Shown: in pieces, positions 1 to 64,000 of the stretch | Position numbering within the stretch: the stretch's first letter is position 1 | How the letters are laid out: every line of letters starts with the position of its first letter | Assembly (NCBI GenBank): GCA_002261195.1 | Contig: MVBO01000002.1 | Span: forward strand, 300,639 to 364,638 | Direction of reading: 5' to 3' | Length of the DNA stretch: 64,000 bases | Source: Bifiguratus adelaidae | Lineage: Eukaryota > Mucoromycota > Endogonomycetes > Endogonales | The notes under the pieces: generated by a model | What the model was told of the DNA's origin: nothing | Database searches by the model: none | The model's input: only the letters and a program-made list of their open reading frames with translations | Position numbers and translations under genes: made by a program

Positions 1-589
1 AGGAAATACAAGGCTCGAGCCAGTGCAAAAGACACGCAAACTACGCTTACCGATTCTCTTCAATGGTTCTTTGCTTCTTTTCATTGTAATCTTCGTAAAA
101 CTTGTCAATATCATCTCGTGCCTTCTGTATAATCTCTTCGCGCTTGGCTTCAGACTCGGCATCCCGCTGTTCTATCGCCTTTCGCTGCTTTTCTTTCCAT
201 TCGCTGAAGACCAGTTGTGAGCTCGTCATGGGGCTTGTCGCAAGGGCTACCTACCGAATGACGGCATTTTCGACTTCTGGGTTCACTTCCTCCTTGGCGT
301 TGGCAAAGGCCTAAACATGCCTCTTTAGCTTCCCCACGACCATCTTACCTACGCCCATCCTAACACCTACCTGTGACTCTTCCAGATCTTCAGCAGCAGG
401 GAACTCGCTCTCAAAAGCAGAATACTCTGGTTGGGCTGGTGGAACTGCTTGACCATTCGTTCCAGATGAAAAGTCGTCGTGACTGGAGAAAAGATCGGCA
501 TCAGCGCCCAGAGCTGCCTTCTCTCTGGCAAGAAAGTCAGCGGTAGGATCGGAGGCGTCTGTAGTGGTGAAATCCCCAAAGTCAGACAT
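1..589 (-). CDS. CLC1: Clathrin light chain (3' end outside window)
   Basis: Clathrin light chain binds the clathrin heavy-chain hub and regulates triskelion assembly on trans-Golgi and endocytic vesicles. Predicted exons on the minus strand are 371-589, 255-310 and 51-203, giving 142 residues before the gene leaves the window through an intron that starts at 50. The N-terminus (MSDFGDFTTTD) is acidic and Phe/Gly-Asp rich; the third exon encodes the charged heptad helix starting at EWKEKQRKAIEQRD, the heavy-chain-binding region typical of the family. All three junctions keep frame with GT-AG signals. A TGACGTCA site lies 181 bp upstream of the ATG. Identification rests on the helix sequence and acidic N-terminus; confidence is high, but the C-terminus is not visible. 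Confidence 0.9.
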
Positions 590-1036
590 CTAGAACGGAA
601 ACGGTGAATGAGTGATGTGGTCGTGAGGACTCGTCGAACGCAGTGAAAAGGGATAGACAGGTGAGCGGAATGCACCGTTGTGATTATGCCTACACCCTGT
701 TGCCTGTTCGTTGCCCCTTCCTGTGCGTCTAGTCATGAACCATGCGTACCTTCAGTGAAAGGATGAATGTGACGTCAAATTCAACATGGAACAGCGAAAT
801 GATCAAGACCTCTTTAAAGCCAATGGTTGTCGTCTAGCTTCACAAAGTATGCATTGACTTTGATACCTTGTGGAGAGCACGAATAAACACAATCGATAGC
901 TATATACTGCAGCCATGGGCTCAGCTGATAGACCCATGATCGATCCATGGCTAATAGACTCTCTTGAACCAGCATTCACCTTTTGTGAAAACATACAACA
1001 ATGTAGCCTATAAGAATAACTCTCTTCTTGCCTCCC
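590..1036. other. Intergenic: CLC1 promoter and PIS1 3' region
   Basis: Both neighbours are on the minus strand, so this stretch holds the clathrin light chain promoter and the PIS1 3' flank. The only recognisable element is a perfect CRE palindrome (TGACGTCA, 770-777). No ORF with a credible start or family resemblance is seen. Confidence 0.6.
770..777. promoter_or_regulatory. CRE/ATF-like palindrome TGACGTCA
   Basis: Perfect 8-bp TGACGTCA palindrome upstream of the clathrin light chain start at 589. This is the classical bZIP (ATF/CREB family) site; function is inferred from sequence only. Similar sites recur upstream of other genes in the window. Confidence 0.4.
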
Positions 1037-1984
1037 TTAATTCGCCTTTGATCTTCGTTTTCTCTTTCGCTCTTCCACATCCGCTTGGGCCAGCACTTTG
1101 GCCGCGTTCACCAATTGTATCCAATTGATGACATTCTTTGCAAAGCAGACAGGAAATGTCACTAATGCTAGGGTATAGTCGACATCGAGACCAAACACTA
1201 GGGGAAGGTCAACAGAAGGCATAAGCGCAAACATGTTTACACTTACCTTGCCAGGTCTTGTTGTTTGCTCGATTGGCCATCACATAAAGAGCGACGTAAA
1301 ACAACTCATTACCGGCGCACATGAGAAAAAGCACAATCTATAGATTTCGGAAGGATGAGAAAGGTGTGCAAAATGACATTCGACACGTTCCACTTACTGG
1401 ATTGTGATAATAAGCTCGCAAGAACCAATTGGAGTTTTCTGAAATCTTTTTATGACTTGACGAGCCTTCCGTTAATGAGCTACAAGCGTCCCATTCAGCA
1501 TGAAATCAAAAGCATCCAACAAACCCCATGTCTCTCACCTGTACATGTGCATGTAATGCGAGCTAAAGTCGAGCGTCGTGAGAAATTGAAAGACAAGAGC
1601 CCAGGAAGGATATTGCACAGCCAGAAAGGTCAACAAGCACATGGTGGTACACCGGTCCGTCACCATATCCAGCACAGCGCCAAACTTTGTACCTATGCCG
1701 CGTCAAGGCTACTCTAGGTGCGCAGCTCCCGCACTCACTCTGGTCAAAATAACGTGCAGCGTGTCCGTCTGCTACGTCAAGAATGCATGATATACCATAG
1801 AGCGCTACACATGCTTTAGGATGAATGGGCATGTAATAGAGCGATCCGGCCGCTAGTACTATACGTGCGTATCCTATATAACGGTAAGTTGAACAACCCA
1901 TCCGCTTATGGTGCACGTACCAATGAGATTGGGTACAAAGAAGAAGACGTTCTCTCGGTCTATAGCATTACGTCTACTCGCCAT
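1037..1984 (-). CDS. PIS1: CDP-diacylglycerol--inositol 3-phosphatidyltransferase (PI synthase)
   Basis: PI synthase joins CDP-diacylglycerol and myo-inositol to make phosphatidylinositol in the ER membrane. Six exons are predicted: 1921-1984, 1739-1873, 1539-1692, 1398-1479, 1247-1337 and 1037-1197, giving 228 residues, close to the usual 220. The start is MASRRNAIDRENVFFF. The CDP-alcohol phosphotransferase signature is split by an intron: DVADGHAAR in exon 2 continues to KFGAVLDMVTDR in exon 3, supplying the DGxxAR...GxxxDxxxD metal and substrate residues. Several hydrophobic spans follow and the C-terminus is basic (EERKRKRRSKAN). Every junction keeps frame. The family call is very strong; individual splice sites are predictions. 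Confidence 0.92.
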
Positions 1985-2182
1985 TCGTGTGAATTCGCTC
2001 TCACTTGGAGATTTGCCTTTCCTGCGCGGTAAAAAGACGACACCAAAAATGTGACTTTGCAGAATGTTGGCCATCCTTTCCGCGCGCTCTCATCTCTCTT
2101 TCTCTCTATCTCCCTCACTATCTCTTCTTAGCCCACAAGCATAGACAGCCTGGTATATAGTACGTGTATAGACTCTAAATAT

Positions 2183-2703
2183 CTACAGCTTACTATCTAT
2201 ATTGAACTTTGTATGCGTTCCTGTACAAAGCACCTTGCCTGTATCGGCAGATATGATGGTAACAAGGTTATTCGCCAAAGAACGGCCAACTTTGGTGACC
2301 TCGCATTCGATGGCTAATCGTGTTCCTGAAGGTGCGGCATTGACATAGGTTGTATGCAAGTCGACCGATACACCTCCGGTCTGGAAATATTTGCCTAAGG
2401 GTTCGGTGTGAGTTGCTGGTAATAAGAGGCAGGGAGAGAAGACCTACTGTTGGCGCTGTACATGGCCAGTGTAGAGCAAATGTCGACCAAGGTCGCCATG
2501 AAGCCACCGTGCGCATTGCCGAGGATGTTACAGTCGGCATCCTCGACGATTAGTTCAAAGACGACTCGTCCTTGTGACGCCGACGCGATGGAGAGACGCG
2601 GCCATATGGAGCGATCCCAGGAATTCGCCTCTTGTTCCACCCACCGATCCAGGGCTTGTGTGAGTTGAGGGAATGCGTCGGCTATAGCCTGACTATACCG
2701 CAT
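2183..2703 (-). CDS. Hotdog-fold acyl-CoA thioesterase, ACOT13/PaaI-like
   Basis: Likely hydrolyses medium or long acyl-CoA esters. Two exons, 2448-2703 and 2183-2394, encode 155 residues, the normal size for a single-domain ACOT13-type enzyme. The family signature is visible: GNAHGGFMATLVDICSTLA (the HGG motif with the following helix), then after the intron the strand FQTGGVSVDLHTTYVNAAP. The intron (2395-2447) has GTAGGT and CTTAG ends and keeps frame. No signal peptide is obvious, so the compartment is unknown; mammalian relatives sit on mitochondria. A general PaaI-family thioesterase with another substrate cannot be excluded. Confidence 0.85.
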
Positions 2704-2819
2704 GCCGAGACAAGGTCACAAGAGCGCGACACCAATGAGCAGCAACCGAGAGGCGCGGAACAGTCGACAAAAAGAGGCACTGATTTTCCCAAGCCTTAGT
2801 CAGGCATGGCACATGCTCT

Positions 2820-4088
2820 CTATCCAGGCATGACGAATACATCACATAATACATCCACCTCTTTGACAAGTCCACTGAGCACATCCGTCAGTCTTAGACC
2901 ACCTACGCGAGATAGCCCTGGTGCAAGTGGAAAGAAGGAAAGAGTGACATTGAGTGAGGATTCGGGAGAACAATTACCGAGATCAAGTGAGCTCTCTCCC
3001 ACAATGAGGACCGTGGTCATTTTACTCTTGACGGCTGTCAGCGACAAGCGCATTGTCTCAGTTGTTCGGTTCTCGACGCGTAAACTGACGGAAAAGGGTT
3101 CTTCAAGGACAATGGATTTGGGTATCGATATGGGTTGTACGTCGAGCATGTCCAGTTGAGGCGGCTTCCGGACCAGTTGTGAGGTTTGTAACCGTCCTGT
3201 TTCTCCAAAGGTTGATCGCCAAACAATGTCCATCTTGCCCAACACATTGGTTGTCCGTGCTATGCGGTCGTCGATGCTGTCCTTTGGCTGTAATAGGTAA
3301 AGGTACTGTCGAGCATCCTGAGACTTGATGAAGGAATGCTCGCCAAACACTGAACTCGATGCCTGTGTACTTTCGGCTGTTGTCTTGCTCGGCAATTGAT
3401 TCAGATCGGATACCGAAAAGCATTCTCCAGGTTCAAATTTGAGTCGATCCAAATACATGTTGTACACACTCGTGTTTTGTACCTGAGCTTCCAAGAAGAT
3501 GCGACCATCCGCCATGTTGTTGACCTTGGTTTTGACCGCCAAGGGATTGAGGACTTGAAACTTGTAAAACTTGCGAAAGAAGCGCTTTTCATTGGTCTCC
3601 GTCACCGTATAATGGACAGAGCAGACCAAGATGTGAACACCCAACTCCTTGATCTCATGCGAGACGACAAACTCGAGAGTCTGATTTGGATCCAAATGGA
3701 CCTGTGGATCGCGCGATGAATCGGCAAGAGAGAATCGTTGGGAAGAGGTTTGAAGTTCGGCCTTGATAAAGACATCGTTGATGGATAGCTCGCTTTCGTT
3801 ATTGATGCACAAGTAGGAGCTAAACGTTTCTCCAAGGTAGATGTTTCCGAACGCTGCCGGTAGTTCTAGTATATCAGAGACGCCTAGTGAGGGTATATGG
3901 ACATCTCCAGTGCCTATCGTTTTGTGAACAGAGAGGTCTTCCGCCAAGGACGCGTCCAAGGCTTTGGTGAAGGGTGTAGAGATGGTAGTGTCAATGAAGG
4001 GTGTAGAAGTAAGCTTGAGAGAAGGTTTAGAGAGTCTCATCACCTTGAGTCCAAGGTAATGAGGTCCTACGTCTCCTGCTCTTGCCAT
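2820..4088 (-). CDS. TRAPPC13: TRAPP complex subunit 13 homolog
   Basis: TRAPPC13 (DUF974 family) is an accessory subunit of TRAPP tethering/Rab-exchange complexes in ER-Golgi traffic and autophagy. The gene is a single uninterrupted 422-codon frame, about the family length. The N-terminal block LGLKVMRLSKPSL and the segment around GETFSSYLCINNES match the conserved core, followed by Ig-like beta-rich sequence (SVHYTV, FYKFQVLNPL). Its ATG lies only 41 bp from the ATG of the divergent CPSF6-like gene at 4130, so the two must share a very compact promoter. No introns are seen, unusual among its neighbours. The family call is firm. Confidence 0.9.
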   Translation of the reverse strand: MARAGDVGPHYLGLKVMRLSKPSLKLTSTPFIDTTISTPFTKALDASLAEDLSVHKTIGTGDVHIPSLGVSDILELPAAFGNIYLGETFSSYLCINNESELSINDVFIKAELQTSSQRFSLADSSRDPQVHLDPNQTLEFVVSHEIKELGVHILVCSVHYTVTETNEKRFFRKFYKFQVLNPLAVKTKVNNMADGRIFLEAQVQNTSVYNMYLDRLKFEPGECFSVSDLNQLPSKTTAESTQASSSVFGEHSFIKSQDARQYLYLLQPKDSIDDRIARTTNVLGKMDIVWRSTFGETGRLQTSQLVRKPPQLDMLDVQPISIPKSIVLEEPFSVSLRVENRTTETMRLSLTAVKSKMTTVLIVGESSLDLGNCSPESSLNVTLSFFPLAPGLSRVGGLRLTDVLSGLVKEVDVLCDVFVMPG

Positions 4089-4129
4089 GGATAATTGAAG
4101 GTTGCTCTCTCTCTGTCTCTCTTTCAGTC

Positions 4130-5586
4130 ATGGCGGACGAAGATAACTTTGACATCTATGGCGATCAAGGCTTCCAAGCGGAGGGTCAGGTAGGGTTGGC
4201 GTCTTACGTAGGTTACGAATGCTCACAGGTGCTTGTGGACAGGGAGACGCCAATGCGGGATCGAGTGATCCACGTCCACAGAAGCGAAGACGCGACGAAG
4301 ACGGGAATGACGTGAATGCCTCAGAAGGTTGGGGCAACGGCGACAAGGTAGGTGGTAGAGGTGTTGCATACGTGTCCTTGGTCCACAGGGAGAGTGTTCG
4401 ACCGCCACCGAGTCAGACAATGGACAACCATGGGGTCACCTGTGCTTGCCCTTGGACAGTGGGCGGCCGATCGCATGGTTGCTCTTTTCTCTGGCGATCT
4501 CGCAGCCTGGATGTTTGCTACGTTTAATGCATGCGGTACCTCAGCACATAGAGACTCATGCTACAATCACATTCTACAGGGAAACGATCAATATCAAGGC
4601 AACTATCAACAACAACAGCAACAGCAAAACAGCCAAGGTAAGGAGCAGGATGTGACGCAGGTCAGACGTAACCAAGAGTTTTCGCGACTCATCAACGACG
4701 CAGACCATTACAACAACTATGGCATGGAAGGCGGCAATCAGTGGGGAAATAATCAAATGGGGATGGCGGGAGGAAACATGCAGGGAAACTGGGGCAATGA
4801 TATGGGCGGCATGGGCACAAACGCGCTTCATCTAAGCGATCTGACTTGGGTATGTCCAGATTTTGCTTCCTTCGGCCAACAACCAAGCTGAAACGCAGTT
4901 TTACTGCACCTAGTGGACATCGGATGCCGATCTGATGGAGATTGCGGGCAAGAATGGAGCTGCAGATGGCGTGGTGGAGATTTCCTTTCAAGAACACAAG
5001 GCCAATGGCAAATCACGAGGGTAGGTCACCGCACATTATTAATAAAGAGCAAGCGATTAACCGACTTGACGTAGAATGGCCTACATGCAATTCACTACCC
5101 CAGAAGCTGCCGCAGCTGCCTTGGAAGCTTTTCAAAACAAGTAAGTAATCACGACAAGTGTCTATACATGACGTTGGACTCACATGTACGCAGTGAGGTT
5201 TATGGCAGATTACTCCAAGTCACATTTACGAATCCTGTCAACCCGTACAAAACGGTCCCCAAAGGTAAGTACTAGCACGATGCCCTTTCGCTTGGCTCAT
5301 CCTGTCTGTCCATTCAGAACCACCGCCAAAGAACCGGGGTGCTGGTCGAGGAGGTCCAATGCGAGGCGGCACGATGCGTGGCGGTTTCAATCCGATGATG
5401 GGTGTTGGCCGAGGAAATTTCGGCGGTATGGGCTATGGAGGAGCCGGTTACGGTGGAGGCTACGGTCAGTTTGGCGGAGGTGGTGGCTACATGGGACGTG
5501 GCCGGGGAGGAGGTGGAGCCGGTTATGGCGGCAATATGATGGGAGGTGGCTACAATGCTGGCGGTGGCTATGGTGACTATTACTGA
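4130..5586 (+). CDS. CPSF6/CFIm68-like RRM and Gly-rich protein
   Basis: Probable large subunit of cleavage factor Im, which helps choose poly(A) sites. Predicted exons: 4130-4189, 4243-4347, 4580-4637, 4704-4849, 4914-5020, 5075-5140, 5194-5264 and 5318-5586 (293 residues). Order: acidic start MADEDNFDIYGDQGF; a basic patch PQKRRRDED; a Gln run; a Gly/Asn/Met-rich linker; one RRM beginning ALHLSDLTWWTSDADL, where the LTWW motif is typical of CPSF6/7; then a Gly/Tyr/Arg-rich tail ending GGGYGDYY. The third intron (4638-4703) is 66 nt without an in-frame stop, so retention would insert 22 residues. Human CPSF6 has a Pro-rich rather than Gly-rich tail, so the exact orthology is inferred. AATAAA occurs at about 5604. 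Confidence 0.75.
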
Positions 5587-5767
5587 TTGTACCATTCGAC
5601 ATCAATAAAACTCGGCCTGGCAAAGAAGCACTCCTGCTCTGGATGCATGGCTCCAATCTGTCATTAGACTGGCATCTCTAGACGCACGCATGCTGGCCGT
5701 GTACGGCCATTATGGCATTCCTGTTCTTGGCGTGCTGAACTCAAGTAGCCTTTGTTCTCTCATTTCT

Positions 5768-6311
5768 ATGGGACAGAAAAAGTGTAAGGCTGCTCTGCTC
5801 AACGCTGCGAGTATAACACTCAACGTTCAATCTTGCTGCAGACTACTGCGACTATTGTGAAAGGCACATTCCGCCTCATCGAGAAGCGAGAAAGACGCAT
5901 GAGCAAGGTATAGAACACCAACGGAATCGTAAACTTCACTACGACTTGTTTAAAGGCAAGTGCGTTGCACACGGTCGTTTCTAGGGCTCACGCTATCTAG
6001 ACCCTCGCGACATACTCAAGGAAGAACAGCAGAAACCGCCATGTCGTAAATGGGCTACCACAGGCACTTGTCCATTTGGCCACGCCTGTCGATATGCTCA
6101 CATTACCATCGATGCACAAGGCTACGCACATCTACCATCCTATCTTCTGTACAATGCTAGAGACATTGTGTATGTGAACGAATCGGTGGCCTTGTCGGCA
6201 CGCGAGAGGAGGAAACGCAAAGCGCATCGACGCATGATTGAATTGCCGCCTTCCATGCAACCTCCATCCGCGGATCAATGGCCCAATGTGCCGAGAACGT
6301 GTTGGGGATAA
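5768..6311 (+). CDS. ZMAT5: U11/U12 snRNP 20 kDa protein (ZMAT5), minor spliceosome
   Basis: U11/U12-20K is a component of the U11/U12 di-snRNP that recognises U12-type introns in the nucleus. Exons 5768-5783, 5842-5955 and 6001-6311 encode 146 residues. The N-terminus MGQKKYYCDYCERHI carries a matrin-type C2H2 finger (CDYC then H..H within EARKTHEQGIEH). It is followed by LHYDLFKDPRDIL and a CCCH finger, CRKWATTGTCPFGHACRYAH (C-x8-C-x5-C-x3-H), the same order as human U11/U12-20K. Intron 2 (5956-6000) uses a GC donor (GCAAGT); only this choice preserves the conserved LFKDPRDIL reading. The stop is 43 bp from the convergent gene at 6355. Most Dikarya have lost this protein, so its presence is informative. 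Confidence 0.88.
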
Positions 6312-6354
6312 ATACATGCAAGGTGGTAGATCAGCGATACAACTAGTGTATGCG

Positions 6355-7917
6355 CTAGGATTCGGGAGTCGGGCTCGTGTAGGCGGGCGGCAAGGCAAAA
6401 GACACAACGCGAGTATCGGCTTGCGTGGGTGATCCCGGATAATAACGCTGCAACAACCTTCGGTGATCGTGCGGACTCGTCATCACGAACGGATCAAGGC
6501 TATTGCTCCTCTGGCGACGGTGATGATGGTGGCGGTGCGGAGGAGTATCTCGAGGTGAATCTAGGGTAAAGGGAGGTGGACTGGTTGTACTGAGGAGTGG
6601 ATTGGGCGTGCTGAAGCGAGGCGATGTATTCATACGTGGACCTAAAGGCGCATTTGGGATGGTGATGACTTGTGGAAGCGAGTGGCGAGCGAGTCGTGGC
6701 GTTCTGCTCAAGGTGCGTTGACGAGATCGGGAACCGGAACGAGGGGATGCGTGTTGAAATAGATGTGGAATATGTTGTGATGGTGGTGAATGTGAGAACG
6801 GATATTGGTATTGCAACGGTGTACTGAACGCTGCAGAAGACAATTGAGGCGATGGATCAACAGCATCGGCTCGGCTTGTCACTGGTGGTTGAGAATAAGA
6901 GGTTGCAGGAGGAGTTGCGTGAGTGACTGAGAGACCAGATGCGGCCGCAGATGCCGACACAGATGGGAAGGCAGTGTACGGCGGCAGTGAAAAGGTCGAA
7001 GTCCTACCCACCTCTTCAGTTGGTTCAGGTGCCGGTGGTTCTTCTTGGATGGGTCCAAGGACACCAGTGGCCGCAGGCAGCGGAGGAGGATCTTGACTGA
7101 CTGTGGGCGGCCCATTGACTACTTCGGTTGGTGACGACGAGCCAGTGCTTGGTGTAGTGGATGTCAGAGGTAGGACAGATTCCTCAATGAGTAGTTTTCT
7201 TAGTGTATCTGCAGCGTTAGTCAATGTAATCTAAAGTCAATGAGTTGGATTTGAGAAGGAGATTAACGTGCGCACTACCGTTGCTTACATTGATACCGGT
7301 ATTAAACAACCAGGCCATAACGCTCGCCATCATGCCCAGGTCCCATTCCACCTCGCACCATGCCTCCGTCCCCGCGCCAGGTATGCCCATGGCACCACCT
7401 GTATTTTGTTGACATAATGAGAGATAATAATTACGTTGAATGGATTGGAGGATGATGTTGACAAAGGCGGATAAGAGGACAAATAGAGTCAATAATTGGA
7501 CCATGCGTGTCGTGACATTGGTGAAGAAACGCGAATGCTTTTCCAGCGCGAGGCAGACGAGGATGCCCACGATGCCCAACAGCAGATCTAGACCGGCGTA
7601 GACAAAGATGGCCAAGCCTTGCAGTTGTGGAAAGTAGACTGATAACTCGTGAGTCAAGGCGTGTAGGCGAGGGCAGCGGAGAACACTTACTGCTATTCCC
7701 CAAGTCAGACAAAAAGGCATACCAAGCCCCCAGAATACCGCGCACCTATATCCATGCATCAGCACGTCTACACCACACGTTCCCCATATAAGTCACTTAC
7801 CAACACAATGATCGATAGCCATCGAACAACAATACCTCGCGGTATACGTAGACAAGGTCCACAGCATGGTTTTAGACAAGCTCCGAATGGAATCGAAGGC
7901 AATCCTTTGAACGTCAT
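6355..7917 (-). CDS. Unknown membrane protein with long disordered tail
   Basis: I do not recognise this family. Exons 7801-7917, 7691-7745, 7289-7638 and 6355-7230 give 465 residues. The N-terminal part is short and Cys/Arg-rich (FGACLKPCCGPCLRIPRG), followed by about four hydrophobic segments: IVVRWLSIIVL running into VRGILGAWYAFL, GLAIFVYAGLDLLLGIVGIL, MVQLLTLFVLLSAFVNIIL and LGMMASVMAWLF. From about residue 180 the chain is Ser/Pro/Thr-rich and low complexity, with an HHHH run, ending TSPTPES. The layout (N-terminal tetraspan, C-terminal cytosolic tail) resembles the MARVEL-like protein at 20743 without clear sequence similarity. A CACGTG site lies 28 bp upstream of the ATG. The upstream start is the first ATG in a frame that splices cleanly. 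Confidence 0.65.
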
Positions 7918-8361
7918 GGCCTCTTATTCTACTGCTCAATGAACCACGTGCGTACTGTCACCAAAAAGAGAACGGCAATCATGGATATTGGAAGAGGATA
8001 GGTGAGCGCGTGAGAGCAAGAACAGGGCAAGAATGGAAAGCACCACGTAAACACACTCGCCAATGCCGCAAACTGACAAAGGAGGCTCTGTAAATTAGCC
8101 GAGCCATGGAGAAGCATAACAATGGAGTTGAGAATCAGGCCAAGCCGAACCCGTGGTCATTTGGCTCAATTTGGAAATTTTGAGAACAGAAGAGAAGGCG
8201 CGCACTTCTAGTGTTGTCATCGCAATCGTAAACCTTTTACATTTGCAAATGTAATGCCACTGTGTCTTGTTCTATGCAGGATTGCTGCCTGTACATGGCT
8301 TAAATAACTAGCGATGAAAGGCTTCGAAACCAATACAAGGAAATTCAACTCTGTACAATTC
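7918..8361. other. Intergenic region
   Basis: Holds the promoter of the membrane protein starting at 7917 (CACGTG at 7945-7950) and the 3' flank of the HAD phosphatase. No further gene is supported; the small frames here lack start context or family resemblance. Confidence 0.5.
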
Positions 8362-9814
8362 TTAAAGTTCGCTCATGCGTCGTCGGGCTTCTTCCATCTC
8401 CTCTTGAGGAATCCTGTTGCGATCACCGGCGGTAGGAATGTCCTTGACACCATTTAAAACAATGAAGGGACGGTACGCAAACTCTTGCAAAAGGGTGGTG
8501 GTCGTGACACCGGACAACACCAGGACGGGATCAATTTCTGAGTTGATACCAGCCACAATGTCTGTATCCATACGGTCACCAATGATACAAGTGTCCTTGC
8601 GAGCAAGTCCAAGTGTGCGTTGAGCGTAACGCATCATGAGGGCACTGGGCTTGCCACAGTAGAAGGCCTTCTTGCGTGTCACAGCCTCGATGGCCAAACC
8701 AAAGGCACCACAGGAAGGAATGAGATCACCGGCAGAGTTGAGACCTTCGACATCCAAGTTGGTGGCAATCAGCTTGGCACCATTGTTTACGAGTTTGCAG
8801 GCTTTGCACATCTAAAGCGCAAAATGATGAGTGCCATGTGAACAAGGTAACACAAGCGGAGAACAATGGAAAACTCACCTTTTCATAATTGTAACTTGGG
8901 CCTTCACCAATGACGACGTAATCAGGATTGACATCGTTCATGAAGAAGCCATGCTCGTAAAGGGCAAAGGTCAAACCAGGCTCACCAATGACATAACAGG
9001 TTCCGCCTTCAGGTTTTTGGCTCCTGAGGAACTTGGCGGTGGACATGGCAGAGGTGTAAAAGTGGCTCTCGGCGCCATCGATACCGAGACGTTGCAGCTT
9101 TTGCTGCAATTCACGAGGAGTGGGAGCAGAGTTGTTGGTCAAGAAGAGAAATTCCTTTTGATTGCGCTGCAGCCACTCGACGAATTCCTTGGCTCCGGGA
9201 AGCAGATTGTTGCCATGATAAATGACACCATCCATATCACAGATGAAACCCTTTTTTTGGCGGAGGATCTCGAGACGAAGCGCATGTGAGCGGTCATCAT
9301 CCAGGTTGGCAGGATCCTTGCTAGTCGAAAGACTGGAAGTAGATGTCTTGCGCTCATTTTGAAGCTGTTGATCAGAGGGAGCAAGCTTCAAGCTTTGCAT
9401 GCCTTGAGAACCACTGGCCACCCGGCCAGAAGGATCATTCTGAGTGCGACCCAAGCCAGAAGTGTCCATCCGAGGAAGTGAAACCTTGCGGTCTTCAATC
9501 GGCTGGGGTTGGGTAATCTTGCCGTCAGCAGTAGTATGCTGCATTCTGGAGGTGTCCATGGGATGAGATCCGGGGTCCATACTGATGGTGATGTCTGGCA
9601 CGGCAGGATCCGAAGATTGAGCTGCTTCTTCGATTGGCGATAACACGGTGGACGTTGGAGAGGATGTATCTGAAGAAGAATAGAATGAAGATGTATCTGA
9701 AAAATCAGTGAAGACGTATGGAATCACTGAGTTTTGATTGATAAAGTCGTAAAACTTGCTGTAGTCTGCTACTGGCAAGGCGTGGTCACGTTCAAGCTGA
9801 GCAAGAGAGGGCAT
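8362..9814 (-). CDS. HAD-superfamily NagD-like phosphatase with N-terminal extension
   Basis: Probable sugar-phosphate or nucleotide phosphatase of the NagD/HAD-IIA group. Exons 8879-9814 and 8362-8811 (frame-preserving intron 8812-8878) encode 461 residues. HAD motif I is CDMDGVIYHGN with the two Asp; motif II is FLFLTNNSA; motif III lysine is in FYCGKPSALM; motif IV is CIIGDRMDTDI. The cap contains the blocks FYTSAMSTAKFLRSQ, NPDYVVIGEGPSYNYEK and IATNLD that I associate with bacterial NagD rather than with the fungal p-nitrophenylphosphatase/PHO13 group. About 170 Ser/Thr-rich residues precede the catalytic domain and look disordered; they are absent from bacterial NagD. The substrate is unknown. 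Transfer from bacteria is possible but untested. Confidence 0.85.
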
Positions 9815-10503
9815 TAGGCGACAATTGGCCTTTTAAAACAATTACGAAAAGACAGTCCAACCGTCAAAACGTGACAAGCAAAAGCGAAATTGGTCTCCGC
9901 GAGGATGACGCGATAGGAGAGCTGGTAGGATAGTCGACGCGGATGCCAATAGAGTGCCCAGGAAAGGATACGCGAAGGAGCAAGTAAAAGGTATATACAG
10001 ACAAGGAGAAAGAAATACTCTATTTGCCTGCAATGGAGTAAATCACAAACAAGTTGTCCCCGAAAAACATCCAGTGCTTTATGTGCTTCTGCTCCCGGGC
10101 TAATGTTATCGCCGGATCACTATACAAGGCATCGGACCCTTGAAGGGGAACGAATGGTACTAATACATTACGTGAATCTGATTGGCTATTGGCGTCGGGA
10201 TTGCGAAAATCAACTCCGACGAATGCTGGTTATCAGCAGTGATCTTTCGATAAGGCGTCAAGGGTATGCAATCTCGTGAACAGTGCAAGTGTATAATGTC
10301 ATTACATTCAGGGTCCCTTTGTACGGATAGAAGATTCGTGCATTGGAATGATAAGCGACCTACGAAGGCAGCGGCAAAAACAGAAAGCTCGCTGTGGCAA
10401 ATATGTCATTTTTACACGTGGGTAGATGAAATTCATTACAGCTGGTGTTGGAATCCGAAACAAAAAGCATGTCGGATTGTTTCTTGCCACACCCAAAAGA
10501 TCG
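9815..10503. other. Intergenic region
   Basis: Promoter side of the HAD phosphatase and 3' flank of tRNA-Arg. A GTATCCTTT string on the minus strand (9963-9971) resembles a U12 donor but has no partner branch point. No gene is supported. Confidence 0.5.
10495..10498 (-). terminator. Pol III terminator of tRNA-Arg
   Basis: TTTT on the minus strand five bases past the tRNA discriminator base, as expected for RNA polymerase III termination. Confidence 0.6.
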
Positions 10504-10577
10504 CACCGTGGATGGGATTCGAACCCACGACCCTAAGCTTAGGAGGCTTATGCGCTAATCCACTGCGCCACCACGGC
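10504..10577 (-). tRNA. tRNA-Arg (anticodon CCT)
   Basis: A complete cloverleaf folds on the minus strand: acceptor GCCGTGG/CCACGGT (with a G-U first pair), D stem GCGC/GCGC, anticodon stem TAAGC/GCTTA around loop CTCCTAA, five-base variable region, T stem GTGGG/CCCAT around TTCGAAT, and discriminator G. Loop positions 34-36 read CCT, decoding AGG arginine. No intron; 74 nt. Internal A and B boxes are intact and an oligo-T follows. Confidence 0.95.
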
Positions 10578-11473
10578 CATAATTTTCTTCTAAATTGGGA
10601 GCCTCAATATATAGTTGTACTATAAGAATGCTCTTTGGCACGGTTTTTGGACCAACCAGCAAAGCTATCACACAGAATTTTACTCCATTGTAATGAGCAC
10701 AACGTTGAGCACTCATATGGTTCGCCGTAGCTGTAAGAAAACTAGACTACGATGAGTTACCATAAACGGACATCACGCGACTTGAAAATCCTAACCAGTC
10801 GTGATTTGTACGCGTTTTCGTACCAAGAAGCAAATCTCGCCCCCGGCACCGGTAGCCGAATGGTTTAAGGCCACCAATGAATGTTTCCCAAGATGTTCAA
10901 CTGTCACACTCTTGACAGACGAAATACACACAGTGGCAAGGACTGAAACTCACGACCATATGGATCTCACGGATGACACAAGGACATAATATCCCACGGT
11001 TTCCGCTTCACAAGTCCTGGGTTCCCAGGTGGGGGGTTTTCAGTCAGTAATTGCCTAGGGAGAAGTCCCACACTTTGGGCGTAAATTCAATTCCTCCTTT
11101 GCTAGTAGGCATAAAACTAAAGAAAGAAAAATAATACGTTCCTTATGGGATGGCAGGGTGTGAAGAAGCCTACTAACTTTTATCCTTTACTACAAACATA
11201 TAGAATGATTCGTCTTACAGAGTGTACAGGGAGCCTTTTGACTTCCACATGTATGATAGACACGCGCAGACTCGAGCGTTTACAGTTATCTGAGTGCTGG
11301 AGCCAAAGCGCTTGTTCCTTAACAATAAGGCTTTACGGTTGAGGATTGCACCAAAGGCTGTTCAATAGGGCTCGACTCCGTCGTGAAATGCGTTTAAGTA
11401 GGCAGTATTCCGCTCCGTAAGGTATAGTTAAGTGTGCTATGCTGGCTGATGATACGGCTCACATCACGCTTAT
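10578..11473. other. Intergenic region with tRNA-like A box
   Basis: About 0.9 kb without a supportable protein gene. At 10853-10863 the + strand reads TAGCCGAATGG, a good match to a Pol III A box (tRNA-Ser/Leu type), with a weak B-box-like TGTTCAACTGT at 10894-10904, but no cloverleaf folds. This may be a decayed tRNA or tRNA-derived element. Confidence 0.35.
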
Positions 11474-12157
11474 TCACCGCTTTTCTCTCCTCTTTTTGAG
11501 CTTCCAGACTTCGACCTGTCCCATGTCTCTTGTATTTACACCTCGCTTCACCGCGCGCACATCAAAACCAGCTTGTTTGGTCGCATTGATGAATGTGTTG
11601 ATGACATAGGGATCTCTTCGTTCCATAGCGACAAATGTGGTCGTGGTCGATGATATGACGCGTTGCATGGTGGTGAGCAATGGTTCCAAGAGATCCAGGC
11701 TGTAGACACAATCCGTCGCGAGCACATAGTCAAAGGGGCCGAGTGCATAGTCGCTCCGCTCCTGCGCATCGCCACTTTTTGCAAACTCTATCCAATCCAA
11801 CGCCTGAACCTTGACCTGAGCTTCTACACCGGCTTCTCGAAGTAACCACGCGTTTCTTTCGGCGTTCTTTTTCAAGATACCGTCGACTACTTGCGGTAGA
11901 TCGGTCAATGTGGTATCGCACCCTCTTGCCGCCATGATTAAGCCGACCAAACCGCACCCGCTACCTAATTCCAAACACGACCTTCCCGCGAGATTCGGCC
12001 CGACATTGTTCCAAAGGTACTCTGTAAGTACCTTGCCAGAGTCCCAAACTGTTGTACCGTGGTCCATGGTAGCATTGTATTGTCCAATCTGCAGCGTCAG
12101 TCGGTGAGAAAGCTCCACTGAAAGCGTCTCGAGATGTTTTGTCTCTCCTGCAAACAT
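11474..12157 (-). CDS. Family-16 (METTL21-like) protein methyltransferase
   Basis: Seven-beta-strand SAM-dependent methyltransferase of the Methyltransf_16 family, whose members methylate lysines on translation factors and chaperones. Single exon, 227 codons, standard length. Visible features: TTVWDSGKVLTEYLW before motif I, motif I LELGSGCGLVGL, acidic loop TLTDLPQVV, motif LDW and the post-motif DYVLATDCVYSLDLLEPL, where the DCVY takes the place of the D-x-x-Y motif of the group. The substrate cannot be assigned; METTL21-type and EFM-type enzymes are both candidates. Its ATG is only 30 bp from that of the divergent TBCB gene. Confidence 0.87.
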   Translation of the reverse strand: MFAGETKHLETLSVELSHRLTLQIGQYNATMDHGTTVWDSGKVLTEYLWNNVGPNLAGRSCLELGSGCGLVGLIMAARGCDTTLTDLPQVVDGILKKNAERNAWLLREAGVEAQVKVQALDWIEFAKSGDAQERSDYALGPFDYVLATDCVYSLDLLEPLLTTMQRVISSTTTTFVAMERRDPYVINTFINATKQAGFDVRAVKRGVNTRDMGQVEVWKLKKRREKR

Positions 12158-12187
12158 TATTCCTAGACAGGCGTTCCACGGCGAGCC

Positions 12188-13118
12188 ATGTCAATCGTTA
12201 CCGTCTTTGTGACGACCGAGGCAGAAGGCGTCTCTTCAGAGCGTCGGTTTGACAAAGGCCTGACAATAAGAGAACTCAAGGTCAGTGACAGCGCACCGTG
12301 GACGGCGTATCTTCATCTCTAACGATCAACTAGTACAAACTTGAGCCCATCACGGGCGTGCCCTCACCGTCACAACGGCTATCCTTATATCAAGGCGAAA
12401 CACTGGTTGGATCGCTCGAAGGAGACGAGGATGCCTTTCTCGGTCGGTTTCCTGTGTCCGATTACATGAGAATCCATGTAAGCTGCAGAGGTTTTTTCTG
12501 ATGGAGGTGGATCGGGAATTGATGTCCGTTAGGTGCTCAACACGGATTCTCACGCGATCAAGAATCAGTTCACGGATGTGTCCCTGGTAGAAAAGTACGA
12601 AATGTCCGATGAAGCCTATGTGAAACGTAACGGTAGGTGTGATTCGCGCTCTTCCTTCGCGATTCCTGAGATTGTTTGTAGATTCCGTTCTTGCATTCAA
12701 ACAACGCAACAAGCTCGGCCGATTCAGTGATGCTGCTTCAGCATCCTCCGAGGCATCTATGCAATCCTTCGAGGAAGCTGCGCAACACATCCATATCGGA
12801 AATCGATGTGAGGTCATTATGGGTGACCAAGGACTGAAGAAGCGGGGCACTGTGAAATTCGTCGGTAAGTGTTGAGGATCCTTTCTGAGCCACTTCCAAT
12901 CATTCGCCGCATCAGGCACAACGAGCTTCCAACCAGGCTACTGGGTAGGGATACAATACGATGAACCCTTGGGCAAGAACGATGGCAGCGTCAAAGGTGA
13001 ACGTTACTTTACCGCTCCTCCAAACTATGGCGGTTTCGTTCGCCCTGACAAGGTCACTGTTGGAGACTTCCCGGAAGAAGACATTTTCAACACGGATGAC
13101 GAGCTAGAGGAAATATAA
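12188..13118 (+). CDS. ALF1: Tubulin-folding cofactor B (UBL + CAP-Gly)
   Basis: Tubulin cofactor B binds alpha-tubulin during heterodimer assembly. Exons 12188-12280, 12334-12477, 12533-12632, 12682-12864 and 12916-13118 encode 240 residues. An N-terminal ubiquitin-like domain starts [20 protein letters not shown] and continues through [13 protein letters not shown]; a linker contains [17 protein letters not shown]; the C-terminal CAP-Gly domain has [17 protein letters not shown], then [21 protein letters not shown], then the GERYF and GGFVRPDKV blocks. It ends in acidic DELEEI, close to the C-terminal EEY/F-like acidic tail of the family. All phases agree. Length and domain order match TBCB/Alf1. 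Confidence 0.95.
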
Positions 13119-13189
13119 TTTAACCTTCATGTATGGTACAATAGACTATTTCTACACTTTATGTTCATGAATACCCCTGCAGTTGGCGT

Positions 13190-14078
13190 TTAGACCGTCT
13201 TCTTTCGACCAGAAGATGCTTTCTTCGTTCCCTTCGCTTTCTGCTTGTCCTTTTCTTTTGCCACGATATTATCGAGAATAGCATCCATCTTGTTGGCTCT
13301 CTCCTTGTTTCTTTCGAGAATAAGTGCCTGCAGTCCACTCATAGAATCGCCCTTGTCGCCCTTCAATTTCTTGTCTAGCCCCAGTTCTCGCGCAAGCTCT
13401 TCGGCTTCTTGTGCCTCCCGATCTGCTTCGCGCTTGCGACGTTTAGTGGCCTTTTCATCAATGGCAAACCTTTTGTACGGTTTCACCAGCTTGTCTTGAA
13501 TAGCCTTGTCGATAATCTCTCGGAAACGCGTTTCATCATCGACCGTGGCACAGGGGATGTTTTCCAAAATGGCATCCATGTCGCCTTTGGAAGAGGAATA
13601 GATTTGCAGCAAATCGTCCCGCTCTTCCGAAGAACCTGAAAGACCCGAGCATGTTAGCATCCATCACACCTGAATCCACCAAACTATCCTCACCTTGATA
13701 TTTTTGCTTGAACGCGTCAATGGTCTCCGCGTTGACGACGCCTGTCCACAGTTCCTTAAAGTACGCGTCCCAGTCCTTTCCAGCTTCATCCCAGGCAAGG
13801 TCTTCAGTACAACCGGTGCGATCGTAACGTTCTCGCTTCTTTTCATCACTCAAGAGGGAATATGCAAGACCGATCTGCTGGAACTGATGCGTGGCCGATT
13901 CTTGCTCTTCCGTATTCGCGCCGGCGAGCTTGTCCGGATGATATTTCAAGGCAAGTTTCCTGTATGCTGACTTGATTTCGTTGCTTGTTGCCTGGTTGGA
14001 GATTCCAAGGATAGTATAAAGGTCATCGTCTGCAGACAAGGTGGTCTCATCCGATTTGCCACTCTTTTGACCTGGCAT
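13190..14078 (-). CDS. J-domain protein, DNAJC9-like
   Basis: Hsp70 co-chaperone. Exons 13694-14078 and 13190-13635 give 276 residues. The J domain occupies residues about 20-90: [20 protein letters not shown], the catalytic HPD in LKYHPDKL, then [21 protein letters not shown] and TGCTEDL. It is followed by an acidic/aromatic WDAYFKELW segment and a long charged helical region rich in Lys, Glu and Arg, with a basic C-terminus ending ASSGRKKTV. This layout, including YKRF(x)[13 protein letters not shown], matches the nuclear histone-chaperone DNAJC9 family. The stop lies 71 bp from the convergent TBCB stop. Upstream in-frame ATG exists but MPGQKSGKS gives the normal family start. Confidence 0.85.
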
Positions 14079-14183
14079 GTCGACAAGTTTGAAATAGCTG
14101 ACGCGCGACGCGATAATTTCACGTATCCATATATTTTTGGCATGCACATTAAATCATACATTCAATCATACAAGCTGCGCATC

Positions 14184-15950
14184 TTACACAGAACTACGTC
14201 GCTCAATGAGATCATCCACCACATCTAGAAACTCCTGTATTCCCTTAAAGTACTCTTGTCCAACAGGAGCACTATGAAGGGAAGATATCGGGCATGAAGA
14301 CGCAGAGACTCGCTCGGAATCAGTTGGTCGCAAACCGGGTCGTCGCGATGGGAACGTTGCATGCCGTTGGAGCGAGGGAGGATGGGCGGTGGGCGTAGCA
14401 GTCCTGGACAAGAGTGCTTCGGATATTTCGGTCGGCACTGACGTAGGCTCTGCTGGCAACATGGGCATGGACGTCAGGGTTCCGGAGCCGACAAAAACAA
14501 TGTCATTATCGTCGTCTGGCAAAGGTGCAATGAAGGATTTAGTTTCTGCTTCGCTCTCTGTGTCGCCAAGCTCCTTCAAGACACTTTCAAAGTCGACGCT
14601 CTCCACGCCTTGCAAAACCATGCTCGACACGGTCGTCAATGCGTCTGATTCATCATCGTCCTGCATGGGCGCTAGGGGATACGATAAGGCGGTAGATTGC
14701 AGAGACGAGGCACAATCGACATGGACGCGAATCCCGTCCACTTCGGCGTCTCCGAGGACGTGAGCTAACCAAGCCTCCACATGAGCAGGTAGGTCACCAA
14801 CAGCCGGTATTCCAGCATGTCTGCACATGTCTGCGACATGATCTTGATCGAGAATGATTCGCATCTCCATATCGTCGGCCTCGTAGGTCACCTTCACTCG
14901 ATGCTTGCTATCTTTGTGCCGAGTGGCATCCAGAAGCGATTGAAGGAGCTTCTTTACCTGCGTCAGATGCCGATCATAAGTCATTACAAGTGCCAGCATT
15001 TGATCCAGCATATTCGACGTCAGATGGCTATGTGACCGTAACAACTTTTGCAGCCGATCCGCTGGACAAAGTCGGACCAGTAGATGAACCCGCGCTTGAG
15101 CAGCCTTGTCATGCGCGTGTGAAACGTCTCTCTTGCCGGACATCTTGAGCGGGACCGACACCCGTCGAACCATGCGTGGCTTCTTGCTATGGCTACCAGT
15201 ATCGTCGGCGCAATCCATAGCATCTGGGATGATCGCATCCGTGATGCCCATGGACTTTGCACCGGCAAACGGTGCAGAAGACCATTGTCCCTTTGGTTTC
15301 GAGGACTGGTTGTTCTCTTCGGGATTCTTATCGTCTTCATGAGTGTTACTGGACAAAATGGGAGACTCTGGTGAATTGTCAGACATCCCGCACGACTTCT
15401 TGTGGACAGTAGTGGAAAGACCGCGGGCTCCCAATTGTGCAAAGGTGTTCGCTTGGGTGGCCTGCGAGAACTGGCCAGTGTTGGCCCACAATTGCCCACA
15501 ACCTACGCGTGCAGACGAAAAGTTTCGCGCAAAGCCAGGAACGCCTGGAAAGTGGCTTCTTGGAAATTGTGCGCTCGCCTGTTGAGAGAACGTTGGCGCA
15601 TTGGAGACAATGGTTCGAAATTGGAAAGGCTGTCGTGTTCCGCGACGCAAAAAGGACGAGCCAACTTGATAGTTGGGGATGTGCATGGGACGAAAGGTAG
15701 GTTGTGAAAAGACGTGGGAGATGGGTGCAGCTTCTTGCAGCACTCTAATCAGTTTATTGTCCACAAATGTGGTGGCGAGACGTTGAGGCGTCGACTGCTG
15801 TGCCAGAGCTCGCACCAGATGATTGGCAGCCGTATTGGTGTACCCCATATGATGAAGTATATTTGACTGCCTTGCAAACTGGTCGAGCCTCTGCTGCACA
15901 AGCAGCCTTATCGCCTTGATTGGCGAAAACAGCTTGTGTGGTCGCAGCAT
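14184..15950 (-). CDS. Unknown protein with mitochondrial-looking N-terminal third
   Basis: No family recognised. A single 588-codon frame begins MLRPHKLFSPIKAIRLLVQQ, rich in Arg, Ser, Gln and lacking acidic residues for roughly the first 190 positions, with repeated presequence-like stretches (TRQPFQFRTIVSNAP, FARNFSSARV, ARGLSTTVHKKS). A disordered acidic/Ser-rich middle follows, then a more ordered part around HLLVRLCPADRLQKLLRSH, QVKKLLQSLLDATRHKDSKH and the EMRIILDQDHVADMC region, and a low-complexity tail ending in an amphipathic helix (FLDVVDDLIERRSSV). An in-frame TAG lies just upstream; it could be an intron acceptor, so an additional 5' exon is possible. Mitochondrial location is only an inference from composition. 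Confidence 0.6.
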   Translation of the reverse strand: MLRPHKLFSPIKAIRLLVQQRLDQFARQSNILHHMGYTNTAANHLVRALAQQSTPQRLATTFVDNKLIRVLQEAAPISHVFSQPTFRPMHIPNYQVGSSFLRRGTRQPFQFRTIVSNAPTFSQQASAQFPRSHFPGVPGFARNFSSARVGCGQLWANTGQFSQATQANTFAQLGARGLSTTVHKKSCGMSDNSPESPILSSNTHEDDKNPEENNQSSKPKGQWSSAPFAGAKSMGITDAIIPDAMDCADDTGSHSKKPRMVRRVSVPLKMSGKRDVSHAHDKAAQARVHLLVRLCPADRLQKLLRSHSHLTSNMLDQMLALVMTYDRHLTQVKKLLQSLLDATRHKDSKHRVKVTYEADDMEMRIILDQDHVADMCRHAGIPAVGDLPAHVEAWLAHVLGDAEVDGIRVHVDCASSLQSTALSYPLAPMQDDDESDALTTVSSMVLQGVESVDFESVLKELGDTESEAETKSFIAPLPDDDNDIVFVGSGTLTSMPMLPAEPTSVPTEISEALLSRTATPTAHPPSLQRHATFPSRRPGLRPTDSERVSASSCPISSLHSAPVGQEYFKGIQEFLDVVDDLIERRSSV

Positions 15951-16156
15951 ACTCTTCCGACGGCGCTTTGGGGTGCAAGTACCCCGCCGCTATGTAATCA
16001 GATAGGGGAGTGACTATAGAGTTGTCTGCTGAGCGTGCGCAACCACTTAGTCGCGTCGTCAAGAGTGAGAAGTGTGAATGAGTCAAGGTCGAAACCGCTA
16101 AGGTCATGGGGCATAGATTAATTCATTATCGTTTACTGTTTTTGGTAACGATTGTT

Positions 16157-17211
16157 TTAGGCCACACTAGGCTCCATATCGCGATACTGTCGGCTCGTAA
16201 CGGCTATCCTCGCGATATCCTCTGCCTCGCAGATTCCACTCATTCCTCTATCGATACTATTGACGACTGCCTGCGCTACGGTCTCCACATTCAATGCCGG
16301 AGTGGTCACCAGCTTACCCAGAGGCAGGGTTGCTAAATCCTCCAAAATCCGCTGAGGTAGTATTCGTTGAGCGGTGTTTAATGGTTGCGCTAATGCACTG
16401 ACGACACGCCGTGATGGATGGTGCATGAGACCTGATGATGTTGAAGGTCAGACAGCGACCTGACGTTTGCAACTTGACTTACCAGGCCGCAACACTAGTC
16501 CTGTCCCTCTCTTCCACGTCAATATCGCGCGTTCGGCTTCTAGCTTGGTTGTGATGTATCGGGGATCAACCCAAGGGAATAGATTCATGGCTGAAATGTA
16601 GGTATAATGGGAGACGGACGATGTTGCATTCGCTGCTGCCAAGAGGGCAAGGGCTAGAAATGTACTGAGTAAAGATTGTCGATGTTGCAAGAGATGGAGC
16701 TCTCACCTGTATCTTTGTTGATCTCTTCATATCTCGGATGCTGCTTAAGTGGATTGCCCTTGTCACCAAGAAGAGCTACAATGCCTATTCCGAGCAATTT
16801 GCCCAACGTTTGCGTTTCAGTGCCTTGACCATCGTTGCGCACAGCTGTCTTGTAGTCGGCGTTCTCTAGCAAGATACCGGCCGCATGAACCACGCTTGTT
16901 ATATCATGCTCTTTGAGCACCCTTTCATGTGTCTGCTGGTCCAAGGCGTTGCCTCGGTGATATTGTATACGTGAATCAGACTGATCGCTCGGTGGTACAT
17001 TTCGGCTAGACAGTAAATCAGTCGGCATTCGGTGCGGGTGGATTCCCTCAGCAACGTACCTCAAGCTATGTACCGTCCAGCCCTTTTCGGCGGCGCTCCT
17101 ACATACTCGGGATCCTTTGACGACCATCAGCTTTCAGAATTGCCAGAAGCAAGTGACGAGCTTACCGAGGAATCCCGTACCCCCAACCACAAGCAGACGT
17201 TGAGCTTGCAT
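16157..17211 (-). CDS. COQ11: COQ11-like NAD(P)-binding SDR protein
   Basis: Atypical short-chain dehydrogenase of the coenzyme Q synthome (yeast YLR290C), related to complex I subunit NDUFA9. Exons 17166-17211, 17060-17114, 16707-17005, 16483-16653 and 16157-16431 encode 281 residues. The Rossmann motif starts at once: RLLVVGGTGFLGSRVC (GxxGxxG), followed by TSVVHAAGILLENADYK, the NPLK block, HYTYISAMNLF, and VDPRYITTKLEAERAIL containing the Y-x-x-x-K-like pair, then LVLRPGLMHHP. The C-terminus resembles YLR290C (LNVETVAQAVVNSI). Length is near the yeast protein. In some fungi COQ11 is fused to COQ10; here it stands alone. A complex I assembly role cannot be excluded from sequence. Confidence 0.85.
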
Positions 17212-17361
17212 GCCTCAAGCGATTATAGGAAAAGGGCACAAAGTTCTCCACCGGTCTCGAGAAAACCCTCGAGTGAAACGCGACCCTTACCAGGTAACCG
17301 ATTCTGCAAGAAATGGAGACTATATTTACAGTGGAAATGGTAAAAGTACACGATCACTTCT

Positions 17362-18421
17362 TCACTGAACAGCTTGGGAGACTTCATCAGATACATATCG
17401 ATCCATAAGCTAGTCAATAAACGGTCAGAACATGGTCAATTCTGCAATTCGCCATATTTACCTGTTGCCGCCGTCTTTCTACCAGATAACGTTCAATTTC
17501 TTTCTGAGTTGGCACAACAATGATCCCAATGGCGTCGCCTTTGCCTTTCTTTGAACCTTCTTCGTCGTCCATCTCCGCTGAATATTGCTCTATGCGTTCT
17601 TGTTCCTTTTTCTGCTCGTATTCCAACAAGAGACCATCCTCCTCATCGCGATATCCGTAATAGTCTGCATCCACGCCCTTTTGAAGGTCGTGTCGAGTCT
17701 TTTTTGGCGGTTGAGGAGCTGCATTCGGATTTAACGACGCCTATTAGAGCAATCTGTGATGGAATCAACCTACCCTCTTCTTCGAACAACTCGCGTACAC
17801 CCGGAAGTTCGCGTGCTCGTCCAAAGTACCTTTCATATGATGAGCATGAGCCCGCCATCCTTCCTCTCCGCTTACTTGTATCCTCTGCTTCCTGGTACCT
17901 CCCTCCCGTCAGCGTCGATCATTTTCGATGCAATTTTCTGTACGGACGATTAGCATTAGGTACAACATTCGCGATGAAACTTACAAAGTAATTTGGACCT
18001 CCTAGTTCCAGGATTCGATGCTCCCAGGCCATTCTCTCACGCATTGACCTATTGATATCATCGTTCATATCCCGAATTTGATAGTCGGTAAGGGAAGCTA
18101 CACGACTTGTGTCAATAGCTATACCAACACATGGGTATGAGAAAACTCACGATCGTGAATCTTTGCAATCTTTTTGGAGATTTCGCCAATCAGCTGCCGT
18201 CGCCATCGTTCTGCTGCTCCTAGACTAGTGACTTGGGAAGCAGAAGCTGGTCTTTTCTGTTGAGTACGCGGGACAATGCCTTGCTGCCTGTCCATCGCTT
18301 CGCGGAAGCGATAGAGCATGGACTGTGCCTTTTCCTCATTACGAGCCTGTAGAGGATAGATCTTAGTACAGCCTCGGACTATAATAACTCAAACGTAGAG
18401 CTTGGCGTGATCACATACCAT
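17362..18421 (-). CDS. ISY1: Pre-mRNA-splicing factor ISY1
   Basis: ISY1 belongs to the Prp19/NTC complex and is present in the spliceosome around the first catalytic step. Seven exons: 18419-18421, 18151-18346, 17985-18097, 17876-17937, 17774-17829, 17462-17718 and 17362-17409; 244 residues. Exon 1 is just the ATG, followed at once by an intron; the protein then reads [12 protein letters not shown] as in other ISY1 proteins. Conserved blocks: [99 protein letters not shown] and a short C-terminal helix. All phases agree. A CACGTGAC site lies 66 bp upstream. Confidence 0.95.
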
Positions 18422-19690
18422 GGCGAGTTTTGGTTACGTCGAAAGACAATCTAGCAGCCGTTGAGGTGTTCGCTTGTAGTGCGGTGCACGTGACCTAAAT
18501 CCAGGATGTGTCGCTTTCGGGAGGAGGCTTTCAGGAAGCATTACACGCCCAGATGCTCCGGTGGCGCTTCTCGCTGGTTTGTGTTATAATATAACTGCTT
18601 CTGAAGGTGAGTTATGCATTTTATTGCTTTTTTGCTTATCCAGAAAATAAGATACTTTTAGCATCGAGCTGGGAAAAAAAGTTCGTATTGGGACGCAAAT
18701 CATTGACAACGTGTATAGTACTGGATTGTCACTGAATATAATATTCTAGTGGTGCGTTCGCGATTGAGATCTGGCTATTCTTATCTGCTCCTGTCCACGT
18801 CTAAACTCCGCTTTCCAAGGATTTTGTGTTGTGGTGTCCTCTGTCCAACTTTGATGGCAGCATGTGGCGGCGCAACTGGGATACTTCCGGCAGACGGTGC
18901 CACTGGTACTTGGTTATCCGCAATTGGTCGAACTGCTCTTTCGCCTAGGGTCAGCTTCGATATAAGGCGCGTATTCTCAGAAAGGCTGGTCAAATCTGCA
19001 GATGACGGCTTAATGATCGGCTGCAATCAAGCCTTCAACTTGGAAGGTGGCGACCTTCTCCCACAAGTACACAAGACATGCTCAAGGTGTTTGACCAATC
19101 ATCACTTGCTGAACCTAACTTCTCAACGGGTGCACAAGAGATTGAATTTTGAAGAGGCAAACACATCACTCCTCAATCAAATCGCCAGGGAGTACACGAA
19201 CTGCGTAAAACCAAATCCTTTCTGTACTTGGCCATCATTGGTGATGTTCTCCTTCTGCTTGAGAGTGTGGTGAATCTCGTTTCATGGGGCGTAGAGGGTA
19301 AAATTATCGTCATCAAACGAGTGATGCTACCAACGATCGCCACACTGAAAAGTCTCCCAGTCAATCACAGGTAACGATACTCTCATTCTAAAGTCGCACA
19401 AGCAGTGGGTAGCGCAAATTTATCTATGGTCTTTCTCAGCAAAAGACAAAGTAGCGAGGAGCATGCTTGATTTCATTGTCGTCTTGGTTCCAATTGTTGA
19501 TAACTTCGTCGGGCGGAAGTATTAGAAGTCGGCTGCAGGCACGTAGAATGCATAAATAATGAACACCCTGTGTACGAAATTACAGAGTATCAGGAGTGCG
19601 TAAAGTCGTGCGTGACCAATGGCGTTCTCAGCCTCCGTACGCGACATCCTTTCCTTCATATTTGTCTATCAAGCAAATTTTTGTTGTTGT
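18422..19690. other. Long intergenic region without a supported gene
   Basis: About 1.3 kb between ISY1 and tRNA-Pro. It holds the ISY1 promoter (CACGTGAC at 18487-18494) and AT-rich sequence around 18580-18740. A 174-codon open frame (18749-19273, +) opens without an ATG and resembles nothing I know; it may be chance or a decayed element. No repeat structure, terminal inverted repeats or transposase motifs are visible. Confidence 0.4.
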
Positions 19691-19762
19691 GGGAATATGG
19701 TCTAGTCGTATGATTCGCGCTTCGGGTGTGCGAGGTCCCGGGTTCAATTCCCGGTATTCCCC
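19691..19762 (+). tRNA. tRNA-Pro (anticodon CGG)
   Basis: A 72-nt intronless tRNA folds on the + strand: acceptor GGGAATA/TATTCCC, D arm with GGTCTAGTCGTATGATT, anticodon stem CGCGC/GTGCG around loop TTCGGGT (anticodon CGG, proline), T stem CCGGG/CCCGG around TTCAATT, discriminator C. The TTCGGGT loop with GGTCTAG D arm is typical of eukaryotic tRNA-Pro. Confidence 0.95.
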
Positions 19763-19772
19763 TTTATTTTTT
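19763..19772 (+). terminator. Pol III terminator of tRNA-Pro
   Basis: A T-rich tract with a run of at least six T directly follows the discriminator base; expected Pol III stop signal. The next protein gene starts at 19807, so this is also its 5' region. Confidence 0.65.
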
Positions 19773-19806
19773 GTCCACTGTCTCACCTTTTGACGTCTCG
19801 GCCAAG

Positions 19807-20653
19807 ATGTCACAGCCACCACCACAGCCGTCGCCAGTGCCGCCTGACGCTGGTCCGGAGGGAGCCAAACCTGAAACGCCCCCTACGCCGTATCCAGGTA
19901 TACGACCCATTTTGCGACAGATTCGAGCCAACCGACGTCGGGAAATCGAGGCTCATGAACAGCAAGGTGTGTCCAAGGACCGCTGGGACGAGGTATGTTT
20001 CTCGTTTTGCAACCAAAAGGTCATCAAACGAAGCAAGGAAGGGCAACCTTCGTGCACCATGTATTGCATCAGACGGCAATTAGCGCCAAATGAACCACCA
20101 AAAGATACGGTAGAGACGACAGAGACGCGAAAGCGATATGTGGGCGATGTACCACGCTGGAACTTTTTGAACGGATATTATCTGTGGATAGGACATACGC
20201 CTGATCGATGCATTGAACACGTGCAAGGTAAGGGGGCCAGGATTCGCATCCACGTCTCCGAAGTCCTGCATTAAGGAACATGATCTAGGCATGACGGGTT
20301 ATACGTCGCCTCCATCCCCTTCGTCGACCGCGCGAGAGATCGATTTAGGCCAGCGCATGGATGACGCTTTGCTTAAAGTCAAGAGTACCTTTTCCTGGAT
20401 CATGTCACCTTCACAGAGTTTGTTGACACGGTATTGGACTTCCTGGCAGGATGGCACACAGCAAGCCTTTTTCTGGCGGTATGTGGAGAGTCTAAAGAGA
20501 GGTGATGCCGGAAAGTTGGTGTGGACGGGTGTGGAAAGGGTGACAGGATGGGATCCAAAGTGGCGCAAAGATGACAAGGATGATGATAAGAGGAAATGGT
20601 GGCGGAAGGACGATGAAGAGAAGGATAAAAATAACGGAGAAGACAAGGACTAG
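19807..20653 (+). CDS. Conserved-looking unknown protein, Cys motif and basic tail
   Basis: No family name can be given. Exons 19807-20227 and 20289-20653 encode 261 residues. The start MSQPPPQPSPVPP is Pro-rich; a helix around IRPILRQIRANRRREIEAHEQ precedes a Cys-containing block, VCFSFCNQKVIKRS followed by PSCTMYCIRRQ, that looks conserved and structured (paired Cys). Next come Trp/Tyr-rich WNFLNGYYLWIGHTPDRC and, after the intron, MDDALLKVKSTFSWIMSP, then YWTSWQDGTQQAFFWRYVE. The tail is a Lys/Asp low-complexity stretch (KDDDKRKWWRKDDEEKDK). No signal peptide or clear transmembrane span is seen. The gene begins 45 bp after tRNA-Pro, leaving very little room for a promoter. Confidence 0.65.
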
Positions 20654-20742
20654 TGCGTCCGAGCCTCTTTCTATTGTATAGTACAAACGACATTTGCTAC
20701 GGCAGTGGCCATACATGTACATATTAAAAGCATACTTCTGCT

Positions 20743-21907
20743 TTAGTAACCCTGTTGATAGCTATTGCCAGGATGATAGGAATCCATGGTAGGAGATAAT
20801 ATCTGGGGTTCTGGCATGCGAATGATCTGCGGCTGCTCATCCATGCCCATACCATGTAGCGTCGAGATAGCCGGTTGATGTTGTGGAGCACTTGGTGGCG
20901 ACGGTATGCTCGGTATCGGGTAATGGCTTGCGACTGGTGGGCTAGTCGCAGCAGGAGGCGACCTGTAGCCCATATTGTCTTGATAGGGAGATGGCGCATG
21001 CGCCGAACTCAAGGCCACTGGATTAAATGATGGACTAGCTTGCGTCAAGGGCATGTGGGCGGCGTCCTGGTTGTCGCCGTCATAGTCAGTTGGTACGGTC
21101 AGACTGGTGTAAGCAGGTCCTGGCGTTGAAGCATATGCATAGTTGCCGGGCGGCGGTGTAGGACCCTCATTGTCACCGAGATGCAGATTGCCGTTCGAGT
21201 CTACCTGGCCGTTGTAGCCGTTGCTCGTGTAGCCGTTCCGGGTGAAGGTATGCTTTTGATAGCTCAACGCTTCTGGGTTATCGATGGGCGTAAGGTTCAT
21301 GTCTGCCGATGATTGTCCTGATACTCCAGAACCTTCCAAGACTTCCTCTTCCTTGGATGGCATGCTAAACCGCTCTTTTCTTTCCAAATATAGATCTTTC
21401 GATGCCAAGGCCAACAAAATGATCCAACAGATCAGCGTCAGCCAAGCAAATGCTCCCGCAGCTTTGGATGCAGGCACCTGAGTGAGTGTAAGCATATGCG
21501 CGCCACCAAAGCCCGGCAGTACATACCGCAACACTACCGCTTGCATTATCGTAAACAATGATCGCAATACCTGCAGCCAACCAGAATACCACAGCCATGA
21601 CACCAAAGACAACTCGACTCCGCGCCCGCTCGAAAAACTTGGCGAATCCCCGAAACTTGTCGTACCGCTCATACAGCACGGGAAACAACCAGGCGCACGG
21701 CGGCCACCAGATCGTCAAGATACAAACAAAGAATGTATAGCCGGCCGTAGCGGAAGTGAGTCCAACCTGCTGTACTTGCGTCGATGCCACCACCGCAGTA
21801 CATATGATGGTCAAGCAGGTGAGAAACGGTATAATAAAGGCTAGGTACTTTGTCACTTGAGCACTGTGAGGTCTTTCCAGCGAAGGGAGGGTGGGTTTGA
21901 ACGCCAT
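20743..21907 (-). CDS. MARVEL-like four-helix membrane protein
   Basis: Exons 21527-21907 and 20743-21477 encode 371 residues. Four hydrophobic segments lie in the first half: YLAFIIPFLTCLTIICTAVV, TAGYTFFVCILTIWWPPCAW, VVFGVMAVVFWLAAGIAIIV and AGAFAWLTLICWIILLALA, the last following the intron. This spacing fits the fungal MARVEL-domain proteins of the plasma membrane. The second half is a Ser/Pro/Gly/Asn/Tyr-rich cytosolic tail (SNGYNGQVDSNG, PGNSYQQGY). The retained intron 21478-21526 is 49 nt. Function is unknown; membrane-domain organisation is typical of the family. A TGACGTCG site lies about 140 bp upstream. Confidence 0.72.
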
Positions 21908-22148
21908 ATCTAGTAGCCTTTATACTGGAGTGTCAGAGTCACTGAGTGGTTATAAAAGCTCATACCCCGGCCATACTTACGAGAGGCGAAGAGAAAGAGA
22001 AACCTGCAGAGCGCGCTTAGCCACAACCTACAAATAATATATAATACGACGTCACAGTTGTTTCTGGCTTATAATTCCCATAAATGGATAATCCTCAGCT
22101 TTGCGCCAAGAGACATCCGCAAAGCATTGTTCCAGATGGATATAGTAT

Positions 22149-23915
22149 TTACAAGAAAACGACTACTGTGCCGATATAACCATTCTTCATGACTTCAAAG
22201 ACTAGTCCCTCATCTGTACCCATTAATGTGACATAGCCAAAGGGATTCTGAACAGACGATCCACGTGTGAAGGTGACTGGCCGAGTCTGTTTGACATCGT
22301 TGACGGCTCCTTGAAGTGATGGAATGGCTTTGATGATGGTATCAATATGAGCATCTCCAGATATATTTTGACTATCTGAAAGTTGAAGGCGCCAAGGACA
22401 TCGCTTATACCTTCCGAAGTCAAAGTGACCCGGTACATTGCCGTGCAGGATGATTTTCTTACAAACGTGCAACGCGCCATGAAAGAGAACATCGATGCCA
22501 AGGTGAAAGTAATTGTAAAAGTAGTCGGTGGAAAGAGCATCAGAGAAGAGATCTAGTAGCTGCGCGTTAGAAGATGCGGCTGCAGAACGGGAGTGACCTA
22601 CCGTTGGCGTCATCATCATAGTCTAATTGATCAGCCGTATCGCTAGCATATTTAGTGTCGGGAACTTCTGCAACCAAAACGTTGCTCTCTGTTCGTCCTT
22701 CGCGATGAATGCGCATCTTGTCCTCTTCCTTGTAGAATATCCTTGACGGAGCTCCAAGGTCGGCGAGTAGGTCTTGCGGAGTGGTCTTGTTGATGATGAT
22801 GTCAACTTTGTTGGTGTGCTGGTTCGATGAATGGGGTCGTGGTGAAGGTGTAGATGTCCCAGCTTGTGGGGATGGAGTTTCTTGTCGACTTGCGGTCTGT
22901 TCATCTGTCTTGCTGTGAACTGCATGGTTGATATTTGCTGATGGTCCAAAATGTAGAGTACAGCCCCATCCCGGCTTGCAGTCGACCTTTGAGACATCCC
23001 GCCGAGTTTCGGCTGCCTTGGAGTGTAAAGCAAGAGATTGCGCTGACGTGTTAACAAATACTTTCTCAGCAACCGGTGTTGTACCATCCGGAAATACGGA
23101 CGGAAGGTCATCGGAGGACCCAGAGTACAAATGAGTATACCGCGAAGGAATGGGAAAGACAAACGAAACACCCTGAAGCCACGGTGTCAGGCAAGTTTGT
23201 ACAAGATGCACCTCCACGACTTACTGGGTAGTCGAGCGAGTAACTGTTGCGGTCTGGGTCGAACTTTCCAGGATACGTGGGTCTGAGAAGAAGTTATAAG
23301 CGATGATCACGTTGAGAACAGGTAAAGCTTTACCCAAAGGCTTTATGCACACCAATAAAAGTTGGAACGGCCTTGTTGGAGCTAGAGTGTGGGTCACTTA
23401 GAGAGGAGCAAACACCAGAAGCATAATAATACTCACCTGATTTCAGACATTTGGTAGGTCAGCATCACCTTGCTAAGGTCCCAACACTCTATTGAAATCA
23501 GGCGCTGGGTGGTACCATTAAAACGCAAGGTGATACCGTTCTGAACCAGACATAGAATAATGGATGTGTGCAAAGGGTCCTGCGCAGAAGCATAATGGCA
23601 TTAGCAGAGGTCAAGCACCTTACGAAAGGTCCAGCAACACTCACCTCCTCACTGTACTGAAAGTCAACCTTCGGAATGTCCCTGTGTGCTTCTCGCAAAA
23701 AGTTGGCGAGTTCCCACAATGACGTCCCTAAGCCAGTCCAAGGTAAGCAACAGAGTTACCTCTTACATACGCTGCAGTTGACAAGTTCTCGCAAGGCAAC
23801 AAATCCTTGCGAGCTCTCGCCGCCGCCTCCCTTCCTTACCTAGCCGAAAGCAACCTAGACTCTGAGAAGGTGTAATGCTAAGGTCCAAGCGAACGGCGAC
23901 TTGACCGTCCGTCAT
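22149..23915 (-). CDS. PHAF1: UPF0183/PHAF1 family protein
   Basis: PHAF1 (C16orf70) binds PI3P on forming autophagosomes in animals; the fungal role is unstudied here. Seven exons: 23840-23915, 23645-23727, 23437-23579, 23334-23381, 23225-23282, 22602-23172 and 22149-22552; 460 residues, close to the animal length. Diagnostic blocks: SITPSQSLGCFRLGTSLWEL at the N-terminus, the DPLHTSIILCLVQNGITLRF strand, AVPTFIGVHKAFGPTYPG, YPGVSFVFPIPSRY, LGAPSRIFYKEEDKMRIH, and YFYNYFHLGIDVLFHG with NVPGHFDFGRYKRCPW near the end. A disordered insert (TPSPQAGTSTPSPRPHSS) separates the halves. Every intron keeps frame. Start is the only ATG giving the conserved N-terminus. Confidence 0.9.
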
Positions 23916-24438
23916 TGGGGGTCAGTTTCAATAAAGGGTCAAAGGCAGAGAAGGAAAGTATTCGCTGAACAACCCAAAGTCGAACGGAAGGAGAGTAGAA
24001 GGCGAGGCCACAGGGAAGTGAAAAGTGACTTGCACCCTAAAATGGAAATTCACTTACCGCCGAAGCGCAGGGTTGCTTCACACTTTCAGGCATACGCTAC
24101 ACAACATTGAGCTTCATATTAGCAAGTGTATGAAGCATTGCAGTCAAATTCAAGCAATCTGTCCCAATATCTCTTTCTGGAATAGCCTTTCTGGCGAATT
24201 GTTTGATAATGCAAACGGTACCTTCTTACATCCGCCGCGCAGGGACTCTGGACTAGGTCGTTGTCATTGATACAATTGCAAAAGCAATACCGATCTGTTA
24301 GAAGTACCGTGATCGTCTATGTCAATCGCCATTGCTCAGACAGTGGCGCTCTGCGTCGCCTGTTGTCCTTCCAGAAAAGACTAACGCTAAATTCAGAACA
24401 CAAATTAGGCAGCATCGTCCTGTGTGAGCAAGGCGAGC
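23916..24438. promoter_or_regulatory. Divergent promoter region PHAF1 / SEC5
   Basis: The two genes start head to head 523 bp apart, so this region should drive both. No TATA box, CRE or E-box stands out. No additional gene is supported. Confidence 0.45.
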
Positions 24439-27400
24439 ATGGCGGGATTAGGTGACCGTGTAGACGACACGACTGGTATGTCCCAATACTCGCGATGAAT
24501 GCTACGAACAGGACTTACGTTATTCAAACAGTCCTGCGGTTCTACCAGCTAGACTCAATGCAGCCTACCAATTGGGTTGACCAAGTCTACTCTTCAAAAC
24601 GCGGGTCGAAGCGCGAATCTGTCGCTAGACCAGACACCCGAAACAAGGGCCGAAAGGCTTCACAGCCAGACTTGATAGATGACGACCTGGATTTAGCGGA
24701 TGACAGTGACCCCCTCGGTTTGAAACCGTCCATTTTCAAAGGGTATGCGGAACCGTCAATGATGAGGAATATGTCGAGACTTACTCGCCTGATTGTCCAG
24801 TATCGATGCAGTCTCTAAAGCCAGTCAGGGTCCGCAAAGTTTATCCGACTTGCGTGAGAGTGAGTGGTTTATGACGGCATGAAGGTTCTCAATGCTAATC
24901 TAAAGTCTGCTAGGATCGTCTCTCATCACATCCAATAAGACTTTTTCACCCAGACATTTCCTCCTGACTGTACACAAAGACACTCCCTATCAAGATCTCG
25001 TGTCTGGTGTGAAGAATTTGGAGTTGAGCCTCCATCAGCGGTCGGAAGCGATGCAAAATCTGGTATACAATAATTTTGACAGTTTTGTCGCGGCCAAGAA
25101 GACAATTGATCATGTCTTCGAGGAAATGAAAGCACAAAAACTAAATGAGAAGGATGACTATGGCACAAAGAAATTGTCTTCAGTACTTACAGGTACAGTT
25201 TCCGGGTACAGTGAGGATGTTTTCATTACTCAATGTGAATCGTACAGCCTGCAGCGCTACGGCAACGGAAGTGTACGGACCAGTCGTTGAGCGAAGAGTC
25301 AAAGCTGAAAAGATTCGGGCCACTTTGAGTGTCTTGGAACGATACAAATTCTTCTTTAACTTACCCAGCAATCTACTCAATCAAATCCGACAGGTAAAAT
25401 GAAACGTACAATATTTGCAACATATCTCATTGCCATTTCGAATAGACCAAGTATGAAGCGGCAATCCGAGATTACAAGAAGGGAAAATATCTTTACAATA
25501 GCTTACAGAAGGAGAATCCAGCGCCGCAAACGGATGATGACGAAAACAGCACAATCTCCCAGGAGGAATGGACCGATCTGCACCGAAAAGTATTCAAGCA
25601 AGTATGGGACGAAGTCGAGAAAATCACTGTCGAATTCCAGGCGGTACTCAAGAAGCAGCTTGAGGAGCCTTGGCGCAGTATTGACGACCAGGAAAAGACG
25701 ATCAAGTAGGTGTTCTACCAATGTACCTGGGGATGCAACTTATATCGTCTCTTTTAGCTACATTCTGGAGTTGGATCCCAAAAGCGATCCAGCATGGCAT
25801 TATCTTGATTGCCAGTATAGATGGATCATCGGTCTATTGAACGACACCTACACTGAAGAGGTCAAACGGATAGATGCATTGAAAAATCAAACATCGCTGA
25901 AGAAATCAGACAAGGATCGGTCTCTCCGATTAAAGACAGCAATCAAGCACATCAGCTCGAGGGAATTGGACGTTGCGATAGGCCGTAAGTTCCTCCCAAT
26001 CACTCTTTGCTCGGTGACTTATATTATTTGGCATAGTAAAGGAGAATGGCATACAAATTTGGCGATCTACACTGGGGTTAGTCAAGTCTCTCTCCGATAT
26101 TTTACTAAGGTGTCTTCCGGACTTTTGGAAATTGTCAAAGTCATTCATTGAGGGCAAGCATCAGAGAGGCGCACAGCAAGCATCCTCCGAGCAGAGTAAA
26201 AGACGTCGTCAAGGTGTCGATTTGGTCAAGGTGGAACAGTGCCATACAATGGCGAAGGATATTGTCAATCTATATGCCTCCATCATCGCCAAACACTTTA
26301 CGCTCGATGATCTCGTTGATCTATCGGCTGAATCCACACGACCATTACCGTTTTTTCTACCCGAAAACACAGATTCAGTAACGACTGGTTATTTCCTTAC
26401 CAAGATTATTACAGAACTCGCAAACTGTGTCAACGATATCAATGCCATAAACATGGCTGGAGAAGCATTTGCTGGACTGACGAGAATGATGGAGGATGTC
26501 AAGGTGCAATTCCTGGAGATAATATGTGAGACCTGGGCGCGAGGTAAGTCAGCTACGATCAAAAAGCCCAAAATAGCACTAACGGGTGTTCTTAGATGCG
26601 AAAACATTCTATTTGCTGGAAAATTGGGTACTCGATTCAGAAAATAGTCAAGTTACCCTCTTTCTGAAGTCTTTCTATGCCTATCACAAATACTGCGCGC
26701 GTTCCGCATACAAGGTCGCCAGTCTTTCTGCTGTTAGCGAGAACTCTGATGATGTAAGTGTCAATGACGTGCTGTCAAGACATGGCTAATGTGACGTTCA
26801 TAGGAGAATCTTATAAAGCCCGAACATCTGACAAAGATCAAGGGCTCGTTCTTGGATTCCATCTACTCCTTCCTCGATGGCCTAGTCCACCTAGCCTTCT
26901 CAGATTACAGCCCTTTAGAGTCCGACACGGAAGATGTCATCTTGGGTCGTGGCCGTGTAGATATATCATCGCAAGATGCCCGCGTGCTGCTTACGGTCAG
27001 CAATCTTGCACAACTCAAGCGGGGAACGATACCACAACTCGTCAGCTTATTTGAATCGGCCTACAAGATTAATATGGCTGATGAGCTCAAAGTAAGGCAT
27101 TATACATTTCGGTTGATCTCTTGTGCTCAACTTCGCTCTAGACCTTGACGGATGTTGTCGACCAACTCGATGGCATCTTGTTTGATGATTTCGTCAAGCG
27201 AACGTCAGCCGCCTTGAGTCAAATTGTTAAGCGAGGTATCTTATACGGTGGAGTGGACTGGTTCAGCATCTCAAAACCGACGGGTATGTCGCCGGACTGC
27301 ATATGGGTTAATTTTATACTCACTCTATTTGATAGAGGTGCATCCTTTTGTGTACGAGGCTTTGCTAAAATTGGTCATGGTGCATTCACAAGTGACAGAT

Positions 27401-27832
27401 ATAGCCAAGTCTCTATTGTATCGAGCATTGTCGTCCTCGTTGGATAGTATGGCACAGGATTGCTTAGAATGCTTCCGACAAATCGACAAATTCGGCATGG
27501 GCGGCATGCTACAGGTATTGCTTCGCGTCGGCGATTGACAACGGCCTTCTAACTCATTATTGTAGGCTACATTGGAGATCGAATTTATGCATCAGACTCT
27601 TTCTCAGTATGTCACCCCAACAGCGGCCGAAACGCTGCAACAGATTTACGCGACGATCGAGAAAGCCTATGATTCCAGTCAACAATCCCAATCCAATCTT
27701 CAATCAGAACTCGCGAGCGTCAAAGCACTTTTAGTTGAAAGCCGAAAATCGACCGTCATTCAATTCATGTGCTTTAAGCAACCAAAGCAACCACCAAAGA
27801 AGTCGAGTGCACGCGATGGCACGGCCATCTGA
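24439..27832 (+). CDS. SEC5: Exocyst complex component SEC5
   Basis: SEC5 is a subunit of the octameric exocyst that tethers secretory vesicles at sites of polar growth. Thirteen exons are predicted: 24439-24475, 24532-24742, 24801-24859, 24914-25192, 25248-25393, 25446-25705, 25758-25984, 26037-26543, 26596-26753, 26804-27091, 27142-27283, 27336-27514 and 27566-27832; 919 residues, near yeast Sec5. Family blocks: TNWVDQVYSS and DPLGLKPSIF near the start; YQDLVSGVKNLELSLHQRSE and NNFDSFVAAKKTIDHVFEEM; VYGPVVERRVKAEKIRATL with LERYKFFFNLP; RCLPDFWKLSKSFIEGK; long alpha-helical rods beyond. Phases agree throughout. A 33-nt GT...AG string at 26077-26109 is coding, not an intron. The C-terminus is basic (KQPPKKSSARDG). 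Confidence 0.92.
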
Positions 27833-28223
27833 GGTCAAGGTCATTTATATTGCCATAAATGTCAATCCAAGATGCTTGCGTCATCATTTTCCCCTGATTT
27901 GACAGTGCCCCGTGCTCTCCTTGTGCCGGGCTCTCCTTACCTTCCAGCCTCCCACTACGGCGGTAGTGTATGCCATATCGGCTGCCACATTGTTCACTTG
28001 GCAAATTAATCACTCGACAGCAGTGCCTACAGCCACGAGCAATTGTTCACCGTCGAGTTTTCGGGCAAGAAGAGCAAGTGCGAGCTTAATCCGTGGCGAG
28101 CAGATTCGTGAACCATCGCACAACGTCAACAACGGACAATTAGTATTTGACATCCGGAAGTGTTGCGCCTCTTTGTAATATCTTGGATTTGCTGTGTGGG
28201 GACGTGCAGCCAACGCTTTCAAC
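27833..28223. other. Intergenic region
   Basis: 3' flank of SEC5 and promoter of the phosphatase gene. No ORF, tRNA or strong motif is recognised. Confidence 0.45.
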
Positions 28224-30063
28224 ATGACTGAAAGCCGACAGCATTTAACGCGCAAGTGCAAAAAGTCTTACGGTTCGCCAACACTTGCGCATGCCCCTGT
28301 TCCACAAGGTCCATTGATGGGCGAGAATCAAGTGCCTTCGTCCCCGCAAGACATGATAATAGATTCTGACGACATTGATGTCGAAACACCACCACCATCG
28401 CCTGGACGCTCCAATGCCCACATGCGCTCGCTACCTTCGTCACCACCGTCTGACAGCGACGATATTGTGATTCATCACCATTCTCCTCGGCCTAGACGAA
28501 CCCGCTTATTCGACAAACACGTCGCTGACCTTGCTCCACCGAGCCCTCCACCTTCGTTGAACTCTAGCTCGCCATCTCCTCCAAGCTCACCTGTTGTCAA
28601 ACCGGCGAAATCGAAGTTAGCCCAAAGTTTAATACCCGCAGCAGAACCGATGAAAATGACGGATTCCATGATATCAGCAGCAACGCCGGACGAAACCGGT
28701 CTTGAATCCACCAACGAGGTCAATGTCACGACCAAAAGTCGTCGATCCAGAGGTCATCATTCACACTACCTACGACCTCGGCCGACGGCATCCGTACGTC
28801 GCAATTATCTGAGGGCGCCCGTCCAGCTTGCAGAGTCAGCAGAAGAACTAAGTGTAGGCTTGAGTTCAGCATGGTGGAGACGAAAAGAAGCCGAGGCGGC
28901 TGGTATGAGTGCTGCGCGCGAGTCCAGTGTGGATACGAATAGATCAAGTGAGGGAGACGGCGAAAATAATGGATTCACCGTCGACGATACATTGGAACAG
29001 CTGGAAGAGTACGTGCAGCAAGTGGGGCTTTTGTTCTGGCGTGCTCATTTGTTTCCTTTTTGTAGTCTAGAGTTGTCATTGCTGAACTGGTTGCGAAACA
29101 CGGCAGGTTGGCCATCCATCCATGAGAGACTTCGGGCTTGTGGGTCGAATGGAAAGCCGTTGCTTCCAAAGAAGCGAGACAAGAAGCCGACAATGGGTAA
29201 GTCATCAAAAGCCTGCGGCAATTGTGGTAACTAATGATCATGTGCAGTGCTGGACTTGGATGAGACTCTTGTGCATGCGTATTGTAGAGATTCAGCTATA
29301 CCTTCGCAACCTGACTTTGTTGTGCCGGTCAGCCTTGACTCCGGTCCGCCCAGTAGTGGGTCAGATTCCGAGGGTTACGACAGCGATTCCAGTATTGGGG
29401 GCATCGATGCGTCAATGCAGCCACGACGACGACATGCTCGTGGTTTGTCAACTAGCTCAATCGACGAAAACGAGATGAACGCGGCCGCTAGTTCTTTTAT
29501 TGCCGCCAACCGTGGTGTTCCGGGCTCTTTCCGTCCAGGTGCACAGAGATTCCTGGAATGGGCATCAGCAAATTTCGAAGTTGTTGTCTGGACAGCTGGA
29601 ACAGCTGATTATGCTAAGGGCGTCATGGATGTCCTCGATCCTGAGCGGCAATATGTCAGCCATGTCCTCAGTCGCGAAGTCTGCATACCGATAGCCCTCG
29701 GCGATACCCAGGTCATCGCTTACATCAAGGATCTGATGCTTCTTGGACGAGATCTGAGTAAAACTTTCATCATTGACAATACCCCTCATGGTAAGTACAA
29801 AGTAAACTGACATGCAAAATTGGTTTCTCAACCCGACCCTAGTTGCGACACTCAACATGTCTAACCTCATACCGATCGATTCCTTCTTTGGTGCCAACAT
29901 GGATCATTCACTTGACGCATTGAAAGCATTTCTAGAAAGGCAAGGCGCCGCTTCTGTGATACAAGAAGGTGGAGATGTTCGTCGAGTGCTACATAGACAA
30001 TTCGATCTGAAGAGAAGGTTGAGAGATAAGGTAGAGGAGTGGAAAGAGGCATGGGATGAATGA
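28224..30063 (+). CDS. FCP1/SCP-type (DxDxT) protein phosphatase
   Basis: Ser/Thr phosphatase of the FCP1 homology (NIF) family; members dephosphorylate RNA polymerase II CTD or, as Nem1/Dullard, lipin. Exons 28224-29008, 29066-29196, 29248-29790 and 29843-30063 encode 559 residues. The first 260 are Ser/Pro-rich and disordered (VETPPPSPGRSN). The catalytic domain starts with MVLDLDETLVHAY (DxDxT), continues through GSFRPGAQRFLEWASANFEVVVWTAG split here as PGAQRFLEW and FEVVVWTAGT, then YVSHVLSREVC, RDLSKTFIIDNTPH and NLIPIDSFFG. No clear transmembrane segment is seen, which argues against Nem1; CTD-phosphatase-like is preferred. The first intron (57 nt) lacks an in-frame stop. The C-terminal helix is highly charged. 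Confidence 0.85.
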
Positions 30064-30170
30064 GGAGAATAACGCGAGATCGTTTTCATATTGTACATAT
30101 TTCGCAACAGATACCCGTGGATAGAGACATTCTATCTCACAAATTCTGTAATATACATGTTTGATATAAC

Positions 30171-31550
30171 TTAGACCTTGGTCTCCTTGAGAGGCATCGC
30201 ATGAACCTGAGATCGCTCAGTGATGACTCTGCGCCATCGCCAAGCGGCTCTCTTGAGTACCGCGATGCCATGTTTACCATAAGCATTCAAGGTAGCCCGC
30301 ACATCGACTTCCATCATGGTCGCACAACCTAATGCCACCGTGCTGATACCAATCGCCAGCACCATAGGAGCCCACCACGGTAAGTGGGTTTTGGAAAAAA
30401 CCCATTGCCCAGAAATCGTTATGCACGCCATGAACAAGCCGAAATTGGTCGGTTGCACTTGGGAAATGGCAAAATACCCCAATGTCGACTGTTTGAGATA
30501 TTCTTGCAAAAGCATAAACGAGACAAGAACGAGTGCAAAGATGGGATAGAAGTAGGCAGGTGGGATGGGCGTTTGTTTAGGAACCGTCAAAAATAAGGTG
30601 ATGATTTTGGAGGTGACAACGGTTTCGGTGCTTATCAATGCCATCATAAATGTCGACATAACGAGATGATGTATAGGTGATACTGTGCCAGCGCTTGCTG
30701 GGTATTTCTGATGAGCTGCTCTGTCTGACGTATTGATCGTGGCATGATGTCGATTAATAGTGGAATGAGGTGAAAACGAAGTGAGTGGATGAGCGGATCC
30801 ATCATCGGAGGCATCTTCCTGTGCATTCGTTGGCAAAATAGCCGTCACCTTTGCCTTGTCCGATAGTGAAATGCGTATGATGTAAAGATTGTACCCAATA
30901 TAGAGTTGCAAGATGGTTAGGACGAGGAACCAGCCTCCCAGTCCTCCAAGCTTGCGCATCTCCCTACTGAGACCAGAGAGACCAAATTGTCGTATATTTA
31001 CCTTAATGCCGTCCTGCAAAGGCGTGTCACTACCCAAGTTACCAGCAAAGATGAGAATAACAACGCCTAAGCATATCCAAATGTAGCCGTGCTTTTGCGC
31101 GGCCGATATCTTTTCTCCCAGGACATCTCTAGCAAGAATAGCATTCGTAATGACACCAATGATGCCCAATGGCGTAACTACCTGTGGACTAGTCATAGAC
31201 AGTGCCACCCAGTTACCTCCAATGTCGCCAAAATAAGTCAAAAAGAAGCCAAGGAGCCAAAGAGGATCCAACAAGCGTCGATAGGGTCGTCTTGTCCCTG
31301 ACCTTGCCTTGGCTGCAGGCTGTGTAGATGAAAGACGCGTAGACAATATAACTAGGGTCTGAACAAGGGAAGCGTAGACGTTGAAGCTTGCAGACGGTCG
31401 ACTCTCCGTACCCTTTTGATCCTTGCGCGATGCCATTGTTGTAGATGGCACCGATGACTGGATTCCATAGTTGATGGCAAGCTTCTGCAGCACATTGCCA
31501 GTGCCAATCAGCACATTGCCAGCCAACGCAAAGAGAAGGCCAACCAACAT
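30171..31550 (-). CDS. NIPA-like magnesium transporter family protein (DMT)
   Basis: Multi-pass membrane protein of the NIPA/DUF803 branch of the drug/metabolite transporter superfamily; animal NIPA proteins move Mg2+. One uninterrupted 459-codon frame. The first helix carries LFALAGNVLIGTGNVLQKLA; later blocks include LDPLWLLGFFLTYFGDIGGN, ALSMTSPQVVTPLGIIGVI, AILARDVLGEKISAAQKHG and YIWICLGVVILIFAGN, the standard NIPA succession. About nine hydrophobic spans are visible, with a hydrophilic loop (about residues 240-290) between halves. The C-terminus is basic and cytosolic-looking. The ATG is 36 bp from the divergent WD40 gene. The transported ion is inferred from family, not seen. Confidence 0.85.
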   Translation of the reverse strand: MLVGLLFALAGNVLIGTGNVLQKLAINYGIQSSVPSTTMASRKDQKGTESRPSASFNVYASLVQTLVILSTRLSSTQPAAKARSGTRRPYRRLLDPLWLLGFFLTYFGDIGGNWVALSMTSPQVVTPLGIIGVITNAILARDVLGEKISAAQKHGYIWICLGVVILIFAGNLGSDTPLQDGIKVNIRQFGLSGLSREMRKLGGLGGWFLVLTILQLYIGYNLYIIRISLSDKAKVTAILPTNAQEDASDDGSAHPLTSFSPHSTINRHHATINTSDRAAHQKYPASAGTVSPIHHLVMSTFMMALISTETVVTSKIITLFLTVPKQTPIPPAYFYPIFALVLVSFMLLQEYLKQSTLGYFAISQVQPTNFGLFMACITISGQWVFSKTHLPWWAPMVLAIGISTVALGCATMMEVDVRATLNAYGKHGIAVLKRAAWRWRRVITERSQVHAMPLKETKV

Positions 31551-31586
31551 AAGGTTCGAGTGTTCGATTCCAGTCTATAATTTATC

Positions 31587-34297
31587 ATGACCGCGTCGGG
31601 GTGGTCTATTCTATCCACGTCGTCCTTGCGCAAGGATAGGAGTGCAGCCTCGAAGGGGGATACACTGCAGGACTCTCCTGCAGCAGAAAGCCCGAACGGT
31701 GGAGAACACGATTTGGATGGGGATGACGAGCAAGTGATCGGGAATGGTTCTGCGGAGCGTGTCAAAACTGCGCACATTACCGACCATGGTAGCAGTAATG
31801 GACGCGCCTTGGATGGTTCTCACAAGAGGGATTACCACGACACCGGCGCTTTGGAGCAAGGCTCGAAACGCTTGCGAGCTGGAGCTCCATCGAATCACTC
31901 GGCAGAGGATAGGAGTGAAAATGTCTCGGGTGTCAGTCGCCAGCGAAGAGGTCGCTCAAGTGTTCGCAATGATGATTCTTCCAGCTTTTCGACGGATGAT
32001 GACTCGGATGTGGAGATGAGTTCCAATTTCTCGTCCGAAGACATGCTGAGAAATCCCATCAAGGCACAAGGTGAAATACACGACCTGTTACTCAAGGTAA
32101 GCTTCTGCAATACATATCGATCCATCCCTTATTGACCATCGTTGCGATTACAGCTCGAAAGGACGCGCGCAAAGTACGATCATTACGCGAACAGGCTCAA
32201 AAGGACAACAAAGATCATTCAACAGACCTGCTATAAATTGGAAAAGCGAGTACGCGTGGTAGCTGATGGACTGACGAAGAGCGAGCACTTAGGCTATAGC
32301 ACTCCTAGACTCAAGAGATCAGAGCAGCGGCCATCCCTGGAACGTTCTCGAGCCGTTGAACATGTTCCTCAAGACAATTGTTCCATGTGGGGACCACCTT
32401 CTAATCCATATCCTTCAGGCAGAGGACCGGAGCAGCAAGGTTCAGACCGTGAGGTAATTGATTTGATTGACCGACAGATACTCATTGCCAACTCAGAGAT
32501 GGTCTGGTCTGAACAATCAGGGAGGTTCTGTGGCAGATCCAAACAAAGCATTCCCCGACGGCAAGCCTCGCGCATTATCATCTCGCTTGCCTGCGAAAGG
32601 TCTTCAGCCGCGTTCCCAATCACCACCTTCTCCATCGTCACCTACACAAGCTACCCACGATACGCGTGATGTCCGAGAATCACGCGACCCACGCACATGG
32701 CGACCCAGCGTTGCATCCCCAACAGAGGAAAAGCGAGGTGTGCAGATTCCTGTTGCGCAGATGAGCACCTGCGATGTTCTCTATAATCCAGTGCATGATC
32801 GAAAAAGAACCTTTGGCCGAAAACCTCGTAGTCTGATTGGTTACCCTAGTCGGGGAGACATAAGCGGCATGTGGAGTGATTTGTTGTTGACAAGCTCTCT
32901 TGATGGGTAAGCTATCGGACTATTGCCCTCACCGTGGCCGAAACGTCGAACTGATCCCCAGTCCCTTTCAGTGACATGCAGTTTTGGGATTCCCAATCAC
33001 GGAGGTATGTCAACGATGGCTGAAATGTATTTCACTTCTTCGTACCATCCGTATACTAACACAACACATAGCGTACTGAACACAATTCCAAAGAACGTGG
33101 TGAGGAAGCCCTGGCCCGAGGACATTGCCTGGGTGTCCGACCGAACTATTGCCGTTGGAGCTGCAAGCAGCGAGAAGAGTGACACTCAACCGGGAGGAAA
33201 GCAAGTGAGCTTGATCAATGTCCACGGTGTTTCAAAAGCCAGTGTGCGTTACGAAATACAACATCTGCCCCATGCTGGTCATGAAAAGGGATTAACAGTG
33301 GTGGCACCGATGGCAGTCAAGTCATCGCCGAACCAAGAAACTCTGAGCTTCTTGACAGGTGGGAACGATCACGTCATCGTGAGTGGAATCTGGAGACATC
33401 TCGCGAGGTTTTGACTTAATCCGTCTCTTGTAGCTTCAATGGGATATGACTCGCTATGAATCGGATATGCCGTACCGGCTGTACTCGGTTCAACCCGTGC
33501 ACACTAAACATACCAGCGCTGTCCACGCCATTAGCTTCGACCGACAACGTGGAGTCTTGTGGAGCGGTGGTGCCGATTGCCGTTTCTTGGGCTGGAACAT
33601 GGCACGGGGAGCCTTGACTGAAGCCGACACGAAATTCACAGAGCGGGTAAGTGCATATTCAGACATAACGCAATGATGCCTGACCTTTTGCATAACTTAG
33701 GTCAATCACATCTTGCGGAACCCCAAAGACAATGATCTCTTCTTGATCAAGTGAGTGATCTTCTAACCTTTGATATGTCTTGTTGCTAATCAGCGAGCGC
33801 ATTAGTCTCTCCTCCAAAAGCAAGCAATTTAAGCTCTTCGACTCTCGATTACCGCTCACAAGGTCGAACAGCGGCGCTGCAGATAACTCAAAGGGCATAG
33901 TACTGGAGTTTGGCTTCCAACAAGAAGATAATGTCTCGCGCTATATCGCGCCCTGTTGGCACGACAATGGGTATATGTAGCTACAGAAGAGATCTATTCA
34001 TTCAAACTTACCATTGTGCAGTTACCTTATCAACATGGGAACACACGCCGACGGCAAGGTCCTCTTTTGGGATATTCGCTATACCGGGGTCTCTCGGGGA
34101 CCGGCGACGAATTTCGATATCCCGCACGGTTGGTTGTCGATGAACTTTTCTCAGCACATCTCTAACACATTGCTCTTTCAGGGAAACGCGTGTTTAAGTC
34201 GCTTTTCTTACCGAATAGGCACACTCTAGCGAGCATTTCTGCGGATCTAAGTATGAGATTTACAGACTATACTGTGGATAAAGATCGAGCGGTCTAG
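31587..34297 (+). CDS. WD40-repeat protein with disordered N-terminus
   Basis: Exons 31587-32096, 32154-32453, 32497-32906, 32972-33004, 33072-33378, 33434-33646, 33701-33750, 33794-33970, 34022-34128 and 34182-34297; 740 residues. The first 330 residues are charged and low complexity (Ser/Asp/Glu), with a short coiled coil (LERTRAKYDHYANRLKRTTK). WD40 blades begin around SRGDISGMWSDLLLTSSLDG and DMQFWDS; others are IAWVSDRTIAVGA, LTGGNDHVILQWDM, HTSAVHAISFDRQRGVLWSG with GADCRFLGWNM, and ADGKVLFWDIRY. The 3' splice site of exon 3 (32497) is the least certain. The role is unknown; the scaffold architecture suggests a nuclear or ubiquitin-ligase adaptor, but nothing specific is seen. Its ATG is 36 bp from the NIPA-like gene. 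Confidence 0.75.
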
Positions 34298-34433
34298 AGC
34301 AGCATTTGCATTGTGCATAAACGGCACCATTTCCACCTCTGCCAGTTTGTGTTCTCATTTATCAAAATAGAATCGCCTTCTCGAACACTCATACATAGTG
34401 TTTTGGATATATCGATACATGGGTATTTTGAGT

Positions 34434-35737
34434 TCACACAGACTGTGAACTGCTGTTTGGCGCTTTTGTTATTTGAGCATAGGCCCAGTGTTGACCGAGA
34501 TATGTCATATGTTCGCGACACTCGGCCTCGCACTGCTCAATCTTGCTTTCCCATTCCCCTGGCGAGATCCCTCGGACTTTGACTTGCCATACCTTCATTG
34601 CTTGTAAGGCGTTTCTCATGGCTTCCCAAGATAGTCGTCCCACCACTCCATTCCATCCTATGGCCATGGGCACACACTCACTCGCTGGCAGGATGGTGCC
34701 CGTCGTGGTTTTGGAGAGAAGTGCCGGCAGTTCTAGTGCAATATCTGGATTGAGTCCGCGACCAATCATACCTTGTCGCACTGTAAATCATTGCGTAAGC
34801 GGATTGATTCAGAAATAAGGTGTAACACCCTACCGCTGCCCATCAAGTCTTCATAGATGGGACCTCCCGAATGACTTGCCATCTCCGTCTGTAATGAAAG
34901 ATTGACGTTGAGAAAGCTGAAGAATGCGTGCAGTCGTACACGTACCTCATGTAATTCAATGAATCCACCGGATTTCACCACTCGACCTAGCTCCTTCATG
35001 TCAAAATCCCAATTCTCCTCAGTAAATGCTACCATCAGAAATCGCTGTATGATAAAGTCAAAGTAATCATCGGGAAAGGGGAGGCGTTCAAGGACATTGC
35101 CGACATAGAAGTGCACATTGTCGAGCTTGACTTCGTCTGGGAATATAGGCGATATGTCAATGCCATAAAACTCTGATTCGGGGTATTGCTTGGCCATATC
35201 CTGAGATCTGCTTAGTCTCAACTGTTTGCAAACGCACCCGGAGCTCACTAGAATCCATGTTCCCGGACCGCATCTGTGAGGAAAACAACGGGTAAATCTT
35301 ACGTACAGCAGGTCGGTCGAGTACTCACCCAACATCCAAAACCTTGATGCCCCGGCTCAAACTCTTCTCGATCGGGGCCTTGAAAATGTCACTGTACAAG
35401 TCAGTCAGGGCCAAACAGTCACGCACGTACCCTCCAAGAACCTCCTTGAGAGCCCAGTGGTTGCGTGAAAGGCGTTTCGCTTCCTCGGCATCATTAGGAA
35501 GCATATAGGCTGCCGACTTGTCATCATTGTGAAATCGTCGCCCGCCCTCATATCGAAATTTTATGGATTCTTTACTTGGTCGTGGTTCAGTGCTCTGCCC
35601 GGAACGGTCGGTATTGGATGCTTGCGTCGCCTGTTTCACTTGCGATACCGACTCGGATTCTTTCCTCCCCACACTCAAGCAGTTGCCCTAAGCCAGCTAA
35701 TTTAGAAACCTGTCCATCTTACGGAGGGTATCTCCAT
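34434..35737 (-). CDS. SAM-dependent methyltransferase (class I)
   Basis: Six exons: 35723-35737, 35329-35687, 35249-35273, 34946-35200, 34834-34888 and 34434-34780, giving 351 residues. A tiny first exon encodes MEIPS. After a disordered basic N-terminus comes FRYEGGRRFHNDDKSAAYML, then motif I VLDVGCGPGTWIL formed across two introns, acidic loop YGIDISPIFP, motif NVLERLPFPDDYFDFIIQRF and GRVVKSGGFIELHE. The Y-M-L-P-N-D-x-x-E-x-x-R-L motif before the fold is typical of the large fungal Methyltransf_23/LaeA-like class. The C-terminal part (WQVKVRGISPGEWESKIEQC) is family-like. The substrate is unknown. The 25-nt exon 3 is short, but both phases and motif I require it. Confidence 0.83.
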
Positions 35738-36844
35738 TATCACGTCGTTACCATTTGACTAAGACAAGCACCAGGAGCGGGTAAGACCAGGAGGAAGAAG
35801 GCAGTGGGTCAGATGGGTTACCGCGATCGACGCTACTCTACTGTGTAACCTTGAGACGTTACACGCGCACGCATCCGAACAATGGTCCCTGAAGACTTTA
35901 CTCTGGCCAACAAGCACAGCGAATCAAGGTGACTGCATGAACGCGAGTGTCTAGAATCGTTAAATTTCGCTCTGTTTTGGATTCGGCAGTAAAGATATCC
36001 CGCGAGATAGACCCTGGAAATACAGGCTGGAACAGTGTTCGAGCGATGCAGCAAGCGATAATGCTATACTGCCTATCTCGCTCCCATCAACTTGGCCACC
36101 ATGACTCTGTGCAATAGATTTTCCGTCAAGTCTTACACATTCGTAGTCTGATAGGAATTACAAACCCTATCACTGAGTAGGCACACAACATCGGAAACCA
36201 GCGATCGTTCGAACAAGGGCATAGAACGGCTCGTCTTTTAGGATTCCGATGACAGACTTGACAAATAACCATTTTGGAGCAAAGGTTCTAAACAGTCCCA
36301 AGGTCTTTGTTCCCACCCTTTGGATCGTGGTCTATCAACTGAAACATTAGCAGTCCTCATCCGCTGTTCCCACACACTCACCGAATGGGACGCCTCCTCG
36401 GACCCAGCTCCACTGCCAGACTGATTGGCTCTCCTGCCCGCGAAATTTAACTGGTACGCGCACGGAACAGGCCAATCTCGTCAGTGAGTTTACCTTACCC
36501 AAACGCCGCCATGTAAAGGAGAAACACGATAAAAAAGGAATAGGTTGTGAGCGAAAAAGGAGAAAAAGAAAGGAATCCCAGGCGAGTGGAAATACCAACA
36601 AGGCTCGGAGTTCTAGGATCTCCAATCATCGCACAGATCTGTCACTGAAGCGGTACACACTGCGGAATTCACTCAAAAAGAGCGTCACCGTTTCAAAGCC
36701 TCTCTGCCGTGTGTATACCCATACATACAGATTCAATCAGATATTACAAACCGCACTGCCAGCAACATAAACAATCCATTTGAGAATGAGCTGCTCTTAA
36801 TTTCCAAGGTTTGTTCTCTCCACTCCTTTAATGTCGAAGCCAGC
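35738..36844. other. Long divergent intergenic region
   Basis: 1.1 kb between the start codons of the methyltransferase and the Rua1_C regulator. This is the probable bidirectional promoter, with a long 5' leader for the regulator, as is common for transcription factor genes. CT-rich stretches are present; no gene, repeat or RNA was recognised. Confidence 0.45.
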
Positions 36845-38678
36845 ATGAACTTTCAAGAGCTACTCTCCCAGCCCACCGACATGTCGTTGCTCAACTTGCG
36901 CTATCCAGACCACTCGAGTGGCAGTACACCTGCCGAAACATACTTCAAACCGGAATCTGTCTCGAGCTCAGCCGTTCCCTCCCTTCCCGTGCACACACTC
37001 CCCGACTTTATGTCAGCTCACATAGACTCGACAATCAGTCCGAACTCTATGACGCCGCAAACCCAACCTAATCAGCTCACGCCGCAAAGCACCAGTTCAG
37101 AAGGCAACAAGTTACGACAAGAGAAGCGGAAGAGTAGTCCGGCTGCGCTTCAAAACTCAGCATTTCCCATGATTCCCGACATTGAAACATCTTCTTTCTC
37201 AACCAACGGAAACCCTATGGATGATGTCTCCTTAATGGCAAACTTTCATAACCGACCAGCAGAGTACATGAAGAACGGCAAGGATGCCTTTGTTGGACAC
37301 AAATGTAAGCTCATCGTGCCCAAGGCTATCTATGGATAGGCAGTACCTTAACTGATCGTGATCTCATATGTGATTTGTTTAGACAACGAGTGGGAAAGTC
37401 TCGCACCGCAAACATCACTTCCAACCACAACCACTTTTGGAGACTTATTTCACCCAGGCGGAACACCTACGCCTTTCTTTCTCAGTGATGAAGCAAGCAG
37501 ACGACACTCTGTAGATGTTGGTGCCTTCTGGAGGCAAAACGGACTCAGAGAAATATCACCCGAAATGAAAAATGAGTTTATCGGTGATCTCGCCACACAT
37601 GGCGAGTTTGCTCCCATGTCACACGGACTGGTTCATGGTAGGTGATAAAGGTAGACACTTAAACGTAGAGAATGCTAAAGGAGTGTGTAGACAAACACAG
37701 TGTGCCAGATCCATCTCGTCTCTCCTGGTTGAGTGATAGTGTCATTACAGATGGCGCCAGCATGTTGGAAGAAGCTATGCTTCCCCCCAATGCTCCTCCA
37801 TTTGGTATGAATGGTCCGCACATGTTCGTTCCCGGTCAACGATTTCCACCCACACCCACAGGATCAATGCGTCAAACGCATCAAACGCAATTTGTACCGC
37901 AACGTAAAAGGTCCATCGCCGACGTTGCTATGGAAGATGCAAACAATCCTGCTTTAGCAGACGAGCTTTTCGGTGTGATCCCACCCATGCCAAGTATGCA
38001 ATCGAATCAGAACGCAACGAATCCGCACGAAATGTTTCGAAAGCGCACAAAATCGCTGGATATGGGTAATCCCCTGTCTTTGAACATGGGAGATGTTGGA
38101 GGAACGCCAACCATGGAGTTGTCTGCCGGTGAAGTCTCTGGACAATATCCGGAAATGGCGCCAGAAGATGTCGATGCTGCCAATGCAGATCCAGATGCCA
38201 AGCCGCGACGTCAGCGTCTGCGGTATAGTGGCGATCGTTACACGCCCCAATGGGTTCGGTATTCTGGACAGGCCAAGGAAGGCTTTTGCGACACGTGTAA
38301 ACCTGGCAAGTGGTTGCAGCTCAAGAACAGTGCCTACTGGTAAGTTCACTGCAAAATTTTCAGAAATTCACACGCCAACACACCTTTAAAGGTATCACAA
38401 GCAATTCTTACATGGTATCTCATCTGTATCCGGAAAAGAGTTCCTCGCTCCCTTGGACTCTCGATGGGCTGATCAAGATATCATGGAAGGCCTTTGCCAT
38501 CAATGTCATCAATGGGTACCTATCAGCAACGCAAAGCGACGCAACAGTGTCCTGTGGTATAGACATGCGCATAAGGTAGGTACTTTTGCAATTCAAAGCC
38601 AAAGAACCCTTGCTGATCGGTCTTACTCAGTGTCATGTGTATCACAAGCCGAAGAACTTGACAGCGAAACGGCGATGA
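36845..38678 (+). CDS. Rua1_C (DUF4451) zinc-binding transcriptional regulator
   Basis: Exons 36845-37304, 37383-37637, 37691-38339, 38392-38575 and 38631-38678 encode 531 residues. The first 400 are Ser/Pro/Gln/Met-rich and disordered, as in transactivators. The C-terminal 120 residues carry the domain of Ustilago Rua1: RYTPQWVRYSGQAKEGFCDT, CKPGKWLQLKNSAYWYHKQF, HGISSVSGKEF, and the Cys/His cluster GLCHQCHQWVP, VLWYRHAHKCH. These Cys/His positions likely bind zinc. The final exon supplies CHVYHKPKNLTAKRR, a basic end. Phases agree at each junction. The target genes are unknown; Rua1 itself controls glycolipid synthesis in smut fungi, but orthology is not implied. Confidence 0.82.
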
Positions 38679-39384
38679 CAAAGGAAGCGACAAAATGCGC
38701 TGACGCCGCCATCTCCGAAGTTTACATATTGTAAAGTGCTGGCATTCTACACAAATGCTTAGCTGGATCATTTGACAACTCAAAGGATCCGTGTACATAT
38801 CCTCTTGTCGAACCGCCGTGCTATCTCGGGTAATTTTGCAAGATCACGCTGGTGCTTGTCTGCCCTCGAGCACTCGCTGCTCGCTGTGAAAATGTGTGTA
38901 TATTTTCTCTTTTTCTTACGTTTTGCTATATGGTCATTTTCGTTGTATACCATGGCAATTTGTGAATGTAATGGCTTGTGAATATAACGGGATGCTCTTA
39001 CTCGTATCCTATTTGCCAAAAGCGATAGCCTTGTCGCTCAATAGCCTATGTTGCAACATCGTAGAATACTGTTACATGTGGCTCAACGGCACGAACGTCA
39101 TTGCGATCCATGATCAAGCGCTAGCCTATGGTAACCTGGAGCCTTCTCTCTCCCGACAGAGTGCAGTTGCGGTGCCTGTGCCCGTCCGTGCGTATCCCAG
39201 AAAACCATGAGCGAAAATCACCGTTGGCTCGATTTGGATAGAGCAGAGTTGCTTGTTCTCCTCAGTACAGGTTCCGGTACACCGCTTTGTAATTGTTGGT
39301 TCTGGCGTAGATTGCTTTCTCTCTATCGGTTTTGTGCATTGGCAATACCGTGTGAGCCAGTAATCAACAGGATCGGCAAACATT
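38679..39384. other. Intergenic region
   Basis: 3' flank of the Rua1_C gene and promoter of LSM12, about 0.7 kb. Short open frames without conserved-looking sequence are present; nothing is supported. Confidence 0.45.
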
Positions 39385-40202
39385 ATGGACACAACGACTC
39401 CTGTGTCCCAGCAACCATCGAACGCATCCGGGAAATGGTCTGACGCGGTACGAGATGTCAGTAATGGCGGGTCTCAGAGCAACAGAACGACACCTGAGCC
39501 CAAGGACACACAACCTCCCGTTCCATTGGTTGGCATGGGAGTCAAAGCAACAACGGCCATTGGTGAAGAAGTATCTGGCACGGTATTCACGTACGATACG
39601 ACGACAAACTGCCTCGTGATAGATATCCTTTTCATGCCTATACAGCTTTAGCTACTTCTTATGATATTGTCCTTAACTAATGCTTACAGTCGCGTGCTTT
39701 TCCAGGTAGCAGTAAATCCACCTTCAAGATACTCAAAATCAGCCATCTGAAAGACTTTGCACTCACGCCCGTTGATCCCAATACACCCAGTATTGTCCCC
39801 GAGATCAAACACATCTCTTTGGATCGGGTGCGAGCTCGTGAAGCTGCGGCGGTGAAAGAGGCGCAACAGCGACTGGCCCGCATTGGCGAGGGTGTAACAA
39901 CAGAAGCCCAGGACATCTTTGATGCACTTTCAAAGACGTAAGTATTGGACTTTGCGCATCGCAGGGTATCAACATGCATTATAGACTACCATGTCGTTGG
40001 GCCAAAGATAGCATTGTGGTGCTAGACGAGGTGATTATCTCTCCGCCATATGATGTAGCCAATTGTAAAGCCAATGCGTCTTCATCCGCATCCTTAGCAC
40101 GCGTCAAGAAAGTGGTATGTAACACCAGTATGCTTCTGAACCCTACTAATGTTCTGCCTGTAGCTGGAGGGTGAAAAGAAGCGTCTTCAATCTGCAAAGT
40201 AG
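39385..40202 (+). CDS. LSM12: LSM12 homolog, containing a U12-type AT-AC intron
   Basis: LSM12 combines an N-terminal Lsm fold with an anticodon-binding-like domain; in yeast it associates with Pbp1/Pbp4. Exons 39385-39622, 39688-39937, 39985-40114 and 40164-40202 give 218 residues. The Lsm part includes VGMGVKATTAIGEEVSGTVF, TYDTTTNCLVIE, then FKILKISHLKDF; the AD domain has IKHISLDRVRAREAAAVKEA, IGEGVTTEAQDIFDALSKT, LPCRWAKDSIVVLDEVIISP and PPYDVANCKA. Intron 1 (39623-39687) starts ATATCCTTTT, has TCCTTAAC and ends TTAC, the signals of a minor-spliceosome AT-AC intron; only that 3' end keeps frame with this donor. A U2-type alternative (GTGATA at 39616 to CAG at 39689) is also frame-compatible but has a poor donor. 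Domain identity is firm. Confidence 0.88.
39623..39687 (+). other. Predicted U12-type AT-AC intron in LSM12
   Basis: 65-nt intron: 5' splice site ATATCCTTTT (39623-39632) matches the U12-type consensus; branch site TCCTTAAC (39670-39677) is also a full match; the branch A lies 11-12 nt from the 3' end TTAC. Splicing at the following AG (39689) would shift frame to a TAG within seven codons. This combination of long, degenerate-intolerant motifs is very unlikely by chance at a coding junction. Confidence 0.8.
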
Positions 40203-40260
40203 CCCATTGTACCTTGCCTGTAAAACACAATATAAACCATTTGCCTCCATTTTTGAATTC

Positions 40261-40270
40261 GTGACGTCAC
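40261..40270. promoter_or_regulatory. CRE-like palindrome in eS26 promoter
   Basis: GTGACGTCAC, a perfect 10-bp palindrome containing TGACGTCA, midway between the LSM12 stop and the eS26 start, 67 bp upstream of the ATG. A bZIP site is inferred. Confidence 0.45.
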
Positions 40271-40336
40271 TCGATTTCTGTCGCCCCGAATTAAAGAGAC
40301 CAAAGTAGCCTTCCCTGATCTCCCTCTCTATCCATC

Positions 40337-41060
40337 ATGGTAAGTGGGTGCATCCGTCGGGCATGGAAAGATTATGGCCAAAGATGGCCATTGGTAGGGT
40401 GTAGTAGTGCAGCTTCGCGGTATCGAACATCTTGCACTACAAACAGATTGTTGCAACAGATGGATGGCCGACCATCATGGGGTGGCTTATGACATCTGCC
40501 GAATGACAGTGCGATCGTGAAAAGACGATGGGAAGGGCGACGATTAAGGCTTGATACTGACCTGGACTCTTTCATTCTACCCAGACGTTGAAAAGAAGAA
40601 ACAACGGACGTAACAAGAAGGGACGTGGACACGTGAAGCCCGTCCGTTGCCTCAACTGCTCCCGATGCGTTCCCAAGGACAAGGCCATCAAGCGATTCAC
40701 TATCCGCAACATGGTTGAGGCCGCCGCTGTGCGTGATATTGAGGAGGCTTCCGTATACGATGGTGAGTTGACTAGACTTAGGTTGGAGATGAGGATGACT
40801 CACACAGCGAATAGTGTACGCCATCCCCAAACTCTACATCAAGTTGCACTACTGTGTCTCTTGCGCCATCCACGCTCACGTCGTCCGTGTTCGTTCCAGA
40901 GAGGGCCGTCGCAACCGTGCTCCTCCACCAAGGTTCAAGTTCAACAAGGTATGTCTGGTGTGGCTTTGCATCCATCGAGCGACTAAACTAAACTTGAAAT
41001 TTGCAGGATGGCAAGAAGATCAACCCCAACCAAGCTGCCAAGGTTGCTGCCACTGCTTAA
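40337..41060 (+). CDS. RPS26: 40S ribosomal protein eS26
   Basis: eS26 lies at the mRNA exit channel of the small ribosomal subunit. Exons 40337-40339, 40585-40762, 40815-40948 and 41007-41060 encode 122 residues, the normal size. Exon 1 is the ATG alone; the large first intron (245 nt) follows immediately, as in many fungal ribosomal protein genes. The protein reads [20 protein letters not shown], then the zinc-binding [37 protein letters not shown] and [14 protein letters not shown]. All four zinc Cys are present. AATAAA at 41099-41104 gives the probable polyadenylation signal. The identification is certain. Confidence 0.98.
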
Positions 41061-41207
41061 GTGATAAGCGACCATCCTTGTTGCGTGTAGCAATATTCAA
41101 TAAAACCTGAACCCTAAAACCGTTTGGTCTGTTCATTCTTTATGACCGCTGCTTTTGGGTTATGCAAAATAATGCACGGTAAATGTACATGCCCAATCAC
41201 CCATTCA

Positions 41208-42563
41208 TCAGGATGATCCCGTCATCTTGCGCACCGGTGAGGCAAAAACTCGACTAATGAAACTCTGTTGTTGAGTGGGCACGCGAGATGTCTGACCATA
41301 ATGAAACGAGGCATGTCGATTTTCCAGCCGAGGTCGTGCCGTGTCCAAAGATCTCGAACTGGCAGCACGTACAACATGCCGTGGTTTCGGTAAGGATGCT
41401 CGACTTTCCTTTGCTTTGCGCTCCACACAACGTTGCAAGGACTGAATCATAGGGTGGTAATTCTCCTTCACAAAGGTATATTCTCTGTTGATTCGTGATG
41501 CTTCGGGGATAAAGGAAAGGCGGTTACGAGGGTTATCTGGGTGGTTCTCGTCATCTCGAAGGAATGCCTGTCGTTGCAATTCTTGTTTCTGTTGAACACG
41601 AGACCGGCCGTATCCTTGAGCCGCAGCGGCAGCAGCCGTGATAATACTGCCTCGATTCAAATAATGCATACTTGTTCGGTGCGATGTTTTGGCGCTTGAA
41701 CTGGCATTTAGTCGATCGTGTACCGATCGCAGGTTTTCGGCCGAGTACGAGCGGTGGACTGCTTTCTCTTGGTCGAGCCTGTGCAAAGGTGATTTACCCT
41801 TGTCAAGCTTATGTGTCATGTTGACGTTGGCATCGTCTGGAGATACAGAAGATTGCGTGTGGGGCAACATGGAGTTTCGGGGCGATTGTTCGGGTGTACT
41901 CATTAGAAATTTGGATTGCAGAGGTTGCTTGATGAATCGAGGATCTGCAGCCGAAGGAGGAATAATAGTAGCGTCTTGTACAGTAAATGAGGTAATTTCG
42001 GATGTAGGTGTAGAAGGGATGACGGTACGACTCTCTTGTCGGTGGTGTTTGGGTCGATTGCCTTGCAAAAGGTCCAGAGGATTGTTTTCTTTGTTGTGAC
42101 GATCGGATATAGTCGGCTGCACCGTCGTGCGTTGCTCTTTTGATGAGGTAGCGGGTATATCATTATCATATGTTTGCCTGGGTTGCGCATTATCAGCTTC
42201 TAAACTGGTATCTGTGCCACCTTGTGTCGCTTCCTCGGCCTTTTTCGGCAGAGAATTGGTAGATTCGCTGGGCTTTAACGCGGCATTTGTAGATGGTTTA
42301 GAGCCTTGAGCATTTGTTTTACTGGCTTGAGCTTCCGTTGTATGTGGAGTCATCGTCAAATTATCACCTTCGTGCCCAGAACTGCTGTTCGTTCTAGTCA
42401 TATGAAGCATTTTCGACACGTGGACTCGACCACCAGACCGCCGTTTATGATGGTGTCGCTGATGCTTCGGGCGGTCTCGAGCAGGCTGGATATTTCCTCT
42501 ACTTTCGGAGGACGCTCCATCCTCTTCATATTCACCACGTCCTTCCGCCTCAATCTCTGTCAT
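41208..42563 (-). CDS. Unknown, largely disordered basic protein
   Basis: An open frame without introns; the first credible ATG is at 42563 (MTEIEAEGRGEYEED), giving 451 residues. The frame extends upstream to about 42671 with no ATG, so a 5' exon is possible. The composition is Ser/Thr/Asn/Gln/His-rich with KR clusters (HQRHHHKRRSGGR) and an Ala run (IITAAAAAAQGYG). The most ordered-looking part is near the C-terminus: INREYTFVKENYHPMIQSL and RCVERKAKESRASLPKPRHV, followed by SFISRVFASPVRKM. No family is recognised; it could be a cytoskeleton- or signalling-associated adaptor, but nothing shows this. The stop lies 147 bp from the convergent eS26 stop. Confidence 0.55.
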   Translation of the reverse strand: MTEIEAEGRGEYEEDGASSESRGNIQPARDRPKHQRHHHKRRSGGRVHVSKMLHMTRTNSSSGHEGDNLTMTPHTTEAQASKTNAQGSKPSTNAALKPSESTNSLPKKAEEATQGGTDTSLEADNAQPRQTYDNDIPATSSKEQRTTVQPTISDRHNKENNPLDLLQGNRPKHHRQESRTVIPSTPTSEITSFTVQDATIIPPSAADPRFIKQPLQSKFLMSTPEQSPRNSMLPHTQSSVSPDDANVNMTHKLDKGKSPLHRLDQEKAVHRSYSAENLRSVHDRLNASSSAKTSHRTSMHYLNRGSIITAAAAAAQGYGRSRVQQKQELQRQAFLRDDENHPDNPRNRLSFIPEASRINREYTFVKENYHPMIQSLQRCVERKAKESRASLPKPRHVVRAASSRSLDTARPRLENRHASFHYGQTSRVPTQQQSFISRVFASPVRKMTGSS

Positions 42564-43258
42564 GGCGGAATGGCAAGAGCAAAAGACAACGGGCGTGCGT
42601 GCAGCGTCATCTGACCAAGATTTCCATTTATGGAACCTGCGAACAGCATTGCAGGCAAAACATTGTAGCAACAGTATTCATCATTGAGTCCTTGTCAACA
42701 TGTATGGAGTGCTGCTATGCATTCTCTGAGGAGGATTGCAAAACAATACAGCAATTGTAATGGACAGTTTACGACGATTGCGCTAGCCCCAAAAGTTCCA
42801 AGGTGTGCTTGAAAGCGTCAATACATGCTAAAAGTCATGACGTCGCTGATTAACTGCCGTTGCGAGTTGCGACGAGTAGCTAACAACAAGCCAATTCGCC
42901 TTCTGTCATGCACATGTTGAAAAGAAATACGATGATTGTTCAACTGTGGACATTGGCCGCATATACAGGTTTAGCATCCTTGAGTAGCGTGCTTGTTGAT
43001 GCCATCCGACTCATGGTCTCTGATGACCCAATTCTCCCATTGTTCCCAATATTCCCATCAATCCAATTTATGGACGCGAACTCATCCACAATGATCGATG
43101 ACGTCACCAGACCTTGGCGCATGACTTGAAGTTTGTCGCCCAATTTGGACAACTCATGTATACTGCTTGTACTGTGACATTGAGCGTGCATCCAGTATAC
43201 TACAGCAAAGACAGGCGACGCATAAAGTAATCGCAGGAGGCACTCGAATGATAACACT
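42564..43258. promoter_or_regulatory. Divergent promoter region with two CRE-like sites
   Basis: Between the start codons of the disordered protein and NOT3. TGACGTCG at 42838-42845 and TGACGTCA at 43099-43106 (153 bp upstream of the NOT3 ATG) are the visible elements. Overlapping ORFs on both strands (42908-43257) are not convincing. Confidence 0.45.
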
Positions 43259-45555
43259 ATGACAGCCCGAAAATTACAAAGTAAGTGCGCGCCTATACAT
43301 TATTGCCGATCCAAGTGGCCGATGCAGAGATGCACGCGCGATCGTGCCTTTGGAATGCAGACTCGTCTTTGCTTATTTGCTTTCCCTCCTTGTAGCGGAA
43401 ATTGATAGGCTGCTGAAAAAAGTATCAGAAGGCGTAGAAACATTCGAAGAGATCTTTGACAAACTCACATCCACACCGAACCCAAACCAAAAGGACAAGC
43501 TAGAAGCTGACCTCAAGAAAGAGATTAAGAAGCTACAGAGACATCGCGATCAGATAAAAACATGGGCGGCTTCAAATGAGATTAAGGATAAACGAGCTCT
43601 GTTGGAGAACAGAAAGCTCATTGAGCAGCAAATGGAGAAGTTCAAGGCATGCGAAAAGGAAATGAAGACGAAAACATACTCAAAGGAAGGTCTTTTAAGG
43701 CAAGCTGAGCTCGATCCAAGGGAAAAGGAGAAACAAGAGATGGGAGAATGGATCTCATCCATGGTGGACGAGCTAGCGCGTCAAATGGAAACGACTGAGG
43801 CAGAAGTGGAGACATTAAGAGGTGGTTCGAAAAAAGGCAAGAAGGACAACGCCAAGGCTCAGCGAGCGACAGAACTACAAGAGCGGATAGAGCGCTACAA
43901 GTGGCATATTGGCCGTCTCGAACTCATCCTTCGCTTATTGGAGAATGATCAGATATCCACAGAGCAAGTGGCGGATATCCAGGAAAATGTCAAATACTAT
44001 GTGGAGCAGAATCAAGAGCCAGATTTTGAAGAGGATGAGCTCATCTACGAAGAACTTAATTTGGAAGAGGAAGAAGCCAACTATGGTCTTGCCGCAAGTG
44101 GCATCGTGAATGGCCACGATGACGAAAGTGAAGACGAAGTACCGCTTTCCACAAAGAATCAGAAGAAGGAAGAAGAACCGTCAGGCACGACGTCCACCAC
44201 CACTTCACCTACGACATCACGATCCAATCTCTCCAAAATCCAGACCTCTCCTGTTGTGCCTCGTAAGCCGGCTCTCTCGTCTGCAGATGCCGATTCTCCC
44301 TCTGCAGCGAAAAGCAGCATCACATCCCCTGTATATGCAAAGGCAGCGGCCAGTTCAATAACGCGTGGGGCGCCACTAACGCCTGCAGCGAAGATCCCCG
44401 CAGCGTCGCCTCCCACCGGTTACGCTAAAGTGGCTGCAGCAGCGGCTGCCGCCTCCGCCTCAACACCCAACGAAGCAACGCCTGGCCTGGTGTCAGGCAG
44501 CAATAGTGATGCTGTTGCGAATGACAGCAAAGGTGCCAAATCAATCATTGGAAAGCCAGACACTATGACGCCTTTGGTAGCTGGAGTTATGTCGATGAAA
44601 TTGGGTGAAGACAAAACATCAAACGAAGTATTTCCACAAAGTATGCAAGATACTACGAAGCAGAGCCCAGAAAACGCGTCAGCGCAAACGGCACCTGACA
44701 ACACCGTTGCCGACGGCAAGCTTGATGAGGTATGCGTCCTATGTTACATTGCCGGTACGGCAAAGCTAATGCGTCTGCATCAAGGACGCGGATGTTGATA
44801 TTATTGATATCAAGACAGCCTTGACGAATGAGGATGGCACTTATCTCTTCCCACCCGCCATTCGCGATCTAGTATCGTCGTTTGAATCTGTTAGGGAGAA
44901 GGGTATGTCTTGTTTCATGCTCTGTAATATCGCGGTAATGACCTGTTCTCGCAGTGGTTACCGTCAAAGATGACACAGTATATGCTCACCAAATGTTGGA
45001 TGCAAGCTTCTCAAACCTGCCGGATGCGACCGACAGCGAAAGGTATGTTCAAAAGCGATGGAACGATTTTCCCCGCTTAACATGCTCTCTACAGGCCGAA
45101 GCGTTACACTCCACGAAATCCGTATCCTGTACCTAGCTACTATCCACAGCAACCCATGGGCTTCTTGGATAACCCTGCTTTTTACGAACGATTCGACGTT
45201 GATGTTCTCTTCTTTATCTTTTACTTTCAGCAAGGCACTTACCAGCAGTATGTTCTCGATACACGTGTCCGTCTTACATGGAGCTGACCATTCGTTTAGG
45301 TATCTTGCTGCCCGAGAACTAAAGCGGCAGTCCTGGAGATTCCACAAAAAGTATCTCACATGGTTCCAAAGGCACGAGGAGCCCAAATTGATCACGGACG
45401 AGTATGAGCAAGGTACCTACATTTACTTTGACTATGAAGGCGCTTGGTGTCAGCGAAAGAAGACAGAGTTCCGGTAAGCAGCAATGATATCTATTGATCA
45501 TCGCTCATACCATGGCAGGTTCGAATACAGGTACCTTGAGGACGCTGACGTATAG
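43259..45555 (+). CDS. NOT3: CCR4-NOT complex subunit 3/5
   Basis: NOT3/NOT5 links the CCR4-NOT deadenylase to mRNA decay and the ribosome. Exons 43259-43280, 43396-44729, 44785-44902, 44955-45042, 45095-45247, 45300-45473 and 45519-45555 encode 641 residues. The N-terminal Not3 coiled coil is diagnostic: [66 protein letters not shown] Ser/Thr/Ala-rich linker follows. The C-terminal NOT box (NAR) includes [58 protein letters not shown] and [20 protein letters not shown]. Every junction keeps frame. It is closer to animal NOT3 than to the short yeast arrangement, but NOT3 and NOT5 are not separable here. Confidence 0.95.
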
Positions 45556-45629
45556 AACACTGTAAATTGCTTAGAATTTCACGCTGTAACAAAGAATCGT
45601 CGCTTTCTCTCTCATGACAACGCCATTGC

Positions 45630-46848
45630 ATGTCGAATCCTGACGATAATACCCGAGTACAGGATGCTGGGTACTTTAGCGACCACAGCACTACTCGTTC
45701 CATTCAGAATGCTGCCATTGCGTCGGGCATGCAGGAAGGCAATGCTGAGCAAGAGTCTGCTGCCAACCCTCCACTTTCAGCACTTCCCACTCATATGGTC
45801 GCCGAAGCACCTCAGTTATCACCTCACTCCACGGTCAAGGGCGTCACCTACGCTGCGGAACCTACCTACCACTCGGATGTCGTGCGAGATCTCACCGTGG
45901 GAGAAGTAGAAGATGGTCAAGACCAGAGCAGCAAACTTGCGCAAAAGAAGGTGAACGTCTTACCGCCATGGTTGAAACGATCAAGCTCGTCGTTTGTAGG
46001 ACGAATGACTCGTTCGAGCACGAGCAATTCAATGTAAGTGAAGCCAAAATATCATCTAACCATCTAAACGAAACACTTATAGTGAGACAAGCAATCCGAA
46101 ATGGCATACCTTTACGATTCCCGCTGCCAAACGCAAGCAGGTCTCTGACGAAAGCACCGAGCTCGAGCAGCAACAACCCGCCTCCTTTGCCACACAACTT
46201 CCTGAACACGACTGGTCCAAACCTTGGCTTCCCACACCCACTCCGAATGATACCAATCCATTAGCACCACCCGTAGCACCCAAATGGCGCATCAAAGACC
46301 GCATCATCCACAGCACGTGGCTTCCACTTTGCGTCAAGGCGACCATCATGCTCTTTTGTATCATCAGTCTAGGTCTAGCTGGATCCATTTGTCACATCAA
46401 TCAAGTGTCGGGATTAGGTCAAGTCCCAAGTACGATCTTTGTCATTGTCATGGCTCCCTTGGTGATGGGGTATACCCTTTGGACCATATACGATGAATAT
46501 GCCGGCTCACCGATGGGTCTCCGTGCCACGAATACCAAACTCGCTATCATGCTTATCGATTTGTTCTTTGTCATCCTCTGGTCGGCCAATCTAGCCGCGG
46601 CTTTCAGTGTGTACCTCTCTAATTGGAATTGTCAGGATCCCGGACAGTTTACGTCTAATGTGAACGACGGTAGCCTAACGGGTGGGAGTGATATCTCACG
46701 ATTCCTTATCGGCATGTGTCGTCTTCAAGCCGGACTGGTCAGTCTCATGTTTTGTGGATTGATTGCCTGGGTCTTTTGGTTCTTTATATCTTTTTTGAAG
46801 ATGTTTCATCGCATTGATCAAGCAGGACGACCACGAGAATTTGTGTAA
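45630..46848 (+). CDS. SRF1-like membrane protein (putative phospholipase D regulator)
   Basis: Exons 45630-46033 and 46083-46848 encode 389 residues. The N-terminal half is soluble and Ser-rich (LPPWLKRSSSSFVGRMTRSS). The C-terminal half has about four hydrophobic segments: IMLFCIISLGLAGSICHI, STIFVIVMAPLVMGYTLW, LAIMLIDLFFVILWSANLAA and LVSLMFCGLIAWVFWFFISF. The blocks IYDEYAGSPMGLRATNTK and LAAAFSVYLSNW recall the fungal Spo14-regulator SRF1 family, where a YDEYxGxPLGLR motif follows the second helix. Yeast Srf1 regulates phospholipase D Spo14; this assignment is by remembered resemblance and moderately sure. The stop is 48 bp from the convergent Zn2Cys6 gene. Confidence 0.65.
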
Positions 46849-46896
46849 ATAAGCGTATATAACACTAGTCTAATGGGAAACGGAAACGGCCATACA

Positions 46897-49730
46897 TTAC
46901 CAATACACAACATTGGCCACTGGCTCAACCACACTATTTGTCGTTCCATTTTCAAGGACACCATCGTGTTGTTGTTCTTCCTGTCGTTTTGGCCACTCTT
47001 GATTCTCCTGCATCGTTTCGGGTCCTGTCCACAACTCGCTGCCCATGGTGGTTAAAACGGCTTGACCTCTCGGCATCCGTGTCATGGAAGATGCAACGCT
47101 GCCAGGCGCTGCAAAAGGATCCATCATCAGAAAAGGGTTTTCTGGTTCGACCGTCGTCGCGGTGGGTGTGTATATGGGTGTGGATGTCACGGAGGGTTCC
47201 TTATTGAACCGCACATCGTTGGTAGGCGTGGGTCGAAAAGGCATGGTGGGTTCCGGTTTGGCAAGGCGTGGCGTCTGCGCAAACTCTCCACCGTTGCCGT
47301 TCGCTATACTGTTACTCGCATATCGACCCAGCGATAGCATGTAATGCAACCGGTCCGAGGCACGCCAGGTGGATCGTAACTGCAGAAGCATACCGAGGAT
47401 CTTGGTGAGGCGGATCTGGTTGATATTTGGGTCGTGGTGCTCTTGAGACGGATCAGCGTTGTCAGGCACATGAGCAAGGTTGCGAGCAAATGTCATGCCT
47501 GCGGTATAGAACTCAAAGGTGGCGAAATTCCATACACCTCGTAAGAGTTGTTGCGATTGCATGACCTCGGCGATTTCCAAGATGCTTGTAGCGGCTTTTG
47601 TGCAGATTGGAACGGATGGGAATGACGACGGGGCAGCTGGCGGAAGGTCTGGAAGATTGATGAATGGTCGGTGAAGAAGGATAATGATGGTATGATATAG
47701 GAGGTGGGTTTGATAGATGGCAAGAGACGATGGTGTAACAGCTTGCCGTGCCATAGTTTGGGATGAAGCGGAGAGGGTGGGGTATTTCAAATGAACTGGT
47801 AGATTATCGTACCATTGTTTGAGTGATGAATCGAGCATAGAGAGCATGCGGTCATTCGCAACTGTGGTGGATACCAATCGCGCTTTTACCGAATAAATGT
47901 TTTGCAGCACTCTTCCCAGGATTTCGCACAACTTGATAAAGTGACAATAGTGCGCAATGATTGGTTCATTCGTATTCGGGGCTCGTTCCCGACCGTCTGA
48001 TCGGGTTGGCCATGGTCCATCTTCTTCTCTTGGGTAAAGAGCATCGCAATCTCGATCATCAATCGTCAGAGATCGTCCGTACACGGCGGAGAAGATGCGG
48101 TCAATGACGAAGCAAGTCCAAAAGACTCGATTTCGTGATTCGCACTCTGTACGCAAGTAGCCCCAGTTCTCGCAGTTCCGATTGAGGCCTAGGTCTTGAG
48201 CCATACGAATCGCCATACCACTCAGCAGCCACGCTCGAGCGCTCTTTAGCGCCCCTTGCTGATGTATGGCCATCAAAATCAACGCTTGCACCGAACTGGA
48301 CCTTGATACGCCATTATCAGCCTCAAAGAGAAGAAGGGCTCTTTCAAAGAAGATGTCGCCAATGTTATCCAGGGGTTGAGATTGCGCAGCAGGTTCTGAA
48401 TAACCATTCCATATGGATTCCTGGGGTGATCGCAGGCGCGGATCGTCACTGACCCGCGCAGCTATTGCGAATATAGCGTTCAGTAATATCAGTGATGGCG
48501 GATGAGTAGACGAGTAGAATGATTCAAGGAACGATTGGCGATGGATCATGGGCAGGGTGGGGTGGAAATATTGAAAATAGATAGTGACAAGTGCTTCAGC
48601 AACGTCGGGTGGCGGAGTTTGATATGGATCAATCTGTGGACGGTATGGTGTCGCTGACATGACTGTCGGAGCGGGTACAAGTGGGGGCGGTAGATTGGAG
48701 ACAGAGCATGATCTGTTTAGCCTCGAGGATGCGGATTGGCCTTCTTGATGCATCTGCGAAATTCGACGGTTTCTGGGATAATGAAAGACGCCATGATGGA
48801 AGCCAGGTGTATTTCGAAGTAGATAGAGACCGGAAGACTTTCCGTGATACCGTAACTGACCATTCTCGTCCTTGGAGAGTACGCCACGTGGATCGCTTCC
48901 ATCGGGGTTGTACATTGTACTCCCATCCCAGGGGTCATCACCTAGCATTGGTGGCGACTCTTCGCTTTCACCATGGTACCCGGCCTGTCGATGACCGGAG
49001 CCGTAGGACTCGTCGTCATCCTGGAAGTCTCCGGCATGGGCCTGTTTAACCCGGAGCAGCCCGGCCTGTTCGCTCGGTAGCCGTCTTCTCGATTTCGCCT
49101 GTATTCGTTCACCTCCCGGCGTCTCTAAAGGCGAATTTAACTCGGCGAGAAGTGCCTGCGCTCGAGGATCGTTGATTTGTGCCAGACCCTCCAACAATGA
49201 CTCCATCCTATGAAGACGACCTATGCAACGAATGAGTCGCTGATCATACATATGACGTCCCAACTCACCTTCGATGGCCTCAATGTAGCCCTTGGGCGGT
49301 CCACGTTTTTTGGTGGCATCATTATACGCTATACGCCATTGCGTGAGTCCCCCTATCATCCGGCAAGCAGACAACACCCACCGCACTCCAAGCCAAACGC
49401 CTGGCAGTTACTACACACAGGCAATGCGCCATCACATTTCACCTTTTTGCGGCGACAAAGATCACTATGCAAATGACCTGTAAGTACAAGATACCAAACC
49501 GTCGTCTCTTTGACCTACCATGCGCGAGACACTCGCTGTCTCTTGTTATTCGCACCTCCACCGTTACCGCCAATACCCTGCGTTCCACTATCCTCATCGC
49601 CTCCACTGGCATTACCCCCACCAAAAGAATCCGAGCGACGACATTGACGTGGCATGCCTGCTTGCAATGTACGTTGAGAGGCGAGGTGTATACTTTTGTC
49701 CGGTGACATTGGCACGTCCTTGTCAGACAT
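46897..49730 (-). CDS. Zn2Cys6 fungal-type transcription factor
   Basis: Four exons: 49519-49730, 49382-49464, 49269-49328 and 46897-49220, encoding 892 residues. The binuclear zinc cluster is assembled across the first intron: RVSRA then CDLCRRKKVKCDGALPVCSN and CQAFGLEC, giving six Cys with standard spacing. The linker is YNDATKKRGPPKGYIEAIE, then a dimerisation helix GRLHRMESLLEGLAQ. The fungal_trans (MHR) domain spans the middle: VTIYFQYFHPTLPMIHRQSF, LLNAIFAIAARVSDDPRL, ARAWLLSGMAIRMAQDLGLN and NRVFWTCFVIDRIFSAVYGR. The regulated pathway is not evident. The start uses the first in-frame ATG (MSDKDVPMSP). C-terminal sequence is Thr/Pro/Gln-rich. Confidence 0.9.
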
Positions 49731-50249
49731 GGGGCTGATCACCTAGCGCGGGCAATCAAGAAAAAGACGGGTTGAGTGACGTCGCACCAAAGTCAATGAA
49801 GAAGCGTCGAGCGCAAGGAGTGAGAAATATATAAAAAGAGAGAGAGAGAGCAATATACCAATGACAGATCTACTTCGGAACAACTATGCTTCCGACCAAC
49901 AAGGGATTATGTTTATCCAGTGCTTCCGGAAATTAGGTGGAGGAAGCAAGAGTTGAGTGCATATATGCGCTTATGTTGAGTAGTAGTAGAGAAAGAGAAC
50001 GAGAAAGAGTATAAGGGTAGAGTGAGTGATGATATGGAATGATGACACGGTTTATAGTATACACACATTTGATGGTGGACACGTAATACATACTGTTCAC
50101 TACCCGATGCTTTATCCCTTGTCAACAGAAGTGTGTACAGAGGGCTTTGGCGCCTTACGAATGTTTGTACGAATGTTACCCCTTAAAGGGGGTGGGCACG
50201 TGGTAGATTGATTCGACTCGTTTGACTTTTTGCTCTCCCTCTCTCTCTC
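49731..50249. promoter_or_regulatory. Divergent promoter, Zn2Cys6 regulator / TLC gene
   Basis: 519 bp between start codons. Contains TGACGTCG (49777-49784), a GA dinucleotide run around 49840-49853, CACGTG (50197-50202) 48 bp before the TLC gene ATG, and a CT-rich tract immediately before that ATG. Confidence 0.45.
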
Positions 50250-51508
50250 ATGATGAGCATGGTAGAGTGGCCATCAGTGATTGGATCGACAGTGGTATGC
50301 GTGGGTTGGTTCTATACACTCAAGAGACAGGCATGGATACAGACACCAAGGCAGTTGTCTTTTATTATTACGGCACTTTCATCATTGGTGATGACGCTGT
50401 GTTCCATTCCAGTCTTTCTGCGATGGGTTCATAGCGGGTACGACGTTTCACTATCCGCAACACTCAAGGAGACAGAATTTCATAGACTGGTGTCCACATT
50501 CTTTATGGTGTGTTTGTTCTTGGACTTGGTCTTGGGCAGCATATATTATCGTCGGAATATTGATCCACTCTCTGGGTGGGTTCATCACCTTGTTTATATT
50601 CCCACATTGATCTGGGTGATGAACAACCAGCTATCGGCCGTGTTTGTACTCATGTGTACGCTCGAAGCGCCAACGTTTCACCTTTCCATGGCGTCCTTGA
50701 ACAAGAAATTGCGCAATGATGCCGTGTTTGCAACCTTGTTTGTATCGACACGCATTCTTTTGCACACCTTCATTATTACGCGGTTCTTTATTGCTGAGGG
50801 TGGAAACGGTGCTGGTATGGTTTGGAAGGCCTTGTCCTTCTTTTTGCCAGTCCATTGTTTTTGGTTTTATGGTGAGCAGAAAGGCGGACGGAGATGTCTT
50901 TGCTGACATGCTGATTAGGCTTCATTAAGCAACAAATTCGTCTCTACAAGAAAAAGAAGCCGGCGCGATTGGAAGCATCATCCGGCAAGGCTGATCATGC
51001 CGTTGCAGAACAGAAGCCTGTCGATGAACAAGTGGCCGTCCATAGAAAGGAGAGCAATGGCAGTACTGCCATATCTGTTCAGGCCAATGGAAATGTCAGG
51101 TCAAGAGTTGCCAGCTCTTTACTCGACAGACATGCAACCCATGGCCACCCTCGAAGACCGCTCCAACTTCCTCATCTCGACCTTCCTCCGCTCTTCCAGA
51201 ACTTGTCAAAGTGGGACATGGAAGTGCTGCTACAGAACCTTCCTCTCATTTCACCTCCCACCAGCGTATATCCCAAGCCTACAGTAGATATCCCTGCCGA
51301 GTTTCGGGAACGCACTAGAGCTGCCCGTGTTCGGGATCGTCTGGAGAAGTTATTCGGTAAGCAAGGGTCTGACTTGTCTCAACGCAAACCGACCATGAAG
51401 GAATGGAGGCGGTTGCTCGAGCAAACCATGGCCGAACGCTCACGAAGGGAATCAATGCGCTCCATGGTCCCGGATATGAAGGAGCAGCCGACGGTCGTAG
51501 CTTTCTAG
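50250..51508 (+). CDS. TLC-domain membrane protein
   Basis: Exons 50250-50871 and 50919-51508 encode 403 residues. The first 215 form a TLC (TRAM-LAG1-CLN8) domain with about six hydrophobic spans: VIGSTVVCVGWFYTL, FIITALSSLVMTLCSIPVFL, FHRLVSTFFMVCLFLDLVLG, WVHHLVYIPTLIWVMNNQ, SAVFVLMCTLEAPTFHLSMA, TRILLHTFIITRFFIAEG. The DLVLG...GWVHHLVY pair, with two adjacent His in a helix, is the TLC signature. The rest is a soluble, charged tail (RDRLEKLFGKQGSDL, WRRLLEQTMAERSRRES). Ceramide synthase is unlikely because the Lag1 motif (HHxxxDxxxD in that spacing) is incomplete; a TLCD-type lipid protein is more likely. Function unknown. Confidence 0.78.
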
Positions 51509-51588
51509 AGCTGCGGTGTAGATAGCATCAAGTATACTATTGGACCTGTAACCACACCCTATATTTTTAAACTCTATGCATGGATATC

Positions 51589-52413
51589 TTAAATGGCATC
51601 GCTTGGCCTTACACCTTCTCGTAATCCGGCATCTTCTTCGAACTCATCTCCTTTGCCGTCTGCGCTTGCGACTTGTAGTCCGGGTGTAGTCATGGCCCAA
51701 GCCAGTTTACCGTAGCGGCCTTCTGGAGGTTCGTACTTTTCCAAAGCCTGCAAGAGGGCTGGTACCGTCTCAGCAGCGACAATGATGCCCTCATTCTTTT
51801 GCGTAATGAAGCCCTCTACATGTCCTAGTCAGCTTCCGCCATTGGCATGGTCGCTGCACGCTACACGCTCACCTTGGACGCAGTTCCGGACGAGATCCAA
51901 CAATCCGTTCCAATAGCCACGGGTGTTCAGGCACACGATAGGTTTGGTATGTATATTCAACTGAGACCACGTCGTCACCTCGAGCAACTCTTCCAAGGTC
52001 CCAAATCCACCTGGTAAAGCAATAAAGGCATCGCTTTTTTCATTCATGAGGGCTTTTCGGCTATGCATGTCCTTGACAATCACCAGCTCGCCCACCGATT
52101 GTTGAGAGATACGGTAGAGTGTTTCGGGGATGATGCCTGTCACTCTGCCGCCTGCTTCGTAGGTTGCTTGAGCTAATGCGCCCATCAGACCTTTCACGCC
52201 TCCGCCTAGTCCCGTTGAGTGGCAAAATCTGGCATAGAGCGACGCTTACCATAGACGAGGTGTATTTCGTTGGCGGCAAGCGCTTTGCCGAGTTCTAATG
52301 GCCGGAATGAGCAGAGACCAGGTGATCCTTGGCTTACCTATGGCGTGGTCAAAGTAGTCTTGGTGGACATTGGGCGTCGATCCGCAAAAGACGCAGACGG
52401 TCTTGACCGACAT
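51589..52413 (-). CDS. LOG-family phosphoribohydrolase (lysine decarboxylase-like)
   Basis: LOG enzymes release the base from cytokinin riboside monophosphates or act more generally on nucleotide 5'-monophosphates. Exons 52338-52413, 52250-52294, 51873-52205 and 51589-51815 encode 226 residues, the usual single-domain size. Visible motifs: VCVFCGSTPN at the N-terminus, LVYGGGVKGLMGALAQATYE, SRKALMNEKSDAFIALPGG and PGGFGTLEELLEVTTW (the PGGxGTxxE signature with the catalytic Arg/Glu), then IHTKPIVCLNTRGYWNGLLD. The C-terminus after LQALEKYEPPEGRYG is a family tail plus an acidic extension. Whether it makes cytokinin is unknown. The stop is 80 bp from the convergent TLC gene. Confidence 0.93.
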
Positions 52414-52643
52414 GGTGGGAGAGGGGGGTGTTACCAAAAATGGCCAGTGCGTGCAGGCCATTTGTTCCCTGCTCAACCGGTTAGCGAGCTTGGGTCTCTT
52501 TGCTCTTATGGAGCGTTGGCCCCATGGAGCCATATGACTTTCTGCCTGTTATAAAGAAAGCATTCTGGACTTTGCGTGCTATGCCGCTATATACGGGGCC
52601 CGCGAGAACTGGATGTGTCTGACGAAAGATTGAATCCAACGTT

Positions 52644-53263
52644 TTATTCCAACCACAATGGTGTAGGCATCTCGAGGGTATTTGGTGACGCGGTTCCAGA
52701 ATCAATCAAGGAAGGACATGATTCCATGGTCAAGATGGGCTCTAATACCGAGTAGAGATCATACATATGAGCAAATTCAACGGCTTGCGCCAAGGGTATC
52801 CTGCGCAGGGAATTATGAACTGTATCTGGAACCATAGACTTACCATACGCCTTTGAGATGCATTGGACCCGTCTTCTGAACACGTCGACCATGAACATGC
52901 TTCAAGGCAGCATCTCGCTTTCCTCTCGACAATTGAGCCAGATTCAACAGTTTGGTACCATTCACCATTCCATTATCTAAGTGAATCAGTAAGGCATGCC
53001 TCCTGCTGTTATGGGTGCGCCTTACCATTTCGCCGTGTGATGCAGAATCCTCTGACTTGCATCTGATAATACAAGGTCTTTTCCTCCTCCCACCAACACG
53101 TCGTGACGCGCGCATCGGGTATATTCAACAGATGCTCCTGGCCATTGGACCCAAAGAAGAGGTCCGTCATGTCGACGTCTGACATAACGTATGGTGCCGC
53201 CAAGTCAAAGGCGGCTTGTTTGTAAGGTGGTTGCGTGAAGGTGGTCCACGGTATCCCATTCAT
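52644..53263 (-). CDS. Small APSES/KilA-N DNA-binding protein
   Basis: Exons 53026-53263, 52844-52976 and 52644-52800 encode only 175 residues. The APSES domain covers most of it: [20 protein letters not shown] with [20 protein letters not shown], then [40 protein letters not shown] and YSVLEPIL. This is the StuA/Phd1-Sok2-type signature ([12 protein letters not shown], [16 protein letters not shown]). Well-studied APSES regulators are several hundred residues with Gln-rich or ankyrin regions; this one is essentially a naked domain. The start at 53263 is a good ATG, but an extra 3' exon cannot be excluded since the stop follows a low-complexity end. Likely a nuclear regulator of development. 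Confidence 0.87.
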
Positions 53264-53700
53264 GGTCTAGCACCGTCAAGATGTTGGCAGGTTGATACGA
53301 GCCATGTGGCATTTATGAGGTAGGACAAAAACCAATCGTGATGGGCTTAAAGGAGGCAAAATGGTGTCGGTGATTAGATTGGGTGACCATGGAGCCCCAC
53401 CTATGGTGCCATTCCATCAATTGGTGGTTTCAAAACAGCTCATCCTCTCCCTTTCATCACATGATTGAGCCATGCATCACAGAGTGATGGAGAACCCTGA
53501 TTGATAAATGGGAACAAAAGGAGAGGTTATAGTAGGAAAATGAGGCACAAAACAGTTTACGAGAAAAAGGTACCTGCAAAAGGAGCAACGTGTATATCAC
53601 GGTTGGTATACTTTACGCTGGGAAGTTGATGATTACAACCGAGCGCAAACAAAGCTTAGCGATTTGTGGGCAACGTCTTTTCGCTATTCGAAGCAACTCA
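53264..53700. other. Intergenic region
   Basis: Promoter of the APSES gene and 3' flank of TIM21. Several short inverted CCAT/ATGG motifs occur, but no defined site or gene is supported. Confidence 0.4.
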
Positions 53701-54728
53701 TCACCTTGACGTTTGCATCTGGCTTTGGCCTTGATTTGAGTTTGATTGTCCGTGCTGACCTGTGGTGCCACTAAATACGGTCTCCAGCACAGGCGCCGCT
53801 TTGTTAGTCAGCTTTTCCAACGGCGAACTCTGATCTTGAGAGTTTTCTGATTGTCCTTCTTGCCGTTGTGTTTCGATCTGGCCTTGATCATCTTGGCCCG
53901 CATTCGGATTATACTCCACAAACACTCGTTGTGAGGGTAATCCCTCGCCAGGCACGTCTACATAGAGGTACTTGTATTCCCAATTCTTTCTGCGGTTCTG
54001 CATGGCAACAGTTGAGTACGCACAATCAGTTAAGATAGGTAGGGCGCTATTAACTTACTTTCACCATTTCCATCGCAGCAACTCCGTCGGCATCGCTACC
54101 TTCCAAGTAGACCCGCATGAACAAATGCTCGCGTCCAAGCTGATCCTTGTAGACTCGGTAAATGATTCGACGTCGTCGACGAAGCTTGCCATCGTCCGGT
54201 TGAGCATAATCTTTTATTGGCGCGCCCAATCTCGCCTTTACATCCATGTTTGATCGGATGCGATCGAGGGCGTCTGAGTAGATGTGCGTATGTGAATTGC
54301 TCGAGAAGAGTTCTGTAAACACCAGGTACGATAGCGCGCCAAGCAAGCCAACACCCAAGGCAATGATGCTTACGTTTGCCGTGGCCTTGGTGCTTTCAAC
54401 CACTGTGTTTCGCGGCGTGAGCACACCAATCCCCCTGTTCGGCGACAACTTCACACTTGCCTTTCTCACCGGTTGTGAGCTCACTCCACTGTTTTCGTCC
54501 TTCCATACCCACAATACCAGTTCTATTTCGATGTCCGTTACCATTATCGTGAGCAGCCGGGCCAGCTCGTGACCGGACCTCGCGTTCCGTGTTCTCCTGC
54601 CCGCACTTTGACGTGGTGCGAAGTGCTCGAATAGGTCGTAGTTGTCGAGATATTGTGCGTGAACCATTCAAAATCAACCTCTGTCTTGTACCAGCTGACT
54701 TGTATATCGCCCTCGACGCCGTATTCAT
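53701..54728 (-). CDS. TIM21: Mitochondrial import inner membrane translocase subunit TIM21
   Basis: TIM21 couples the TOM and TIM23 complexes and the respiratory chain during presequence import. Exons 54470-54728, 54059-54402 and 53701-53997 encode 299 residues. The N-terminus MNTASRAIYKSAGTRQRLIL is Arg/Ser-rich without acids, a matrix-type presequence. One membrane helix follows (VSIIALGVGLLGALSYLVFT), then ELFSSNSHTHIYSDALDRIR, the IMS domain with RRIIYRVYKDQLGREHLFMR and NWEYKYLYVDVPGEGLPSQR. The C-terminus is a Gln/Ser-rich extension absent from yeast. The first intron (54403-54469) restores frame between the presequence and membrane helix. Confidence 0.92.
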
Positions 54729-54815
54729 CCACCTGCTGCTCGTAATCCTCAGCTCAATCTCGCCGAAGAAAGTGCTACACAATGTACCGACTCGAACTTA
54801 CTCAGTTCATTCTGA

Positions 54816-54836
54816 CACGTGACCGTGACCGTGACC
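54816..54836. promoter_or_regulatory. E-box CACGTGAC within GTGACC triplicate
   Basis: CACGTGAC (54816-54823) overlaps three tandem GTGACC units (54819-54836) in the 270-bp divergent TIM21/RAB11 promoter. CACGTGAC is a classical bHLH (Cbf1/USF-type) site; binding is inferred. Confidence 0.45.
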
Positions 54837-54998
54837 GTTTAGCCTACGTCATCAAACCATGCGAAGGCTCTTCGATTCTGGTGTCACGGCACACCTTGGA
54901 TTGCTTGCACTTGTTCCATAGTCATATCTGCCATATTGTTGTGGCAACTGCTTGGCATCTACCTTCATTCTTAGTGTCCTGTACCACTATACAGTATC

Positions 54999-56148
<1,150 letters not shown>

Positions 56149-57347
56149 ATGTAGATTTTCAGTCACCTTGTTCTCTAATAAGTGTTTGCAATGTAGTTGT
56201 AAGACCACATTGACTGCCATGCCCTTCGCGCTAAACGTAGAAAGCTTTAACAAGGAGTATATTTGTTTGGTACCTTCAAGGTGTGTTTGAATGTCGCGGC
56301 CTATGAAGCCGCGTTGCATGAGAGAAGGAATATACAAGAGGGCCTATCATTTGCTATTTACACGGATGTACAGCAACAGCCAAAGAGACGTGTCGGGTAT
56401 GAAGGTATCATCGGTTTCGTTTCGGACAATTCCAAGTGATGTGCGTAGCGCTTCCACAAATCGAACAACTGTTTTTCCCCATCCTTGTTGGCAGTCCGGT
56501 CATCTTTGCCCTCTTTAAATATCCATCATGCCCCTTATTTGATGGCTAAGCACACGTTTCGACCCATTTGGAAAGTTTGGACATCCCCACGCATCAACCC
56601 CACACTTGTCCCAAATTCGGCAAAGACCATGCCATCGCCGCGTCAGAACCGTTCAACCTGGGAACAACGCAAACAGCTTATGGTTTATCAAAATGTCTGC
56701 GCTTGCTTATCGCGGTTGTACACATACACAGGTCTGTTGGATAGACTAGGACAATTGCGGTAATTTTGGAAGCAAAAGGGCGAAAGGTCGCTTATTGAAC
56801 GAAAATGAGCACCGTGAAGCTTGTGTTGATAATCTTGTCCCTGAATGCCCACCAAGACCTTGTTCTCAGAGATTCCCCAGAGTGTCAAATTGTTTGGGAA
56901 TACAGGTGGCGTTTCCGCGGGTGCGGGTGGGGTCAATGTCATTTGCTGCATGCATGATGTTGACCGAGCTTGTCCGAGTCTCATCGGCACATCGGTAATT
57001 GCCTAATAGAGGGCTCAAATTGCAAGCCTCCGTCACCCTGAGATGCTTTGCTTAAATCGTCCTTACTAATAATATAAGGGGTGGCATGCAATCACCCATA
57101 TTTGGTCACTGATGGATGTGGAAGATTCATCTAACAGGGCAACTTGCGTACATGGGCAACCACGTCTATGCATCCGGATTAACCACAACAGGACTACATT
57201 CTGTTAATCTCGCCGGTAAACAACATTGCACTATGGAAGAATGAACATTTTTTTGTGATATCTAACAGGGCAACGGTCATTGCAACCGCGTCGCCGTAAG
57301 TATAAAGTCGGCGCAAAGAACCGAGCCGCGAATGCAAAGCATGTAGC
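56149..57347. other. Intergenic region between convergent RAB11 and ENO1
   Basis: 1.2 kb of 3' flanks with no supported gene. Small frames at 56542-56763 (+) and about 56688-56984 (-) overlap each other and have no recognisable relatives. A two-copy direct repeat lies at 57129-57292. Confidence 0.45.
57129..57292. repeat. Two-copy direct repeat beside ENO1
   Basis: ATCTAACAGGGCAAC occurs at 57129-57143 and 57260-57274; each copy is followed, after 8-12 bases, by CAACCRCGTC. The two units are 131 bp apart in the enolase 3' flank. Function unknown. Confidence 0.6.
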
Positions 57348-58721
57348 TTACAAATCGTGAGCGAGGACAAAGTTTTCACCAGCGTAGATGGCGTCAGATC
57401 CCAATTCCTCTTCGATGCGCAAAAGTTGGTTGTACTTTGCGAGACGTTCGGAACGGCAAGGAGCGCCGGTCTTGATTTGACCGGTGCGGAGACCAACAAC
57501 GAGATCGGCAATAGTGGTATCTTCGGTTTCGCCAGATCGGTGAGACACCATGACCCCCCAACCGGCCTTTTGGCACATGGTGGCAGCTTGAATAGATTCG
57601 GTGACGCTACCGATTTGGTTAACCTTCAAGAGGAGGGCATTGCAAGCCTTCTTCTCGATAGCGTCCTTGATACGAACGGGGTTGGTCACTGTCAAGTCAT
57701 CACCAACAATCTGGAAGTTGCTGTTTTGGGTAAGGTGGGCCCAGGAATCCCAGTCATCTTGGTCGAAAGGATCTTCAATGGAGACGATCGGGTATGAAGA
57801 GCTGTATTCGGCGTAAAGCTTGGAGAGTTGTTCACCGCTGAGGTAGGTGCTGGGGTCCGACTTGGGGTTTTTGAAATCCAAATCGTATTTACCATCCTTG
57901 TAGAATTCGGAAGCGGCACAGTCCATGCCAATCTTGATCTTACCGGTGTATCCGGCCTTCTCAATGGCGGCTACGAGGAGATCAAGACCCTCCTTGGCGT
58001 CTTTGATGTTGGGAGCGAAACCACCCTCATCACCAACATTGACGGCATCTTGGCCGTACTTGGCCTTGATAACGCCCTTGAGAGTGTGGTAAACTTCAGT
58101 ACCCATCTTCATGGCCTCGGTGAAGGAGGAGGCACCGGTGGGCAAGATCATGAACTCTTGCATAGCAAGGTTATTACCGGCGTGGGATCCTCCGTTGATA
58201 ACGTTGAAAGCGGGGACAGGAAGGACAAAAGGCTTCTTGCTGCCGGCGAGGTCAGCAAAATGTGCGTAGAGTGGAATGCCCTTCTCGGCGGCACCAGCCT
58301 TTGCGACAGCCAGAGAGATACCAAGGATGGCATTAGCACCATACTTGGACTTGTTATCGGTACCATCAAGCTTGATCAAGAACTCGTCAACGGCCTTTTG
58401 ATCGGTGACGTTGATGCCTGCCTTAATCAAAGCGGGTCCCAAGTGTTGCTTGACGTGCTCAATAGCCTTGGTAACACCTACGCGTACGGTCAAAAAGATG
58501 TCAGTCCTAGGTTCACGTAGCCCTATCCGCAACACATTACCCTTGCCAACGTAATCATTCTTCACACCATCTCGGAGTTCCAACGCCTCGTGGACTCCCG
58601 TAGACGCGCCAGACGGAACGCTGGCACGGAAGACACCCTTGTCGGTGGTGACTTCAACCTCAACAGTGGGGTTACCACGAGAGTCAAAGATTTGACGAGC
58701 GTGAACTGCATTAACAGACAT
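57348..58721 (-). CDS. ENO1: Enolase
   Basis: Enolase converts 2-phosphoglycerate to phosphoenolpyruvate in glycolysis. Exons 58541-58721 and 57348-58477 encode 436 residues, exactly the family length. N-terminal domain: [18 protein letters not shown] and [18 protein letters not shown]. The TIM barrel contains [29 protein letters not shown], the metal ligands in [17 protein letters not shown] and GDDLTVTNP, the catalytic Lys of [11 protein letters not shown], and [13 protein letters not shown]. The 63-nt intron (58478-58540) is a multiple of three without stops, so an unspliced message reads through; splicing restores the conserved YVGKGVTKA join. A TATAAAAG box lies about 43 bp upstream of the ATG. 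Confidence 0.98.
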
Positions 58722-59069
58722 GATGCAGAGAGATGAAAGAAATCAGAAAAAGGGCATCCCTTGCTTTTATAGCCGCCAGATTGTTGGGGGCTCTATCTGT
58801 TTACCGAGACCGCTTACCAAGGCGCAGTCACTATATTGGATTTTGGTGCGATTATTGCTTTAATCAGAATTTGAATCTGGCCATGTTTCTCCTTCATCCG
58901 CTCTCCTAGGTATAACAATAAGGCGTGTATCTCAATAGTTAGAGAGCGCGCCTGCTCTCCAGAATGAGAAGCCAATGCTGTTCGACAACAAAAGTTGGTG
59001 CGGACGCGATAATTGCCAAATTAGCATTATCAATGTGATCTTTTGGAAGAAAAAAAATTTGTACAATAG
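58722..59069. other. Enolase promoter region
   Basis: 348 bp between the enolase start and the AF10-like stop, both minus-strand genes. It contains the enolase TATA box; nothing else is identified. Confidence 0.5.
58764..58771 (-). promoter_or_regulatory. TATA box of enolase gene
   Basis: TATAAAAG on the minus strand, 43-50 bp upstream of the enolase ATG at 58721. Consistent with a strongly expressed TATA-containing promoter and a very short 5' leader. Confidence 0.6.
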
Positions 59070-61561
59070 CTAGATGCCCATGACAGTTTTACGCCATTCA
59101 CTTGCGTTCGGATGTGGTTCGCCTGGGGGAGGAGTCGAGGTGGTGGAAGTATGCTGGACAATAGGTGATGCATTGACTGAAGTCACGGGTGCTGGTTTGG
59201 GTGTTTTCTCCATGTCGTCGATATCAGCCAGGACGCGCTCGACGACACGATCTCGTCGTTCAGTGTCAATCTTTGTACGCCTGATCATGGCAGCAAGCTC
59301 TTTGATGTATTCTTCACTCTTACTGACCGTGAAACGGCCACACTCTGGTAAGAGGATATTGAGATTTTCAAAGATGGTAGCGAAATTGCTCTTCATCGTC
59401 TTCAAGCTACCCGACACCTTGGTGTGTTCTTGTCGCATGTTCTCAATCATACTAATTGTGCGCCTTTGCTCCTCTCGCAAGCTCTCCAATTCCCGCTCTA
59501 CTCGTTCTTTGCTTGTGTTGATGCGCAAGATCTCACCTTGCAAATGGACGATCTGATTAAGAAGATCTACATTTGCAGCTGGTGTAACGTGTGCCGCATT
59601 GACCGTGCTGGAATTGATGGTGGTCGAAGGGATGGTGGTTGCGTTGTTGCCGCTGTTGGCGAGGTTCAGCTCAACAACACCTATAAAATAACGAATGGTT
59701 ACGCTCCACCGACGCAGACATGTTCAACTCACGTTGTAAGGTGGGTTCCAAATTGCGCATCCACGTCTGGATAATGTCGGTAAGCTCACTCAGTTTCCTT
59801 TCGGTATCATTGCCATTCGGAGGCTCCACATGATTAAAGTAATTGCTGGGTGTGCCAGGTGCATTGTCTAGTTTGGGTGTGGACGAGCGTTGGGGTATCA
59901 GGGTATCGGATTTCGAAAAGATCTAGCATGGGTTCAGCGACTCTCTTCCCTGTATCTCATCGAATGCCTTACATTGGTGGTTGTGGTGCTTGAGTTGTTG
60001 CGCTTGGGACCTGCACCTGCAGGTATACTGGGCGTCACCTTTCTGTCGCCGAAAATGTTTGGTAGAGGGTTTGTGCCAGGGGCTGATTCGGTTTTGAAGG
60101 ACTTATTTGCTCCCATGGATAGAGAGGGAGGCGGTGCTTTCGAAGATAGACCGAGCGATGATAGCGGGGATTTGCCACTAGAGAGCCCAAGCCCCTGGGA
60201 AGGAAGTCCGGGCGTGAGACTATTGCGAGATGGCTTTTTCTGTGTTCCTTCAGATGGCTTGGAAGTCACTGATTTTTCGGGAGGCTTTGTGGCGGGATCA
60301 CCGTGACTAGATTTGCGATTGGCTGTGGATGGTGATCGGTCCTTTGGCACCTTGTTGCCTCCATCTTCATCCATGTCATGATCGTCGTCATCCTCGTCAA
60401 CCTCGTCACTCCTTGTGGACGAGGCCTTGGACGCCGACTGACTGCGACTTGTACGCCGCTTCTTTGGAGCCAATTTCCGCTTTGAATGATGATCTGACTC
60501 AAGTGAATGTTCATAATCATCCCCATTTTCGTAGTGACTATCATCGTCGTCCCCTTCGGCATCCTCATCCTCATCACTTTGATCCGATCCATCGGCATCC
60601 TTGTCTTCATCATAATCTTCATCATCATCTTCGTCCGATAAAAGTTGTTGGACGTGTCGCTTCCGTGGCACTTGCGGGGCAGGACTCGTACTTCTGCTGT
60701 TGGAGTTGTAATGCTCTTTGCAGTATATCCGCGTGTCCTTTTCGCTCATGGACCTTGTTAGATCCATATAGCGCTGAACGGCACATGCAACGTGAAATGT
60801 CCTGAAATTGGACATGATTACACATTTGAAGACGATTCAGCAAGCGCCTTACCTTGCGCATTTCGATGAAGTGTCCTTGTCATGTTGACAAGTCACGCAA
60901 AGTCCTGTTGTCTTTCGGCACAAGTAACACTCCTGGTAGCGTCCCAAGGAGTCCATCAGACATATTTCATTACGCGGTAGAAAGCCATACCTGCTGCCGT
61001 AACCTCGAAGCATCAAACTTATACACACCATCCTCTTCAGTGACGCCTGGATCAAAAAATTGGCAGACAACATGCATGTATAAACCAGGGCTCGAGGTAC
61101 GCTTGACCGCACTCGATCGCATTTCGCAGCAAGCCAATTTCTGTCCACAGTGTGAGCAACAGCCTTAACATCATCCGCTCACCATTTGTTTCTTTCCCAC
61201 TCCGTCAGCGCATCGCTGACAATACCACTTGCCCTTGGGAATGGAACCGATTCCATAACAATCTAGACGAGGATGAGCCAAATTTCATGGATAATGGAGT
61301 GATGCTCACTTTGATGTACGGGTATATCGCAATCTAAATGATTCCGTTAGTGTTAAAAATAACCTGGGTTTGCGACGCCACGACTTACCCAGTCCGTCAC
61401 ACAAGACAATTTGATTGTTCTTTACACTTTTGCCATCACCGCATATCATGCAGGCCGCCTAAGGGAGGAGAGAACCAGTTACCAAATTAGACCATGTTTG
61501 CTGTCGGTGAAGCATTCTTCTAGCCACAAGGAGCATCACTTGCCTCATCAAGGTTCCTCAT
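59070..61561 (-). CDS. AF10/MLLT10-like PHD-ePHD protein with C-terminal coiled coil
   Basis: Chromatin-reader architecture. Exons: 61544-61561, 61389-61458, 61310-61333, 61183-61262, 60991-61140, 60853-60932, 59973-60801, 59733-59922 and 59070-59680; 683 residues. A PHD finger starts almost at the N-terminus: CMICGDGKSVKNNQIVLCDG, CDIPVHQNCYGIGSIPKG and KWYCQRC. An extended PHD follows: YMHVVCQFFDPGVTEEDGVY, ECYLCRKTTGLCVTC and TFHVACAVQRYMD. A long Ser/acidic disordered stretch and a coiled coil (EILRINTSKERVERELESLR) complete the order seen in AF10/AF17. Intron 1 uses a GC donor (GCAAGT, 61538-61543). The exon 4/5 border (intron 61141-61182) is the least sure. Yeast Nto1-like proteins also carry PHD-ePHD but with an N-terminal EPC-like part, missing here. 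Confidence 0.78.
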
Positions 61562-62055
61562 TCTGTGCCGAATTGAGCATTAGGATAACGGGGGGAAAAA
61601 AAAAAACAATGAACGCCAAATAGGATGGCTACACGAGGACGTTGCACGGCTCGAGCCCAACCCAAAATGGGGGACTGCTAAAAATTCAATCAGACAACAG
61701 GGTGCGGCTCTTTCGCACACTGTTGTACACGCAGTCCAGGGGCACTCCGTTTGTGTTTACTCTGCCGGGGGGAAAAATTTTTGGTTCGCCTTTTATATCT
61801 TTCCTGTGGCCTCCCCTAAGCATCTGTTGCCATAATCCGGACTGTTTATTTTAGAGTCGTTGATTGGACAAGATCTTACAGTGTCGGGTGTGGTTGGCTC
61901 TACGGGACCTTTTTCGGCCACGCGAGAGGCTCGTGTAAGTACAAGGAAAAAGAACGCGCTTGATGGAGGTGTGTAGGACGGTCGGGCGACAATAGGTGGA
62001 GTAAGTGATAAATAAGGGATGGATGTGATGTGAATGCTGCGGGCTTTGGCGTAAT
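61562..62055. other. Intergenic region
   Basis: Promoter of the AF10-like gene and 3' flank of the GT49 gene. Contains a G6A10-type homopolymer stretch around 61591-61606. No gene supported. Confidence 0.45.
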
Positions 62056-63526
62056 TCATTCTAGGCTTTTTATGGCCGCGCGGAAACCTCGTATCTTTGA
62101 GCATTCACGCTTCACATTGTCAGCCTTGGTGGTGTCCCAGGCTCCGGTGGCAATGAACATGCGAGAATACCGCAGACAAAGTTCCTCTCGGAAAGCATTG
62201 TACAATTTGCGATTGTATCGCCTCTGCATCAAGATCGTGAGTTCCAGGAACTGCACATGGCAAACTCGATACAACATACCTCCTTTGCACGGGTATCTTC
62301 AGGATAGTGATGGGTTTGATGAATGAGGAAGTCGCTGGGCAGAACCCAATAGTCTACTCCGGAAAGGTAAATTTCAAAGAGGCACGCGGCTTTGTTCGCA
62401 CCGTAGCCAATGAATCGTTCATCACACCACGGCGTACCCTCCTTCTTGTATACAATGTACGGCTCATAGCTGAAATTGTACTCTGTGACCTCATAATAGT
62501 CCTGATCAGTGTGTGCGCCGTACCATTTCGTATAGTTCGTACTTCCGTGTCCGGGCTGCCAAGACTTGTGGAACATGTCTATTTTTTGTTCTTGAACAAG
62601 CGATAAAAGCTGTGACTTGTCGGTCGGGAAAGTTTGCCAGTCAAGACCATCCTCGAGCTTGGAAAACTCGAATGCCGGAATGACAAGGGCATTCGTACCT
62701 TGACGAAGCATAGACATAAGTTGAGGATCGTTACGTATCCTGGTGCGGAAGTCGGTACAGAGGTGAAAGTCAACATCGAGCATGACCAGATAGTCAGACC
62801 GCGCAAAAAACTTTGCCACGTTCCTCCACATGTTAAATTGCCGATCAAAGTTGTCCACAATGAGGTGAATGTCGACATATTTTTGCATGTCAGGGTTCTC
62901 GTTAATTAACGCGTGCAAATCCGATATTATAAGGCCGCGATCGTCATCGTCATTGACGTGCAAAGCAACAGAAATCGGACCTAGGGAATGGCCATTCAAT
63001 AAAGATGGCCATCAAACTATTCTCTTGCTTACTTACCCTTGTATCGCGTCGCAAGGCGGCTTAGTACCGCAAAACGGTTGTAGGTGATGAGAGTAGCGAT
63101 GGTGATGTCTTCCTGTTCAGGCTGTTGTTCGGCTTTGAAGTAGTAAGGTATGACGTGCGATGGCCCCATAGCATCATCAAACAGTTTGGAAAGCATAAAA
63201 GCTTCTGTCATAGGATATTTCCTGCCTATATTACAATGAGACATTTAGCGCCTTGAAAACTGAAACAAAACATCAAATACCAAAAAGGCCCTTGCCCTAC
63301 CTTCGCTACTGGACCATGCCAGCCTGTGTTGCTCTGCAGAACCTCCTTGCAGTTCTAGACTCAGTCCATTTCCCGCTGATCTCGCCGAAATGTCTGACAA
63401 CCCGCTAGCGCCGTTTCCTTGGACAGAAACAAAGTACTTTGCAGTGTAGATGAGTGATGCCCCCACATACAAGACGAACAAGTATCGTATGGTGCGGCTT
63501 AAAGTCTGTGGTACTTCGAGACGCAT
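62056..63526 (-). CDS. GT49 (LARGE/B4GAT1-like) glycosyltransferase
   Basis: Type II Golgi membrane glycosyltransferase; the animal relatives build the matriglycan primer on dystroglycan. Exons 63301-63526, 63037-63225, 62280-62980 and 62056-62223 encode 427 residues. A short cytosolic N-terminus (MRLEVPQTLSRTIR) precedes a signal anchor (YLFVLYVGASLIYTAKYFV). The catalytic region has ITIATLITYNRFAVLSRLA, VDIHLIVDNFDRQFNMWRNV, SDYLVMLDVDFHLCTDF (DxD motif), then YEPYIVYKKEGTPWCDERFI with GYGANKAACLFEIYLSGVDY and VLPSDFLIHQTHHYPE, all typical of GT49. The C-terminus (RRYNRKLYNAFREELCLRY) is also family-like. The acceptor in fungi is unknown. Confidence 0.87.
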
Positions 63527-64000
63527 CTTGGACTGTGTGCGAATGCCAACTGCAATCGCTCAGTCTCAAAGAGGTGACAGCGTCGAGATGAAGGAGCAAG
63601 CGAAGTGTAGAGAACGCAAAAATTTGTTTCAGGGTGTGCGAGAGACCGGAATCCAAAAAAAGAGCTGCACACTAAAGATAAAACCCAACGTCGCGTGGTC
63701 AGAGTTGATGTAAAACGAAACATCCAAATAGTCAATGTGTGGGTGTGTGTGCGTGCGTAATTTGGGAAGGAGGGGGGCGCGGAGGGCAGGGGGATTTCAA
63801 GGAAGCGTCACTGAAGGGAGCACAAACGACTAGATGATTTAATTCATTGTGAGCTATTGTTAGCGAGTGAGGATACAGGGCACTCCTCAGGTGCACTTGA
63901 ACGCAATGGAAATATAGGGCTTACTGTGTGGACAAACACACACCCAGGTCCGTCTTTGCGGGCGGTTGGTCCCCTTTGGATCGTCTCCTCTTGTTTTCAT
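63527..64000. other. GT49 promoter region
   Basis: Upstream of the GT49 start to the window edge. Contains a TG-rich tract at about 63733-63758 and a G-rich stretch near 63771-63793. No gene is supported. Confidence 0.4.

Follow-up and report, generated by a model that had tools for sequence, protein, structure and literature searches.

AT-AC introns removed by the minor spliceosome have been described in the syntaxin 6 genes of fly and human (PMC2831892) and, within the Mucoromycotina, in Rhizopus and Phycomyces (PMC2846911). The intron considered here has in common with these the donor ATATCCTT, the branch site TCCTTAAC, an AC end near the branch and the presence of minor snRNAs, and differs from them in gene and position, and in that nearly all well-supported U12-type introns found in its host, Bifiguratus adelaidae, are of the AT-AC subtype. 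The gene concerned, LSM12, carries minor introns in animals as well: intron 1 of fly CG15735 and intron 4 of human LSM12 are U12-type introns with GT-AG ends (PMC2831892), and fly lsm12a contains a minor intron (PMC12084885). The likeness to animal LSM12 is one of gene and of intron class, and the ends are GT-AG there and AT-AC in Bifiguratus. The literature consulted on LSM12 and minor introns concerns animals (PMC12084885, PMC2831892), and a search that lacked most of the subscription literature yielded no paper pairing minor introns with Bifiguratus or the Mucoromycota.

Two further systems resemble the locus in part. The twintron of Drosophila prospero (PMC3564746) likewise has U12 AT-AC sites inside U2 GT-AG sites, whereas at LSM12 the paired sites differ by 7 and 2 nt, the products differ by 3 residues and not 29, the outer donor is poor and the outer pair is putative. 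Blastocystis likewise has an AT-AC majority (196 of 253 minor introns; PMC10639083), but it is an unrelated lineage with hundreds of minor introns as opposed to the dozen or so found in Bifiguratus.

Examination of the window (the whole 64,000-nucleotide stretch of Bifiguratus DNA that was analyzed) leads us to conclude that positions 39623-39687 very probably constitute a U12-dependent AT-AC intron of LSM12. Judged from sequence, this intron is ordinary in kind and most likely real and wrongly annotated. Since the U12-type intron as a kind was already known, what is new is its hidden and apparently shared position, together with the AT-AC subtype bias of the genome.

Gene model and splicing signals of LSM12 intron 1

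Bifiguratus adelaidae belongs to the Mucoromycotina (Endogonales), outside the Dikarya, and a protein search identified its public LSM12 protein, BZG36_00388 (P0001), at 99% identity to the gene in the window. Reading of the open frame across three introns places LSM12 on the forward strand, with its start codon (ATG) at 39385 and its stop at 40202. Exon 1 (coding from the ATG, 39385-39622) agrees with P0001 up to the junction region and is followed by the 65-nt, phase 1 intron 1 (39623-39687), which is supported as a U12-type AT-AC intron by its signals, the frame, a homologue profile and Pfam. Exon 2 (39688-39937) contains the remainder of the Lsm domain and the beginning of the AD domain, as indicated by the frame and by PF21166 and PF09793. 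Intron 2 (39938-39984, 47 nt, GTAAGT) and intron 3 (40115-40163, 49 nt, GTATGT) are ordinary GT-AG introns by sequence and frame, and they flank exon 3 (39985-40114) and precede exon 4 (40164-40202, to the stop), both defined by the frame. With intron 1 ended at AC, a single 218-residue open frame runs through introns 2 and 3 to the stop at 40202. Among solved structures no relative of LSM12 was found, the best match having an E value of 1.5.

Other features of the window were noted in passing. In the downstream neighbor of LSM12 (40337-40584), which we take from its sequence to resemble ribosomal protein S26, the ATG at 40337 is directly followed by GTAAGT, so an intron seems to begin just after the start codon and to end near 40584. 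In addition, Rfam identified two tRNA genes, at 10504-10577 on the reverse strand and at 19691-19762 on the forward strand.

The preliminary description had proposed a U12-type AT-AC intron on the strength of its donor, branch site, terminal AC and branch-to-end spacing, and direct reading recovered each of these. The 5' splice site ATATCCTTTT (39623-39632, forward strand) fits the RTATCCTT pattern in its AT subtype; the branch site TCCTTAAC (39670-39677, forward strand) has no mismatch; both donor and branch equal the U12 consensus; and the terminal AC (39686-39687, forward strand), whose final C is 11 nt from the branch A at 39676, is followed by the AG of exon 2. Also as described, ending the intron at AC keeps the LSM12 frame, whereas ending it with the same donor at the neighboring AG (39689) shifts the frame and runs into stops. 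An AT-AC intron could in principle be spliced by the major spliceosome, as the U2-type AT-AC introns of sodium channel genes demonstrate (PMC2831892), but those introns have G at +5 (PMC2831892), where the LSM12 donor has C, and the LSM12 intron has an exact U12 branch; we regard this origin as extremely improbable.

We assessed how readily such signals arise by chance at the scale of the window and of the genome (18.6 Mb in 286 contigs). When donors matching RTATCCT or RTATCYTT were taken on both strands of the window and followed for up to 400 bases to branch-like sites, a mismatch-free branch was found solely at LSM12 intron 1. RTATCCTT occurs seven times in the window, compared with a mean of 2.78 over 100 shuffles, none of which reached seven, while TCCTTAAC by itself is not enriched (two matches, equalled in 49 of 100 shuffles). 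In the genome, two sites match the exact pattern ATATCCTT-N25..110-TCCTTAAC-N6..12-AC and none match its reversed control, which makes it unlikely that chance placed a perfect U12 donor and branch at the proper distance from each other. The predicted duplex of the branch neighborhood with the genome's own U12 (-14.0 kcal/mol) was matched by only 1 of 1000 shuffles and that of the donor region with the 5' end of its own U11 (-7.6 kcal/mol) by 40 of 1000; the duplex of the 5' splice site with U6atac was no better than shuffles, 549 of 1000 equalling it.

Comparison of the AC-ended and GenBank models

P0001 differs at the junction by the absence of exactly VIE, as splicing from GTGATA to CAG would give. 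This corresponds to an ordinary U2-type GT-AG intron at 39616-39689 (forward strand, GTGATA...CTTACAG), whose product is exactly the GenBank protein and in which the U12 signals would be leftovers or chance. As the preliminary description had noted, such an intron is compatible with the frame and its donor is poor. The donor is its only weak element, since it has the CTTACAG acceptor and, overlapping the U12 branch, the branch-like site CTAAT (39677-39681, forward strand; compare ACTAAT in intron 3). The duplex of GTGATA with U1 reaches only -1.8 kcal/mol, compared with -7.7 and -6.9 kcal/mol for LSM12 introns 2 and 3. Furthermore, U2-type splicing would cut into the Lsm domain and drop VIE where 52 of the 119 listed relatives have matching residues. 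The intact-looking relatives, these same 52 of 119, typically read NC[LIV][VA][LI][DENQ] at the junction, a pattern that the Bifiguratus NCLVIE fits. Taken with the chance estimates above, this makes an ordinary U2-type intron very unlikely.

Domain and homologue scores point in the same direction. A profile of 115 LSM12 homologues, built with both Bifiguratus models left out, scored the AC-ended model at 246.8 bits and the GenBank model at 240.0 bits, a margin of 6.8. With the Pfam family LSM12_LSM, the AC-ended model aligned over positions 6-60 of 60 at 29.6 bits, passing the cut-off of 29.5 by 0.1, whereas the GenBank model aligned over positions 6-35 only at 19.6 bits, 10 bits lower. Removal of intron 1 at AC is thus predicted to restore the conserved protein and to complete the Lsm domain. 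Most likely, the GenBank model arose artefactually from gene prediction in which AT-AC introns are disallowed, and it is because the public annotation misses this intron that three residues of LSM12 are lost.

In the splicing pathway that we propose, U11 would pair with CCUUUU of the donor, U12 would pair with UCCUUAAC leaving the branch A bulged, U6atac would be delivered by U4atac, and the minor spliceosome would join G39622 to A39688, thereby finishing a Glu codon and filling in the central part of the Lsm domain (...NCLVI-E-SRAFPG...). Overall, the U12-type AT-AC reading is supported by the signals, the frame, the fit and completion of the domain, the snRNA genes and the codon damage in relatives' annotations, all of which are observed in sequence and from which we infer the actual splicing.

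Minor spliceosome components encoded in the genome

Absence of the U11, U12, U4atac and U6atac genes had been named beforehand as an observation that would count against the intron; all four were found in the genome, U4atac with a score below the cut-off. Each Rfam model had a single match, aligned over the full length of the model: U11 scored 68.7 bits (cut-off 39), U12 53.6 bits (cut-off 53, passed by 0.6), U6atac 35.6 bits (cut-off 33) and U4atac 45.7 bits (cut-off 53). The U4atac candidate contains an Sm-like site close to its end, and it is predicted to form a long duplex with the genome's U6atac. In the U12 alignment, 4 letters stand where the model has 16 positions, which fits the atrophied stem III reported for U12 of basal fungi (PMC4133162).

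Of the minor spliceosome proteins, a homologue of PDCD7 (U11-59K) scored above the cut-off. A match to the zf-U11-48K family was dropped as a U11-48K candidate, being located in the gene for the TRM13 methyltransferase; the control for this search also matched in 1 of 14 genomes. The CHHC finger of TRM13 (L073, C229:345476-345550) that matches this family is a trap for minor spliceosome surveys. The CENATAC and SCNM1 families had no match in the genome and likewise none in the control genomes, so we make no claim of their absence. CENATAC promotes the splicing of AT-AN minor introns in human cells (PMC8280824).

LSM12 annotations of related fungi

To follow the suggestion that orthologous LSM12 genes be compared at this position, we classified by motif count the annotated proteins of the 119 listed homologues other than P0001 (120 listed of 165 found). 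Nine appear to read through the junction, 25 apparently lack three residues, 52 look intact and 33 fall into a class of other proteins that are truncated, differently deleted or unmatched by the motifs; an intact appearance is uninformative as to whether an intron is present. In five of the nine read-through proteins, from Apophysomyces ossiformis, Lichtheimia ornata, Rhizophagus irregularis, Umbelopsis nana and Thamnocephalis sphaerospora, ILF stands right after Asp, Asn or His. Since ATATCCTTTT in phase 1 translates as ILF, it looks as if an AT-AC intron has been translated in each of these five. The remaining four have ILL (Basidiobolus ranarum) or IFL, INL or IIL (three others), and the last three tripeptides are no exact fit to the ATATCCTTTT donor. 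The apparent loss of three residues is exemplified by NCVCPSK, compared with NCVVLQCPSK in P0080. The 25 proteins of this class are all from Mortierellomycetes, going by organism names, and therefore are not independent cases. One LSM12 homologue, P0007 of Mucor velutinosus, is recorded as 'Sodium- and chloride-dependent GABA transporter 1', an apparent misnaming.

The disturbance is also visible in the alignment of 115 homologues, where four-residue windows starting at positions 75-80 contain gaps in 48-64 of 110 rows compared with 0 of 115 at the intron 2 junction; the alignment is gapped elsewhere as well, in variable stretches at 81-83 (36-37 of 110 rows) and 108-110 (25 of 115). LSM12 annotations from the Mucoromycotina, Glomeromycotina, Mortierellomycotina and Zoopagomycota all appear disturbed at this junction, which makes intron 1 look old. 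Annotated proteins of other early-diverging fungi, then, show damage at the same codon, the ILF read-throughs included, and relatives apparently share an AT-AC intron at this LSM12 codon.

The three-residue class also bears on whether LSM12 intron 1 is a twintron, in which the U12 AT-AC intron is nested within a usable U2 intron and competing spliceosomes would produce LSM12 with and without VIE, or the U2 form would serve as a fall-back at low levels of minor splicing. A full set of overlapping sites is present in frame, the outer pair extending 7 nt and 2 nt beyond the inner one; 25 of the 119 listed relatives apparently miss three residues at this junction; and failure of minor splicing leads to the use of alternative or cryptic sites in CENATAC-depleted human cells (PMC8280824) and miso mutant flies (PMC12084885). 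The decoy donor GTGATA is poor, however, and gene finders forced to GT-AG ends would yield the same pattern of proteins. In addition, 62 rows of the 115-row alignment have a residue at position 79, without exception Leu or Ile, so that, stepping from residue to base, a donor in codon 78 would probably have T at +5 and not the G of U2-type donors. At codon 78 itself, which supplies the GT, 63 rows have a residue, only 29 of them Val and 31 Ala, the other 52 rows being gapped. We therefore consider a twintron improbable, if less so than an ordinary U2-type intron, and retain the simple U12-type AT-AC intron as our reading.

The consequences of a shared position would reach beyond LSM12. A 2023 survey described the high numbers of minor introns in some fungi as surprising and named Rhizophagus and Basidiobolus (PMC10639083). 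If the shared AT-AC position is hidden by annotation, surveys of annotated introns would undercount the AT-AC subtype, and database proteins would be wrong at such junctions.

Other candidate minor introns in the genome

A genome-wide search for RTATCCTT followed by TCCTTRAC returned 25 rows compared with 1 for the control, representing 20 distinct donors (18 AT and 2 GT). Relaxing the branch to CTTRAC raised the AT-AC count to 41 rows, representing 37 distinct donors (control, 15 rows), while the corresponding GT-AG pattern returned 23 rows from 21 distinct donors (control, 13 rows). The full donor ATATCCTTTT was present at 15 distinct loci, as counted from the TCCTTRAC and CTTRAC searches, and all but one, on contig C241, were read in frame. 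Of the 15, 12, including LSM12, join two open frames at the AC end, and two others (L011 and L015) lack an AC-ended coding junction and were discounted as introns. Of the 37 AT donors with CTTRAC, 24 lack ATATCCTTTT; 4 of these 24 were read in frame, whereas all GT-AG donors were read. Also discounted as introns after reading in frame were five AT donors with ATATCCTTG (L010, L020, L023, L027 and L029), three with ATATCCTTTA or ATATCCTTTC (L012, L019 and L028) and L042.

Ten of the eleven AT-AC loci other than LSM12 were submitted to Pfam, and six had a match over the cut-off that spans the junction. These six are PIG-B-like (L014), syntaxin 6 (L016), ELP4 (L018), an importin (L025), FANCD2 (L044; C218:158269-158336 with flanks, PF14631) and a DNA-PKcs-like protein (L043; C216:100914-100977 with flanks), in which the intron lies inside the domain matched by PF08163. 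Coding junctions were likewise read in a PPME1-like protein (L007), an inositol polyphosphate kinase (L021) and two unknown proteins (L034, and L006, the locus outside the submission), and a possible TBC protein (L049) had a Pfam match below the cut-off. Where a name is more specific than the Pfam family (PPME1, PIG-B and the type of importin), it denotes a resemblance.

GT-AG candidates fared differently. The donor GTATCCTTTT occurs in 2 of the 21 distinct GT-AG donors, neither of which has a convincing coding junction. The sole plausible GT-AG coding junction, judged by eye, is that of L054 (GTATCCTTTC), which has no Pfam match. Pfam was queried with 10 of the 30 spliced GT-AG peptides (from 22 donors); no match crossed a junction, and one peptide had a sub-threshold match that ended before it.

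With 12 coding-supported AT-AC introns compared with one plausible GT-AG intron, the minor intron set of Bifiguratus looks dominated by the AT-AC subtype, for a set that comprises exact pattern matches only and whose coding support was judged by eye. By comparison, AT-AC introns account for 26% of human minor introns (PMC10639083), and Phycomyces has 8-9 AT-AC and 8-12 GT-AG minor introns, about half being AT-AC (PMC2846911). The 12:1 ratio is higher than the human share (P = 9e-7) and differs from that of Phycomyces by Fisher's test (P = 0.04 for 9:8 and 0.004 for 8:12); these values are rough, since different methods underlie the reference sets.

One extension of these results is that the Bifiguratus minor spliceosome serves almost only AT-AC introns and that a conserved set of such introns, LSM12 included, lies hidden across early-diverging fungi, a proposal that we think could equally well prove right or wrong. 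In this proposal, the set would escape notice through the insistence of gene finders on GT-AG ends, which damages the proteins. Conversion to the U2 type is commoner for GT-AG minor introns than for AT-AC ones (PMC2831892), and, if the proposal is true, AT-AC dominance would be the expected end point when GT-AG minor introns turn into major ones and AT-AC introns cannot. A fungal genome that is small, encodes all four minor snRNAs and contains roughly a dozen minor introns, mostly AT-AC, would provide a compact natural test both of the idea that minor introns with GT-AG ends are converted to the major type whereas those with AT-AC ends persist and of the minimal needs of AT-AC splicing.

Finally, we examined the ELP4 junction among relatives. 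Of 198 homologues found, 120 were listed, and 119 of these show no change in length over the 11 residues at the junction; the search used a 130-residue piece, and its length rule excluded full-length relatives, the Bifiguratus GenBank ELP4 among them. A separate observation concerns ELP4 of Gigaspora rosea (P0139), in which DDILTFQCGGL is found in comparison with DDILGGGL exactly at the Bifiguratus AT-AC junction, possibly reflecting a hidden AT-AC intron.
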